Source: Alphaproteobacteria bacterium (lineage in GTDB: Bacteria; Pseudomonadota; Alphaproteobacteria; Rs-D84). Taken from it: 49,772 bases of DNA. A program made the position numbers and the translations under genes. The notes below the pieces were generated by a model that worked only from the letters and a program-made list of their open reading frames with translations, did no database searches and was not told the DNA's origin. Where the stretch lies: the NCBI GenBank assembly GCA_017630405.1, contig JAGBVH010000007.1, positions 70,506-120,277 on the forward strand, given 5' to 3'. Shown in pieces: positions 1 to 49,772 of the stretch (its first letter is position 1; every line of letters starts with the position of its first letter).

Positions 1-1
1 C

Positions 2-1204
2 GACGGCGACAGTACATGCGAAGCCACATCTTGTGTCGAGGGATACTATGTAAATAACGGTACATGTGTGGCGTGCCCAGCAGGAAGTTTCTGTACGGGC
101 GAGGCAGACAAACGTCCAGAAACATGTCCAGCAGATTATCCTTACACGGATATCGGGGCGACAGACCGCGGTCAGTGCTATGGATACTGTCAGCAGACCG
201 CAAGCGGCACAGTCTCGGGTCGTGACTATGTGAACGACAGTCTGGACACATGCGAAGTCACGTCTTGTGCAGCGGGATATTATCTGGTCGATGGCGTGTG
301 CACAACATGTCCACAAGGAAGTTTCTGTGTAGCGGGCACAGAACAGCCAGAAGCATGTCCAGCGAGCCATCCATACTCGAACACTGGTGCAAAGGCGATG
401 GCAGAATGCTATAACACATGCGAAGAATATCCGTTGGTTGGCGGAACAGCACGTCCGGTAAAGGAAAAAGTAAACTATCCTGCAGAATGCCAGTTCCAAG
501 GCATATCTGATAACGGCAACCCATGTACTATCATCGGCGACCAATGCGTTGAGTCATCGTGCAGCCCAGACCATGAAATGATTGATGGTATGTGCTATCC
601 ATGTGAACGCGATGGTGCGATGGAATACGAGTCCTATGGCAACTGTTTGGTCAAGACATGTATTAACGGCATGCATCCAAATGGTCAGCAATGCGAGGAC
701 GATGTCAAGGAATGCCAGATAGCCGGCGCGTATAGCGCACAGCAGACCTGGAATCCGGTCAAGAAGGCGTTTGGTCCATGTACCGTCACCGAATGTGAAG
801 CAGGCAGCCACATAGCATCTAATATGTGTCAGTCTGATGAACAGACATGCGAACTGCCAAACGGTATCGGTATGCACGAATGGAATCATGCGACAAATTC
901 TTGGGGAGAATGTATCGCGGTATCTTGTGACCCTGGATACACAAATGACCCAAGCGAAACAAATGATCCAACAGCACAGTGCGGACGCTGCAAGAATATG
1001 TTCAGCAAAGATGGCGAACGCGCGGTCAGCAGCTATGTACAAGGTTGTGAAATCGCATCCTGTATGTATCAAGGCGAAATCTTTGCTCTGGAAGGTGGTG
1101 AGTGCGTACCAATCTGCGAGGAACGCAGTGATGAGACCGGATCCCAATACAGAAGCGGAAATAGCTGCATCCGCTCATGTAACGAAGGATTTATGGCTTG
1201 GTAA
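2..1204 (+). CDS. cysteine-rich repeat surface-type protein, 5'-truncated
   Basis: The reading frame is open from the first bases of the window, so this is the C-terminal part (about 400 residues) of a larger protein; the GTG at 68 is internal to a repeat and is not the start. The protein is very rich in cysteine. A 78-residue unit with the pattern C-E-x-T-S-C-x-x-G-Y-Y, then C-P-x-G-S-F-C and C-P-A-x-x-P-Y occurs nearly twice, followed by more diverged cysteine modules. Such CPxGxxC modules resemble the disulfide-bonded modules of extracellular receptor-like proteins. Export and a surface or adhesin role are inferences, because the signal peptide lies outside the window. No membrane segment or sorting signal is visible at the C-terminus, which ends in a short module with the sequence CNEGFMAW. 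Confidence 0.8.
   Translation, partial: DGDSTCEATSCVEGYYVNNGTCVACPAGSFCTGEADKRPETCPADYPYTDIGATDRGQCYGYCQQTASGTVSGRDYVNDSLDTCEVTSCAAGYYLVDGVCTTCPQGSFCVAGTEQPEACPASHPYSNTGAKAMAECYNTCEEYPLVGGTARPVKEKVNYPAECQFQGISDNGNPCTIIGDQCVESSCSPDHEMIDGMCYPCERDGAMEYESYGNCLVKTCINGMHPNGQQCEDDVKECQIAGAYSAQQTWNPVKKAFGPCTVTECEAGSHIASNMCQSDEQTCELPNGIGMHEWNHATNSWGECIAVSCDPGYTNDPSETNDPTAQCGRCKNMFSKDGERAVSSYVQGCEIASCMYQGEIFALEGGECVPICEERSDETGSQYRSGNSCIRSCNEGFMAW
17..418 (+). repeat. 234-bp coding tandem repeat
   Basis: Two diverged copies of a 234-bp (78-codon) unit, at 17-250 and 251 to about 418, each begin with TGCGAAG and share the CPxGSFC and CPAxxPY blocks. The period is a multiple of three, so copy number can change without breaking the frame. 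More copies probably lie upstream of the window. Confidence 0.75.
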
Positions 1205-1206
1205 TC

Positions 1207-1232
1207 AAATCCCCCGAATATGGGGGATTTTT
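1207..1232 (+). terminator. intrinsic terminator of the cysteine-rich gene
   Basis: Perfect stem AAATCCCCC/GGGGGATTT with a 6-base loop, followed by a T-run, starting 3 bases after the TAA stop. Confidence 0.85.
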
Positions 1233-1238
1233 ATTTGA

Positions 1239-1267
1239 TTGATTGTTCCTTATATGCGATATAAAAT
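1239..1267 (+). promoter_or_regulatory. sigma70-type promoter, leaderless arrangement
   Basis: TTGATT (1239-1244), 17-bp spacer, TAAAAT (1262-1267). Only 7 bases separate the -10 box from the ATG at 1275, so transcription should start at or next to the start codon. No Shine-Dalgarno sequence is present. Confidence 0.55.
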
Positions 1268-1274
1268 ATAAAAC

Positions 1275-2432
1275 ATGAAAAAATATGATGTGATTATTGT
1301 AGGTGCTGGCGCAGCAGGTCTGGCCGCAGCCGCTGTTGCCCAGGCGCGCGGTCGCAGGGTTGCAATTTTGGATATGGGCAGCACACCTGCCCGAAAAGTC
1401 AGCGCATCTGGTGGCGGTCGGTGCAACTTTACAAATATGGCCGCAGAATACAGTCGATATTTCGGACAAAATCCAAACTTTGTTCGCGGCGCACTAAGCC
1501 GCGTAAGCCCAAACGATATACTGGACTGGGCCAAGGTACACAACATAGCTGCAACAGAAAAAGCCAAGGGGCAATATTTTAGTGCAAGTGGCGCGGATGC
1601 TGTTGTCAGCGCTCTGTTGCGCGATATCAACAAATGCGATTTAATTACAAACTGTTCTGTTTCAAATATTAGCAAGCCAGATGATGTATTTGTGACAGAA
1701 ACCGGCCTTGGAACTTTTTCATCAGATTCAGTTATCATCGCGACTGGTGGCACTTCTTTTCCAGTTCTGGGTGTATCAGATATCGGGCACAAAATCGCAA
1801 AAAGTTTTGGGCATAAAATCGTGCCAATCCGCCCCGCCCTGTGCGCGATTGCGACCAGCGCGTTTTCATCGGAACTGGCTGGAATCTCGCTAAACGCACA
1901 AATCAAAATTGGACGCGCAATAATTACAGATTCTTTGTTGTTCACCCACTTTGGAATCGGTGGTCCGGCAGCATATCGTGCAAGTCTGTATGACACAGCG
2001 GATGGCATTTACATTGACCTTTGTCCAAATACAGATGTCGCCCAATGGCTGCGTACGCAAAAGCAAACCGCAGGCAGAAAAAATATGGCAAATACTTTGA
2101 ACGCAATTCTGCCCGTGCGCATCGCCAAGTGGATTGCGGGCGCTGACACACGCAATATTGCGGACTTTAAGGATACAGAGATTATCGCAATCGCAAATCG
2201 CATAAACAAAATATTCATCCCCGCGAACGATATAAAATTGCACGGGATGCAAAGTGCCGAGGTTATACGCGGTGGTGTTTCAACCGATACGATTTCCTCT
2301 AAAACTATGGAATCAAAATTGTGTTCTGGGCTGTTCTTTGCGGGCGAAGTATTGGATATCGCTGGTGACTTGGGTGGTTTTAATCTGCATTGGGCATGGG
2401 CCAGCGGGCGCGTGGCGGGTGAAAACGCCTGA
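1275..2432 (+). CDS. BaiN/HI0933-family FAD-dependent oxidoreductase
   Basis: Predicted cytoplasmic flavoprotein of 385 residues, the usual size for the HI0933/YhiN/BaiN family. The N-terminus carries the dinucleotide-binding motif GAGAAG at residues 10-15. The family signature GGGRCNFTN is at 46-54, and the C-terminal block AGDLGGFNLHWAWASG is near 360-375. The family binds FAD and is annotated as NAD(P)/FAD-dependent oxidoreductase; the physiological substrate is unknown for most members, so I give no symbol. The ATG at 1275 is well supported because the Rossmann strand begins at residue 4. The gene stands alone between a terminator and a new promoter that overlaps its TGA stop. Confidence 0.9.
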   Translation: MKKYDVIIVGAGAAGLAAAAVAQARGRRVAILDMGSTPARKVSASGGGRCNFTNMAAEYSRYFGQNPNFVRGALSRVSPNDILDWAKVHNIAATEKAKGQYFSASGADAVVSALLRDINKCDLITNCSVSNISKPDDVFVTETGLGTFSSDSVIIATGGTSFPVLGVSDIGHKIAKSFGHKIVPIRPALCAIATSAFSSELAGISLNAQIKIGRAIITDSLLFTHFGIGGPAAYRASLYDTADGIYIDLCPNTDVAQWLRTQKQTAGRKNMANTLNAILPVRIAKWIAGADTRNIADFKDTEIIAIANRINKIFIPANDIKLHGMQSAEVIRGGVSTDTISSKTMESKLCSGLFFAGEVLDIAGDLGGFNLHWAWASGRVAGENA

Positions 2433-2458
2433 CAAGAAATCATACCTATATATTTAAT
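2429..2458 (+). promoter_or_regulatory. possible promoter for the unknown gene at 2501
   Basis: CTGACA (2429-2434), 18-bp spacer, TTTAAT (2453-2458), overlapping the stop of the upstream oxidoreductase gene. The predicted transcription start falls near 2465, exactly where the hairpin at 2465-2494 begins. Confidence 0.4.
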
Positions 2459-2464
2459 AGCGCA

Positions 2465-2495
2465 CTTCCTTGTATATTTACACAAACAAGGAAGG
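2465..2495 (+). promoter_or_regulatory. hairpin sequestering a Shine-Dalgarno sequence
   Basis: A 9-bp perfect inverted repeat, CTTCCTTGT (2465-2473) and ACAAGGAAG (2486-2494), encloses a 12-base loop. The right arm contains the AAGGAAGG ribosome binding site of the ATG at 2501. In the folded mRNA the site would be paired, as in RNA thermometers and other translational switches. Confidence 0.5.
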
Positions 2496-2500
2496 AATTT

Positions 2501-3046
2501 ATGAGCAACTATAAAATCTGGGATAATGTAAGGCAGCCAATCGGAATAATTTATGTAGTCAGTAAAAATGACAACCAGCCGTCCGATGAATTTATGGACA
2601 CTATGCGCGATAATGGATACATAATCGTAATGGGCGAGTCGCAACACAGCCAGATTTTACAGGATATACAAATGCTTTATAAATTACCGATTATCGTTTT
2701 CGGGTATGGAAAACATTGTCACGCGGTGCGAAGTTTGGTCGCGCGCTGCGAACTGTGCAAGGCCGGAATTTGTGTGTCTAAAACAGATTACGAGCCGCGA
2801 ATAATTCAATGGCTTAAATCCATGTGGGGAACGACTGAATCAAGCAAACCTATGCTAGAGATATCCTGTGGGCTTAACGCAATAAATAACGGCTGTACAT
2901 TGGCGCAAAATCTGTATCGCAATCATCGGGAACAAGACATACATAAAACAACCTTTATCATATATCCAGATGCCACAGCACAATATGATACGCCAGATGT
3001 TCAGCGCGACACGCTGGAATTCCTGAACGAGATAAGCTGGCAATAA
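2501..3046 (+). CDS. hypothetical protein
   Basis: 181 residues, not recognised. It looks soluble: no signal peptide, and only short hydrophobic strands (IGIIYVV, PIIVFGYG) such as occur in an alpha/beta fold. It has seven cysteines, including C-E-L-C near residue 85. The alternating strand and helix pattern could suit a nucleotide-binding or receiver-like fold, but no motif fixes this. The ATG is chosen because a strong AAGGAAGG site lies 5-6 bases upstream; that site is the one buried in the 2465-2494 hairpin. The gene appears monocistronic. Confidence 0.75.
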   Translation: MSNYKIWDNVRQPIGIIYVVSKNDNQPSDEFMDTMRDNGYIIVMGESQHSQILQDIQMLYKLPIIVFGYGKHCHAVRSLVARCELCKAGICVSKTDYEPRIIQWLKSMWGTTESSKPMLEISCGLNAINNGCTLAQNLYRNHREQDIHKTTFIIYPDATAQYDTPDVQRDTLEFLNEISWQ

Positions 3047-3067
3047 AAAACGCCCCAAGTGGGGCGT
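3044..3067 (-). terminator. intrinsic terminator between convergent genes
   Basis: Stem ACGCCCC/GGGGCGT with loop AAGT. On the minus strand it is followed by a long U-tract just after the lipoprotein stop. On the plus strand the tail is weaker. Confidence 0.8.
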
Positions 3068-3070
3068 AAA

Positions 3071-3376
3071 TTATTCAGAAACCAGCACCAAAGAGGAACC
3101 GTCTGGGTTAACGATTAAGTCAGGATCCGCAGAGGTTGGCTTATCGCCAGTCCATACGCGATATTCATAACTTTTGTTTGGCGTGGCCTCGATATGTACA
3201 ACATGAGACTTGGTTTCCAGCAATAAATCATTCCCGTTTGGCATGGAATATTCCACCACGCCACCGGCACATACCGCAGTTGGTTCAACATATTCCATAG
3301 CATATTCATCAGATGCCGTCTGACAACCCGCCAGAGCCAACACCATAACCATTAAAGGCAAAAGTATCTTGTTCAT
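3071..3376 (-). CDS. small lipoprotein, unknown function
   Basis: 101 residues. The start at 3376 gives a classical lipoprotein signal (Met-Asn-Lys-Ile, hydrophobic core, lipobox LAGC with the lipidated Cys at residue 18). A longer in-frame start at 3412 would put twelve charged and polar residues before the signal and is rejected. The mature part is short and polar with no recognised domain. It is likely anchored in the outer or inner membrane. The promoter at 3384-3412 places the transcription start at the ATG, so the mRNA is probably leaderless. Confidence 0.8.
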   Translation of the reverse strand: MNKILLPLMVMVLALAGCQTASDEYAMEYVEPTAVCAGGVVEYSMPNGNDLLLETKSHVVHIEATPNKSYEYRVWTGDKPTSADPDLIVNPDGSSLVLVSE

Positions 3377-3383
3377 GCCAAGT

Positions 3384-3412
3384 ATTTTATCACAAATCGC
3401 CCCCAAAACCAA
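3384..3412 (-). promoter_or_regulatory. promoter of the lipoprotein gene, leaderless arrangement
   Basis: On the minus strand: TTGGTT (3412-3407), 17-bp spacer, TAAAAT (3389-3384) preceded by TG, then 7 bases to the ATG at 3376. Its -35 box abuts the -35 box of the divergent promoter at 3413. Confidence 0.6.
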
Positions 3413-3441
3413 TTGATTTTTTATGCGGTTTATGATATAAT
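3413..3441 (+). promoter_or_regulatory. extended -10 promoter of the tail-fibre-like gene
   Basis: TTGATT (3413-3418), 17-bp spacer, TGATATAAT with the -10 box at 3436-3441. It is close to the sigma70 consensus with an extended -10. Confidence 0.75.
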
Positions 3442-3452
3442 ACCTATTAAGA

Positions 3453-3485
3453 ACTCAAGACATGGTGTCTTGGGTATTTTTTTAT
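3453..3485 (+). terminator. terminator-like hairpin in the 5' leader
   Basis: Stem 3453-3461/3467-3475 (core CAAGAC/GTCTTG, extended by A-T, C-G and T-G pairs), followed by ATTTTTTTATTTT. It lies only about 5 bases after the predicted transcription start and about 30 bases before the ATG at 3515, so it could stop most transcripts early. Confidence 0.5.
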
Positions 3486-3514
3486 TTTCTTTTCTTCAAA
3501 CAAAAGGATTTTTT

Positions 3515-3976
3515 ATGGACAACGAAGCAAGAACTGTACAAATTCGCCGCGGACCGGCAGATAAACACGAAGAATTTATTGGCGCGATTGGCGAATTGAC
3601 TATGGATACCGACAACAAGACCATACGCGTACACGACGGCGAAACGGTGGGTGGCATACCGCTGGCCCGCGCAAGCGATATGCCAAACATGTCTGGTTAT
3701 TTACTGCGCCCCGATTATTTCAACCCAACATTTGCACAAAACAATATTATTTATTATGCTGATTGCGATTACTTGGCATTAATGGCCAAAGGTGTGGGAG
3801 ATGAAGCAACCTTACATATTTCACAAAATGCAGATATGTCTAATGCAATACGCATAGCAGAAGTATTTATTGTGGCATCCGGACAAATATTTTTTGATAT
3901 CCAAGCCATTATCCCCAGGGGTTGTTATTTCAGATTTGAAAATTTTGATGAGATAAGATTGTGTAGAATGATATAA
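3515..3976 (+). CDS. protein with phage major-tropism-determinant N-terminal-like domain
   Basis: 153 residues from the ATG at 3515, which has an AAAGGA site 6-7 bases upstream; the longer frame from 3413 would overlap the promoter and leader hairpin and is rejected. Residues 6-52 follow the pattern V-Q-I-R-R-G, then G-A-x-G-E-L-T-x-D-T-D-x-K-T-I-R-V-H-D-G and G-G-I-P-L-A-R. This matches the small trimerising/attachment domain at the N-terminus of phage tail fibres and of major tropism determinant proteins. The remaining 100 residues show no C-type lectin signature. No other phage gene and no diversity-generating retroelement is visible nearby, so this may be a domesticated fibre fragment or a surface protein. 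Family call from the motif; function unknown. Confidence 0.7.
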   Translation: MDNEARTVQIRRGPADKHEEFIGAIGELTMDTDNKTIRVHDGETVGGIPLARASDMPNMSGYLLRPDYFNPTFAQNNIIYYADCDYLALMAKGVGDEATLHISQNADMSNAIRIAEVFIVASGQIFFDIQAIIPRGCYFRFENFDEIRLCRMI

Positions 3977-4001
3977 AAATCGGGGGCATCCCCCGATTTT
4001 T
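3977..4001. terminator. bidirectional terminator between convergent genes
   Basis: A 10-bp perfect stem AAATCGGGGG/CCCCCGATTT with loop CAT, flanked by T- and A-runs. It serves the plus-strand gene ending at 3976 and overlaps the last codons of the minus-strand glycosyltransferase. Confidence 0.85.
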
Positions 4002-5115
4002 ATCTTTTCATTGATGTTTTTAAGACTTTTTGCAAGTCTATATTTCTGACATCAAAACGATATAAATTTTTGGTTGCATTTTTTATTTGTTTTTCATATT
4101 TACCCGGATTTTTTGCGACATCTAATAATATTTTAGATAACGCATTATAATCTTTGGGTGGGAACAATATTCCCGCATCGCCATTTAACAATATTTCAGA
4201 TGGTCCAGATGGAACATTTGACGATATTGCAAGTGTTTGTAAAATCTGTGCCTCGGTTAAAACAACGGGTAATCCTTCGCCAATAGTTGTGGATGATGAC
4301 AATATTAATGCCAACGCACCAGATATTAAATAGTATGGTTCATCAATTCGTCCACAAAAAACAATATTTGGATTATTCGCAGACAATTGTTCAAGATGTT
4401 CTTTTTGAACTCCGTCTCCAACAATATACAGTTTAACATCCTGATTTTCTTTATAGAATAAATCAAATGCTTTAATAACCGTAATCAGGTCCTTGTCGGC
4501 ACCATCCAGTCTGGAAACATGTATAAAATATTTTTCATTTGGTGGTGTTTGTTTTTTTGCCGCATGTTGAATTTCAGTAATATTTAATGGATTGTAAAGA
4601 CGGACAATTTTATTTTTATGTTCTGGACATATATCAATAAAAGCATTTAAAAAATTATCCGACAAGCAAACTAATTTATCGTATGAAGATAATTTCTGAA
4701 TGAAATTACAACGATTAAAAAATAAAATACTGCCATGACACCATGCAATTTTTGTTTTGTTTATATTGCGTAATTCTGGTTCAAAAGAAAAGTTACAAAA
4801 GTCAATAATGATATCAAACTTGTTCAATATATCTTGATAACTGTTCCGTTTCCTGGTCATGATTCGTATAGGTTTTAATAAAATTTTCCACAAAAAGAAA
4901 TGGATATGCTTCTCGCGATGCACAGATATATCATCTATCAAATGTATGCCATTGGACTTGAAATAATCCAAAAAATATTTGTCAGAAACCTTGTGACTGG
5001 ATAATACAGTTATATCGTATTTATCACGTAATTCAGATAAATACTGCAACAGTATTTTTTCAATCCCACCCATAACAATTTGATTCATACAAAAAACAAT
5101 GTGTTGTTTTTGCAT
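4000..5115 (-). CDS. glycosyltransferase family 4
   Basis: 371 residues with a GT-B two-domain layout. The N-terminal part has the MGGIEK loop near residues 14-20, typical of GT4 acceptor domains. The C-terminal domain has the donor-site segment GEGLPVVLTEAQ near 278-290, with the E-x7-E pattern of retaining GT4 enzymes. It probably transfers a sugar from a nucleotide donor during synthesis of a surface polysaccharide or lipopolysaccharide side chain, at the cytoplasmic face of the membrane. It is the last gene of a four-gene leftward operon and starts 2 bases after the preceding stop. It is more AT-rich than the housekeeping genes around it, which suggests acquisition. Confidence 0.88.
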   Translation of the reverse strand: MQKQHIVFCMNQIVMGGIEKILLQYLSELRDKYDITVLSSHKVSDKYFLDYFKSNGIHLIDDISVHREKHIHFFLWKILLKPIRIMTRKRNSYQDILNKFDIIIDFCNFSFEPELRNINKTKIAWCHGSILFFNRCNFIQKLSSYDKLVCLSDNFLNAFIDICPEHKNKIVRLYNPLNITEIQHAAKKQTPPNEKYFIHVSRLDGADKDLITVIKAFDLFYKENQDVKLYIVGDGVQKEHLEQLSANNPNIVFCGRIDEPYYLISGALALILSSSTTIGEGLPVVLTEAQILQTLAISSNVPSGPSEILLNGDAGILFPPKDYNALSKILLDVAKNPGKYEKQIKNATKNLYRFDVRNIDLQKVLKTSMKR

Positions 5116-5117
5116 TT

Positions 5118-5990
5118 TTAATCCTTTATTTTAACAATCGGCAGAAAATCAAATAATAAAATCCATTTCTTTTTACGTTTTAACAACGGAATTATCCCAA
5201 ACAAACGATATCGCCAATTTTGTAATGTCCGCAAGACAGTTGGAACGTTTGATTGTTTCTGTAACGCCTGATATACAGCATAATATCCGGGATACCTATT
5301 ACAAACATCTGTTTTGATTACCAGCCAGGCATTATGCATCTTAGCCTGTTGTAAATGAGTTGTGTTTGTGGCATACCATCTGTATTTTACAAGTGGCGTC
5401 TGAATATTATAAAAATCTGTATAATCCATTAGGCGTGTCCAAAGCCTATAATCTTCAGCCGGGCTATATTTCTCTTCGTATCGTATATTATGTTTATCTA
5501 ATACAGATTTTCGTATCATTGCTGCAGTATGAGCAACGAAACAATTTTCAGTTAACCCCAACTTGATTTCTATATCGCTTTCTGGATTTCTCCACATGTC
5601 GTTTCTATCACCAAAACACTTTAACAAACCAGACACCACACCAACATTTGGATGCGTGTCCAGAAATTCAACCTGGCGCGCCAAGCGTTCTGGAACCGAT
5701 ATATCATCGTGGTCAAATACTGCAATGTATTCACCACGCGCTAAATCCAACAAACGATTGCGAGATGCAGAAATACCCATATTTTTTTCGTTTTCGTAAT
5801 ATTTGATACGATCATCATCATATGTTTTGATGATTTTCTTTAACTGTTTATTATCAGGACTATCATTTAAAATAATGAATTCAAAATCAGTAAATGTCTG
5901 ATTCAAAATTGATTCTATACATTCACATAAATGCCCAATATTGGTGTTATAAATTGGTGTTAAAACAGATACACGTGGTGATTTTGACAT
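5118..5990 (-). CDS. glycosyltransferase family 2
   Basis: 290 residues. The GT-A nucleotide-sugar domain is evident: SVLTPIYN at residues 8-15, SILNQTFTDFEFIILND at 27-43 and a DHDD metal-binding motif at 93-96 (in place of the usual DxD). A WYATNTTH-type segment near 200 follows the pattern R-x-H/T-x7 seen in family-2 enzymes. Probably cytoplasmic or peripheral membrane; it adds a sugar to a lipid-linked glycan. The acceptor is unknown. It sits between another GT2 gene and the GT4 gene with gaps of 2-3 bases, which implies one transcript. Confidence 0.9.
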   Translation of the reverse strand: MSKSPRVSVLTPIYNTNIGHLCECIESILNQTFTDFEFIILNDSPDNKQLKKIIKTYDDDRIKYYENEKNMGISASRNRLLDLARGEYIAVFDHDDISVPERLARQVEFLDTHPNVGVVSGLLKCFGDRNDMWRNPESDIEIKLGLTENCFVAHTAAMIRKSVLDKHNIRYEEKYSPAEDYRLWTRLMDYTDFYNIQTPLVKYRWYATNTTHLQQAKMHNAWLVIKTDVCNRYPGYYAVYQALQKQSNVPTVLRTLQNWRYRLFGIIPLLKRKKKWILLFDFLPIVKIKD

Positions 5991-5993
5991 AAT

Positions 5994-6968
5994 TTAACCT
6001 TTGATTTTATATACAGTTATTTTGAAAATTTTTACACGACCGTTTTGTGTCCTAAATACAAAACGCTTTATTTTGTTAATTATCCTGCCTAAAAATGTTT
6101 TTTGGGACGGAATGGGCAGAAAGGATTCTAGATATCTTTTCCCGAATATTCTCTCTAAATCCTCGCGATACTTTTTATTGGTTAAATATTCGCTCTGCAC
6201 AAATAAAATATTCAAGAAAGTGCGATTTATAGCATCGCGTTCATTTGAATTGCGCGATTTTGATAATTGGTTAATTTTTGATAGTATTTCAATACTGTCA
6301 CGAACGCGTTTTTCGTGTCTTTTATTATCGTGAACAGTGCTGTTCGGGTTTGAACGATAATGATAAAATACCATATTGTTAAAACTGACTGATTTTGCAC
6401 CAAAAAGCAATTCAAGTAATGTTAGATTATCTTCGTAATATAAACCAGATGGGAAGCGAATGTTCTGGAACAATTTGTGCTTAAATAACTTTGAGCATAC
6501 AGACCCATTGGTTATATACGACAACGCCGATGATAAATCATTTATAACGCATGTTGGGTGCTTATCAATACTGTGTGTATTAAACTTTTCAACAATTCTT
6601 AATACCCCGCAAGCGACATCAGAATCATTTGTTTCACATTGTTTATAAAGAGTTTCATAAAAATCATTATCTAGCCAATCGTCTGAATCCAAGAATCCGA
6701 TATAATCCCCAGTTGCAATATCAAGTGCGGAATTACGAGCAACGCTTTGCCCCATATTTTTTTGGCGAATAAATTTTATTCTGGAATCTGATTTTATACG
6801 GTTCAGATATTTTAATGTATCCTTATTGCTGGAACCGTCATCCACAACAATTATTTCCAGGTCAGACATTGTCTGATTAAACAACGAATTTAATGCCGCA
6901 TCCAGGAAGTCTGGCTCGGTATTATATACAGGAACTATGACGCTAATTTTTGGACCGTCCTTTTTCAT
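5994..6968 (-). CDS. glycosyltransferase family 2
   Basis: 324 residues from the ATG at 6968, which lies 4 bases after the upstream stop and has AAGGATTAGAGGG before it. A longer in-frame start at 7010 would overlap the previous gene and adds no domain. Residues 8-100 form the GT-A core: ISVIVPVYNTEP, SLFNQTMSDLEIIVVDDGSS with DDGSS at 43-47, NMGQSVARNSAL, and the metal-binding DSDD at 94-97. The C-terminal third is basic and resembles membrane-associated tails of capsule or LPS glycosyltransferases. Sugar and acceptor cannot be told from the sequence. Second gene of the glycosylation operon. Confidence 0.9.
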   Translation of the reverse strand: MKKDGPKISVIVPVYNTEPDFLDAALNSLFNQTMSDLEIIVVDDGSSNKDTLKYLNRIKSDSRIKFIRQKNMGQSVARNSALDIATGDYIGFLDSDDWLDNDFYETLYKQCETNDSDVACGVLRIVEKFNTHSIDKHPTCVINDLSSALSYITNGSVCSKLFKHKLFQNIRFPSGLYYEDNLTLLELLFGAKSVSFNNMVFYHYRSNPNSTVHDNKRHEKRVRDSIEILSKINQLSKSRNSNERDAINRTFLNILFVQSEYLTNKKYREDLERIFGKRYLESFLPIPSQKTFLGRIINKIKRFVFRTQNGRVKIFKITVYKIKG

Positions 6969-6972
6969 CCCT

Positions 6973-7929
6973 CTAATCCTTTTTAGTGTATGAAATTTTG
7001 CATATCGCAATGCGATCGAATATACAGAATTTGTAATCTGTTTGGCGGTGTAATGTCTTGCGATAAATCGTTAATAGTGGTATCCCAAACAGGGTCAAAC
7101 GAAATGAACGCGAATAATCAAAACGAATGTCGCCAGATGGCCAACTAATGCCAAGGGCACGCAATTGCGAATATATTTCTTCTATTATTTGCTTGTCCGA
7201 TGTGTATGGCATCAGATAGCGCGGATTTGGCGGATTGTTTGACAGGGCCGCGCACTTTACAAAAGGCACGCCCGCCCGCAACGCATTAAATATGTCAGAA
7301 TACATGGCGCGACCAGCATCCGGCAAAACTGCGTACGCGGATGCGCCATTGCGAAGCGCAGTCTGGGTCAGCGATACTTCGTAATGTAAAACTATGTCTT
7401 GTTTGTCGGCATGCGCAACCACCCCGCCAAGGAACGTATCAAACCATGGCGCACAAAACGCACCGCGGGCAAGCCCCACAAACCATGACTGAATATGAAA
7501 CGGTATTATATTGTCACTGTTGCCGACGGGGCCGGTAATGTCTGCACCGGACGATTCCAGTTTATCCAGCATTGGCCCCAGGTCCGACAGCGGCCCACAG
7601 ACCGAGTCGTTTACCAAATACAACCAATCATAATTCTTTAGCCTGTTATTATCACGCGCCCAGGCATAGCCGCGCTTGTACGAGCCAAAGTCATATTCGC
7701 CATGACGGGTGGCGTGCGCATATATAATGTTTGGAATGTTGGATAATTTTTCCAACTCGGACGATGGGGCATCAGAATCCATCACAAATACTATATCGCC
7801 CAGTTCTGATAACCGGCGTAAATAATATAATAGGCAGGCCCCCAGCGCGCCATTACATGAATAGCCCGCAAATATAAACAAGCGTGACGGCGCAGTCGCG
7901 CACGCATCGTGTGATAAAACCTGTGACAT
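6973..7929 (-). CDS. RgpF-like rhamnan-synthesis-type glycosyltransferase
   Basis: 318 residues. The start at 7929 has a good AAAGGA site 6 bases upstream; an upstream start at 8028 would add 33 residues of non-coding character and is rejected. The motif GEYDFGSYKRGYAWA near residues 77-92, the following YDWLYLVNDSVCGPL and the QSWFVGLAR block match the RgpF family (rhamnose-glucose polysaccharide assembly protein F). Members act in rhamnan, O-antigen or capsule assembly. First gene of the leftward glycosyltransferase operon. Its base composition is less AT-rich than that of the three genes after it, so the operon may be a composite. Confidence 0.85.
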   Translation of the reverse strand: MSQVLSHDACATAPSRLFIFAGYSCNGALGACLLYYLRRLSELGDIVFVMDSDAPSSELEKLSNIPNIIYAHATRHGEYDFGSYKRGYAWARDNNRLKNYDWLYLVNDSVCGPLSDLGPMLDKLESSGADITGPVGNSDNIIPFHIQSWFVGLARGAFCAPWFDTFLGGVVAHADKQDIVLHYEVSLTQTALRNGASAYAVLPDAGRAMYSDIFNALRAGVPFVKCAALSNNPPNPRYLMPYTSDKQIIEEIYSQLRALGISWPSGDIRFDYSRSFRLTLFGIPLLTIYRKTLHRQTDYKFCIFDRIAICKISYTKKD

Positions 7930-8031
7930 TATTATTTCCTTTGCGTTTGAAGACAAAGTCGCGCACCTGCGCGATAACAATACCATAGCGCAAGTATTCC
8001 GCCCGCGCAAGCGGAAATATATTAGCAAAGG

Positions 8032-8059
8032 TTGACAAAGTTGTTTTTTGGACTATAGT
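8032..8059 (+). promoter_or_regulatory. promoter of the HNH-type gene, leaderless arrangement
   Basis: Consensus TTGACA (8032-8037), 16-bp spacer, TATAGT (8054-8059). The ATG at 8069 is 9 bases further on, with no Shine-Dalgarno sequence. Confidence 0.7.
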
Positions 8060-8068
8060 ATATGTACT

Positions 8069-9241
8069 ATGGCTAGAAAAAATTGTATTTATTGTGATAA
8101 AGAAATTACAACCCGCAGTCGCGAGCATGTTATTCAGAACGCGCTGGGTGGGCTGTATGAATCCGGCGACATTTGTTGTTCGGAATGTAATAACTATGTC
8201 AGCAAGCATATCGATGCGCCCTTTACCAAGATATTTACCCCAATCGTTGGTAATATCAGCAATATGACCAAAAGTCATAATAAGAACTCGCTGCCGGTAT
8301 ATACTGGCACAGTTTCCTATAATGGTAAAAAGTACGAGGCCAATATCAAAGCGGGCAAAGTTGTAAGCTGTCAGGAACTTAGTCGCGAACTGCGTTGCGA
8401 TATTTCTAAACTGCCGCTGGAAATCGAATCATATAAGTTTGATTTGGATAACGAATACTTTCAAACCGGTATCGCAAAAATAGCATTTAACTATGCGTTG
8501 GCAATGGATGTAAATTTTGATTTGATTAAACCAGGCCTTAATGTAATCAAAAATGATAACGGTATCGCAAAAATAGAATATAACTATCCTTTGGTGCCGT
8601 TCTGTCCGCTGAATGCGGCGGATACAGTACTGGAACTGGCCGCACCAACCGAGTTGTATCATAATTTGATTCTGTTCTCGCAAAGCAGTAATCTGTGGTG
8701 CTATATCGATTTATTCAACACTTTTCAATACTATGTGTTGTTGTCAGATCAATTGCCAAAAGGCACAGATATATATCACAGTTACGCACAGACTTTGAAG
8801 AAAATCCCAAGACCAGAAGATATCGATATATTCAGCCCAAAAGACGCAATGATATACGCCCAACAGTATGGCGTAGAACCAACTATGGACAAGGCGGAAC
8901 TGCTGGAGCGCATCAAAAACGCAGCCCTGAACAAAGTTCCACTTGAAAATGCCATAGGCAAAAAAATGCATTATTTGTCGCCACTGAACCTGATGGGCAT
9001 GTTCCAGTCCCCATATCAAATGGCTGAATTTGCACAATCTTTGCTAATCTATTTTGATGACGAAGATAATTTGATTAAAGAAAACTTTAGGATGTGGACC
9101 CCCACCCCAAATGGTGGCGGTCTGATTCCATATCCAGATGCAATACTGGATGAATTAGACGATAATCCAGATATCTTGAAGCAATATACAACAGCAAAAT
9201 TCAACAAACTAAATTCTTTGTTAATTAACAAGGTTAAGTAA
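8069..9241 (+). CDS. HNH endonuclease-like protein (HNH_5-type zinc/His module)
   Basis: 390 residues from the ATG at 8069; a TTG further upstream would lie inside the promoter. Residues 6-42 show the treble-clef HNH pattern of the HNH_5 group: C6-x2-C9, then R-E-H at 18-20, A-L-G-G, and C36/C37-x2-C40-N-N. This module usually binds zinc and cuts nucleic acid. Residues 60-390 form a long domain that I do not recognise. It may recognise the target or have a different role; such proteins are often stand-alone orphans or parts of defence loci. No methylase or other partner is adjacent. The next gene (9313) has its own promoter. The nuclease role is a family inference. Confidence 0.72.
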   Translation: MARKNCIYCDKEITTRSREHVIQNALGGLYESGDICCSECNNYVSKHIDAPFTKIFTPIVGNISNMTKSHNKNSLPVYTGTVSYNGKKYEANIKAGKVVSCQELSRELRCDISKLPLEIESYKFDLDNEYFQTGIAKIAFNYALAMDVNFDLIKPGLNVIKNDNGIAKIEYNYPLVPFCPLNAADTVLELAAPTELYHNLILFSQSSNLWCYIDLFNTFQYYVLLSDQLPKGTDIYHSYAQTLKKIPRPEDIDIFSPKDAMIYAQQYGVEPTMDKAELLERIKNAALNKVPLENAIGKKMHYLSPLNLMGMFQSPYQMAEFAQSLLIYFDDEDNLIKENFRMWTPTPNGGGLIPYPDAILDELDDNPDILKQYTTAKFNKLNSLLINKVK

Positions 9242-9242
9242 G

Positions 9243-9268
9243 CACCCTGCTTGGGGTATTTTGTTTTT
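9243..9268 (+). terminator. weak intrinsic terminator
   Basis: Short stem ACCCT/GGGGT (one T-G pair, loop GCTT), followed by ATTTTGTTTTTT, directly after the TAA of the HNH-type gene. Confidence 0.5.
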
Positions 9269-9278
9269 TACAATTTTA

Positions 9279-9287
9279 TGATATAAT
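9279..9287 (+). promoter_or_regulatory. extended -10 promoter element
   Basis: TGATATAAT with the -10 box at 9282-9287. The surrounding 14-mer TTTATGATATAATA also occurs upstream of the genes at 3515 and 39178. No strong -35 is seen, as expected for an extended -10 promoter. Confidence 0.65.
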
Positions 9288-9312
9288 ACTTTTGATATAA
9301 AAGGAGCATACT

Positions 9313-9867
9313 GTGCAAAGAAAAAAATATAACGATACTGAGGTCGCAGAAGTATTAAAACAAATTGCTGAATTATTACTGGATGAAAATGTAGAAGCAA
9401 AAGTAGCAACAACATATTGCACCGTCAGCAGAAGATATGATTCAATCAAAAAAATAACTATCCCTGGCAGCAATTACTGGATTAGTGGCAGCCAAACCCT
9501 TAATACTAATCGTGCAACAAGCGTAAAAATTGGCAATTTTACAATCCGCCCCTCACGTAATCTTGATTTTGGTTTTAACATAATAACACCCGATGGCAAA
9601 GATTATTTAATTTCATTATCTATGCCAAGTCATTTAAGAGCGGCCGCGAATTATTTATGGAAAGCAACATTGGCAAAATGCGATAAACGATATCATGAGG
9701 TACTTGATTACATAAAAGAAATACGCGGTCTGGGGATACAATCACCAAAAATGACCAAGGGAACATTGCAGACAAAATTTGAAGCCGCGCAAAAACAATT
9801 AGAATCACTTGGCGTACCAAAAGAATCACAAGTCCATTTACAAAAAATGCGTGAAGGTCGCGAATAA
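9313..9867 (+). CDS. hypothetical protein
   Basis: 184 residues starting at a GTG that has an AAAAGGAG site 7 bases upstream. Not recognised. The protein is basic, with predicted helices at both ends around a middle of beta strands (ITIPGSNYWISG, SVKIGNFTIRPS, DYLISLSMP). There is no signal peptide or membrane segment, so it is probably cytoplasmic. It lies between the HNH-type gene and another orphan, with its own extended -10 promoter and a strong terminator. Whether it works with either neighbour is unknown. Confidence 0.75.
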   Translation: MQRKKYNDTEVAEVLKQIAELLLDENVEAKVATTYCTVSRRYDSIKKITIPGSNYWISGSQTLNTNRATSVKIGNFTIRPSRNLDFGFNIITPDGKDYLISLSMPSHLRAAANYLWKATLAKCDKRYHEVLDYIKEIRGLGIQSPKMTKGTLQTKFEAAQKQLESLGVPKESQVHLQKMREGRE

Positions 9868-9872
9868 ATCCC

Positions 9873-9898
9873 TCCCCCGCTATCGGGGGATTTTTTTT
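9873..9898 (+). terminator. intrinsic terminator
   Basis: Stem TCCCCCG/CGGGGGA with loop CTAT and a run of eight T, just after the stop at 9867. Confidence 0.85.
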
Positions 9899-10048
9899 AT
9901 CGTGGCGTGGTATGATTTTGTGACGACCAATCACATACAAATTCCAGTTTAACAATTTTTCACTTTCTATTGACTGGACATTTTTCCACAAAGCATCATG
10001 TTTTATTTTTTAGGGACTATGAAATGCAGTTTACTTATTTGTACAAAC

Positions 10049-10077
10049 TTGACAAAATATTCAAATAGTTTTATTAT
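10049..10077 (+). promoter_or_regulatory. sigma70 promoter
   Basis: Consensus TTGACA (10049-10054), exactly 17-bp spacer, TATTAT (10072-10077). The predicted start near 10084 gives a 12-base leader with an AAAGGA site before the ATG at 10096. Confidence 0.75.
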
Positions 10078-10095
10078 TCAAAAAAAAGGATTTTT

Positions 10096-10404
10096 ATGTA
10101 CAGCATAGAAAACTATATGAAAATCGATTTGGATGTCGGCGTTAAATTCATAGATTATGTAAAAAACAAATTAGAACTTAGTAATTTACAACTTAACAAG
10201 TATATGAAACAACAGGGTTTTGGCGACATTGTCAAACTGGACACGCGAACCGCCGAAGAGATGTCGCACTGGGTAAAAGCTAATCTAGGCATAGATTGGC
10301 CGCCACATATGTTCTGGATGGGCTCTTTAAACGACATACGCAACAGAATTGTAAAAAAATGTTTGTATACGCGTTATTTTGAATCAGGACAACACACCAG
10401 ATAA
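10096..10404 (+). CDS. small hypothetical protein
   Basis: 102 residues, not recognised. Predicted mostly helical and soluble, with the conserved-looking block W-P-P-H-M-F-W-M-G-S-L-N-D near residues 72-85. It has a strong private promoter and a strong terminator, which suggests it is expressed on its own. The start has an AAAGGA site at good spacing. It lies at the end of an accessory region next to a structured element and tRNA-Ser, so it may be mobile-element cargo; this is inference. Confidence 0.7.
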   Translation: MYSIENYMKIDLDVGVKFIDYVKNKLELSNLQLNKYMKQQGFGDIVKLDTRTAEEMSHWVKANLGIDWPPHMFWMGSLNDIRNRIVKKCLYTRYFESGQHTR

Positions 10405-10408
10405 AAAC

Positions 10409-10440
10409 AAAGCCCCGACAAATATTGTCGGGGTTTTGAT
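10409..10440. terminator. strong bidirectional terminator
   Basis: Stem with an 8-bp perfect core CCCCGACA/TGTCGGGG (10413-10420/10426-10433) and flanking A/T pairs, giving U-tracts on both strands. It ends the gene at 10404, and on the minus strand would end any transcript across 10600-10441. Confidence 0.85.
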
Positions 10441-10600
10441 TATTTCTGGCGGAGTCGAAGTATTCCCTCGCCCCGCGGACAGCGGGGCTGTGGGGCATTC
10501 CTGACGGTTTTGCCGTACTATGTTTGCAAAACCTACTCATTGTCGAACCCAGCAATCATAGATTGCGAACGCTTCGTCCACACTGCAACACCAACACAAA
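10441..10600 (-). other. structured intergenic element with a copy of the tRNA-Ser 3' end
   Basis: No gene is supported here. The stretch holds three perfect inverted repeats: CCCCGC/GCGGGG (10471-10487), GGTTTTG/CAAAACC (10506-10532) and GCAATC/GATTGC (10552-10566). Bases 10447-10460 (TGGCGGAGTCGAAG) copy the 3' end of tRNA-Ser at 10635-10648 in the same orientation. It is bounded by terminators on both sides. It may be a small RNA, a palindromic repeat element or a remnant of an integration at the tRNA. Confidence 0.45.
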
Positions 10601-10626
10601 AATAAAACGCCCACAATGGGGCGTTT
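10598..10626 (-). terminator. terminator of tRNA-Ser
   Basis: Stem AAACGCCC/GGGCGTTT (10605-10612/10619-10626) 9 bases downstream of the tRNA 3' end on the minus strand, with a U-rich tail. Confidence 0.8.
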
Positions 10627-10634
10627 GATTTTTG

Positions 10635-10725
10635 TGGCGGAGTCGAAGGGATTCGAACCCTTGATACCCTTGCGAGTATACTACATTTCCAATGTAGCGC
10701 ACTAGACCAACTATGCGACGACTCC
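10635..10725 (-). tRNA. tRNA-Ser (anticodon GGA)
   Basis: 91 bases including an encoded CCA. Acceptor GGAGTCG pairs with CGACTCC; the anticodon stem CTACATT-GGA-AATGTAG shows GGA; a long variable arm (TATACTCGCAAGGGTATC) marks a class II tRNA; the T-loop is GGTTCGAATCC. It decodes UCC/UCU serine codons. Confidence 0.95.
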
Positions 10726-10732
10726 GGATTTT

Positions 10733-11119
10733 TTATTCTTCATCTGTTGTTTCGTCCGCAACTTCTTCCATTGCTTCTTCGGCGGTTTCAACCGGCATAT
10801 CATCAGCCAACGCGTTTTCCAATTCCGCATCAATTTCGCGCAATAATGGATCTTCGCTGCCAATTTCCAAAGATTCTTCGCCCGCTTCTGCGATTGGAGC
10901 TTCTTTATAAGACTGAACAAATTCATGACGAACCGCGTTAACATCCAATTTACCGCTGGCAATTTCACGCAGCGCAACAACAGTCATTTTATCGTTCTTG
11001 GTGTCAACCAATGGTTCCGCACCACCGTTCAAATCGCGAACACGCTGGGACGCCAACATCCCCAGTTCGTAACGGCTTTCTACATATGGTAATGTATCAG
11101 AATTTGTTGTACGTGCCAT
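10733..11119 (-). CDS. rpoZ: DNA-directed RNA polymerase omega subunit
   Basis: 128 residues. The N-terminal 60 residues match omega: MARTT, S-R-Y-E-L-G-M-L-A-S-Q-R-V-R-D-L and N-D-K-M-T-V-V-A-L-R-E-I-A-S-G. Omega binds the beta' C-terminus and helps assemble and stabilise RNA polymerase. The last 45 residues form a strongly acidic tail rich in Glu and Ala, as in many alphaproteobacterial omegas, and are probably disordered. The start at 11119 has an AAAGGA site. The stop lies just upstream of tRNA-Ser on the same strand, so both could share a transcript. Confidence 0.92.
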   Translation of the reverse strand: MARTTNSDTLPYVESRYELGMLASQRVRDLNGGAEPLVDTKNDKMTVVALREIASGKLDVNAVRHEFVQSYKEAPIAEAGEESLEIGSEDPLLREIDAELENALADDMPVETAEEAMEEVADETTDEE

Positions 11120-11133
11120 TATAAAATCCTTTG

Positions 11134-11161
11134 TTGAAATAGTTTTTAGCTAGGCTATAAT
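11134..11161 (+). promoter_or_regulatory. promoter of the mtaB operon
   Basis: TTGAAA (11134-11139), 16-bp spacer, consensus TATAAT (11156-11161). The predicted leader before the ATG at 11180 is only about 12 bases. Confidence 0.65.
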
Positions 11162-11179
11162 GCCCTATGGACGGTAAAA

Positions 11180-12427
11180 ATGCAAGCAGAAAATACAAAA
11201 AACAACATAAAAACATTATCTTTTGGGTGTCGGCTTAATTCTTTGGAATCTGAAAAGATTAAGAAAATGCTAACAAACACAGTAAAAACCGCGATTGTGG
11301 TCAATACTTGTGCCGTCACAGCCGAGGCCGAGCGCCAATCTGGTCAGGCGGTGCGCCGTATCGCGCGCGAGAATCCAAATGCCCCTATTTTTGTGACCGG
11401 ATGCGCGGCGACACGAAACCCTGCCCTGTTCGCGACAATACCGAACACAATGGTTGTCGATAACCAAGACAAACTGAAATTAAATACATATCTGGATAAA
11501 ATGGCCGCCGCGCCATGTGGAATCATTACCCCACAGATTGATAATTTTAAGCAATCTGATGAAAAATTGTCTAAAAAGTTTGTTCAAATTCAAAACGGAT
11601 GTAATCACGATTGCACTTATTGCGTCACAAGACTGTTGCGTGGTAAATCCGTATCTTTTGATTACCAAGAAATTTTGTCAGATGTTCGTCAGGCCATAGC
11701 AGAAGGATTCTATGAAATCGTGTTTACCGGCGTGGATATCGCATCATATGCACAATTAGATTGCGGCAAAGCGTTCCTGTTATCTGACCTGTGCAAGCGG
11801 ATCTTGATGGATGTGCCGGAAATTAAACGACTGCGCCTGTCGTCGGTTGATCCGGCCGTACCCGAAGTCGGCAAAATTATTGAACTGATTAAGTCTGACA
11901 AACGCATGATGCCACATATGCATTTTTCTATGCAGTCAGGTTCGGATACGATACTGAAATCTATGCGCCGGCGACATACCGCGGACATGGTGCGCCGGTG
12001 GGTGGATATGGCCGGTCCAGACATAACTTTTAGTTGGGATATTATTTGTGGGTTCCCGGGCGAGTCAGAAGAACTGTTTAACGAGACATTGAATCTGGTT
12101 CTTGACACCAAACCAATTAAGATTCATGCGTTTCCTTTTTCGCCACGCCCAGACACTGTGGCCGCGAATATGCCAGAACAGGTTGACAGGGCCGCATCAA
12201 AAAAACGCGTAAAAATTATCAATGATGCGGCCAATAAAAATCGCGCCGAATTTATGCGCACACAAATCGGCAAGACCGTTCAAGTACTGGTTGAAGAAAA
12301 TAATATCGCCCGTTGCCCACATGACATATCTGTAAAAATCGATGGCACGCACATTCCATCACGAACGGTATGTGATGTACAAATTATCGAAATAAATAAC
12401 GATTATTTTATTGGCAAAGCCATTTAG
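11180..12427 (+). CDS. mtaB: tRNA t6A37 methylthiotransferase MtaB
   Basis: 415 residues, a radical-SAM enzyme that adds a methylthio group to t6A at position 37 of ANN-decoding tRNAs. The N-terminal MTTase domain has the three cluster cysteines C17, C44 (NTCAVT) and C75 (TGCAA). The radical-SAM CxxxCxxC is at 141-148 (GCNHDCTYC). A C-terminal TRAM-like region is short. MtaB rather than MiaB or RimO is inferred from the F-G-C-R-L-N start and from T-R-L-L-R-G-K after the SAM motif. It heads an operon with dacC, holB and tatD; dacC starts 20 bases after its stop. Confidence 0.9.
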   Translation: MQAENTKNNIKTLSFGCRLNSLESEKIKKMLTNTVKTAIVVNTCAVTAEAERQSGQAVRRIARENPNAPIFVTGCAATRNPALFATIPNTMVVDNQDKLKLNTYLDKMAAAPCGIITPQIDNFKQSDEKLSKKFVQIQNGCNHDCTYCVTRLLRGKSVSFDYQEILSDVRQAIAEGFYEIVFTGVDIASYAQLDCGKAFLLSDLCKRILMDVPEIKRLRLSSVDPAVPEVGKIIELIKSDKRMMPHMHFSMQSGSDTILKSMRRRHTADMVRRWVDMAGPDITFSWDIICGFPGESEELFNETLNLVLDTKPIKIHAFPFSPRPDTVAANMPEQVDRAASKKRVKIINDAANKNRAEFMRTQIGKTVQVLVEENNIARCPHDISVKIDGTHIPSRTVCDVQIIEINNDYFIGKAI

Positions 12428-12446
12428 AATTGCTAGTATCCAAATC

Positions 12447-13625
12447 ATGAAAAAGAAATTAATCGCATTATTTTTAATATTTGCCTCGGGCGTGGCCAAT
12501 GCGGCCGAGTTCAAGACCAAAGCCAAGTCTGCCTTTTTGATTGACTATGATTCTGGGGCGGAAATTGTTGCCAAGAATGCCGACACATTGATGCCACCTT
12601 CGTCAATGATAAAATTGATGACACTGGCGGTACTGTTTGATGAACTGGCGGCGGGTAATATCACAATGGACACTCGCTTCCCTGTCAGCGAAAATGCCGA
12701 CTATAATCGTCCAGAATGGTATCCGGCCAGTAAAATTTGCCTGGTCGCGGGTCAGACGATTAGTGTTCGCGACCTGATACTGGGGCTGATTGTATTATCA
12801 GGTGGCGACGCATCAGTCGTGGTGGCAGAAAAACTGGCTGGCAGCGAAAACGCTTTTACCGCACTGATGGAGAAAAAGGCCCGCAGTATCGGTATGGAAC
12901 AATCAACTTTTGGTAATGCAAGTGGGCTGCCCAATCCTAACAATTTGATGACCAGCCGCGAATTGGCGATATTGGCCGAACATTTAATTTCAGACTATCC
13001 AGAAATATATCCGCTGTTTGCGACCAAGCGATTTGAATTCAAAGAACACAAAACCGATTGGTGTCGCGAATGGGGGCGCACACACACCGTTAACTATAAT
13101 AAATTGCTGTTTAATATGGCGGGTGCGGACGGCCTTAAAACTGGACACACAAACGATGGCGGCTATGGTATGGTTGCCAGCGCCAAGGTTGGCGGTCGCA
13201 GACTGATTGGCGTTATCAATGGTTTTAATGGCAAAGGTCACGATGCCTTGGCGGCCGAGATGAAAAAACTGCTGAATCATGGTTTTTCAACCACAACAAC
13301 CAAGGTATTTTTCCGCCCGAACGACAAAGTCACAGATATTCCTGTATGGTATGGCCGTCAGGATACCGTCTCAGCGACAGTTGCCAAGCCTTTTGCGGTC
13401 ACAGTTGACAAGGACACAGGCATCAAAAACATTCGCGTTCTGGCCCGATATGACGAGCCAGTCGCCGCACCAATCAAGGCGGGCGATGTAATCGGCGAAT
13501 TAATCGCAGAACAAAACGGGACTGTTATTGGGCGCGCACCTTTGATTGCCAAGGACAAAGTTCGCAAGATACAATTCTTGGGGCGTATTATCAAAAATAT
13601 TTGTGTGATATTTGGGGGAAAATAA
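12447..13625 (+). CDS. dacC: D-alanyl-D-alanine carboxypeptidase (PBP5/6 family)
   Basis: 392 residues from the ATG at 12447, which gives a clean signal peptide ending VANAA/EF; an earlier in-frame start at 12411 overlaps mtaB. It trims the terminal D-Ala of peptidoglycan stem peptides in the periplasm. The catalytic SxxK is S53-M-I-K56 and KTG is K231-T-G233. The second motif, normally S-G-N, reads S118-G-G-D, so the Asn is missing. A C-terminal beta domain (about 280-390) follows the peptidase domain. The last residues form a short amphipathic helix (LGRIIKNICVIFGGK) that may hold the protein on the inner membrane. The symbol is approximate; dacA or dacF are alternatives. Confidence 0.88.
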   Translation: MKKKLIALFLIFASGVANAAEFKTKAKSAFLIDYDSGAEIVAKNADTLMPPSSMIKLMTLAVLFDELAAGNITMDTRFPVSENADYNRPEWYPASKICLVAGQTISVRDLILGLIVLSGGDASVVVAEKLAGSENAFTALMEKKARSIGMEQSTFGNASGLPNPNNLMTSRELAILAEHLISDYPEIYPLFATKRFEFKEHKTDWCREWGRTHTVNYNKLLFNMAGADGLKTGHTNDGGYGMVASAKVGGRRLIGVINGFNGKGHDALAAEMKKLLNHGFSTTTTKVFFRPNDKVTDIPVWYGRQDTVSATVAKPFAVTVDKDTGIKNIRVLARYDEPVAAPIKAGDVIGELIAEQNGTVIGRAPLIAKDKVRKIQFLGRIIKNICVIFGGK

Positions 13626-13626
13626 A

Positions 13627-14532
13627 ATGGCACCACGCAAAAAGGCAAATACAGGCTATAATTTCCCGCACCCAATGGAAAACGAGACATTGGTTGGACA
13701 TGCCGACACACTTAAATCTTTTCTGGACGCATGGGCAAAGCGCGATACACACCCGATACATCCTGTTTGGATGTTGACCGGTCCACAGGGAATTGGCAAA
13801 GCAACACTGGCGTATAAAATTGCCAAGTTGGTCTATGGAAATGTGGGCGACTTTTTCATTATTGATCAGGACAGAAATATTGATAAAGAAGGCAAATCAA
13901 AACCAGATAGTCGCCAAATTTCAGTACATACTGTGCGCGCAATGATTGAACGCATGCAAATGTCATCTATGTCGGGCGATTGGCGCGTGATTCTGATTGA
14001 CTCGGTCGACCAATTAACAGTTGCGGCATCAAATGCGATTTTGAAATTATTAGAAGAACCACCTGCCAAGACTTTATTCTTGCTGGTGGTACATCAGCTG
14101 GCTAATGTTTTGCCAACCGTTCGTTCGCGTGCACGCGTTGAAAAAATGCGCCCACTGACCATATCACAATTACGCGAACTGTGCATAAAGTTTATCCCAG
14201 AAGAAGATATCGGCACAGATATGTTGCGCCTGTCCAATGGCAGTTTTGGTAAAATCGCAAATCTTAAGAAATCAGGCGGCGATGTGATTTATTCTGAACT
14301 GATTGATTTGTTAAATGATGAACGCGCAAACTCTTCCGATATAATGGCGGTGGCAAAAAAGATTGCGACAGACCCTGCCCTGCATACAATTTTGTTGGAT
14401 GCGATTGCGCACTTTGGTCTGGCGGATTTGTATCCAGTGGCAACACATTCCATTGCGGATATCAAAAATCTTTATTTGGAACCAGAAATCGGAATATTTA
14501 AAATAATTACAGAAATAAAAAAATGTTTATAG
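13627..14532 (+). CDS. holB: DNA polymerase III delta' subunit
   Basis: 301 residues. An AAA+ clamp-loader subunit: Walker A-type G-P-Q-G-I-G-K-A-T at residues 52-60, V-I-L-I-D-S near 123 and N-A-I-L-K-L-L-E-E-P-P near 138, the last a hallmark of delta'. It helps load the beta clamp. The four-cysteine zinc module of E. coli delta' is absent. The start is 1 base after the dacC stop, with GGGGGA upstream in the end of dacC; a start at 13612 would overlap. The order holB-tatD is common in proteobacteria and supports the call. Confidence 0.88.
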   Translation: MAPRKKANTGYNFPHPMENETLVGHADTLKSFLDAWAKRDTHPIHPVWMLTGPQGIGKATLAYKIAKLVYGNVGDFFIIDQDRNIDKEGKSKPDSRQISVHTVRAMIERMQMSSMSGDWRVILIDSVDQLTVAASNAILKLLEEPPAKTLFLLVVHQLANVLPTVRSRARVEKMRPLTISQLRELCIKFIPEEDIGTDMLRLSNGSFGKIANLKKSGGDVIYSELIDLLNDERANSSDIMAVAKKIATDPALHTILLDAIAHFGLADLYPVATHSIADIKNLYLEPEIGIFKIITEIKKCL

Positions 14533-15275
14533 ATACACATTGTCATATAACCGACAGTTATTGTGACGGGGTTGATGCCGTCATTTCTTGTGCCGCTGAT
14601 GCGGGGGTTGGGGTGCTGATATGCCCAACCGCAGACCCAAGAGATATTCCAACTGCGTTGGCACTGGCGAACAAATACAGTAATGTTTTCGCCACAATCG
14701 GTATACACCCAGAATACATAACCGCAAACCCAGAAGAATATCTGACAGACGAGGTGTTAAGCAACCCACGCGTTGTTGGCGTTGGCGAAATCGGGCTGGA
14801 TTACCACTATGGTGCGGACACAAGAAAACAACAGATTGAATTGTTTGAAAAACAACTGGCAATTGCCAAAAAGCACGCCCTGCCCGTAGCAATCCACACA
14901 CGCGAAGCCGAAGAAGACACCGCAAATATTCTGACCGGCGATGTGCATGGCGTTATGCATTGTTATACCAGTTCATGGGACTTGGCAAAAAAGATGCTGG
15001 ACCGCGGATTTTACTTTTCCGCAAGCGGGATTTTGACATTTAAAAACTCGGCCGAGATTCGTGAAACTTTTGCCAAAATTCCAAACGACAGAATTGTTAT
15101 CGAAACAGATGCACCATATTGTGCGCCTGTACCACACCGCGGCAAAGTATGTGTGCCTGCGATGGTGGTTGAAACCGCGCGCGTACTGGCAGAAGTCAAG
15201 GGATTGGATTTGGGTGCACTTGAAAATATATTGGAAGAAAACACAAAAAAACTGTACCCAAAGATGGGCATATAA
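14523..15275 (+). CDS. tatD: TatD-family metal-dependent DNase
   Basis: 250 residues, a full-length TatD. Metal ligands are visible: H6-x-H8 (DTHCH), E89 in GEIGLDYH, H125 in AIHTR, H146 in HCY and the Asp of ETDAPY near 197. The family are TIM-barrel 3'-5' exonucleases or deoxyribonucleases that act on single-stranded or damaged DNA. It overlaps the holB end by 10 bases, which suggests translational coupling. Last gene of the mtaB operon. Confidence 0.92.
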   Translation: MFIDTHCHITDSYCDGVDAVISCAADAGVGVLICPTADPRDIPTALALANKYSNVFATIGIHPEYITANPEEYLTDEVLSNPRVVGVGEIGLDYHYGADTRKQQIELFEKQLAIAKKHALPVAIHTREAEEDTANILTGDVHGVMHCYTSSWDLAKKMLDRGFYFSASGILTFKNSAEIRETFAKIPNDRIVIETDAPYCAPVPHRGKVCVPAMVVETARVLAEVKGLDLGALENILEENTKKLYPKMGI

Positions 15276-15276
15276 A

Positions 15277-15300
15277 AAACCGCCGATTGGCGGTTTCATG
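15277..15300. terminator. bidirectional terminator
   Basis: Stem AAACCGCC/GGCGGTTT with loop GATT between the stops of tatD and the convergent gene at 15303. The U-tract is strong on the minus strand and weak on the plus strand. Confidence 0.75.
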
Positions 15301-15302
15301 TT

Positions 15303-15782
15303 TTATCGCTGGCGCACCAATACTGGATTTAATGCTTTAGCGGTCAACATATAATTACGATCAAACATTATATACGGACCAAATATACGCATGCGCTGCA
15401 GGTTCTTGTCATTATTTAACTGAATGCGAACACTTGAATCTGGCTGCTTCGCATCATCAATAGTATTAACTTTTGTTTCAAAGCCCATTTTTTTCAGGTA
15501 TTTTTCAACACGGGCGCGCGCCATAATATGCGCATCCGCGATATGCTTTAATTCGCTTTTTAACTTTGGTTCGAACACTACTTCGGCACTATATGTATAT
15601 TGATGTGTACGCGCGATTGCAATATGATTGATTTGATACAGCGCTTCAACACGGCCAAGACCATACCACAACTGCTTGAACCATGGCACCGCTGGCATAT
15701 CCGGCTGCTGCACCATATTTTCATTTATTGTTTCGTCGCAAACTGTATCGACTGAATAAATTGGTCCATCTGCCATTTCCAT
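15303..15782 (-). CDS. hypothetical protein
   Basis: 159 residues, not recognised, with no signal peptide. It has an acidic, probably flexible N-terminus, then an aromatic block (W-F-K-Q-L-W-Y-G-L-G), then a mixed helix and strand region (VFEPKLKSELKHIADAHIMARARVEKYLKKMG) and a basic C-terminus. It could be a small RNA- or ribosome-associated protein, but nothing proves this. The start has AAAGGAA at 5 bases. It is transcribed from a promoter that shares its -35 box with smpB, so the two genes may be balanced against each other. Confidence 0.72.
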   Translation of the reverse strand: MEMADGPIYSVDTVCDETINENMVQQPDMPAVPWFKQLWYGLGRVEALYQINHIAIARTHQYTYSAEVVFEPKLKSELKHIADAHIMARARVEKYLKKMGFETKVNTIDDAKQPDSSVRIQLNNDKNLQRMRIFGPYIMFDRNYMLTAKALNPVLVRQR

Positions 15783-15821
15783 TTTTGTTCCTTTTTCTGT
15801 TTTTATTTATTTTTCGACGAC

Positions 15822-15872
15822 ATATTAGCACCCGCGATTAAATTTGCAATCTTTTAATTATTGGTGTAAAAT
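15822..15872. promoter_or_regulatory. divergent promoters sharing one palindromic -35 box
   Basis: TTGCAA (15844-15849) is its own reverse complement. Rightward it sits 17 bp from TAAAAT (15867-15872) for smpB; leftward it sits 16 bp from TAATAT (15827-15822) for the gene at 15782. The two promoters cannot be occupied through the same -35 box at once. Confidence 0.6.
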
Positions 15873-15881
15873 AACCCCGTT

Positions 15882-16352
15882 ATGGTAAGACAAATTATTA
15901 AATCAGGTCAGGTTTCAGAAAACCGCAAAGCGCGGTTTAATTATGCTATCGAAGATACTATCGAGGCTGGTATATCACTGACCGGTGCGGAAATTAAATC
16001 TATTCGATATGGGTTGGTGACAATCGTTGATGGCTTTGTTCAGCGGCGCGGAGACAACCTGTTTCTGGCTGGGGTCGAGGTACAAAAACTGCCCACTGCC
16101 GCACGCATAGTTAATTTTGACGAACGCCGCAGCCGTCAGTTGTTGTTGCACCGCAATCAAATTAACAGATTGATTGGTAAATTACAGGAAAAAGGCGCAA
16201 CAATTGTACCACTTAAACTGTACTTTAATAATCGTGGCAAATTAAAGGTGTTGCTTGGCATCGGATACGGAAAAAATAAAGTTGATAAACGCCAAACAAT
16301 CAAGCAACGCGAATGGGATAAAAACAAGGCCCGAATATTGAAAGGGAATTAA
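15882..16352 (+). CDS. smpB: SsrA-binding protein SmpB
   Basis: 156 residues. Partner of tmRNA in rescue of stalled ribosomes. The family markers are clear: E-N-R-K-A-R-F-N-Y-A-I-E-D-T at residues 13-26, A-G-I-S-L-T-G-A-E-I-K-S-I-R, L-L-L-H-R-N-Q-I near 88, P-L-K-L-Y-F-N-N-R-G and G-Y-G-K-N-K-V-D-K-R. The C-terminal tail is basic, as needed to mimic an mRNA in the ribosome. The start is 9 bases after the -10 box with no ribosome binding site, so the mRNA is probably leaderless. No tmRNA gene is seen next to it. Confidence 0.95.
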   Translation: MVRQIIKSGQVSENRKARFNYAIEDTIEAGISLTGAEIKSIRYGLVTIVDGFVQRRGDNLFLAGVEVQKLPTAARIVNFDERRSRQLLLHRNQINRLIGKLQEKGATIVPLKLYFNNRGKLKVLLGIGYGKNKVDKRQTIKQREWDKNKARILKGN

Positions 16353-16354
16353 AT

Positions 16355-16389
16355 AAAACAAGCCATCGAAAACGATGGCTTGTTTTATT
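16355..16389 (+). terminator. intrinsic terminator of smpB
   Basis: A 14-bp perfect stem AAAACAAGCCATCG/CGATGGCTTGTTTT with loop AAAA, right after the smpB stop. Confidence 0.85.
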
Positions 16390-16392
16390 GCG

Positions 16393-16428
16393 AAACAAAA
16401 CCCGCCAAAGGCGGGCTTTGTTTTTTTT
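16393..16428 (-). terminator. terminator of rpsD
   Basis: Core CCCGCC/GGCGGG with flanking AAACAAA/TTTGTTT pairs between smpB and rpsD. Read leftward it ends in TTTTGTTT; it also has a long T-run rightward, so it may work both ways. Confidence 0.8.
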
Positions 16429-16438
16429 CCTTTCTCTA

Positions 16439-17071
16439 TTAACGAGAATAGAATTCGACAATCAATTCTGGCGACATCTGAACCGGATATGGAACGTCTT
16501 CGAACGCAGGAACGCGAACGAATGTCGCTGTGAAGTTTGCGCTATCAACGGATACATAGTCTGCAAAGTTGCGTTCTGCAGATTCCAATGCCAAAACAAC
16601 CAATGGCATCTGTTTTGCTTTTTCGCTGACTGTGATAACATCACCTGGGTTTACACGATAAGAAGCAATCTTAACGCGTTTGCCGTTAACATTGATGTGA
16701 CCATGGCTGACCAACTGACGAGCAGAGAACACAGTTGGTGCCAATTTTGCACGATATACAACTGCATCCAAACGGCGTTCCAGCAAACCAATCAAGTTTT
16801 CTGGTGTGTCGCCCTTCATATTGTCAGCTTCCAGATAATATGCACGGAACTTCTTTTCACCGATGTTGCCATAGTAACCTTTTAATGTCTGCTTAGCGCG
16901 CATCTGTTTTGCGTAATCAGAAGAATTACCACCACGAGATGTTGGACCATGCTGACCAGGTTTGTATTTACGTTTGTTAAATGGGGATTTAGCCTGACCC
17001 CACAAGTTTACGCCCAATGAACGAGCGATTTTCAATTTGCGTGTGCTACGCTTTGCACCAGCTCTTGCCAT
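16439..17071 (-). CDS. rpsD: 30S ribosomal protein S4
   Basis: 210 residues, slightly longer than the usual 205. Family markers: K-I-A-R-S-L-G-V-N-L-W-G, Y-K-P-G-Q-H-G, the segment L-E-R-R-L-D-A-V-V-Y-R near 96-106, and the S4 RNA-binding domain A-R-Q-L-V-S-H-G-H-I-x-V-N-G. S4 starts assembly of the 30S body by binding 16S rRNA. The start has AAAGGA upstream. It follows the PHP gene with a 119-base gap that holds its own promoter and a leader with inverted repeats, consistent with autoregulation known for S4 elsewhere. Confidence 0.96.
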   Translation of the reverse strand: MARAGAKRSTRKLKIARSLGVNLWGQAKSPFNKRKYKPGQHGPTSRGGNSSDYAKQMRAKQTLKGYYGNIGEKKFRAYYLEADNMKGDTPENLIGLLERRLDAVVYRAKLAPTVFSARQLVSHGHINVNGKRVKIASYRVNPGDVITVSEKAKQMPLVVLALESAERNFADYVSVDSANFTATFVRVPAFEDVPYPVQMSPELIVEFYSR

Positions 17072-17216
17072 TTTTTATCCTTTTATTTTGGTTTTTAGGT
17101 GCCGAGTCTTTAGAACAGAATCCTTATCACAAGTGGGACCAAAAAAAGCACCACCGTTTAATCAGTTCTGATTACCCAGCGAGCCCTAGTTTATAGGCTT
17201 TTTTTCGAAAAATCAA
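17072..17216 (-). promoter_or_regulatory. rpsD promoter region and 5' leader
   Basis: A TATAAA box (17195-17190) with an upstream ACTTGATT (17218-17211) overlaps the end of the PHP gene. The leader of roughly 110 bases has the inverted repeat AATCAG/CTGATT (17160-17173) and a longer-range pair GGTGC/GCACC. Spacing is not ideal, so the promoter is tentative. Confidence 0.4.
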
Positions 17217-18051
17217 GTATTTTTTGAAGATTTGTAAAGTTTTTTATGCCGTTTTGGCGCGCCATATCGTATGCCGTTTCAAAACTTGCCGCAATTTGCG
17301 ATATGTGATGTGCATCATCGGACAGCAATACAGGCACCCTGTACACTGCCACCATTTTTATAATATCCGGACCCGGATATGGCTGGTCGCCCACCTGTTT
17401 ATAGCCACTGGTATTGATTTCGATTGCGTTTTTGGCATTGACGATTGCGACAATTGCTTCTTCTTTGACACCCGCCCACTTTGATTCCATACCCAACCCG
17501 CGCTTTTTAGGCAAATCAAGGTGTGCCAACCAGTTAAACAGGCCGCTTTGCGCCAGTTTTATGATATTGGCCCAGTATTGTTCCAGCATTTGGTCGCGAA
17601 CATCCGGCGTGGCCTTGGCCATATCGTGTACATTATAGACCGCCCCACCCTGTTCCACAAAATGCGCGGAACCGATTAAATAATCAGGACGCAAAATATT
17701 ATATACGCGTTCAAAGCCGTCACGCCACTGGTCGGTTGGGAAATAATCAACCTCCATCCCGCGAAGGATGCGAATATCTGGATTTTTATCCTGCAGACGC
17801 GCCAATTCTTCATAATGTGGCACAAAACGCGATAAGGCCTCGTCAAAATCCGATGAATACATTTGACCGTATCCGCCGCGAACTGCCGCCTCGTACAATG
17901 GATTTTGCTTGATTGTTGGATGAACAATAAAGTGATTTGATATACCAATTGTCTTGAATCCCGATGCGCGGGCAGCTTCTATCATTTCGGCCGCGGTATT
18001 GCGACCATCAAATTCATTTGTATGTGTATGGAGTGTAAAATCTTGAATCAT
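17191..18051 (-). CDS. PHP-domain histidinol-phosphatase-like hydrolase
   Basis: 286 residues. The first PHP motif is D-F-T-L-H-T-H-T-N with metal ligands H8 and H10. Further ligands are seen in G-I-S-N-H, L-R-G-M-E-V-D-Y, I-G-S-A-H-F, L-A-H-L-D and S-D-D-A-H. This pattern fits the HisK-type PHP phosphatases, which hydrolyse histidinol phosphate, though members with other phosphoester substrates exist. No histidine-synthesis gene is near, so the substrate is unsure. Cytoplasmic, metal-dependent. It lies upstream of rpsD on the same strand. Confidence 0.8.
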   Translation of the reverse strand: MIQDFTLHTHTNEFDGRNTAAEMIEAARASGFKTIGISNHFIVHPTIKQNPLYEAAVRGGYGQMYSSDFDEALSRFVPHYEELARLQDKNPDIRILRGMEVDYFPTDQWRDGFERVYNILRPDYLIGSAHFVEQGGAVYNVHDMAKATPDVRDQMLEQYWANIIKLAQSGLFNWLAHLDLPKKRGLGMESKWAGVKEEAIVAIVNAKNAIEINTSGYKQVGDQPYPGPDIIKMVAVYRVPVLLSDDAHHISQIAASFETAYDMARQNGIKNFTNLQKILDFSKKSL

Positions 18052-18157
18052 AATGTTGTTATTTTATTACAAAAATGGTGGTTTTCAAGTATTTTGAAAA
18101 ATATTAAAAAAAGTACTTGCATTTGTTAAAAAGATATGTCAATATATACCACGCAAT

Positions 18158-18234
18158 GCGAGCGTAGCTCAGTTGGCTAGAGCGCAACCTTGCCAAGGTT
18201 GAGGTCGAGGGTTCGAGCCCCTTTGCTCGCACCA
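18158..18234 (+). tRNA. tRNA-Gly (anticodon GCC)
   Basis: 77 bases with encoded CCA. Acceptor GCGAGCG/TGCTCGC, D-arm AGCTCAGTTGGCTAGAGC, anticodon stem AACCTT-GCC-AAGGTT, T-arm GAGGGTTCGAGCCCC. A TTGCAT box at 18117-18122 and AATATATA near 18141 are the likely promoter. Confidence 0.96.
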
Positions 18235-18241
18235 AAATTTG

Positions 18242-18271
18242 AAAAACCGTCCGAATGGGCGGTTTTTTTTA
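18242..18271 (+). terminator. terminator of tRNA-Gly
   Basis: Stem AAAAACCGTCC/GGGCGGTTTTT with one G-T pair and loop GAAT, then a T-run, 7 bases after the tRNA. Confidence 0.85.
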
Positions 18272-18279
18272 TTTTGTCA

Positions 18280-18297
18280 GCAAAGGGGCTCGAACCC
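18280..18297 (-). repeat. inverted copy of the tRNA-Gly T-arm and 3' end
   Basis: These 18 bases are the exact reverse complement of 18209-18226 inside tRNA-Gly (GGGTTCGAGCCCCTTTGC). The copy lies just past the tRNA terminator. It may be a relic of a duplicated tRNA or of an insertion; it cannot be a complete tRNA. Confidence 0.7.
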
Positions 18298-18304
18298 GCC
18301 CTTA

Positions 18305-18331
18305 TAAAAAATCCCCCAATCGGGGGATTTA
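18305..18331 (-). terminator. terminator of the cold-shock gene
   Basis: Stem AATCCCCC/GGGGGATT (18310-18317/18322-18329), loop AATC, with a U-tract on the minus strand. Confidence 0.85.
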
Positions 18332-18347
18332 ATTTTTTCCGATAAAA

Positions 18348-18689
18348 TTATTTTTTCCAGAAAGCAAATCCGCGGCGAGTTGATTTTTCTTCGCGCTGTT
18401 TTCTGTCCTCTATCGCGCGGCGGCGTTCGGCACGACGTTCCTGAAAACGACGGGCGGATTCTTCGTCACGCTGAATCAATGTAATAGTTGTGGCAGACAA
18501 TTTATCATTGCGAACTTCTTCTTCGAATTCAACGATGTCGTTTTCGTTCAAAAAGCGAATGCCCGCAGCCTTTAATGAACTGGAATGAACAAATACATCA
18601 TCTGTGTTGCCATTTTCATTTGGAGTGTCCGGCGTAATAAAACCAAAGCACTTTTTACCATTGTACCATTTTACTTTTCCTTGACGCAT
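18348..18689 (-). CDS. cold-shock domain protein with charged C-terminal tail
   Basis: 113 residues. Residues 1-70 form a cold-shock domain: G-K-V-K-W-Y-N-G-K-K-C-F-G-F-I (RNP1-type) and D-V-F-V-H-S-S-S-L (RNP2). It should bind single-stranded RNA or DNA in the cytoplasm. The last 40 residues (from about 73) are rich in Arg, Glu and Lys and likely helical or disordered; classical CspA proteins of about 70 residues lack this. The leader of about 120 bases contains the inverted repeat GGTTCT/AGAACC (18717-18722/18735-18740), and long leaders often control cold-shock genes. It may be the last gene of the lysS transcript or have its own promoter. Confidence 0.88.
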   Translation of the reverse strand: MRQGKVKWYNGKKCFGFITPDTPNENGNTDDVFVHSSSLKAAGIRFLNENDIVEFEEEVRNDKLSATTITLIQRDEESARRFQERRAERRRAIEDRKQREEKSTRRGFAFWKK

Positions 18690-18809
18690 AATCCTATCCT
18701 TTCCTTATGCTGTTATGGTTCTGTTAGTCCCTTAAGAACCTGATTTAATTTTGACATTTTTATGCGACTAAAGCAAGGGGAATGATTACATGGTCAGGAA
18801 TCTTGTATT

Positions 18810-20210
18810 TTACTGCTTCTTGTAATAGCGCTGAATTTCGTTCATTACAAAATTAAACAGTTTTTCCGACTGACTGTTAGGTGGCATCGTCCAATCGCGC
18901 TGCATATAAGGCATAGCAGCAATCAGAACAAAGCGCGCCATATAACGGAAAATCTTGCTGACCTGACCGCGCGAAAGCTTTGTTGGGGCGTTTTCAATAT
19001 AAAACACTTCGTTTTCAATCGCATCGTCCAGTTTTTCAATGATGTTATCAAGAACCTTTTGCGGATAATACAATTTACATTCGTGTGGAAAACCTTCGAA
19101 TATCGAAACATTGTTGTTGCGCGAATATAAAATATTCCAGCCCACGCGTTCGAATAAATCTGATAAGCAGTCGCAAATCATACGATTATAGGACTTAACA
19201 CCATTTTCCATGTAATTTGCCAACTGCGCTTCCATATTATCAGACTTGACATTTTTGCTTTTACGGGCGGCCTCGTACACATCGTGGGTTTTGCTTTCAA
19301 AACCAAAAAATGTACGAACCTGACAGATGATTTCCATTGGAATAACCGAGGTACCATGACCAATATTCAAAATAATCTTGGCATCACGATAATTACGCGG
19401 ATTGGCCATATCATAGAATTTATCACGATTGGAAATAATGCGTTCCGGCATCATTTCATATAAACGCTCTATAAATGTTCTAGCCTGAGGAATCAAATCA
19501 AACAAACACTTAACGCGCCAAACATCCTGAAGACGCAGATGCGGCTTTTCAATTTTATCCAATGCGCGAACCAAATCTGCGGCAATCTTTTCATGACCGC
19601 GACCAATAAGCCCCAGCACCGTTTCTGATGCATCGGTAATAAAACGCTGCCTAAAGGTTTCACGAATTTTATCAGAAATCGCACGTGCCGAAGCCTCGCG
19701 CCCATGCGAAACCAGCACATCATGAGCAGCATGCGCTACATCACGAATATAGTCATCATAATATTTGCCGGTAATTTTATCCAAGGCGCGCTTGACACTC
19801 TTTTGCGCACCAACAATTACTGTGACAATTGACGATACAGACAAATCAATTTTATGACCAGCGGAACTGGTAAAAAACTGATTACGCATAGGGTCCATAT
19901 CCAGTCGATGATTTACGATATAGGGGGACAATGGATTGATATCTGCGATACGAATATTGTCATCCAACACAGTATCGGTGGCATAGTCGTATTTCGCAAC
20001 CGCAGCCTTGGGCGCGCCAAAACATTTGCCAAGAACATAGAATATTTCGCGGAACCAAGACATACTGTCCGAATACAACGCGTTAAGATATTCGGCAGCC
20101 TCGGCATTGATGCGACCGGTTTCCAAGGCCTTGTCAATAAATGCCAGATTCTTGCTGTCGTTTTCCGTTGCCAGTTCCTGTGCCCAGTTATCCGAGCCTA
20201 TGTTAGACAT
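18810..20210 (-). CDS. unknown protein with RelA/SpoT-like nucleotidyltransferase pattern
   Basis: 466 residues, not matched with certainty. Residues 225-315 resemble the RelA/SpoT synthetase fold in order: R-L-Q-D-V-W-R-V-K-C-L-F (compare D-x-x-G-x-R), D263 in N-R-D-K-F-Y, N-P-R-N-Y-R-D-A-K at 270-278 (compare K-x-x-G-Y-R), M-E-I-I-C-Q-V-R-T at 292-300 (compare E-x-Q-I-R-T) and H309-x2-Y312. The N-terminal 220 residues and C-terminal 150 residues are mainly helical and unrecognised. Catalysis is uncertain because the match is distant. It starts 20 bases after lysS with AGGGGG upstream, so the two are co-transcribed. If real, a link between Lys-tRNA supply and alarmone metabolism would make sense. 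Confidence 0.7.
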   Translation of the reverse strand: MSNIGSDNWAQELATENDSKNLAFIDKALETGRINAEAAEYLNALYSDSMSWFREIFYVLGKCFGAPKAAVAKYDYATDTVLDDNIRIADINPLSPYIVNHRLDMDPMRNQFFTSSAGHKIDLSVSSIVTVIVGAQKSVKRALDKITGKYYDDYIRDVAHAAHDVLVSHGREASARAISDKIRETFRQRFITDASETVLGLIGRGHEKIAADLVRALDKIEKPHLRLQDVWRVKCLFDLIPQARTFIERLYEMMPERIISNRDKFYDMANPRNYRDAKIILNIGHGTSVIPMEIICQVRTFFGFESKTHDVYEAARKSKNVKSDNMEAQLANYMENGVKSYNRMICDCLSDLFERVGWNILYSRNNNVSIFEGFPHECKLYYPQKVLDNIIEKLDDAIENEVFYIENAPTKLSRGQVSKIFRYMARFVLIAAMPYMQRDWTMPPNSQSEKLFNFVMNEIQRYYKKQ

Positions 20211-20229
20211 ATTATGCCCCCTGCTTTTA

Positions 20230-21696
20230 TTATTTCATCATTGGGAACAAGACGATATCGCGCGCAGTTGGCTGATTAAATATGATGCATGCCAATCTGT
20301 CCACGCCCATACCCACACCAGAGATTGGCGGGAATCCATGTTCCATCGCACGAACAAAGTCGTTGTCTGGGTTAAATGCTTCTTCGTCACCATCGGCGAT
20401 ATTGCGCGCCTGTTCTTCGAATGCTGCCAACTGCTGGATTGGGTTTACCAATTCTGAATAACCCTTGCAGATTTCCGCACCACATACCAACAACTGGTAC
20501 ATATCAATACGACGTTCATCAGCATCATTACGACGCGCCAATGGTACCATATATGCAGGATAATTATACAAGAATGTAGGCTGTACAATACTGCCACGAA
20601 TCTTGCGCTTGTAAACATAGTCAACCAATGTTGGGATTGACTTCAAATCTTCCAATTCAGCCATTGGGAACATACCAGCATCAACCAATTTCTGGCGCAG
20701 AACATTTACATCATCAAATTCCAGAATGTCACAACCAAAGAATTCATTCATCTTGGCTGTATAATCTATCATTTCATACTTGCTGAAATCCAATTCAGTG
20801 CCTTGGTATTCGATTTGTAATGTGCCACGGCATTTCATCAACAATTCTTGAATCAGTTCCCATGTGAACTTGATATTATCATTAAAGTCCCAATAAGCAG
20901 CATACCATTCAACCATGGTGAATTCCTGAAGGTGGGTTGCGTCCATACCTTCGTTACGGAAGTCCTTGGCCACTTCATATACGCGGTCAAAACCGGCACC
21001 GATTGCCTGCTTCAAGAACAATTCTGGGGAAATACGCAACTGGAAGTCCGCATCCAACGCATTGTGATGAGTTGTAAATGGACGCGCCGCCGCACCAGAT
21101 GCAATATTCTGCAGGATTGGTGTTTCGATTTCCAAGAAACCGTTGCGGTTCATATAATCACGCCAATATTGTGTCATTTTAAAGCGGCCCAGCAAGGCAT
21201 TGCGCGCTTCGGGATTAGAAATAATATCCAGATAACGCTGACGATATCTTGTTTCCATATCGGTCAAACCATGATATTTTTCAGGCAATGGGCGCAAAGC
21301 CTTGGCCAAAATTTCATAGTTTGATACCTTGACAGTCAATTCACCTGCAGTTGTGTGATACAATTCACCTGTGATACCAATAAAGTCACCAAGGTCAACA
21401 TTTGCCTTCATAAACTTGTAATTTTCTTCGCCCAATTCTTCGCGCGACATAGAAAACTGAATTTCACCGTCAATGTCATAAATACGACCAAACATCAATT
21501 TGCCCAGCCAACGCAAAGCCGTCACACGCCCCGCCAATTTAACAGGTATGCCATCCGCCAAATCACGTGCCGCCGCAATCGTATGAGTGCGATCAAATTT
21601 ATCCTTCCATACTACACCATCACGGGCGCGAATATTTTCCGCCTTTTGCAGGCGCGCTTCTAATTCGTTGGTTGATATTTGTACTTTTTCTGACAT
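20230..21696 (-). CDS. lysS: lysyl-tRNA synthetase, class II
   Basis: 488 residues, usual length. An N-terminal OB-fold anticodon domain (about 50-150) is followed by the class II catalytic core. Motif 2 is in F-R-N-E-G-M-D near 260-266, and motif 3 is G-M-G-V-D-R-L near 463-469. R-I-S-P-E-L-F-L-K-Q and E-I-C-K-G-Y-S-E-L-V-N are typical of LysRS. It charges tRNA-Lys with lysine in the cytoplasm. The GNEG region reads E-G-M-D-A-T-H-L-Q-E-F-T, slightly unlike the usual R-H-N-P-E-F-T. It is preceded by an attenuator-like leader (21731-21859). Confidence 0.95.
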   Translation of the reverse strand: MSEKVQISTNELEARLQKAENIRARDGVVWKDKFDRTHTIAAARDLADGIPVKLAGRVTALRWLGKLMFGRIYDIDGEIQFSMSREELGEENYKFMKANVDLGDFIGITGELYHTTAGELTVKVSNYEILAKALRPLPEKYHGLTDMETRYRQRYLDIISNPEARNALLGRFKMTQYWRDYMNRNGFLEIETPILQNIASGAAARPFTTHHNALDADFQLRISPELFLKQAIGAGFDRVYEVAKDFRNEGMDATHLQEFTMVEWYAAYWDFNDNIKFTWELIQELLMKCRGTLQIEYQGTELDFSKYEMIDYTAKMNEFFGCDILEFDDVNVLRQKLVDAGMFPMAELEDLKSIPTLVDYVYKRKIRGSIVQPTFLYNYPAYMVPLARRNDADERRIDMYQLLVCGAEICKGYSELVNPIQQLAAFEEQARNIADGDEEAFNPDNDFVRAMEHGFPPISGVGMGVDRLACIIFNQPTARDIVLFPMMK

Positions 21697-21730
21697 TTTT
21701 TGTTTCCCTTGCTCTTCTTTTTTTTACATT

Positions 21731-21761
21731 AAAAAAACGGACGCGAAAAAGGTGCGTCCGT
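21731..21761 (-). terminator. intrinsic terminator in the lysS leader
   Basis: 8-bp perfect stem ACGGACGC/GCGTCCGT (21754-21761 and 21737-21744) followed by seven U on the minus strand, 35 bases before the lysS start and downstream of a promoter. Its first arm can also pair with GTGCGACC at 21782-21775. Confidence 0.8.
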
Positions 21762-21782
21762 CATTTAACCTGATGGTCGCAC
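21752..21782 (-). promoter_or_regulatory. antiterminator of the lysS leader
   Basis: GTGCGACC (21782-21775) can pair with GGACGCAC (21759-21752) through 5 bp, an A-A mismatch and 2 bp. This ties up the 5' arm of the terminator and would permit read-through into lysS. Confidence 0.5.
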
Positions 21783-21788
21783 ATTCAA

Positions 21789-21815
21789 TTAAAAACGTTT
21801 TTTCAAATTTAACAT
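21789..21815 (-). CDS. putative lysS leader peptide (MLNLKKRF)
   Basis: Eight codons, M-L-N-L-K-K-R-F, then TAA. Two adjacent AAA Lys codons (21803-21798) precede the antiterminator. The stop lies 6 bases before it, so a ribosome reaching the stop would cover the antiterminator arm, while one stalled at the Lys codons would leave it free. The ribosome binding site is weak, and the peptide is too short to be proven by sequence alone. Confidence 0.45.
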   Translation of the reverse strand: MLNLKKRF

Positions 21816-21853
21816 AGTTTTACTTTTTCTGTTAGACCTGCCTGTTTTTCGTG

Positions 21854-21880
21854 ATTATATTATTAATAATAAAATCACAA
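21854..21880 (-). promoter_or_regulatory. promoter of the lysS leader
   Basis: Minus-strand TATAAT (21859-21854) with TTGTGA (21880-21875) at a short 15-bp spacing. The predicted start near 21847 gives a 150-base leader. Confidence 0.5.
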
Positions 21881-21894
21881 AAGTAAAGAATTAA

Positions 21895-22134
21895 TTACTT
21901 CTGATTTTGTGACCGGACAAAACGCAACGAATCCAGCGTATATTGGCGGCGAGCCAATTCGTATTGTTTGCGCTGAAATTCGGCACTGGCGCGCGTATTT
22001 AATTCGGTTCCACATGTGTTCAGCGCAATTGTCGCCACCAACATCAGCAAAACCCATGAACGCATACCACCAAGTTTTACGCGCAGTGGATTATCAAAAT
22101 CATCTTGTTCTATTTTTACTTTGTTTCCTGACAT
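21895..22134 (-). CDS. small single-span membrane protein
   Basis: 79 residues from the ATG at 22134, which has GGGGTGGA upstream; an earlier start at 22161 overlaps the previous gene. A single membrane span is predicted at about residues 26-42 (WVLLMLVATIALNTC). The C-terminal half is polar and helix-forming, with many Arg, Gln and Tyr. Not recognised. It follows the coiled-coil membrane protein by 11 bases and may act with it. Last gene of the era operon. Confidence 0.7.
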   Translation of the reverse strand: MSGNKVKIEQDDFDNPLRVKLGGMRSWVLLMLVATIALNTCGTELNTRASAEFQRKQYELARRQYTLDSLRFVRSQNQK

Positions 22135-22145
22135 ATTCCACCCCA

Positions 22146-23129
22146 TTAAAACCAAGTCCAAGGTTGAAATACCTTTAACAATCCCAGCGCAGTACGCTTA
22201 TCCGCATAGGTATGGCCACAACGTGGGCATACATTAAATGGTTTCAGTATTGCCTTGACCTTTTTAGATACCAAGAACCATATATACACCCCAATTGCCC
22301 AGGCCGCCACAACCAATCCCCATGCAACATAGCCAAAATATTTATCAACTGTGCCTGTAATAATAGTCACTGTATCAACATCGGATTGTGACAGATCGTT
22401 ATAAATTTTGGTTGCGGTTGGCCAAGATGATGGTCGCCATGGATATACATGGTCAATGCCATAATTGGTCAGTAATGTTGTCCCCAATCCACCTGACTGC
22501 TTGTCCAACGCCTTTTTAATCGCCGCATCCAGCATTGTATCAAATTCTGTCTGGGCAACGCGTGTCAAATCACCCTGTATCTTGTCCAGTTTTTCGTTTA
22601 CCAGTTTCGCGGTATTATCAACGGATTCGATTGCCTGATTGGCCTTGGATACACCCTTGTCCACTTCGGCGACCGCCTTGTCCACACCATCTGTTTTTAC
22701 ACCAAACTTGCTGGCCAGACCTGTTAATTTTTTTACACCACTTGTCTTTTCTGTGACCGCAGCAGTTTTTTCTTTGGCCTTGGCAGTGCTATCAGTCACT
22801 TTACCAACCGCATTTTCCGCCATTTTTACCTTGTCAATCGCAGAAGCAATTGGCTTTTCCAGATTGATAGATTTTGCCACACCGTCCAGCAACGCTTCGT
22901 ACTGCTTTACAATGCCCTTTTGCAGGTCAAAGAACATGGACACAACAATAGATTTCTTAATCGGGGCAGAATATGTGTTTTTTATATGTAATGGCAACCA
23001 CGCAACCAACGCTAACCATACAACAGTTATAACTGTAAATGTGCGCTTGGTCATTTTAACAACAGACGCCTTTTTAGCAACGGTTTTTGCGCCACCCATA
23101 TCGATTACTTCAACTTGTTTCTTGGCCAT
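22146..23129 (-). CDS. membrane protein with central coiled coil and CPxCG end
   Basis: 327 residues, not recognised. A basic N-terminus leads to a membrane span at about 31-47. A long Lys/Ala/Val/Asp-rich helical region (about 80-200, repeating V-x-K-A-x-x-x-V) looks like a coiled coil, probably periplasmic. A second span is at about 262-288. The C-terminus has a C-P-R-C-G-H-T-Y-A-D-K-R knuckle at 301-312, half of a zinc ribbon. The plan, two spans with a long helical hairpin between, suggests an envelope spacer or tether. It overlaps neither neighbour and is in the same transcript as tgt and queA. Confidence 0.75.
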   Translation of the reverse strand: MAKKQVEVIDMGGAKTVAKKASVVKMTKRTFTVITVVWLALVAWLPLHIKNTYSAPIKKSIVVSMFFDLQKGIVKQYEALLDGVAKSINLEKPIASAIDKVKMAENAVGKVTDSTAKAKEKTAAVTEKTSGVKKLTGLASKFGVKTDGVDKAVAEVDKGVSKANQAIESVDNTAKLVNEKLDKIQGDLTRVAQTEFDTMLDAAIKKALDKQSGGLGTTLLTNYGIDHVYPWRPSSWPTATKIYNDLSQSDVDTVTIITGTVDKYFGYVAWGLVVAAWAIGVYIWFLVSKKVKAILKPFNVCPRCGHTYADKRTALGLLKVFQPWTWF

Positions 23130-23185
23130 ATTATCCCCCTTTTTTTCCTTATGGTATTCATACCCGATTTTTTATGCAAGTGTTT

Positions 23186-25902
<2,717 letters not shown>

Positions 25903-25903
<1 letters not shown>

Positions 25904-26928
25904 CACGCATCCTTTTTGAACAGCAAACAACAATCGCCATAACTAAAGAATCTGTATTGCTGGGCCACAGCATGTAAATACGCCGCCTTCATCTCTGGCA
26001 GGCCAGCAAACGCGGACACCAACATAAACAATGTCGATTTTGGCAAATGAAAATTCGTCAGCAACACATCAACCGCGCGGAATTTATAGCCCGGTGTGAT
26101 AAAGATATCTGTGGTCTGACAAAACGGCGCAACGCGCGCGTATTTCGCAGAATTACTGTTGTTCATTGCCGCACTTTCAAGCAGTCGCATAGATGTCGTC
26201 CCAACCGCAATTACACGTTTTGCAGCATTAATTACCTGGGCCTGAGCATCACTGATACAACCCCATTCACTGTGCATTTTATGCTGGGACAAATCATCGG
26301 TTTTAACCGGCAGCCACGTTCCCGCCCCAACATGCAGGGTAATATTTACAATTTCTGCGCCACGATTTTTAATTTCTGCCAATAATTCGTTAGTAAAGTG
26401 TAAACCCGCCGTAGGTGCCGCCATTGAGCCCAAGGGCGATGAATATACAGTCTGGTACCGTTCGCGGTCCGCATCCTCGGCTTCGCGTTTCATGTACGGC
26501 GGCAAAGGCATTTTACCAACGCGGTCCAATACAGCGAACACATCGTCACACAGGAACTGAACCTTGATACCACTGTCATCATTGTGGGCCAGAACCTTGA
26601 TTTCTGTACCATCATCAAGAGTCAAAATTGCGTCATCTGGGATTTTATTGAACTTTTTACACAGTCCCCACCATGTTTTGTCATCAACCGCAGTGTGTAA
26701 AGTAATTTCGTGTTTTCCGTCCGCCATAAAGCGGGCAGGAATAACGCGCGAGTTATTAAACACCACCACATCACCGGGCTGAATATACTCCAAGAAATCA
26801 CGAACATGACGGTCCGATATCTTTTGACCATCCACAACCAACATACGGGACGCATCACGCTGTGCCAACGGATGAGACGCAATCAATTCACTTGGTAATT
26901 CAAAATCAAAATCAGATAATGTTAGCAT
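25903..26928 (-). CDS. queA: S-adenosylmethionine:tRNA ribosyltransferase-isomerase
   Basis: 341 residues. It adds the epoxycyclopentanediol moiety to preQ1-tRNA to give epoxyqueuosine. Characteristic blocks: F-D-F-E-L-P-S-E-L-I-A near residues 6-16, V-V-F-N-N-S-R-V-I-P-A-R, M-P-L-P-P-Y-M-K-R, S-M-A-A-P-T-A-G-L-H-F-T and F-H-L-P-K-S-T-L-F-M-L. Cytoplasmic. It is coupled to the M16 gene by a 1-base overlap. No Shine-Dalgarno is obvious, so re-initiation after the lipoprotein gene just upstream is likely. Confidence 0.96.
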
Positions 26929-26934
26929 TTTATA

Positions 26935-27354
26935 TTATCGCATCTGTTGCTGACCAGTTGCAATGCGCAATTGGTTTATTTCGTCTATTTTTTTCAGATC
27001 AGAAATTGAACGATTATTGACAGAATCCACCCAAACCATACGACTTTGTCCCCAGTCTGAAAATGTTGTCATGTTAATCACACAAGTATCCGTTGTGGAA
27101 TATTTTAATGTGTCACCAACCTGTATATATTTCCTGAAATAATAATCGTCATAATTACCGTATCCATAGTAAAGATGAAGCGATTTATCCGTCAGACCAT
27201 CGCCATCCATATCCAGATAATACATGTTTTTGTTCGTATTTATACCTGTCACAATCCCCTGTTTTTTGAAACGTTCTGGTCCTGCTACTTCCTGGCAAGC
27301 GGTCATTGTGCCCGCAGCAGTTAATGTTAATAATACTTTTTTATAAAACTTCAT
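26935..27354 (-). CDS. lipoprotein, unknown function
   Basis: 139 residues from the ATG at 27354, which has AGAGG upstream and starts a lipoprotein-type signal (M-K-F-Y-K-K, hydrophobic core, T-A-C at residues 18-20). The Met at the -3 position is unusual for a lipobox, so lipidation is likely but not certain. The mature domain is Tyr-rich (Y-Y-G-Y-G-N-Y-D-D-Y-Y) and includes D-M-D-G-D-G-L-T-D, which resembles a calcium-binding loop. No known family. It lies between era and queA. Confidence 0.75.
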   Translation of the reverse strand: MKFYKKVLLTLTAAGTMTACQEVAGPERFKKQGIVTGINTNKNMYYLDMDGDGLTDKSLHLYYGYGNYDDYYFRKYIQVGDTLKYSTTDTCVINMTTFSDWGQSRMVWVDSVNNRSISDLKKIDEINQLRIATGQQQMR

Positions 27355-27367
27355 ACAAAAACCTCTT

Positions 27368-28264
27368 TTACCTAGCAAACTCCAACCCCTGGTCGGTATA
27401 GTTTTCGGCTTTATCCTCCCAGTCTGGTTCAACGCGCACAAACAGGTGCAGGCGCGCATTTACACCCCACTGGTCCTGAATATCATGACGGGCGGCGGTA
27501 CCGATACGCTTTAACTGTTCACCACCACGACCAACGACTATCTTTTTATGGCCGTCACTTTGAACAACGATTTTTTGATATATATCCAAAACACCTTCGT
27601 CATCAACATCTACGCGTTCGGTCACGACATTGATATGGTATGGCAATTCCTGGTGGATATATTTATACACCTTTTCGCGGGTCAATTCCGCCAAATACAA
27701 TTCGTCCGGTACATCCGGCGCATCCACCGTATCAAACAGATATGGAGATTCTGGCATTACATTCGCCAAAGATTCCAACATAGTTTGAATACCATCATTT
27801 TTAAGTGCGGAAATCATAAAGATTTCGCGCCATGGTGCCATTTCATGAATCTGGGCAACCATTGGCAATAATTTAGGCTTGGCAATCGCATCAACCTTGT
27901 TCAAGGCGACAAAGATATTTGGGCGGTCCTTGATTTTTTCAGCCAATGCAGCAATCGTTTCGGTCACGCCCTTGGTCGCATCCAGCAGCAGCAACACCGC
28001 GTCCGCATCTGCAACCGCATCCATAGCTGCCGCAACCATTGCCCTGTCCAGACGGCGTGAAGGCTTGAAAACGCCGGGGGTATCAACGAATATCAACTGT
28101 TTTTCACCAACCATTTTAATAGCACGCAGACGTGTTCGCGTGGTTTGAACCTTGTGCGAAACAATGGACACCTTGCGCCCCATAATTTGGTTTAATAATG
28201 TACTTTTGCCCGCGTTTGTTGGGCCTATAATGGCAACAAAGCCTGAATATGTTTTTTCTGTCAT
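27368..28264 (-). CDS. era: GTPase Era
   Basis: 298 residues from the ATG at 28264. G1 is G-P-T-N-A-G-K-S-T at residues 14-22, G3 D-T-P-G at 61-64, and G4 N-K-V-D near 121-124. The C-terminal KH domain shows V-V-G-R-G-G-E-Q-L-K-R-I-G near 250. Era binds 16S rRNA and checks 30S maturation. Another in-frame Met at 28282 would add six residues and sits in the promoter-like stretch. A TATGGT box ends 6 bases before the ATG, so this mRNA may also be leaderless. First gene of the long leftward operon. Confidence 0.94.
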   Translation of the reverse strand: MTEKTYSGFVAIIGPTNAGKSTLLNQIMGRKVSIVSHKVQTTRTRLRAIKMVGEKQLIFVDTPGVFKPSRRLDRAMVAAAMDAVADADAVLLLLDATKGVTETIAALAEKIKDRPNIFVALNKVDAIAKPKLLPMVAQIHEMAPWREIFMISALKNDGIQTMLESLANVMPESPYLFDTVDAPDVPDELYLAELTREKVYKYIHQELPYHINVVTERVDVDDEGVLDIYQKIVVQSDGHKKIVVGRGGEQLKRIGTAARHDIQDQWGVNARLHLFVRVEPDWEDKAENYTDQGLEFAR

Positions 28265-28356
28265 AGGCAAACCATAGCACACCTATTTCAAAAGTAAATA
28301 AAAATCCATTGAAAATCCGCAACTACGATGTAATATAACAGCAAAGGAGTCACGCA

Positions 28357-29070
28357 ATGCAACTGACCGGTCCAGAAATTATGCGGCGTATGAATGCCGA
28401 AAATCCCGATATTATTATCAGACCTTTTGATGAAAGATGCCTGGGGTCTAACAGTTATGATTTACACTTGGGCGACACGCTTAAGGTTTACAAACACACC
28501 ATACCATGGGGCATGAAACCCGCACTTGAATACAAAGGCGCGCCTGAAAAACACAGCATGAAGGATTGGTTCGAATATCCGGTACGATTTGAAGTATATA
28601 AACTGAATCCAGATGAATATGATATTCGCAATCCAAGATATCTGATTGACCCAACCAATCCTGCGCATCACGAAACAATCGATATTAAAATTCCGGATAC
28701 AGGACTGATATTATCGCCAGATATTGGCTATCTGGGTACAACAGTCGAATACACAGAAACACGCAACCTGTTCCCGTACATGGACGGAAAATCCAGCATT
28801 GGACGCAATTTTATTCTTAATCACCATACTGCGGGTCGTGGCGATGACGGCTTCTGTGGACAATGGACATTGGAAATACGCGTTCTGTATCCTACAGTCG
28901 TTTATCCATATATGCGCATAGGTCAGATTTACTATGAAGAATTTATTGGCGAACGCAAACCATACGACAAAAATAAGGCCAGTCACTATAACGGTCAGAT
29001 GGGTGCAACAGCCGCCGCGCCGGTTGCTGTGGACTGGTTCCTGCGCGACGCAGTTCAAAAGATGAAATAA
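28357..29070 (+). CDS. dcd: dCTP deaminase
   Basis: 237 residues. It deaminates dCTP to dUTP for thymidylate synthesis. Family blocks: L-G-S-N-S-Y-D-L-H-L-G near 29-39, M-D-G-K-S-S-I-G-R near 141-149, N-H-H-T-A-G-R-G-D-D-G-F-C-G and W-T-L-E-I with the catalytic Glu near 170. It is longer than the 190-residue E. coli enzyme because of an insert near residues 55-105. I cannot tell from sequence whether it also has dUTPase activity. The AAAGGAG site is strong. It diverges from era. Confidence 0.9.
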   Translation: MQLTGPEIMRRMNAENPDIIIRPFDERCLGSNSYDLHLGDTLKVYKHTIPWGMKPALEYKGAPEKHSMKDWFEYPVRFEVYKLNPDEYDIRNPRYLIDPTNPAHHETIDIKIPDTGLILSPDIGYLGTTVEYTETRNLFPYMDGKSSIGRNFILNHHTAGRGDDGFCGQWTLEIRVLYPTVVYPYMRIGQIYYEEFIGERKPYDKNKASHYNGQMGATAAAPVAVDWFLRDAVQKMK

Positions 29071-29097
29071 AAAATCCCCCAGACGGGGGATTTTGCT
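29071..29097. terminator. bidirectional terminator
   Basis: Stem AAAATCCCCC/GGGGGATTTT with loop AGAC between the convergent dcd and RlpA-like genes. Confidence 0.85.
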
Positions 29098-29114
29098 TTC
29101 AAGAAAACTTTGAA

Positions 29115-29999
29115 TTAAATGCTATCTGCATTTATCCAGCGACCGTTTTGCAACAGACCTGGGGCCATGCCTTCGCTGCTGCGCAACGCATCAATTACGC
29201 CACGAGCCTGTGTAGCATCCAGATTGATGATACGAACTTTGTACATATCGCCTTCGTTTATAACAACCGCATCACCGTATGTCTTCATACGATTTGCCAA
29301 GTCATTTGCACTGTCTTCGGCATAGAATGCTGCAACCTGAACACTGTATTCGCCCGATGGAGCGACTGCAACTGGCTGTTGAGCAACCGGCTGAGATACA
29401 ACTGGCTGGGCCGCTGGTGCGCTTTCTGTGACAACAGTACCCAATGTGGCATTTTTGACCGCCATTGTCTGTTCTGGCAATACCTGAATCTGTACTTTGC
29501 CCTGACCATTCAGACCGATTTTCTGGGCCGCGGCTGGGGATAAGTCCATAATACGAGTGTTAACAAATGGACCGCGATTGTTTACGCGAACATCTACGAA
29601 TTGACCGTTGTCCAAGTTTGTAACACGAACAATTGTTGGCAAAGGTAATGTTTTGCTGGTCGCCAACATTTGGTTTACATTAAATGTTTCACCGTTGCTG
29701 GTCTTGGTGCCATTTAATTCAGTTGGGATAATGCCCGCAATACCTGTCTGGTTGTATGTCATATCCTCGACTGGGATATACTGAACATCTTCGACCTTGT
29801 ACGCGCTGCCCACATAATATTTTGGTGCTGGTGCCAACAGGTATGCATCATTCAATACCGCTTCGCCACCAGTTGTTGCGACCAATGTTTCTTCGCCGAA
29901 GCCATCGCCATAGCCACCACCAACAGAACCTGTTGTGCTTAAATCAGCACAGCCAGACAACATAGCAGTCAAGACCGCCAGAGATACGATTTTTTTCAT
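29115..29999 (-). CDS. rlpA: RlpA-like lipoprotein with SPOR domain, altered active site
   Basis: 294 residues. A lipoprotein signal with Cys at residue 17 is followed by a double-psi beta-barrel domain (about 83-163) and a C-terminal SPOR domain (about 215-290) that usually binds denuded peptidoglycan at septa. RlpA enzymes cut naked glycan strands and need a His and an Asp 26 residues apart (H131 and D157 in Pseudomonas). Here the equivalent positions are S115 (T-S-K-T-L-P) and N141 (N-N-R-G-P-F), exactly 26 apart. The protein is therefore probably not a lytic transglycosylase and may only bind. A strong AAGGAG site precedes it. Confidence 0.88.
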   Translation of the reverse strand: MKKIVSLAVLTAMLSGCADLSTTGSVGGGYGDGFGEETLVATTGGEAVLNDAYLLAPAPKYYVGSAYKVEDVQYIPVEDMTYNQTGIAGIIPTELNGTKTSNGETFNVNQMLATSKTLPLPTIVRVTNLDNGQFVDVRVNNRGPFVNTRIMDLSPAAAQKIGLNGQGKVQIQVLPEQTMAVKNATLGTVVTESAPAAQPVVSQPVAQQPVAVAPSGEYSVQVAAFYAEDSANDLANRMKTYGDAVVINEGDMYKVRIINLDATQARGVIDALRSSEGMAPGLLQNGRWINADSI

Positions 30000-30028
30000 G
30001 ATTTAGGACTCCTTACATTCTATTTATG

Positions 30029-30034
30029 ATTATA
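30029..30034 (-). promoter_or_regulatory. -10 box of the RlpA-like gene
   Basis: Minus-strand TATAAT about 30 bases before the start, with an AAGGAG site between. The -35 box is not clear. Confidence 0.45.
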
Positions 30035-30064
30035 GTGTATCATAAAAGAGCCCCATTTACAAAT

Positions 30065-31534
30065 TTATTTTCGCATAATTATTCTGTCCAGAATCAGCGC
30101 AATTGGTAAATACAATATGCCATACCCGCATATTCCAACCCCCAGCATCCAAATACTGGTCATCGGAACCCAAGACAATGCCACACCCAAAGCGGCCGAC
30201 AGTAATCCAAACGCAACAATCGCACGACGAGTATGACCGTCATGGTTTATCAGCATACGACGACGACACGCGCGCCCCAACAAGTAATTCTTGAGATATC
30301 CACTGACCACCACACCAATAGGTATCGCCAGATAGCCAACAAATGGGAAAAGTGCCAAATACAGCAGAGCAGCTACACCCAATGAAATAATACTTGTGCG
30401 GACCGGCGTGCGCACATCCTGTGACGCGTATAGTGTTTTGCTGTAAATCTGACTGACCAACATGGCCGGCAAAACAAACGCCTGAATCATTATTGCCAAT
30501 GCAACTGCGTGTGTAGATTCCGCAGTCCAAGCGCCGTATTCAAACAGGTACTTGATTATCGGTTCCGCCAGCACGACCAGCCCCGCAACACATGGCAATA
30601 TCAGCATCAAAGAACGACGCATAGATGAATTCTGCTGAATATAAACACTGCGCATATTATTGTCCGCCAATGCGTTTGATATAGATGACATCAGGACTGT
30701 ACCAACCGCCAAACCTATCATCGCGAATGGCAGTTGCACAATTCTGTCTGAATAATACAACCAAGAAACCGCCCCGCTTTGAAAACTGGCCACCAATGTC
30801 CCAACAATTATTGTTATCTGGTAAAAGCCACTGCCAACTATACTGACACCAAAGCGTTTGAACATCGACTTAATTTGTGGGGTCCAACGTGGGACTATCA
30901 AATGAAGTCCGAAATGATTGTGTCTTATACGCGACCAAAGAATCGCAAACTGAACGACACCAGATAAAACAACCGTTCCCGCCATCAAATACAAAACATT
31001 GCCCAGATTAAAATACCATACCGCCAACAATGTACATATCAGCAAGATATTCAGCATCACTGGCATAAAGGCCGCCAACAAAAAGCGCGAAAACGCATTT
31101 AATATCGCCGACAAAAATGCAGCGCCACAAATAAAGATTACATAGACGAACATTATTCTTGAAACAATGACCGTCATTTCCATTTTTCCCGCGACCGCGT
31201 CAAAGCCCGGTGCCAATCCCCATACCACCAATGGCATAAATATTTCAAATAATATCGTTATGCCCAACAGCACAACCATCAGCCATGAAAAAACATTTTT
31301 GGCAAAACCAGAATCCTTTTTGGAATCTGTGTACATTGGAATAAATATTGAGGATAACGCGCCCTCGCCCAATAAATCGCGGAAAAGGTTCGGCAACTTA
31401 AATGCCGCCAAGAATATATCCGACAGCCGCCCCGCCCCCAGTACGCGCGCGATAAGCATATCACGAATAAAACCAAATATGCGACTGATGCCGGTCATGG
31501 CACCAACCCCGAAAATATGTTTGCCTAGTTTCAT
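30065..31534 (-). CDS. murJ: lipid II flippase MurJ
   Basis: 489 residues, highly hydrophobic with about 13-14 predicted spans. It moves lipid II across the inner membrane for peptidoglycan growth. MurJ/MviN signatures include G-A-M-T-G-I-S-R-I-F-G-F-I-R-D-M at residues 11-26, the following L-G-A-G-R-L-S-D-I-F-L-A-A-F-K-L-P-N and L-L-G-E-G-A-L-S-S-I-F-I-P. Arg and Asp residues of the central cavity are thus present. No Shine-Dalgarno; the -10 box ends 7 bases before the ATG, so the mRNA is probably leaderless. Transcribed divergently from bamD. Confidence 0.95.
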   Translation of the reverse strand: MKLGKHIFGVGAMTGISRIFGFIRDMLIARVLGAGRLSDIFLAAFKLPNLFRDLLGEGALSSIFIPMYTDSKKDSGFAKNVFSWLMVVLLGITILFEIFMPLVVWGLAPGFDAVAGKMEMTVIVSRIMFVYVIFICGAAFLSAILNAFSRFLLAAFMPVMLNILLICTLLAVWYFNLGNVLYLMAGTVVLSGVVQFAILWSRIRHNHFGLHLIVPRWTPQIKSMFKRFGVSIVGSGFYQITIIVGTLVASFQSGAVSWLYYSDRIVQLPFAMIGLAVGTVLMSSISNALADNNMRSVYIQQNSSMRRSLMLILPCVAGLVVLAEPIIKYLFEYGAWTAESTHAVALAIMIQAFVLPAMLVSQIYSKTLYASQDVRTPVRTSIISLGVAALLYLALFPFVGYLAIPIGVVVSGYLKNYLLGRACRRRMLINHDGHTRRAIVAFGLLSAALGVALSWVPMTSIWMLGVGICGYGILYLPIALILDRIIMRK

Positions 31535-31541
31535 AGTTTCG

Positions 31542-31571
31542 ATTATACTGCGTATAAAGTAAAAAAATCAA
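31542..31571 (-). promoter_or_regulatory. promoter of murJ, leaderless arrangement
   Basis: Minus-strand TTGATT (31571-31566), 18-bp spacer, consensus TATAAT (31547-31542), then 7 bases to the murJ ATG. A TATAAA at 31553-31558 inside this stretch is a possible plus-strand -10 for bamD, so the two promoters overlap. Confidence 0.65.
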
Positions 31572-31586
31572 GACAGGAATAAAAAG

Positions 31587-32312
31587 ATGAAGAAACTATT
31601 TTTAGGACTAGTAATCATAGCAGGATTGGCGGGTTGCGCCGGCACAGACACCGAGATTGTACCAGAAAAAACACTGCCGGAAATATATGCGACCGCATAC
31701 GAACAGTTTAATGATAAAAACTATGAAGAAGCCGCGACGGAATTTTTAAACGCGGAATCACAGCACCCATCAAGTCCTTGGGCAGCAGATGCATTAATTA
31801 TGGCAGCATATTCATATTATATGGACGGCGACTTTGCGGGCGCAATTTTGGCAGCAGACCGCTTTATGCGTTTTCACCCGGGGCACAAGGATGTGCCATA
31901 TGTGCTGTATCTGCGCGGGATGTGCTATTACCGTCAGGTCAGTGATGTGCGCCGCGAACCAGGGATGAGTGCGTATGCCCTGCAACAATTCCAAATGTTG
32001 GTGCAACGCTTCCCAAAAAGTCCATATGCCAAAAACTCAGAAAATAAGATTATTGTCCTAAAGAACTATATCGCTGGCAAAGTTATGTATTCTGCACGCA
32101 ACGATATGCGCAAAGAAAATTGGCCAAGTGCTATTAGTCGCCTGCAGTCCGTTGTGACAGATGCACAGGAAACTGTTATGACACCCGAAGCACTGTATCG
32201 CCTGACCGAATGCTATACCGCAATCGGATTGCCAGAACAGGCATACGGATATGGTCAAATACTGAAAACAAATTTCCCTGATAACGAGTGGACAGCGAAA
32301 CTAAAAAACTAG
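31587..32312 (+). CDS. bamD: outer membrane assembly lipoprotein BamD
   Basis: 241 residues. Lipoprotein signal with lipobox LAGC and Cys17. Five TPR-like helical pairs follow, with the BamD-like run Y-A-T-A-Y-E-Q-F-N-D-K-N-Y-E-E-A and F-P-K-S-P-Y-A-K-N-S-E-N-K near residues 138-150. BamD joins BamA in folding beta-barrels into the outer membrane, which agrees with the barrel proteins encoded in this window. The ribosome binding site is CAGGAA. Its TAG stop overlaps the stop of the convergent hydrolase gene. Confidence 0.93.
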   Translation: MKKLFLGLVIIAGLAGCAGTDTEIVPEKTLPEIYATAYEQFNDKNYEEAATEFLNAESQHPSSPWAADALIMAAYSYYMDGDFAGAILAADRFMRFHPGHKDVPYVLYLRGMCYYRQVSDVRREPGMSAYALQQFQMLVQRFPKSPYAKNSENKIIVLKNYIAGKVMYSARNDMRKENWPSAISRLQSVVTDAQETVMTPEALYRLTECYTAIGLPEQAYGYGQILKTNFPDNEWTAKLKN

Positions 32313-33040
32313 TCAAACGACAGTTCTAAATCCGAAAATTCTGAATGGGATGCATTTGGTACAATAATTAAATTTTTGCCGCCGGTCCATTTTATGGACA
32401 GCATATTTGGAACGGTTGTATCACCATCTGCGATATAATGCAGTTGATTAATATTCGGCAACTTGGACATGTTTAACGAGTCATACAAAGGCGCATCACC
32501 AAAATATTTGGTCCAATCAGAATGATTCAAAACACCAGCAATCGTTATCCACTTTTTTATATTTAAATCTGGATTATTTTGCACAATCAATCCGCTGATC
32601 ATCGCGCCACCAGAATATCCAATCAAAACCACCGGACGGTTACCTGCAACCTGTTTTACAGCACTGGTCATAGAATCAATCACTTTATGCGAAAATCGTC
32701 CATGTGTCCAATCAGCCACACCACACCCAGCAGATATTACATATTGACAAGGACGCGCCATATAAACGACATTAGACGCGCCATCCCGAACCGCCAAACG
32801 GCGCACAAAATCACCGCGCGGAGTCGGATTAAGTGTTGGTCGACCGCGACCGTTAAATGCGCGCCCATCGCCTTCGATATATATATGTATGGGGGAAGTT
32901 TTATCTGTAATCTTTTGATAAGTAAAAATATCATAGTTTGATGTATTTACAGTGACAGCGGCAAAATCATCGGACATTTTTACAGTCCCCGCACACGCTG
33001 TAAGCATTAAAAAAGGAAGAATTTTACCCCACCACATCAT
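32309..33040 (-). CDS. alpha/beta-hydrolase lipoprotein
   Basis: 243 residues. A lipoprotein signal (L-T-A-C, Cys16) precedes an alpha/beta-hydrolase fold. The nucleophile elbow is G-Y-S143-G-G; the likely Asp is D207 in A-D-G-D-T-T-V-P and the His is H232 in N-A-S-H-S-E-F. It is therefore probably an active serine esterase or lipase facing the periplasm or cell surface. Substrate unknown. It shares CTAG (32309-32312) with bamD as overlapping stop codons in opposite directions. The promoter at 33048-33075 gives a leaderless arrangement. Confidence 0.85.
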   Translation of the reverse strand: MMWWGKILPFLMLTACAGTVKMSDDFAAVTVNTSNYDIFTYQKITDKTSPIHIYIEGDGRAFNGRGRPTLNPTPRGDFVRRLAVRDGASNVVYMARPCQYVISAGCGVADWTHGRFSHKVIDSMTSAVKQVAGNRPVVLIGYSGGAMISGLIVQNNPDLNIKKWITIAGVLNHSDWTKYFGDAPLYDSLNMSKLPNINQLHYIADGDTTVPNMLSIKWTGGKNLIIVPNASHSEFSDLELSFD

Positions 33041-33047
33041 ATCCTAT

Positions 33048-33075
33048 AGGATACCGAATATTAGCCAAAAGTCAA
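33048..33075 (-). promoter_or_regulatory. promoter of the hydrolase gene, leaderless arrangement
   Basis: Minus-strand TTGACT (33075-33070), 16-bp spacer, TATCCT (33053-33048), then 7 bases to the ATG at 33040. No Shine-Dalgarno. Confidence 0.5.
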
Positions 33076-33146
33076 CCCGCGAAAAATACTTGACAAAGAC
33101 ACATATTGTGTAAAAATGATTACAAATTATTACAAATAGGAAAACA

Positions 33147-33596
33147 ATGGCAAAACCACAACTGACCGCGGAACAGCAACTGCGCGTTAACGAACTTAAA
33201 CGGATGAGCCCACAAGAATGGGATGCTGTTTGCAAGGGCTGTGGTATATGCTGTTTGTGTAAAACAACAATTTGCTTTACACCAACTATAAAGCAGACTT
33301 TCTTTATGGATGTTTGCTGTAATTATTTAAACCTTGGCACTAAAAAATGCACGATATATGACAAGCGACTTAAAGTGCAGGCAGGCAAGTGTCGCAAGGT
33401 TAATTTAAATCTGATTTTAAACAGCGACCTGTTACCTTCTTCGTGTGGCTATGTCGAATATATTTATGGTCCAAGCCCTGTGGCCGTTAATGTGGATTTT
33501 AATCAGATTAAACCTATTGGAAATATGGACCGAAATAATCTGGAAGAAATTCTGCCGCATATTATCAAAGAATCTTGCCATTGGAATCAAAAATAA
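33147..33596 (+). CDS. YcgN-family (UPF0260) cysteine-cluster protein
   Basis: 149 residues. The cysteine pattern is W-D-A-V-C-K-G-C-G-I-C-C-L-C-K near residues 25-39, then V-C-C-N-Y, C-T-I-Y-D-K-R and K-C, which fits the YcgN/UPF0260 proteins that may bind an iron-sulfur or zinc centre. Cytoplasmic; function not known in the family. The ribosome binding site is AGGA before the ATG. A TTGACA at 33090-33095 is a likely -35, though the -10 is weak. Confidence 0.85.
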   Translation: MAKPQLTAEQQLRVNELKRMSPQEWDAVCKGCGICCLCKTTICFTPTIKQTFFMDVCCNYLNLGTKKCTIYDKRLKVQAGKCRKVNLNLILNSDLLPSSCGYVEYIYGPSPVAVNVDFNQIKPIGNMDRNNLEEILPHIIKESCHWNQK

Positions 33597-33621
33597 CACA
33601 AATTAACTAAAAGGTAAAAAA

Positions 33622-34314
33622 ATGCAAAAGAACAAAAAATCTGCAACAAAGAAAACACAAAGCAAAAAGCCTTCTTTGCTGAAACGCATTTGGAATATTA
33701 TCTGTTGGCCTTTTCGTAAAATCGCAAACTTGTGTCGCCGTATTTGGAACTGGATTTGCAAAATTAATATCATTGGTCTGACAAATCTGACTTTGTTGTT
33801 GGCAATTATTATCTTGTTCTGTATGTTGATTATTGATGTGACGGATTGTTTCGCAACTTCTGGCAATAAATCCAATGATATTCCTTGTGCCGAAAAAAAT
33901 CTTAAACGCCGTGTAGTTCCACGCGCTGTGTTGCCAATCAAACAAAATCCAAACAAAAACAAAGTCCAATCCGTAAGTGTTGTACCTGTAAATAAAGTCG
34001 AAATTACTGAAGCAAAAAAACAAATCGCAGAACATAACAACAAATTCTATGGAGATATAATTGTTGACAATCGTGGTGCCGCTCATTTGATTAAAAACGG
34101 TGCAACAATTAACGGCAACTTGTTCCTGCAAAATATGCGCAAGTATGTATTACCATGCGACATTCGTGTTAATGGAAATGTATTTGTTCGCGATGTAAAT
34201 CAAATGCAATTCTGTGGCGATTTTGTTATCACAGGTAACATCTATGTCAGCCCGCGTTCTTCGTTTGGTCCTGTACCAGGGACAGCCAGACTTGGCGGAC
34301 AAGTTATTTTATAA
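33622..34314 (+). CDS. membrane protein with bactofilin-like beta repeats
   Basis: 230 residues, not recognised. The N-terminal 45 residues are strongly basic and Trp-rich (amphipathic helices), followed by a membrane span at about 48-73. The C-terminal 90 residues repeat short strands of the type I-N-G-N-L-F-L, V-N-G-N-V-F-V and I-T-G-N-I-Y-V, spaced about 20-25 residues apart. This spacing resembles the beta-helix of bactofilins, which build cytoskeletal or envelope filaments. The similarity is by pattern only. It follows the YcgN-like gene by 25 bases with a Shine-Dalgarno site, so they may be co-transcribed. Confidence 0.72.
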   Translation: MQKNKKSATKKTQSKKPSLLKRIWNIICWPFRKIANLCRRIWNWICKINIIGLTNLTLLLAIIILFCMLIIDVTDCFATSGNKSNDIPCAEKNLKRRVVPRAVLPIKQNPNKNKVQSVSVVPVNKVEITEAKKQIAEHNNKFYGDIIVDNRGAAHLIKNGATINGNLFLQNMRKYVLPCDIRVNGNVFVRDVNQMQFCGDFVITGNIYVSPRSSFGPVPGTARLGGQVIL

Positions 34315-34319
34315 CATCC

Positions 34320-34347
34320 AAAGGTCGCAAATAACGCGACCTTTTTT
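34320..34347 (+). terminator. intrinsic terminator
   Basis: Stem AAAGGTCGC/GCGACCTTT with a 7-base loop and a T-run. Confidence 0.8.
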
Positions 34348-34368
34348 AATGGCTTTTTTGTAAATGTA

Positions 34369-34377
34369 TGGTATAAT
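34369..34377 (+). promoter_or_regulatory. extended -10 promoter element
   Basis: TGGTATAAT with the -10 box at 34372-34377, 27 bases before the ATG at 34405. Confidence 0.6.
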
Positions 34378-34404
34378 TATTCCGTCCAAACAAAGGAAGA
34401 GAAA

Positions 34405-34650
34405 ATGAACTTTTTTGAAAAACTGTTGGCAGTATTGTCAAAAAATCTGGGATACTCTTTGGTATTAGCAGTCGCTTTGCTGCTGTTCGCAATTTTTTCT
34501 GATGGATTGGTTGCGGGTCTGATTACAGCAGTATCGGCTTTGCTGGTATATACATGTGTTGAAGCACTGTACAAAGAATATAAAAAATTGCCGGCTGCAA
34601 AGGCTGCGCCTGCTAAAAAAACATCTGCCAAGAAAAAGGCAAAAAAATAA
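34405..34650 (+). CDS. small membrane protein with Lys/Ala-rich tail
   Basis: 81 residues. Two close hydrophobic stretches (about residues 17-30 and 36-50) form one or two membrane spans. The last 20 residues are Lys, Ala and Pro (A-A-P-A-K-K-T-S-A-K-K-K-A-K-K), like histone H1-type tails. The tail would face the cytoplasm by the positive-inside rule and could touch DNA, RNA or anionic lipids; this is inference. GAGA-type site before the ATG; own promoter and terminator. Not recognised. Confidence 0.7.
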   Translation: MNFFEKLLAVLSKNLGYSLVLAVALLLFAIFSDGLVAGLITAVSALLVYTCVEALYKEYKKLPAAKAAPAKKTSAKKKAKK

Positions 34651-34676
34651 AAAACCGCCGTTTGGCGGTTTTTTAT
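34651..34676. terminator. bidirectional terminator
   Basis: Stem AAAACCGCC/GGCGGTTTT with loop GTTT between convergent genes; it overlaps the comM stop. Confidence 0.85.
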
Positions 34677-36199
34677 TTGTTATTCACACCATACTTTCCA
34701 CGATTTATTGGTCGATAGGATAATGCCTCGGCCAAATCTGACATTTCTATATTTTCTGCACCACGCAAATCCGCAATTGTTCGCGCCAGTCGCTTAATGC
34801 GATTATAGCCACGCGCAGACATTCCCATCTTTTCGGCAGCCGTATTTAAAAACGCCGTCAATTCATCAGAAAGTTTGGCATAGTTTTCCAGTGCCGCGCC
34901 ATCAAGGGTAGCGTTTACATGTCCCTGACGCGCAATTTGGCGATTACGGGCAGCAACAACACGCGCACGAATTTCAGCACTGGTTTCACGCGGCGTACCG
35001 TCATCTTTGTTCATATCCCAAGGATTAACCGCATCCACATCGACATGTAAATCAATTCTGTCCAGTAATGGACCTGATATTTTATTCTGGTACGCTTCGG
35101 CACAGCGTGGCGCGCGAGAACAAGACATGGCCGCATTTCCTAAATGCCCGCATGGGCACGGGTTCATAGCGGCAATTAACTGAAAACGCGCAGGATATGT
35201 TGCATTACGACGCGCACGCGATATCAATATGCGCCCCGATTCCATGGGCTGGCGCAAAATTTCCAGTGTTGCGCGATTAAATTCTGGTAATTCGTCCAAA
35301 AATAGCACCCCGTTATGTGCCAAGGATATCTCGCCTGGGCGCGCATCCGAACCACCGCCTGCCAGCGCAACAGGACTGGATGTATGATGAACACTGCGGA
35401 ACGGACGCGATGATACCAATCCCTGATTCCCAAGCTGTCCCGCAATCGAATAAATGGTTGAGGTTTCCAATATCTCTTCTGCGGTCATTTCTGGCATAAT
35501 TGTTGGCAGGCGTGATGCCAGCATAGTCTTGCCCGATCCAGGGGGACCGACCATCAGCATCGCATGACCGCCCGCCGCAGCAATTTCCAGCGCGCGCTTG
35601 GCCGCAGATTGACCGCGAACCTCGGCCATATCAACTGTGGTATTTAAAACTGTATTTGGCGCAATCAATTCTGGGGCAGATAGTGTCTGGGTACCCTTGA
35701 AATGATTTATTAACTGCAAAACATGAAATGGTGCCAAGATATTATCATGACCGGCCCAGCGAGCCTCGACCCCTTGGTCGCCAGAACAAATTATCCCAAG
35801 TCCATGATTCTTGGCCCAGACACTGGCCGGTAAAACAGCATCTGTTTTCACAATCGCGCCATTAAGCCCTACTTCGCCCAGAATCATATATTTGGACAAT
35901 TCTTCTTCGGGCAAAACACCAATCGCACACAATATTCCGCACAATATCGGCAGATCAAAATGAGAACCACTTTTTTCAACATCAGCCGGCGATAAGTTTA
36001 CCGTCAGTCGTTTTGGTGGCAGAGATAAATTCAATGCCCCAAGCACATTGCGAATACGCTCTGCGGATTCTTTGACCGCCCTGTCCGCCAATCCAATAAT
36101 GTTAAATTCAGGCTTGGAAAGACCAGATGACAGTTGAACCTGAACATCTATGGGTGTGGCTTCCATACCATTAAAGATAATTGAGTTCAAAGATATCAT
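34673..36199 (-). CDS. comM: YifB/ComM-family Mg-chelatase-like AAA ATPase
   Basis: 508 residues. An N-terminal Lon-protease-like fold domain (about 1-170) with P-E-F-N-I-I-G-L-A-D-R-A-V-K-E-S, then a Mg-chelatase-type AAA+ domain: Walker A G-P-P-G-S-G-K-T near 217-224, Walker B L-F-L-D-E-L-P-E-F, and a C-terminal helical domain. A zinc-type C-P-C-G-H segment is present. ComM is a hexameric helicase that promotes branch migration during natural transformation and recombination; a competence role is not shown here. The start at 36199 fits the family N-terminus and lies 9 bases from a -10 box, so the mRNA is probably leaderless. Confidence 0.93.
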   Translation of the reverse strand: MISLNSIIFNGMEATPIDVQVQLSSGLSKPEFNIIGLADRAVKESAERIRNVLGALNLSLPPKRLTVNLSPADVEKSGSHFDLPILCGILCAIGVLPEEELSKYMILGEVGLNGAIVKTDAVLPASVWAKNHGLGIICSGDQGVEARWAGHDNILAPFHVLQLINHFKGTQTLSAPELIAPNTVLNTTVDMAEVRGQSAAKRALEIAAAGGHAMLMVGPPGSGKTMLASRLPTIMPEMTAEEILETSTIYSIAGQLGNQGLVSSRPFRSVHHTSSPVALAGGGSDARPGEISLAHNGVLFLDELPEFNRATLEILRQPMESGRILISRARRNATYPARFQLIAAMNPCPCGHLGNAAMSCSRAPRCAEAYQNKISGPLLDRIDLHVDVDAVNPWDMNKDDGTPRETSAEIRARVVAARNRQIARQGHVNATLDGAALENYAKLSDELTAFLNTAAEKMGMSARGYNRIKRLARTIADLRGAENIEMSDLAEALSYRPINRGKYGVNNK

Positions 36200-36208
36200 A
36201 ATATTCGC

Positions 36209-36247
36209 ATATTAGAACTTGAATTGATTTTGCGCAAGTTCTAATAT
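36209..36247. promoter_or_regulatory. symmetric divergent promoter in a 13-bp inverted repeat
   Basis: ATATTAGAACTTG (36209-36221) and its exact reverse complement (36235-36247) are separated by 13 bases. Leftward: TTGCGC (36237-36232), 17 bp, TAATAT (36214-36209) for comM. Rightward: TTGAAT (36219-36224), 17 bp, TAATAT (36242-36247) for lepB. Confidence 0.65.
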
Positions 36248-36273
36248 AGCAGTTGAGAAAAAAGGATTTATAT

Positions 36274-37152
36274 ATGCCAGCCAAGAACAAAAACATTGCA
36301 CGCGAGTGGTTTAACACAATATTTTATGGCGCATTGATTGCCATTACTTTCCGCAGTTTACTGCTTGAACCGTTCAATATACCATCGGGCTCTATGATAC
36401 CATCACTGCATGTCGGCGACCATATCTTCGTGACCAAGTGGTCATATGGATATTCAAGATATTCGTTCCCCTTTGGTTCTTGGAAATTATGGGACGGACG
36501 CTTCTGGGCCACAGAACCAGAGGTCGGAGATGTTGTCGTATTCCGTAACCCAATCAATGAATCACAAGACTTTGTTAAACGACTGATTGGAAAGCCAGGC
36601 GACAAGATTCAGATGATAAACGGCCGTCTGCATATCAATGATGTTCAGGTGCCACGCGAAAATCCGCGCCCGTATATCGTAGCGATGCTGCCAAAATCTA
36701 TGCGCAGCGTTGGATATTACAAAGATAATATGTCAATCAAGGGCAATAAAATCTGGATTGATAACCAGCCTGCACCGTTTAACTATACAATCGAATATAA
36801 AAATGATGATTTTTGCCATATGTATAATGGTGCATGCGGCGTATTCAAAGCAATTGAATATACAGAAACACTGCCAAACGGTGTACAGCACAGCATTATT
36901 GAAATGAGTGACGAAGCCCCATATGATGACACGCCTGTGTTTACGGTACCAGAAAATCATTTCTTTTTCATAGGCGACAATCGCGACAACAGTGGTGACA
37001 GTCGCGCGAATATCGGGTTTGTGCCACGCGATAATGTCTTGGGCAAAGTATGGTTTATTTGGTATTCACATAACTATTATGCGCCATTATTGGCATTATG
37101 GACATGGCCAAGCAAATTGCGCTGGGACAGATTTGGAATGGGTGTAAATTAA
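36274..37152 (+). CDS. lepB: signal peptidase I
   Basis: 292 residues from the ATG at 36274, which has AAAGGA upstream; a TTG at 36253 is rejected. One membrane span (about residues 12-30) leads to the periplasmic peptidase domain. The Ser-Lys dyad is S40 (P-S-G-S-M) and K102 (F-V-K-R-L-I-G). The family signature G-D-N-R-D-N-S-G-D-S-R is near 247. It cuts signal peptides from exported proteins. The insert at about 125-215 is longer than in many family members. First gene of the lepB-rnc-secG cluster; rnc starts 1 base after its stop. Confidence 0.95.
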   Translation: MPAKNKNIAREWFNTIFYGALIAITFRSLLLEPFNIPSGSMIPSLHVGDHIFVTKWSYGYSRYSFPFGSWKLWDGRFWATEPEVGDVVVFRNPINESQDFVKRLIGKPGDKIQMINGRLHINDVQVPRENPRPYIVAMLPKSMRSVGYYKDNMSIKGNKIWIDNQPAPFNYTIEYKNDDFCHMYNGACGVFKAIEYTETLPNGVQHSIIEMSDEAPYDDTPVFTVPENHFFFIGDNRDNSGDSRANIGFVPRDNVLGKVWFIWYSHNYYAPLLALWTWPSKLRWDRFGMGVN

Positions 37153-37153
37153 A

Positions 37154-37786
37154 ATGAAAATACTTAACTATGACTTTCAAGATGAATCATTGTTGGAACT
37201 GGCGCTGACACAAAGTGGCGTTAATTCCGCAAACAATAATGAGCGACTGGAATTTATTGGGGATCGCGTGCTGGGACTTAGTGTGGCGGAATTGTTGTAC
37301 ACAATGTACCCCGACGAATCCGAAGGCGAACTGGCGCGCAGACATGCGATGCTGGTATCGACCGAAACCTTGGGTAATGTTGCGCGCAGCCTTAATCTGG
37401 ACAAACATGTGCGTCATGGTCATATGACCGCGGGACGAATCCAGCATGTGTTGGCCAATGCGATGGAAGCTATATTTGGCGCAATATTTCTGGATGGCGG
37501 ATTTGATGCTGCGCGTGCAGTTATCGTTGAAATTTGGCAGGAACTGGCCGCAGCAGATTTAACCGCACCAAAGGACCCAAAAACCGCGCTGCAGGAATTT
37601 GTTCAGAAAAACGATAATGGCAATTTGCCTGTCTATGAATATCTGGATGCAACGGGTGCATCACACAACCCCGTATTTAATGTTCAGGTCAGCGCAATGG
37701 GCAAAACCGCCACAGGCACCGGCACATCAAAAAAATCGGCCAGCATTGCTGCTGCTGAAGAATTGCTAAAAATCCTTGCAATTTAG
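37154..37786 (+). CDS. rnc: ribonuclease III
   Basis: 210 residues. It cleaves double-stranded RNA in rRNA and mRNA processing. The catalytic signature is N-E-R-L-E-F-I-G-D-R-V-L-G-L at about residues 28-41, and the second acidic motif is N-A-M-E-A-I-F-G-A-I-F-L-D-G-G near 99-113. The double-stranded RNA-binding domain occupies about 140-210 (D-P-K-T-A-L-Q-E-F...K-K-S-A-S-I-A-A-A-E-E-L-L). The pairing with lepB is a conserved gene order and supports both calls. No ribosome binding site separates them, so translation is probably coupled. Confidence 0.96.
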   Translation: MKILNYDFQDESLLELALTQSGVNSANNNERLEFIGDRVLGLSVAELLYTMYPDESEGELARRHAMLVSTETLGNVARSLNLDKHVRHGHMTAGRIQHVLANAMEAIFGAIFLDGGFDAARAVIVEIWQELAAADLTAPKDPKTALQEFVQKNDNGNLPVYEYLDATGASHNPVFNVQVSAMGKTATGTGTSKKSASIAAAEELLKILAI

Positions 37787-37831
37787 GCTTTTGGCATATA
37801 AAATCGACACATAAAAGATAAAGGGCGAAAA

Positions 37832-38167
37832 ATGTTTTCAATTTTATTAACTTTGTTAATCATCGTTGCAGTATGTATGATTGGTTTAATTCTGTTACAG
37901 AAATCCGAAGGAACTGGCATGTCTGGCTCGACAGCGGCATCTATGCTGGGGGGCGCATTGACTGGGGCCGCTGCGGGGAACTTTTTGACCAAAGCGACCG
38001 CATGGTTGGCGACAATATTCTTTGTTCTGTGTGCAGCGTTAGCGTTGGTTTCAGCAAAAATGTATCCAACAGCACAGCAAAGTGAACTGCGTCAGGAAAT
38101 CGCTTTACAGGAAAGCGCCGCGCCAAAGGCGGTTGAACCTGTGACACAAACAGAAGAAGCAAAATAA
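37832..38167 (+). CDS. secG: protein translocase subunit SecG
   Basis: 111 residues. Two membrane spans at about 2-21 and 54-76 flank a Gly-, Ser- and Ala-rich loop (L-L-Q-K-S-E-G-T-G, then M-L-G-G-A-L-T-G), as in SecG. It assists the SecYEG channel. A low-complexity Glu/Gln/Ala tail follows, as often seen in alphaproteobacterial SecG. It lies 45 bases after rnc. Confidence 0.92.
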   Translation: MFSILLTLLIIVAVCMIGLILLQKSEGTGMSGSTAASMLGGALTGAAAGNFLTKATAWLATIFFVLCAALALVSAKMYPTAQQSELRQEIALQESAAPKAVEPVTQTEEAK

Positions 38168-38193
38168 AAAACCGCCAAATGGCGGTTTTTTTT
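38167..38193. terminator. bidirectional terminator
   Basis: Stem AAAAACCGCC/GGCGGTTTTT with loop AAAT between secG and the convergent barrel gene. Confidence 0.85.
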
Positions 38194-38197
38194 ATCC

Positions 38198-39178
38198 CTA
38201 GAACTCGAATCTTAGCCCAAGCATAATGTTCGCATATATCACATTTTCCGCCGCAAAAAATTCACGATGACGAGTATCGTCTGAATTGCTTAAACCCCAT
38301 TTAATCTTGGGCAGGTATGCAACACGCGCACCAAAGTCCATAAACATATTTTCTGATATACCATACGAAACACCCAGCGACAACAATCCTGCTACATTGG
38401 ATGTGCGGCGTTCAGACTTATAGAACTGGGCCACGCGCGCACCATCGGTTGTTTCAACAATTTCACCGTACTGTAATAGTTCTTCCTGGTATGCGATATC
38501 GCCAAAAGGATCCGACAAGTTCAATATGGTTTTTGTATCAGCATACCCAATACCAAAACCGATGTATGGAATCGCTGTACGTGTAGGTTTGTACAACCCA
38601 TCAAAGAAGTCATAAAATGCCATAACACTGATGATATCTGTAGATACCTGAGAATTTACAGAAGCACTTTCGACCGTTGCGATAACACCAGATATTTCGC
38701 CACCCTGTAATTCCAAATCACCTTCGAACATTGGGGACGAGTTATAATCACTTTCTGATATATGATCCCAGCCCGCTTCGATACGCCACTGTGGTCGATT
38801 TGGGATTGTCCAACCAATGCTGGCACCAGCTGCAAATGAAAAGCTTTCCAAATCCTTGGTAGCTGGAACATCCGCCAATTCGCCATAGCCCGCATACAGC
38901 CAGCCATCACAATTTCCAGTCACCTGACAATAGGCAGATGTCGCGACCTGAGACTCGTCAGGGCTGATATAATAACCAGTGACGATGGCGCCAACCTCGT
39001 TCTTGATACTGCCCATTCCAAATGCCGCACCACCGCGCGCTGATATGGTGAAACGCATACCATCATCTTCGTACCAGCCGTCGCCGATATAAGTGCCAGG
39101 GTATTGCCAGTCCGCCATCGCAGGCGCAACAGCCAGACATGATAATACAGGTAAAATACTGATAATTCTTTTTCTCAT
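38198..39178 (-). CDS. outer membrane beta-barrel protein
   Basis: 326 residues from the ATG at 39178, which starts a signal peptide with a cut after A-P-A-M-A; longer in-frame starts lie beyond the promoter. The mature protein alternates amphipathic strands and ends with L-G-L-R-F-E-F, a typical C-terminal barrel signal read by the Bam complex. The plan resembles the P44/Msp2-type surface antigens of alphaproteobacteria, but identity is not certain. Likely a surface-exposed porin or antigen. A -10 box ends 7 bases before the ATG, so the mRNA is probably leaderless. Confidence 0.88.
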   Translation of the reverse strand: MRKRIISILPVLSCLAVAPAMADWQYPGTYIGDGWYEDDGMRFTISARGGAAFGMGSIKNEVGAIVTGYYISPDESQVATSAYCQVTGNCDGWLYAGYGELADVPATKDLESFSFAAGASIGWTIPNRPQWRIEAGWDHISESDYNSSPMFEGDLELQGGEISGVIATVESASVNSQVSTDIISVMAFYDFFDGLYKPTRTAIPYIGFGIGYADTKTILNLSDPFGDIAYQEELLQYGEIVETTDGARVAQFYKSERRTSNVAGLLSLGVSYGISENMFMDFGARVAYLPKIKWGLSNSDDTRHREFFAAENVIYANIMLGLRFEF

Positions 39179-39185
39179 GCCTATT

Positions 39186-39194
39186 ATTATATCA
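39186..39194 (-). promoter_or_regulatory. extended -10 promoter, leaderless arrangement
   Basis: Minus-strand TGATATAAT (-10 at 39191-39186), 7 bases before the barrel gene's ATG. The surrounding 14-mer also occurs near 3430 and 9275. Confidence 0.65.
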
Positions 39195-39214
39195 TAAATC
39201 GAGGCATAATAAAA

Positions 39215-39240
39215 ACAAAAAATCCCCACACTTGTGGGGA
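39215..39240 (-). terminator. terminator of the PBP1A-ABC operon
   Basis: Stem with core TCCCCAC/GTGGGGA (39223-39240) and a U-tract on the minus strand, 9 bases after the ABC exporter stop. Confidence 0.8.
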
Positions 39241-39248
39241 CAATGTCA

Positions 39249-41033
39249 CTATTTGATAAATCCACCGGACTGCATTTTCCACAGACGCGCATATTCACCG
39301 CGTTTTCGCAACAAAGCAGTATGCGTACCCTGCTCTATTACATGGCCGTCTTTTAGGACAACAATCCTGTCCATATTGCGCAAAGTGGACAAGCGATGCG
39401 CAATCGCAACCGTTGTGCGACCGGCTGCCAATTCATCAAATGAACTTTGAATACAGACTTCGGTTTCACTATCAAGGGCCGATGTAGCCTCGTCCAGAAT
39501 CAGGATTGGTGCATCCTTTAGAAAAGCACGCGCGATTGCTATACGCTGACGCTGGCCACCTGACAATTTAATACCGCGGTCACCAACCATTGAATCATAC
39601 TTTTTGTCTGCGTTCATAATAAACTCGTGCGCCATCGCGCGTTTGGCCGCGCCCTGAATTTCACGCAGAGTCGCATTCGGACGACCATATTCAATATTTT
39701 CACGCAAAGTGCGGTTGAACATTGTTGGTTCCTGTGGAATAAAGGCGATACTTTCGCGCAAAGAATCCTGTGATACATCGCGAATATTCTGGCCATCGAT
39801 TAGGATTTCGCCATGTACCGGGTCGTAAAATCGCATCAGTAAATTTACCAGCGTTGTTTTACCGGCACCAGACGGCCCAACCAGTCCGACACGCTCGCCA
39901 CACTTGATTTTAAGATTAAAGTTTCGCAGAACCCATTTTCGCTTGTACTTGAACGAAACATTACGGAATTCTATTTCACCACATCTTACCCGAAGCGCAG
40001 GCGCATTTGGCGCGTCTGCAACATCCAGTGGAACGACTAATTCGTTATACGCCTTGGATGCAGAACCAACAATATCGCTGATATTTGGAATCTGGTTCAC
40101 AATTTGACCAATGGTTCCCATAACTGTAAAGAACACAGAATTTGTGAACACTATTTCCGCAACGGTAATTTGGCCACGCATATACAGCCAGACACATAAA
40201 AACAGTGTTAAACCATAGCATATATCCCAGATTAACATTGGTACAGCCCAAAACCAACGCTGAACGAAAATGGCATGAATTCGCGCACGGACACTTTTTT
40301 CGCGAATAGGTGCCAAATATGCCTTTTCACGTGCCGCACCCGCAAACAACTTTACAACCGAAAAATTAGACAAACTGTCCACATTACGGCCCGACAATTC
40401 GCTGGCCGCACCACTGGCGTTTTTATTGGCACGATTCATAGGCTTGGCCATGCGCCAACTGTATATCGCACGAAATAAAAACACGACCACGAAAATTACC
40501 GCCACATAACGATTTATCGAAAAGATCAAGCCCATGTTGATTATGACAACCGCTAACAGTGCTACAATACGCCAAAATTCTTCGACCGCGCGAAACCCGT
40601 CTGCAACATAGGCTATCTGGGTATGAACCTTGCCCGCCATACGTCCCGACCAAAACGACATTGACTGAGAGTGCACATAATCATTTAAAACAATTTGGGC
40701 GCGATTCTTGATGCGCGGAATCCAGCGTCCTGAAAACATTGTTCGAAATAACATGCTGGTATCTATCAATAACAACAGACCTACAATCAAAATGATTGTT
40801 GGTGTTGCATGCTCAATAAAGGTCATACCATCTGGCATTGGATTTTCAAACAATGCGATAAACCAACGCTGAAAATTCGGAAACAGCACGCCATCCATCG
40901 CAACAAGAAAATATAAAATCGCCCACGCAATCAATGCGCCCCAAGAACCAGGGACCGCATGCTTGAAGTAAAAGCGCCATAACGATTTTGGCAACGGCTG
41001 ATTTTTATTCACTTTTTTAGTGCTTTTTGCCAT
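39249..41033 (-). CDS. ABC-type exporter, fused membrane and ATPase domains
   Basis: 594 residues. About six spans (residues 30-310) precede one ATPase domain: Walker A G-P-S-G-A-G-K-T-T near 397-405, signature L-S-G-G-Q-R-Q-R near 500, Walker B I-L-I-L-D-E-A-T and the H-loop I-A-H-R-L-S-T. A homodimeric exporter in the inner membrane. The substrate is unknown; lipids or peptides are usual for this type. It starts 18 bases after the PBP1A-like gene with AAGGAC upstream, so a link to cell-wall synthesis is possible but unproven. Confidence 0.9.
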   Translation of the reverse strand: MAKSTKKVNKNQPLPKSLWRFYFKHAVPGSWGALIAWAILYFLVAMDGVLFPNFQRWFIALFENPMPDGMTFIEHATPTIILIVGLLLLIDTSMLFRTMFSGRWIPRIKNRAQIVLNDYVHSQSMSFWSGRMAGKVHTQIAYVADGFRAVEEFWRIVALLAVVIINMGLIFSINRYVAVIFVVVFLFRAIYSWRMAKPMNRANKNASGAASELSGRNVDSLSNFSVVKLFAGAAREKAYLAPIREKSVRARIHAIFVQRWFWAVPMLIWDICYGLTLFLCVWLYMRGQITVAEIVFTNSVFFTVMGTIGQIVNQIPNISDIVGSASKAYNELVVPLDVADAPNAPALRVRCGEIEFRNVSFKYKRKWVLRNFNLKIKCGERVGLVGPSGAGKTTLVNLLMRFYDPVHGEILIDGQNIRDVSQDSLRESIAFIPQEPTMFNRTLRENIEYGRPNATLREIQGAAKRAMAHEFIMNADKKYDSMVGDRGIKLSGGQRQRIAIARAFLKDAPILILDEATSALDSETEVCIQSSFDELAAGRTTVAIAHRLSTLRNMDRIVVLKDGHVIEQGTHTALLRKRGEYARLWKMQSGGFIK

Positions 41034-41051
41034 AGGTTTGTCCTTTTTCTA

Positions 41052-42824
41052 TTATTTTGAAACCACAATATCGTGAAAGATTTCGGCCGGTATGGTACCG
41101 CCTGTTATCTTGGAATTCATAGGGGTATAATTATCGTTACCAATCCACACACCCATAACCATATCGCGGGTCGCACCAATAAACCACGCATCGCGGTTTT
41201 CATTACTTGTCCCGGTTTTACCACCAAGAACACCGTCCGCACGCGCACGACCGCCGGTACCACCAGGTGCCACAACATCCGCCAACAGATGCGACATATG
41301 TTCAACTGTTTCGGGCTGAAGAATCTGGATTGGGTCAGATGGATTGCGTGCAAACAGCACATTACCCGCCATATCTGTTATCTTGGTTATTGAATATGGG
41401 CGAACTGAATATCCATTATTCCATATCACCGCATAGATAGTCGTAAGATCAAGCAGACTCATTTCCGATGCACCAAGCACAGTCGAATATTCGCGACGCA
41501 ACTTGGTTCCCACCCCCAAACGACCTGCCATTGACAACATTGTATCAATACCATAGGTTTCAGTCAGTTTTAATGGAACCGAATTAACACTTTTCGCAAA
41601 GGCAGTCGCCAATGTTATGTCGCCATAGTATTTTTCATTGTAGTTTTTAGGGCTGTAATCGCCAATCGCAAAAGGCGAGTCGTTTACATACGCATCAGGT
41701 GTTAATCCGTTTTCCAGCGCAACCAGATAAACAACCGGCTTGAATGCACTGCCCGGTTGACGTGGTGCGGTGGCACGATTAAACTGGCTGGTTTGATAGT
41801 CTGCCCCGCCAGACATCGCGCGCAGCGCGCCATCAGGTTCCATAGCAACAACTGCGCCCTGATATTCACCAACTTTTTGCGACAAAATTGCGGCAACTTG
41901 GTCCTGTAGATTACTATCCAATGTCGTGTACACATACATATCTGATTCAAAATCGCCAATACGAGATTTTAATTCATCCATTACATAATCCGTCCAGTAA
42001 CGATACATATTTGTATCAGCTGTCCCTGTGGCCGGTGCCAAGGATTGTGCCGCAGCACGCGCCTGATTTATTGTTATATAGCCCTGACGTACCATTTCCT
42101 GAAGAACAACACGTGCGCGAGTGATATTCTTGTCTGGATTACGCAGCGGGCTGTATGTGGTTGGAGCCTTTAGCATCGCTGCAATTTGAGCCGACTGGCC
42201 AATAGACAGTCGCGTTGCAGGCACACCAAACATAGCGCGTGCAGTCGCATCAATACCACGCATTCCGCCAACTAACGATACGCGGTTCATATATAAATCC
42301 AAGACCTGATTTTTATTAAATCTGTTTTCAAGCCAATACGATAAAATCACTTCTTGGACTTTGCGCGAAATCTTTTTATCACGCGACAAGAATATGTTTT
42401 TTGCTGTCTGTTGCGTTATGGTTGAACCGCCTGCTGCCATTCGTCCCTTGACTATATTCGAAACAAAAGCGCGCGCAATTCCACGCACATCAATTGGGCC
42501 ATGATCAAAAAAACGCTTATCTTCGATTGCAACAATTGCCTGCCATACATGTGGCGGAAGTGTTTCAACAGACACCGGTGTGCCCATTATGCGGTTCGCA
42601 CTGCGCAATTCATTGCCTTCCCTGTCCAGAAAGACAATCGCAGCATCACGCGTTTCATGTAATATCGCATCAAGCGATGGCATACGCAAATATATAAAGC
42701 CAACATAGCCTGCAACCACAACACAGCCAATCAAAAACAAATTAAACATGTACACAAACAATCGCCGCCGAAACGAAGGCTGCGACTGGGTTGCAGTGTT
42801 TTTTCTGATTTCTTGACGCGCCAA
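41052..42824 (-). CDS. class A penicillin-binding protein (PBP1A family)
   Basis: 590 residues from the TTG at 42824, chosen for an AAAGGGGA site 6 bases upstream; an upstream TTG at 42902 has none. A short cytoplasmic tail and one span (about 24-46) precede the GT51 glycosyltransferase (E-D-K-R-F-F-D-H-G near 100-108, G-G-S-T-I-T-Q-Q-T-A-K-N near 134-145). The transpeptidase domain has S-x-x-K in P-G-S-A-F-K, S-V-N and G-K-T-G-T. It polymerises and crosslinks peptidoglycan in the periplasm. It is shorter than E. coli PBP1A (about 850). Confidence 0.9.
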   Translation of the reverse strand: MARQEIRKNTATQSQPSFRRRLFVYMFNLFLIGCVVVAGYVGFIYLRMPSLDAILHETRDAAIVFLDREGNELRSANRIMGTPVSVETLPPHVWQAIVAIEDKRFFDHGPIDVRGIARAFVSNIVKGRMAAGGSTITQQTAKNIFLSRDKKISRKVQEVILSYWLENRFNKNQVLDLYMNRVSLVGGMRGIDATARAMFGVPATRLSIGQSAQIAAMLKAPTTYSPLRNPDKNITRARVVLQEMVRQGYITINQARAAAQSLAPATGTADTNMYRYWTDYVMDELKSRIGDFESDMYVYTTLDSNLQDQVAAILSQKVGEYQGAVVAMEPDGALRAMSGGADYQTSQFNRATAPRQPGSAFKPVVYLVALENGLTPDAYVNDSPFAIGDYSPKNYNEKYYGDITLATAFAKSVNSVPLKLTETYGIDTMLSMAGRLGVGTKLRREYSTVLGASEMSLLDLTTIYAVIWNNGYSVRPYSITKITDMAGNVLFARNPSDPIQILQPETVEHMSHLLADVVAPGGTGGRARADGVLGGKTGTSNENRDAWFIGATRDMVMGVWIGNDNYTPMNSKITGGTIPAEIFHDIVVSK

Positions 42825-42860
42825 TTTTTTCCCCTTTGTTGGAATATTATCACAAACAAC

Positions 42861-42890
42861 TTGCGTTTTACCAGACTTTATAATTATAAT
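42861..42890 (+). promoter_or_regulatory. promoter of the barrel gene at 42919
   Basis: TTGCGT (42861-42866), 18-bp spacer, consensus TATAAT (42885-42890). The leader of about 20 bases has AAAGGA. Confidence 0.6.
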
Positions 42891-42918
42891 CCTAGCATAC
42901 AAAAAAGGGAAAGGATAT

Positions 42919-43587
42919 ATGAAAAAAATTTCATTTATATTGGCATGCTTGATTTCGGTGCCCGCGTTGGCAAATGAATATGGTTCGTATGAATCATATG
43001 ATTCTTATGACTCTTATGATTCTTATAGCGCAGATACGAACACACGCGATAACTATGTTGGGCTGCGTATTCATAAAAACGAAAGCCTGTCCCTGAAATA
43101 CAACATTAACAGTGGCGGCAACACCACAGTTCGCAAAGACAACTTTGGATTTGGCGCAATTGTTGGTAATAAACTGACCAGTAATGTAAAGATTGAATTC
43201 GAAACCGCATATACAGGCGTATCAAAAAACAAACGCAACAATGAATTCGATTTTGATATTTGGTCAAATATGCTGAATGTATATCTGTTCAAAGAATACG
43301 AAAATGTAGTCGCACCTTATGCTGGGGTTGGCCTTGGATTCGCAAGCATATGGGGCGATGTGAACTCGCCCGCGGGTCGTATGTCAGACAATGTGTTTGA
43401 CCTGTCATATCAGTTGATGGTGGGCATTAACTTTGCATTGAATGACCGCGTTGATTTAAATGTCGGACTTAAATATCAGTACTATGGTGAAGTTGAACAT
43501 CAACTGCATAACACTGAATATGCGGTTACCGATGTTGATGCAACCGAAGTTTATTTTGGGGCTGCATATAAATTTGGACTTAAATAA
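42919..43587 (+). CDS. small outer membrane beta-barrel protein with Tyr-Asp-Ser repeat
   Basis: 222 residues. Signal peptide M-K-K-I-S-F-I-L-A-C-L-I-S-V-P-A-L-A with a cut near residue 18. A repeat of Y-D/E-S units lies just after the cut (residues 24-36), then amphipathic strands of an eight-stranded barrel such as OmpW- or OmpA-like proteins (A-P-Y-A-G-V-G-L-G-F-A-S, V-G-I-N-F-A-L-N-D-R-V-D-L-N-V-G-L-K-Y-Q). It ends in A-A-Y-K-F-G-L-K, with an aromatic near the end. Probably surface exposed. The repeat is encoded by four 9-base units. Confidence 0.87.
   Translation: MKKISFILACLISVPALANEYGSYESYDSYDSYDSYSADTNTRDNYVGLRIHKNESLSLKYNINSGGNTTVRKDNFGFGAIVGNKLTSNVKIEFETAYTGVSKNKRNNEFDFDIWSNMLNVYLFKEYENVVAPYAGVGLGFASIWGDVNSPAGRMSDNVFDLSYQLMVGINFALNDRVDLNVGLKYQYYGEVEHQLHNTEYAVTDVDATEVYFGAAYKFGLK
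42988..43023 (+). repeat. 9-bp coding tandem repeat (Tyr-Asp/Glu-Ser)
   Basis: Four 9-base units of the type TATGATTCT at 42988, 42997, 43006 and 43015, differing at a few bases. Each adds three residues, so slippage would change length without a frameshift. Confidence 0.75.
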
Positions 43588-43613
43588 AAAAATCCCCAAA
43601 ATGGGGATTTTTT

Positions 43614-43616
<3 letters not shown>
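43586..43616. terminator. bidirectional terminator
   Basis: Stem AATCCCCA/TGGGGATT with loop AAA, flanked by A- and T-runs, between the barrel gene and ligA. Confidence 0.85.
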
Positions 43617-45637
<2,021 letters not shown>

Positions 45638-45662
45638 TAAAAAAATCCCGCCAATGGCGGGA
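45638..45662 (-). terminator. terminator of fabI
   Basis: Stem TCCCGCC/GGCGGGA with loop AAT and a U-tract on the minus strand, just after the fabI stop. Confidence 0.85.
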
Positions 45663-45666
45663 ATAT

Positions 45667-46479
45667 TTACTTTTCTTCCAATCCTTTTAACAGGATATCT
45701 TTCATGTCATTTGGCATCATACCAGTGGTTGAATAGCCACAATCCACGTGGTGAATTTCGCCGGTCACTGCACTGGACAGGTCGCTGAACAAGTACAATG
45801 CGGCACCCGACACATCATCCAATGTCATATTACGGCGCAACGGGGTCTGTTCCGCATTAAGGCGCAACATCGCCTTGAAGCCGCCAACACCACTGGATGC
45901 CAATGTCATAATTGGGCCCGCGCTGATTGCGTTCACGCGAATACCGTTTGCCCCCAAATCAGACGCCAGATAACGAACACTGCTGTCCAATGCGGATTTT
46001 GCCACACCCATTACATTGTAATTAGGCACAGACTTTTCACCACCATAATATGTCAGAGTCACAATACTGCCACCATTGGTCATCAATTTAGATGCACGAC
46101 GTGTCAAATCAACCAATGAATATACCGATATATCCATTGTGTTCTTGAAGTTTTCGCGGCTGGTATCAGCATAACGGCCAGTCAATTCATTCTTGTCCGA
46201 AAAAGCAATCGCGTGCAACATACAGTCGATATGACCCCATTCTGCCTCTATCTTGTTAAACAAATCGTCCATTTGTTCATCGTTTTGTACATTACATTCC
46301 TGAACAAACTTGGCACCAATGGATTCCGCCAATGGGCGCACACGCTTTTCCAATGCAGGCATCGCGTATGGCATCGCGATTTCAGCACCCTGCTCGGCTG
46401 CGCGTTTGGCAATTGCCCACGCCATAGACCAGTCGTTGGCAACACCTGTAATTAAAATCTTTTTTCCTTTTAATAACAT
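45667..46479 (-). CDS. fabI: enoyl-ACP reductase FabI
   Basis: 270 residues. Short-chain dehydrogenase fold: G-V-A-N-D-W-S-M-A-W near residues 12-21 binds NADH, and the catalytic block is Y144-Y145-G-G-E-K...Y154-N-V-M-G-V-A-K161, matching the Tyr-x6-Lys of FabI. It reduces enoyl-ACP in the last step of each fatty acid elongation cycle. A good AAAGGA site precedes the ATG. Monocistronic by its terminator. Confidence 0.96.
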   Translation of the reverse strand: MLLKGKKILITGVANDWSMAWAIAKRAAEQGAEIAMPYAMPALEKRVRPLAESIGAKFVQECNVQNDEQMDDLFNKIEAEWGHIDCMLHAIAFSDKNELTGRYADTSRENFKNTMDISVYSLVDLTRRASKLMTNGGSIVTLTYYGGEKSVPNYNVMGVAKSALDSSVRYLASDLGANGIRVNAISAGPIMTLASSGVGGFKAMLRLNAEQTPLRRNMTLDDVSGAALYLFSDLSSAVTGEIHHVDCGYSTTGMMPNDMKDILLKGLEEK

Positions 46480-46562
46480 TTATACATCCTTTTAGGGTTA
46501 TTATGATTGGACACAGTAAAAATATATCACTAAAAAACGGTCGCCGCAAGAAGGAAAAATCC

Positions 46563-46590
46563 TTGACATTATGTATATTTTGTCTATATT
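46563..46590 (+). promoter_or_regulatory. promoter of the paralogue pair
   Basis: Consensus TTGACA (46563-46568), 16-bp spacer, TATATT (46585-46590). The leader to the ATG at 46668 is about 70 bases. Confidence 0.6.
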
Positions 46591-46667
46591 TGTTCTGAAA
46601 AAAAATGTGGACAACACAAAAATTACCGTTAAAATGTGTGTCCCAAACCATAAAAGGTACAGAAATA

Positions 46668-47042
46668 ATGAAGAAAACTAATACAACCGTTTCGGAACAG
46701 GACATTCTGAATCTGATTGCAAACAGCCAAATTTGCCGTCTGGATTTAGATGCCAATGGCAATAAAATGGCTGGATTCGCACGCAATGTGGAATGCTATT
46801 CCATTGGCAAAGATTTTAGATTCGAAGTTCATAATCCAAATGGCGGTATGTGGAGTTATTCCGCAGAACTGCGAAACAATATCTTTAATACCCGCATTGT
46901 ATTAATTTATGATATATTCACAATTCGTACAATTAAAATGGCGTTAAACGAAAGATTGGCGGCACAGTATGTTCAAGAACTGGATGCGGCATTATTCAGA
47001 AAGAATAATGCTATCTGGGACAGACTGGCACGCATGAAATAA
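46668..47042 (+). CDS. hypothetical protein, paralogue of the next gene
   Basis: 124 residues from the ATG at 46668 with AAAGG upstream; an earlier start at 46605 is rejected. Not recognised. Pattern: L-I-A-N-S-Q-I-C-R-L-D-L, G-N-K-M, Y-S-I-G-K-D-F-R-F-E-V, N-N-I-F-N-T, L-A-R-M-K. The next gene shares L-I-N-N, R-V-D-L, Y-S-V-G-S-D-F-K-A-E-V, F-N-T and L-A-R-V-M in the same order, so the two are tandem duplicates that have diverged. Mixed strand and helix, probably cytoplasmic. Confidence 0.75.
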   Translation: MKKTNTTVSEQDILNLIANSQICRLDLDANGNKMAGFARNVECYSIGKDFRFEVHNPNGGMWSYSAELRNNIFNTRIVLIYDIFTIRTIKMALNERLAAQYVQELDAALFRKNNAIWDRLARMK

Positions 47043-47068
47043 AAACAAACAAAAAAAGGAAGCAAAAC

Positions 47069-47434
47069 ATGAAAAACGATACAACAGCATTTACATTTAT
47101 TACTTTGATAAACAATGCACCAGTACATCGCGTTGATTTGACAAAAGATGGCAAAAAGAACACACGCGACTATGCATACGGTTTGGCGCACTATTCAGTT
47201 GGCAGCGACTTTAAAGCAGAAGTAAGATACACAGACAAAACAGAAACAACTGTTGCAAAAGTTATTATCAAAAACAAAACATTTAACACGATTGTTGCTG
47301 AATATGCCGGCAATACAGAAGCTGCCAGTGCATTGGTTCACGCTCTTGACAATCGTACAATGATTACACGTTTGGTTAAAACAAACGGCCAGAAAACACA
47401 GGCTGAATTGAGCAAATTGGCACGCGTTATGTAA
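47069..47434 (+). CDS. hypothetical protein, paralogue of the previous gene
   Basis: 121 residues, not recognised. It shares the ordered motifs L-I-x-N, R-x-D-L, Y-S-x-G-x-D-F-x-x-E-V, F-N-T and a final L-A-R with the gene at 46668. The 26-base gap holds an AAAGGA site, so both are probably on one transcript. It is more basic and Thr/Lys-rich than its partner. It could form a complex with it; no function is suggested by sequence. Confidence 0.75.
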   Translation: MKNDTTAFTFITLINNAPVHRVDLTKDGKKNTRDYAYGLAHYSVGSDFKAEVRYTDKTETTVAKVIIKNKTFNTIVAEYAGNTEAASALVHALDNRTMITRLVKTNGQKTQAELSKLARVM

Positions 47435-47459
47435 TCGACACTCAGTAATTACTGATATC

Positions 47460-47486
47460 AAAAAACGCCCAAACGGGCGTTTTTTA
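47460..47486. terminator. bidirectional terminator
   Basis: Stem AAAAAACGCCC/GGGCGTTTTTT with loop AAAC between convergent genes. A separate 12-base palindrome CAGTAATTACTG lies just upstream. Confidence 0.85.
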
Positions 47487-49265
47487 TTATGCCGCTACAG
47501 GCTTGTCCTTGAATTGCATATCATAAAGTGTTTTATAGGCACCGCCTTCGATGGCAACCAATTCTTCGTGCGTTCCACTTTCGACCAGATTACCATGATT
47601 TACAACCACAATCTTGGACGCGTTGCGAATTGTGGACAAGCGGTGCGCAATTACAAACACAGTCTTGTCACGCATCAGGTTTTCAATCGCACGCTGAACA
47701 ACGGCTTCGGATTTGTTATCAAGTGCGGATGTGGCCTCGTCCAAAATCAAGATTGGTGCATTTTTCAAAAACGCGCGCGCAATTGCCACACGCTGCTTTT
47801 GACCACCGGACAACAATATACCACGTTCACCAATCTGGGTATCAAGCCCATCTTTTAATGTGCCAACAAAATCATCCAAACACGCCATTTTGATTGCAGT
47901 CTGCAGCTCTTCATCAGTTGCGTTTTGATTGCCCAGCAGGATATTTTCGCGGATTGTGCCAGCAAACAAAAAGTTGTCCTGGAACACAATGCCGATATTT
48001 TGACGCAATGATTTTAATGTAAACTTGCGAATATCAACACCGTCAACATAGATTCCGCCACTGGTCACATCGTAAAAACGCGGCAACAAGCTGACCAAAG
48101 TAGTCTTGCCCCCACCAGAATTACCAACCAGCGCAATTGTTTGCCCCTGCCCTACGGTCAAGTTGACATCACGCAATACAGGCACGCCCTTGTTATATTC
48201 AAATGACAAATTCTTGAATTCGATTTTTGAATGCTTGGCCGGCATTTCGATCGCATCCGGCGCATCAATAATTGCAGGACAGCTGTCCAGAATAGCGAAT
48301 ACACGCTCAATCGCCATAAATGACATCAGCACCGAATTATAATTCGAGCCAATACTCTTCATTGGTGTGTACAACATAATCAACGCGGTCAAGAACGATA
48401 CGAATCCGCCACTGGTAATAGTACCATTTAAAATCAGATACGACCCAAACCAAATCGCAACACCAATACCAATCGACAAAATCACATGCATCACAGGCGT
48501 CAACCAGCGTGTACGCTGCAGCATTTTGATACGCAGGCGGAATACACCCTTTAATACATCGTTAAATTTACCCTCTTGATATTCAGCTAAATTGTATGCT
48601 GTGATTGTTTTATTCCCAGCATAGGATTCATTGTATACCGTCATCAGCGCCGAATCCGCCTTGACCGTTTTGTCCATAACAGAGTGAATTTTCTTTTTCA
48701 AACTCATCATCGGCAGAAATGCACCAATTAAAATCGCCACACAGACCAGTGCCAACTGCCAAGAATTATAGAACAACACAAAAATCAGCGAAAATGCGGT
48801 AAAAAACTTCTGAACAAAGTTTTTAAGATTGGTCAATAATCCCGCGCACGCCATATCCGCATTGTTATTAAACATAAACATAACATCGCCCGAGTTCTTT
48901 TTGTTAAAGAATTCAGGTTCGAAGCAAAGCATCTTTTTATACAAATCTAATTTCAACAGATTTGTAATCTTGGCACCAACCCAAGTATTCAGATAGTTTG
49001 CCGCATATGTCAAAGCCCCCTGGGCCGATGTGAACAACACAATCGCAATTGGAATATACCATGCGGTCTGCAGCGACTTGTCCACCATAACCAAGTCCAT
49101 ATACGGCTTTAATGACATCGCGATAACCGCATCCAGCGAACCAATAGGAATCGCCAACAACACCGACAGCAGCCCACGAAACCAATATGGCTTGATATAT
49201 GGCCACATACGGCGGTAATTTTGTACAAAAGAGTTGTTCAGAACTATATTTGCTTTCTTTGCCAT
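47487..49265 (-). CDS. MsbA-like ABC exporter
   Basis: 592 residues. Six spans in the first 310 residues, then one ATPase domain: Walker A G-N-S-G-G-G-K-T-T near 383-391, Q-loop I-V-F-Q-D-N-F-L-F, signature L-S-G-G-Q-K-Q-R near 491, Walker B I-L-I-L-D-E-A-T and I-A-H-R-L-S-T. The layout matches MsbA, which flips lipid A-core across the inner membrane, but other lipid or drug exporters have the same plan. It has its own promoter and an AAGGA site. Confidence 0.9.
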   Translation of the reverse strand: MAKKANIVLNNSFVQNYRRMWPYIKPYWFRGLLSVLLAIPIGSLDAVIAMSLKPYMDLVMVDKSLQTAWYIPIAIVLFTSAQGALTYAANYLNTWVGAKITNLLKLDLYKKMLCFEPEFFNKKNSGDVMFMFNNNADMACAGLLTNLKNFVQKFFTAFSLIFVLFYNSWQLALVCVAILIGAFLPMMSLKKKIHSVMDKTVKADSALMTVYNESYAGNKTITAYNLAEYQEGKFNDVLKGVFRLRIKMLQRTRWLTPVMHVILSIGIGVAIWFGSYLILNGTITSGGFVSFLTALIMLYTPMKSIGSNYNSVLMSFMAIERVFAILDSCPAIIDAPDAIEMPAKHSKIEFKNLSFEYNKGVPVLRDVNLTVGQGQTIALVGNSGGGKTTLVSLLPRFYDVTSGGIYVDGVDIRKFTLKSLRQNIGIVFQDNFLFAGTIRENILLGNQNATDEELQTAIKMACLDDFVGTLKDGLDTQIGERGILLSGGQKQRVAIARAFLKNAPILILDEATSALDNKSEAVVQRAIENLMRDKTVFVIAHRLSTIRNASKIVVVNHGNLVESGTHEELVAIEGGAYKTLYDMQFKDKPVAA

Positions 49266-49287
49266 TTTTTATCCTTAAACGCCCCCA

Positions 49288-49315
49288 ATTATAACGATTT
49301 ATGATTGGTATGCAA
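49288..49315 (-). promoter_or_regulatory. promoter of the MsbA-like gene
   Basis: Minus-strand TTGCAT (49315-49310), 16-bp spacer, consensus TATAAT (49293-49288). The leader of about 16 bases has AAGGA. Confidence 0.65.
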
Positions 49316-49599
49316 GCCGTTTATACATTTACACCTAAAGGGAACCGCCTGTTACAGCGGATAGTTTTCCTATTCGACAAAATCTTTTCAAGATTATAAT
49401 GCATTAAAGGTCATAAAAAACAAAGCAATAAATCCTCTTTATAGTTGTATCTTTAATAGATTACCATTACATCTGCTTTTCGCTGAACGCGGTCCAGCCT
49501 AAAAAAAGTTTAGACACACATCGTTACCCTACCCCAAAGCAACAAAAAAACGCAAAATTCTGCATCTTACATCACAACAAGAAAACTTTCAAAAAACGC
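49316..49599. other. intergenic region without a gene
   Basis: No protein-coding frame is supported. It holds a hairpin CCGC/GCGG at 49336-49350, and a plus-strand TATAAT (49395-49400) with TTCGAC 16 bp upstream that could drive an RNA to the right. It also holds short pairs such as GCTG/CAGC at 49482-49498. It may encode a small RNA, but no known RNA family is recognised. Confidence 0.35.
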
Positions 49600-49628
49600 T
49601 TGACTTGCTTTAGTTTTTTATATAATAT
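49600..49628 (+). promoter_or_regulatory. promoter of tRNA-Asn
   Basis: TTGACT (49600-49605), 17-bp spacer, TAATAT (49623-49628), 12 bases before the tRNA. Confidence 0.6.
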
Positions 49629-49640
49629 TATCAACGCTAT

Positions 49641-49716
49641 TCGGGCATAGTTCAGTCGGTAGAACAACGGACTGTTAATCCGTATGTCACTGGTTCGAGT
49701 CCAGTTGCCCGAGCCA
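49641..49716 (+). tRNA. tRNA-Asn (anticodon GTT)
   Basis: 76 bases with encoded CCA. Acceptor TCGGGCA/TGCCCGA, anticodon loop CTGTTAA with stem CGGA/TCCG, T-arm CTGGTTCGAGTCCAG. It is one of the tRNAs (Asn, Asp, His, Tyr) whose G34 is the Tgt target. Confidence 0.95.
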
Positions 49717-49723
49717 CGAATTC

Positions 49724-49756
49724 CGTCGCAAAATCGTTGATTTTGCGGCGTTTTTC
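49724..49756 (+). terminator. terminator of tRNA-Asn
   Basis: Stem CGTCGCAAAATC/GATTTTGCGGCG (one G-T pair), loop GTT, then a T-run. Confidence 0.85.
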
Positions 49757-49772
49757 TTTGTTAACACTTTTG

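Follow-up and report, generated by a model that had tools for sequence, protein, structure and literature searches.

The class II lysine--tRNA ligase gene lysS lies at positions 20230-21696 on the minus strand of a 49,772-nucleotide stretch of DNA (the window), with an ATG start at 21696 and matches to NF001756 and TIGR00499 that both exceed the cut-off. The genome containing the window comprises 1.05 Mb in 30 contigs, and lysS is the sole lysyl-tRNA synthetase (LysRS) gene found in it; a search of this genome for a second lysS gave nothing beyond the level of related synthetases, and one for lysK gave no match at E 1e-20. The nearest relatives are uncultured Alphaproteobacteria, many of them from the ruminant gut, and one is Candidatus Enterousia merdequi. 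The host thus appears to be an Enterousia-like alphaproteobacterium, the genus being judged from protein identity and this one relative.

Every element that the original prediction, made from the DNA of the window, had placed ahead of lysS is present at its predicted minus-strand position, including the mini-ORF MLNLKKRF with two AAA Lys codons, an 8-bp terminator and seven U. The leader-peptide ORF (MLNLKKRF*, eight codons, ATG TTA AAT TTG AAA AAA CGT TTT TAA) occupies 21789-21815, with its control codons, AAA AAA (Lys-Lys), at 21798-21803, and the short frame thereby contains codons for the amino acid of the gene presumed to be regulated. Region 2, GUGCGACC, which forms the 5' arm of the putative antiterminator (GTGCGACC), follows at 21775-21782; 15 bases separate it from the last Lys codon and 6 from the stop codon, exactly as predicted, and the distance to the Lys codon is near-fixed across the 82 genus leaders. 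Pairing of this arm with the 5' arm of the terminator was also correctly foreseen, but the antiterminator hairpin (2:3) is longer than had been proposed, spanning 21752-21782 (GTGCG.A.CC.A.TCA / TGA.C.GG.A.CGCAC, 21782-21752) with a fold of -11.9 kcal/mol (z -2.9). The intrinsic terminator (3:4; 21731-21761; -14.9 kcal/mol) consists of the arms ACGGACGC (21761-21754) and GCGTCCGT (21744-21737) and a U-tract encoded by seven T (21737-21731), the first of which is paired within the stem. A simple consensus terminator scan did not list it, because its loop of 9 exceeds the limit of 8. A candidate region 1 (GGUC, 21835-21838) could pair with GACC in region 2, weakly so in the window.

A promoter-like pair lies upstream, as had been anticipated, with a -35-like TTTACT at 21882-21887 and a -10-like AATAAT at 21859-21864, 17 nt from it; from here a leader of about 155 nt would be transcribed. 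The -10 had originally been assigned to TATAAT (21859-21854), and comparison with L010 and other relatives makes AATAAT (21864-21859) the more likely hexamer. This pair is one of 20 promoter-like sites in 6 kb, where 15.2 are expected. Among leaders with enough sequence and no upstream tRNA gene, 42 of 54 carry TTTAC or TTGAC together with a -10-like hexamer, by an expression written after the sequences had been inspected and run without a shuffled control. Taken alone, the window gives a mildly unusual fold of the whole leader (z -1.93; 5 of 200 shuffles as good), which is unconvincing by itself.

The arrangement is very probably that of a Lys-specific ribosome-mediated transcription attenuator of the trp/pheST type, a known mechanism acting on an apparently undescribed target. 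A ribosome would translate the short leader ORF closely behind RNA polymerase. With ample Lys-tRNA it would proceed to the stop codon and cover much of region 2, allowing 3:4 to pair and transcription to end before lysS. With scarce Lys-tRNA it would pause at the Lys codons, its leading edge not quite reaching region 2, and the stalled ribosome would permit 2:3 to pair, preventing the terminator and leading to transcription of lysS. The front edge of a ribosome lies about 12-13 nt past the start of the A-site codon. By this textbook footprint, a ribosome on the Lys codons would leave region 2 just free, and one at the stop codon would mask it partly or wholly. That the ORF is translated, that ribosomes stall and transcription terminates, and which way the gene responds to lysine or to tRNA-Lys charging are inferred. 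For a short frame with one or two control codons, the theory given in the accessible text of PMC1183508 predicts a lower sensitivity than for a control region that is regulatory throughout.

The LysS protein of the window was searched against 97 genomes of the same genus, and the fetched upstream regions gave 86 lysS loci, at 82 of which the leader core is recognised. The other four comprise a locus that begins at a contig end (L028), one with only 42 nt, including the 3' part of the terminator (L050), one whose leader sits one gene farther upstream, ahead of an adjoining lysK (L044), and one without a leader (L053). A further lysS that is cut by a contig end (genome G007), and stands outside the 86, was read later and has the leader. 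A covariance model built from the 82 cores (R1) matches at E < 1e-8 in 87 of the 97 genomes by a hand count of the table, a figure that necessarily includes the 82 sequences used for the model, so that only the few others are informative. An intrinsic terminator lies between leader ORF and gene, its U-tract weak in L014 and L016, where just three U follow the stem.

One alternative is that this hairpin is simply the terminator of the upstream operon, the small ORF and second stem being due to chance. Terminators between operons are ordinary, and an upstream ORF does end at 21895, about 130 bases ahead of the hairpin. However, the element is kept behind differing upstream neighbours, with the terminator retained in the 27 of 82 leaders that have a tRNA gene upstream, and in the 80 leaders (of 82) that were measured the T-run ends 18-46 nt before lysS. 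The in-frame Lys codon is conserved, the alternative stems covary and the element precedes lysK as well (see below). The original prediction had itself raised the possibility of an operon-end terminator; such a reading is hardly credible, and it is considered refuted by the conservation, the covariation, the variety of neighbours and the lysK leaders. Inspection by eye of the about 35 nt between terminator and lysS, which are A-rich and contain AAGGGA at 21710-21705, revealed no promoter.

The short frame is present in all 82 genus leaders, beginning with ATG in 81 and with GTG in L066, and the stop codon of the chosen frame starts 3-10 nt ahead of region 2; if there were two possible stops, the frame-picking script favoured the Lys-containing frame. 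A Shine-Dalgarno-like triplet occurs in 66 of 82 leaders against 53 expected, a moderate excess. Second ATG frames that lack Lys are seen at four genus loci (L008, L011, L062, and L064) and in one leader from outside the genus (L209). An in-frame Lys codon at -24 to -13 of region 2 is found in 82/82 leaders, as compared to AAA or AAG in 44/82 and 45/82 at the same positions of the other two frames, as A-rich sequence would give. The start of the last Lys codon falls within -15 to -23, and for 65 of 82 leaders within -17 to -19. The control site contains two Lys codons in 47 leaders, Lys-Arg in 27, and a single Lys without Arg in 8, and either AAA or AAG is used for Lys. On a lysS tree computed from the first part of the gene (390 bases or more for each locus), at least 12 changes of the KK/KR/K state are counted, so that Lys is the constant part of the control site.

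Covariation was assessed in two alignments, A1 with the 82 genus sequences (81 distinct) and A2 with 45 sequences, namely 30 of the 82 genus cores hand-picked for variety and 15 others; kinship among the sequences inflates the covariation counts in such comparisons. In A1, 90.1% of antiterminator cells are paired, and covariation is 0.091 vs. 0.062 in shuffled alignments (none of 500 reached it), with a maximum of 0.054 for slid pairings; two-sided cells number 22 vs. 9.4 shuffled, with 25 and 22 after sliding by one or two columns. In A2 the antiterminator passes both controls for the score and the two-sided cells, with covariation of 0.150 vs. 0.098 shuffled (0/500) and a slid maximum of 0.049, and 23 two-sided cells vs. 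10.1 shuffled and a slid maximum of 10. The antiterminator, one arm of which also serves the terminator, covaries, although some single measures do not rise above the slid control. For the terminator, covariation is 0.177 vs. 0.150 shuffled (0/500) with a slid maximum of 0.096; two-sided changes are confined to one pair, and pair types number 5 vs. 5.9 in shuffles. Compensatory changes in both stems had been suggested as a check, and covariation supports the antiterminator, with thinner backing for the terminator.

Within the antiterminator, region 2 is GTGCGACC in 77 of the 82 genus leaders, and the apical stem takes nine paired forms (TCA/TGA, CAG/CTG, TAA/TTA, TGA/TCA, and CAA/TTG among them) with at least 15 changes between the 9 paired states on the lysS tree; 28 of 82 leaders lack a three-pair apical stem in the fixed registers. 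In A1, rows with CAG/CTG pair one column off, which leads to an undercount of the apical stem in the covariation values. When offsets were left free, 63 unique loops averaged 2.87 pairs vs. 2.51 (best of 1000 swaps 2.78), a modest excess, and more weight is therefore put on the fixed-register counts.

Folding of the leader prefix gives an antiterminator with z below -1.5 against its own shuffles in 81 of 82 leaders. Mean fold energies are -15.8 kcal/mol for the terminator and -13.2 kcal/mol for the antiterminator, and the terminator is the stabler of the two in 70/82. Folding of the window RNA to 21752 with the bases under a ribosome masked lets 2:3 form with the ribosome stalled and reduces it to a short apical remnant when the ribosome sits at the stop codon; without any ribosome the antiterminator also forms. 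In the fully transcribed window the terminator wins even with a stalled ribosome. Since the terminator is favoured at equilibrium once complete, the switch would have to be kinetic, with the antiterminator forming first. A protector hairpin (1:2) common to all leaders was sought and not established: it is among the best 5 of 100 in 23 of 81 leaders, being clear in part of the set only and weak or absent in many. The 1:2 duplex of the window reaches -7.6 kcal/mol (12 of 100 shuffles as good) and is stronger in some relatives; the mean over 81 leaders is -8.3 vs. -6.5 kcal/mol shuffled, in some cases confounded by tRNA 3' ends.

Beyond the genus, a family search covered 27 genomes of other genera, in 19 of which the region upstream of lysS is readable. 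The leader is present in 11 of these and absent from 8 (counted by eye); adding the named record L155 brings the outside leaders to 12. One of them (L210, genome G102) precedes a lysS that is 41% identical to a termite-gut query. The stems of the outside leaders differ in sequence, and most leaders can still adopt both alternatives (L151, for instance, has GCGCC.A.CGC/GCG.GGCGC); in L205 and L210 the full antiterminator was missing from the fold of the prefix. All twelve have two Lys codons in a row at -15 to -23. The encoded peptides are MKLYSKKFN, MSGQTKKFS, MKQNLKKSLI, MKRMCKKFR, MSNNTKKFS, MFVIKKLYN, LKSKKLM (TTG start), MMFVCKKIHI, MNMSKKP, MPGFKKCYN, MKSNLKKLYN, and MLFLKKRYK, two of which have a longer in-frame start available, and Lys-Lys is the only visible element common to all. 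Relatives within and outside the genus have thus kept the small frame and its Lys codons, as the original prediction had expected.

These peptides also bear on the view that a nascent peptide, rather than a lack of Lys-tRNA, stalls the ribosome. Arrest peptides such as TnaC and SecM are well-known, and within the genus a basic-then-hydrophobic peptide ending K-K/R/I/F-x-F/L is recurrent. Between genera, however, the residues after Lys vary (FN, FS, SLI, FR, LYN, LM, IHI, P, CYN, and RYK), and the codons alternate between AAA and AAG. Moreover, eight residues barely reach into the ribosome exit tunnel. An arrest peptide is therefore very improbable, and stalling on the Lys codons for want of Lys-tRNA is the preferred reading.

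At wider distances, a comparable layout with the ORF MSLKRKQLKKFFAA is seen in genome G170 (L214), which belongs to a different family of the order; it was matched in 1 of 3 genomes, with no second copy. Four other order-level loci (L213, L215, L216, and L217) have no leader by eye, and a second model (R2), run under strict filters on 385 genomes of the class, matched only four Enterousia genomes. These searches gave no indication that the RNA extends beyond the family.

LysRS occurs as class I and class II enzymes, as set out in the accessible text of PMC2916919. The class I gene, lysK, was found in 7 of the 97 genus genomes. In three genomes (G013, G084, and G094), reached through strong R1 matches lying away from lysS, the leader precedes a class I lysine--tRNA ligase of 522-525 aa, assigned by a family search for L253 and L256 and, for the others, by 86-87% identity to L253; these genomes have no class II lysS match beyond the level of related synthetases. 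In a fourth (G050) the order is leader, lysK, lysS, and the remaining three lysK genes (G019, G088, and G091) have no leader in front. The gene that follows lysS in the window also follows lysK in L253 and L254. The lysK leaders of G013, G084, G094, and G050 are 97.6, 95.1, 95.1, and 95.1% identical to the lysS leaders L047, L032, L054, and L054, respectively, and 62-92% identical to one another. Because the lysK leaders are closer to lysS leaders than to each other, the enzyme appears to have been exchanged behind the switch. The simplest reading is of at least two class replacements, with three probable, behind a leader that stayed, and G050 is possibly an intermediate of the exchange.

Class I and class II LysRS are unrelated proteins. 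As the same leader stands before both, it would respond to Lys-tRNA and not to protein, and the exchange behind a nearly unchanged leader constitutes a natural experiment on the sensed signal and the strongest single line of evidence here. What comparison among the genomes brings out is a conserved frame, with its Lys codons, spacing and alternative stems, and a tie to two unrelated LysRS genes. Autogenous control, in which LysRS would bind its own leader RNA with the ORF incidental, has a precedent in E. coli ThrRS, which binds its own leader RNA; the regulated product binds tRNA, and conservation of region 2 within the genus is high. Against this, one leader serves both enzyme classes, and between genera the stem sequences change while pairing is largely kept and the Lys codons are constant. 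Control by the enzyme itself is accordingly very unlikely, and sensing of Lys-tRNA by a translating ribosome remains the favored mechanism.

A new kind of direct tRNA or lysine riboswitch would be a further candidate, T-box and L-box RNAs being the established sensors of charging or of lysine for genes of this sort in the accessible parts of PMC2916919 and PMC1262725. No Rfam family matches the lysS leader at the gathering threshold, neither T-box (RF00230) nor the lysine riboswitch (L box); a relaxed threshold returned 15 low matches, all below gathering and none to either of these two. The conserved parts of the ~155-nt leader are moreover accounted for by the ORF, 2:3, and 3:4, and a direct riboswitch is scarcely tenable beside ribosome-mediated attenuation.

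Attenuation ahead of a synthetase operon is familiar from pheST of E. coli, the leader of which is named pheM, and the pheST leader peptide is longer than that of the lysS leader. Attenuators have been described before the synthetase genes pheST, trpS, and leuS (PMC1262725, accessible text). That of pheST in gammaproteobacteria resembles the lysS leader as a classical attenuator of a synthetase operon (PMC1262725), but it senses Phe where the leader described here would sense Lys, and here the downstream enzyme appears to have been swapped between unrelated classes. The Streptomyces trpS and leuS genes likewise have classical attenuators (PMC1262725), and in bacilli hisS paralogs are preceded by a His leader peptide (PMC2965389, as far as accessible), these cases concerning other amino acids and phyla; a term search of the latter source for lysS or lysyl gave no hits. 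For the lysine operons of Actinobacteria, no conserved upstream structure is reported in the accessible text of PMC1262725. The trp and his attenuators of enterobacteria share with the lysS leader the mutually exclusive 2:3 and 3:4 pairings and the control codons before region 2, but they govern biosynthetic operons and have a 1:2 pause hairpin (PMC1183508, accessible text), which is weakly supported in the lysS leader.

T-box leaders have been reported before LysRS genes in four species, and the rarity of T-box control over LysRS has been described as puzzling (both from the accessible text of PMC2916919). Those before Bacillus cereus lysK and before lysS of Clostridium beijerinckii and Symbiobacterium also tie LysRS of either class to tRNA-Lys charging (PMC2916919). 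They bind tRNA directly, whereas the lysS leader would use a translating ribosome, and in the same accessible text they are reported only beside a second LysRS (PMC2916919), whereas the gene controlled here is the only LysRS found in the window's genome. A search of open-access literature, judged mostly by title and abstract, for LysRS attenuation, a LysRS leader peptide or the phrase "lysS leader" found no report, in agreement with the original claim that no lysS gene had been described under such control. The leader would therefore add lysine and both LysRS classes to the known ribosome-mediated attenuators, and charging control appears to govern the sole LysRS found in the genome.

Other synthetase genes of the genome, with names checked against NCBIfam, were also considered. 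The ileS gene is preceded by the short frame MKKQAIIIIK and a terminator; a short frame in which three or more Ile codons stand in a row occurs before ileS at 29 of 30 genus loci read, that of the window's genome included and L301 excepted, these 30 being drawn from 57 genomes with ileS. The thrS gene is preceded by MKQIYVFFTTTTTTPLGV, with a Thr run and a weaker U-tract, and the scan used found no terminator before valS or leuS. Enterousia is placed in the order Rs-D84, from the genomes of which amino-acid biosynthesis pathways are reported absent (PMC12306168, accessible text). With slightly better than even confidence, we propose that in Rs-D84, an order of genome-reduced gut bacteria, stability lies with the charging sensor and not with the enzyme: a single Lys attenuator would have been inherited in place while the LysRS class was repeatedly swapped, as part of a genome-wide attenuator set (Lys, Ile, Thr, perhaps Met) that replaces control of lost biosynthesis. 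This suggests that auxotrophic, genome-reduced bacteria may hold amino-acid control at charging enzymes and not at biosynthetic operons.

The metG gene has the short frame MRMYK and a terminator ahead of it, as read in a single genome, and aspS has a T-box-like leader that scores 30 bits against a gathering score of 93 (E 3.8e-05) and contains AGGGUGGCACCGCG.

The leader type that precedes lysS, the gene for the class II lysyl-tRNA synthetase, is also found ahead of lysK, which encodes the unrelated class I enzyme. At four loci (L253, L254, L255 and L256) a lysS-type leader is followed by lysK, either alone or as a lysK-lysS pair. At a separate locus (L257, contig C34 of genome G007) the leader occurs twice, with a spacing of about 5.4 kb; the second copy precedes lysS, and directly behind the first there is no open reading frame of at least 90 aa on the same strand. 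Neither lysS nor lysK was found in five of the 97 same-genus genomes searched (G030, G031, G048, G056 and G065), two of which have high estimated completeness (G048, 98%; G065, 96%). Gaps in the assemblies or a different lysyl-tRNA synthetase may account for this. Outside the family, a similar arrangement precedes a lysS of 39% identity in G170, a genome from another family of the order (L214:1273-1328). It includes a leader-like reading frame, MSLKRKQLKKFFAA, with predicted antiterminator arms GCGAUGUU/AACAUCGC and predicted terminator arms ACAUCGC/GCGGUGU; a second copy for comparison was looked for and not found.

Leaders of other synthetase genes were also read. Ahead of ileS, the window's own genome (L272) and loci L281-L310 have a reading frame in which three or more Ile codons stand in a row (MKKQAIIIIK and similar peptides), together with a terminator-like hairpin; the Ile run is present in 29 of the 30 genus ileS loci read. 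Judged from its sequence, this leader is a predicted isoleucine attenuator. In the window's own genome, the region upstream of thrS (L276) carries the leader reading frame MKQIYVFFTTTTTTPLGV, with six Thr codons. The region upstream of metG (L275), read in this one genome, carries the short frame MRMYK; a stem with arms CAACGGG/CCCGTTG is also present there and shares sequence with a terminator. A T-box-like leader containing AGGGUGGCACCGCG lies upstream of aspS in an alphaproteobacterium (L002:2319-2507, minus strand; 30 bits, E 3.8e-05, below the Rfam gathering score); Alphaproteobacteria are absent from the T-box groups listed in PMC2916919.

For three minus-strand protein genes around lysS in the window (18810-20210, 21895-22134 and 22146-23129), comparison with NCBIfam and Pfam at E 0.001 gave no match. 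The first of them (18810-20210) encodes a 466 aa protein, relatives of which adjoin lysS or lysK in five of the seven loci searched.
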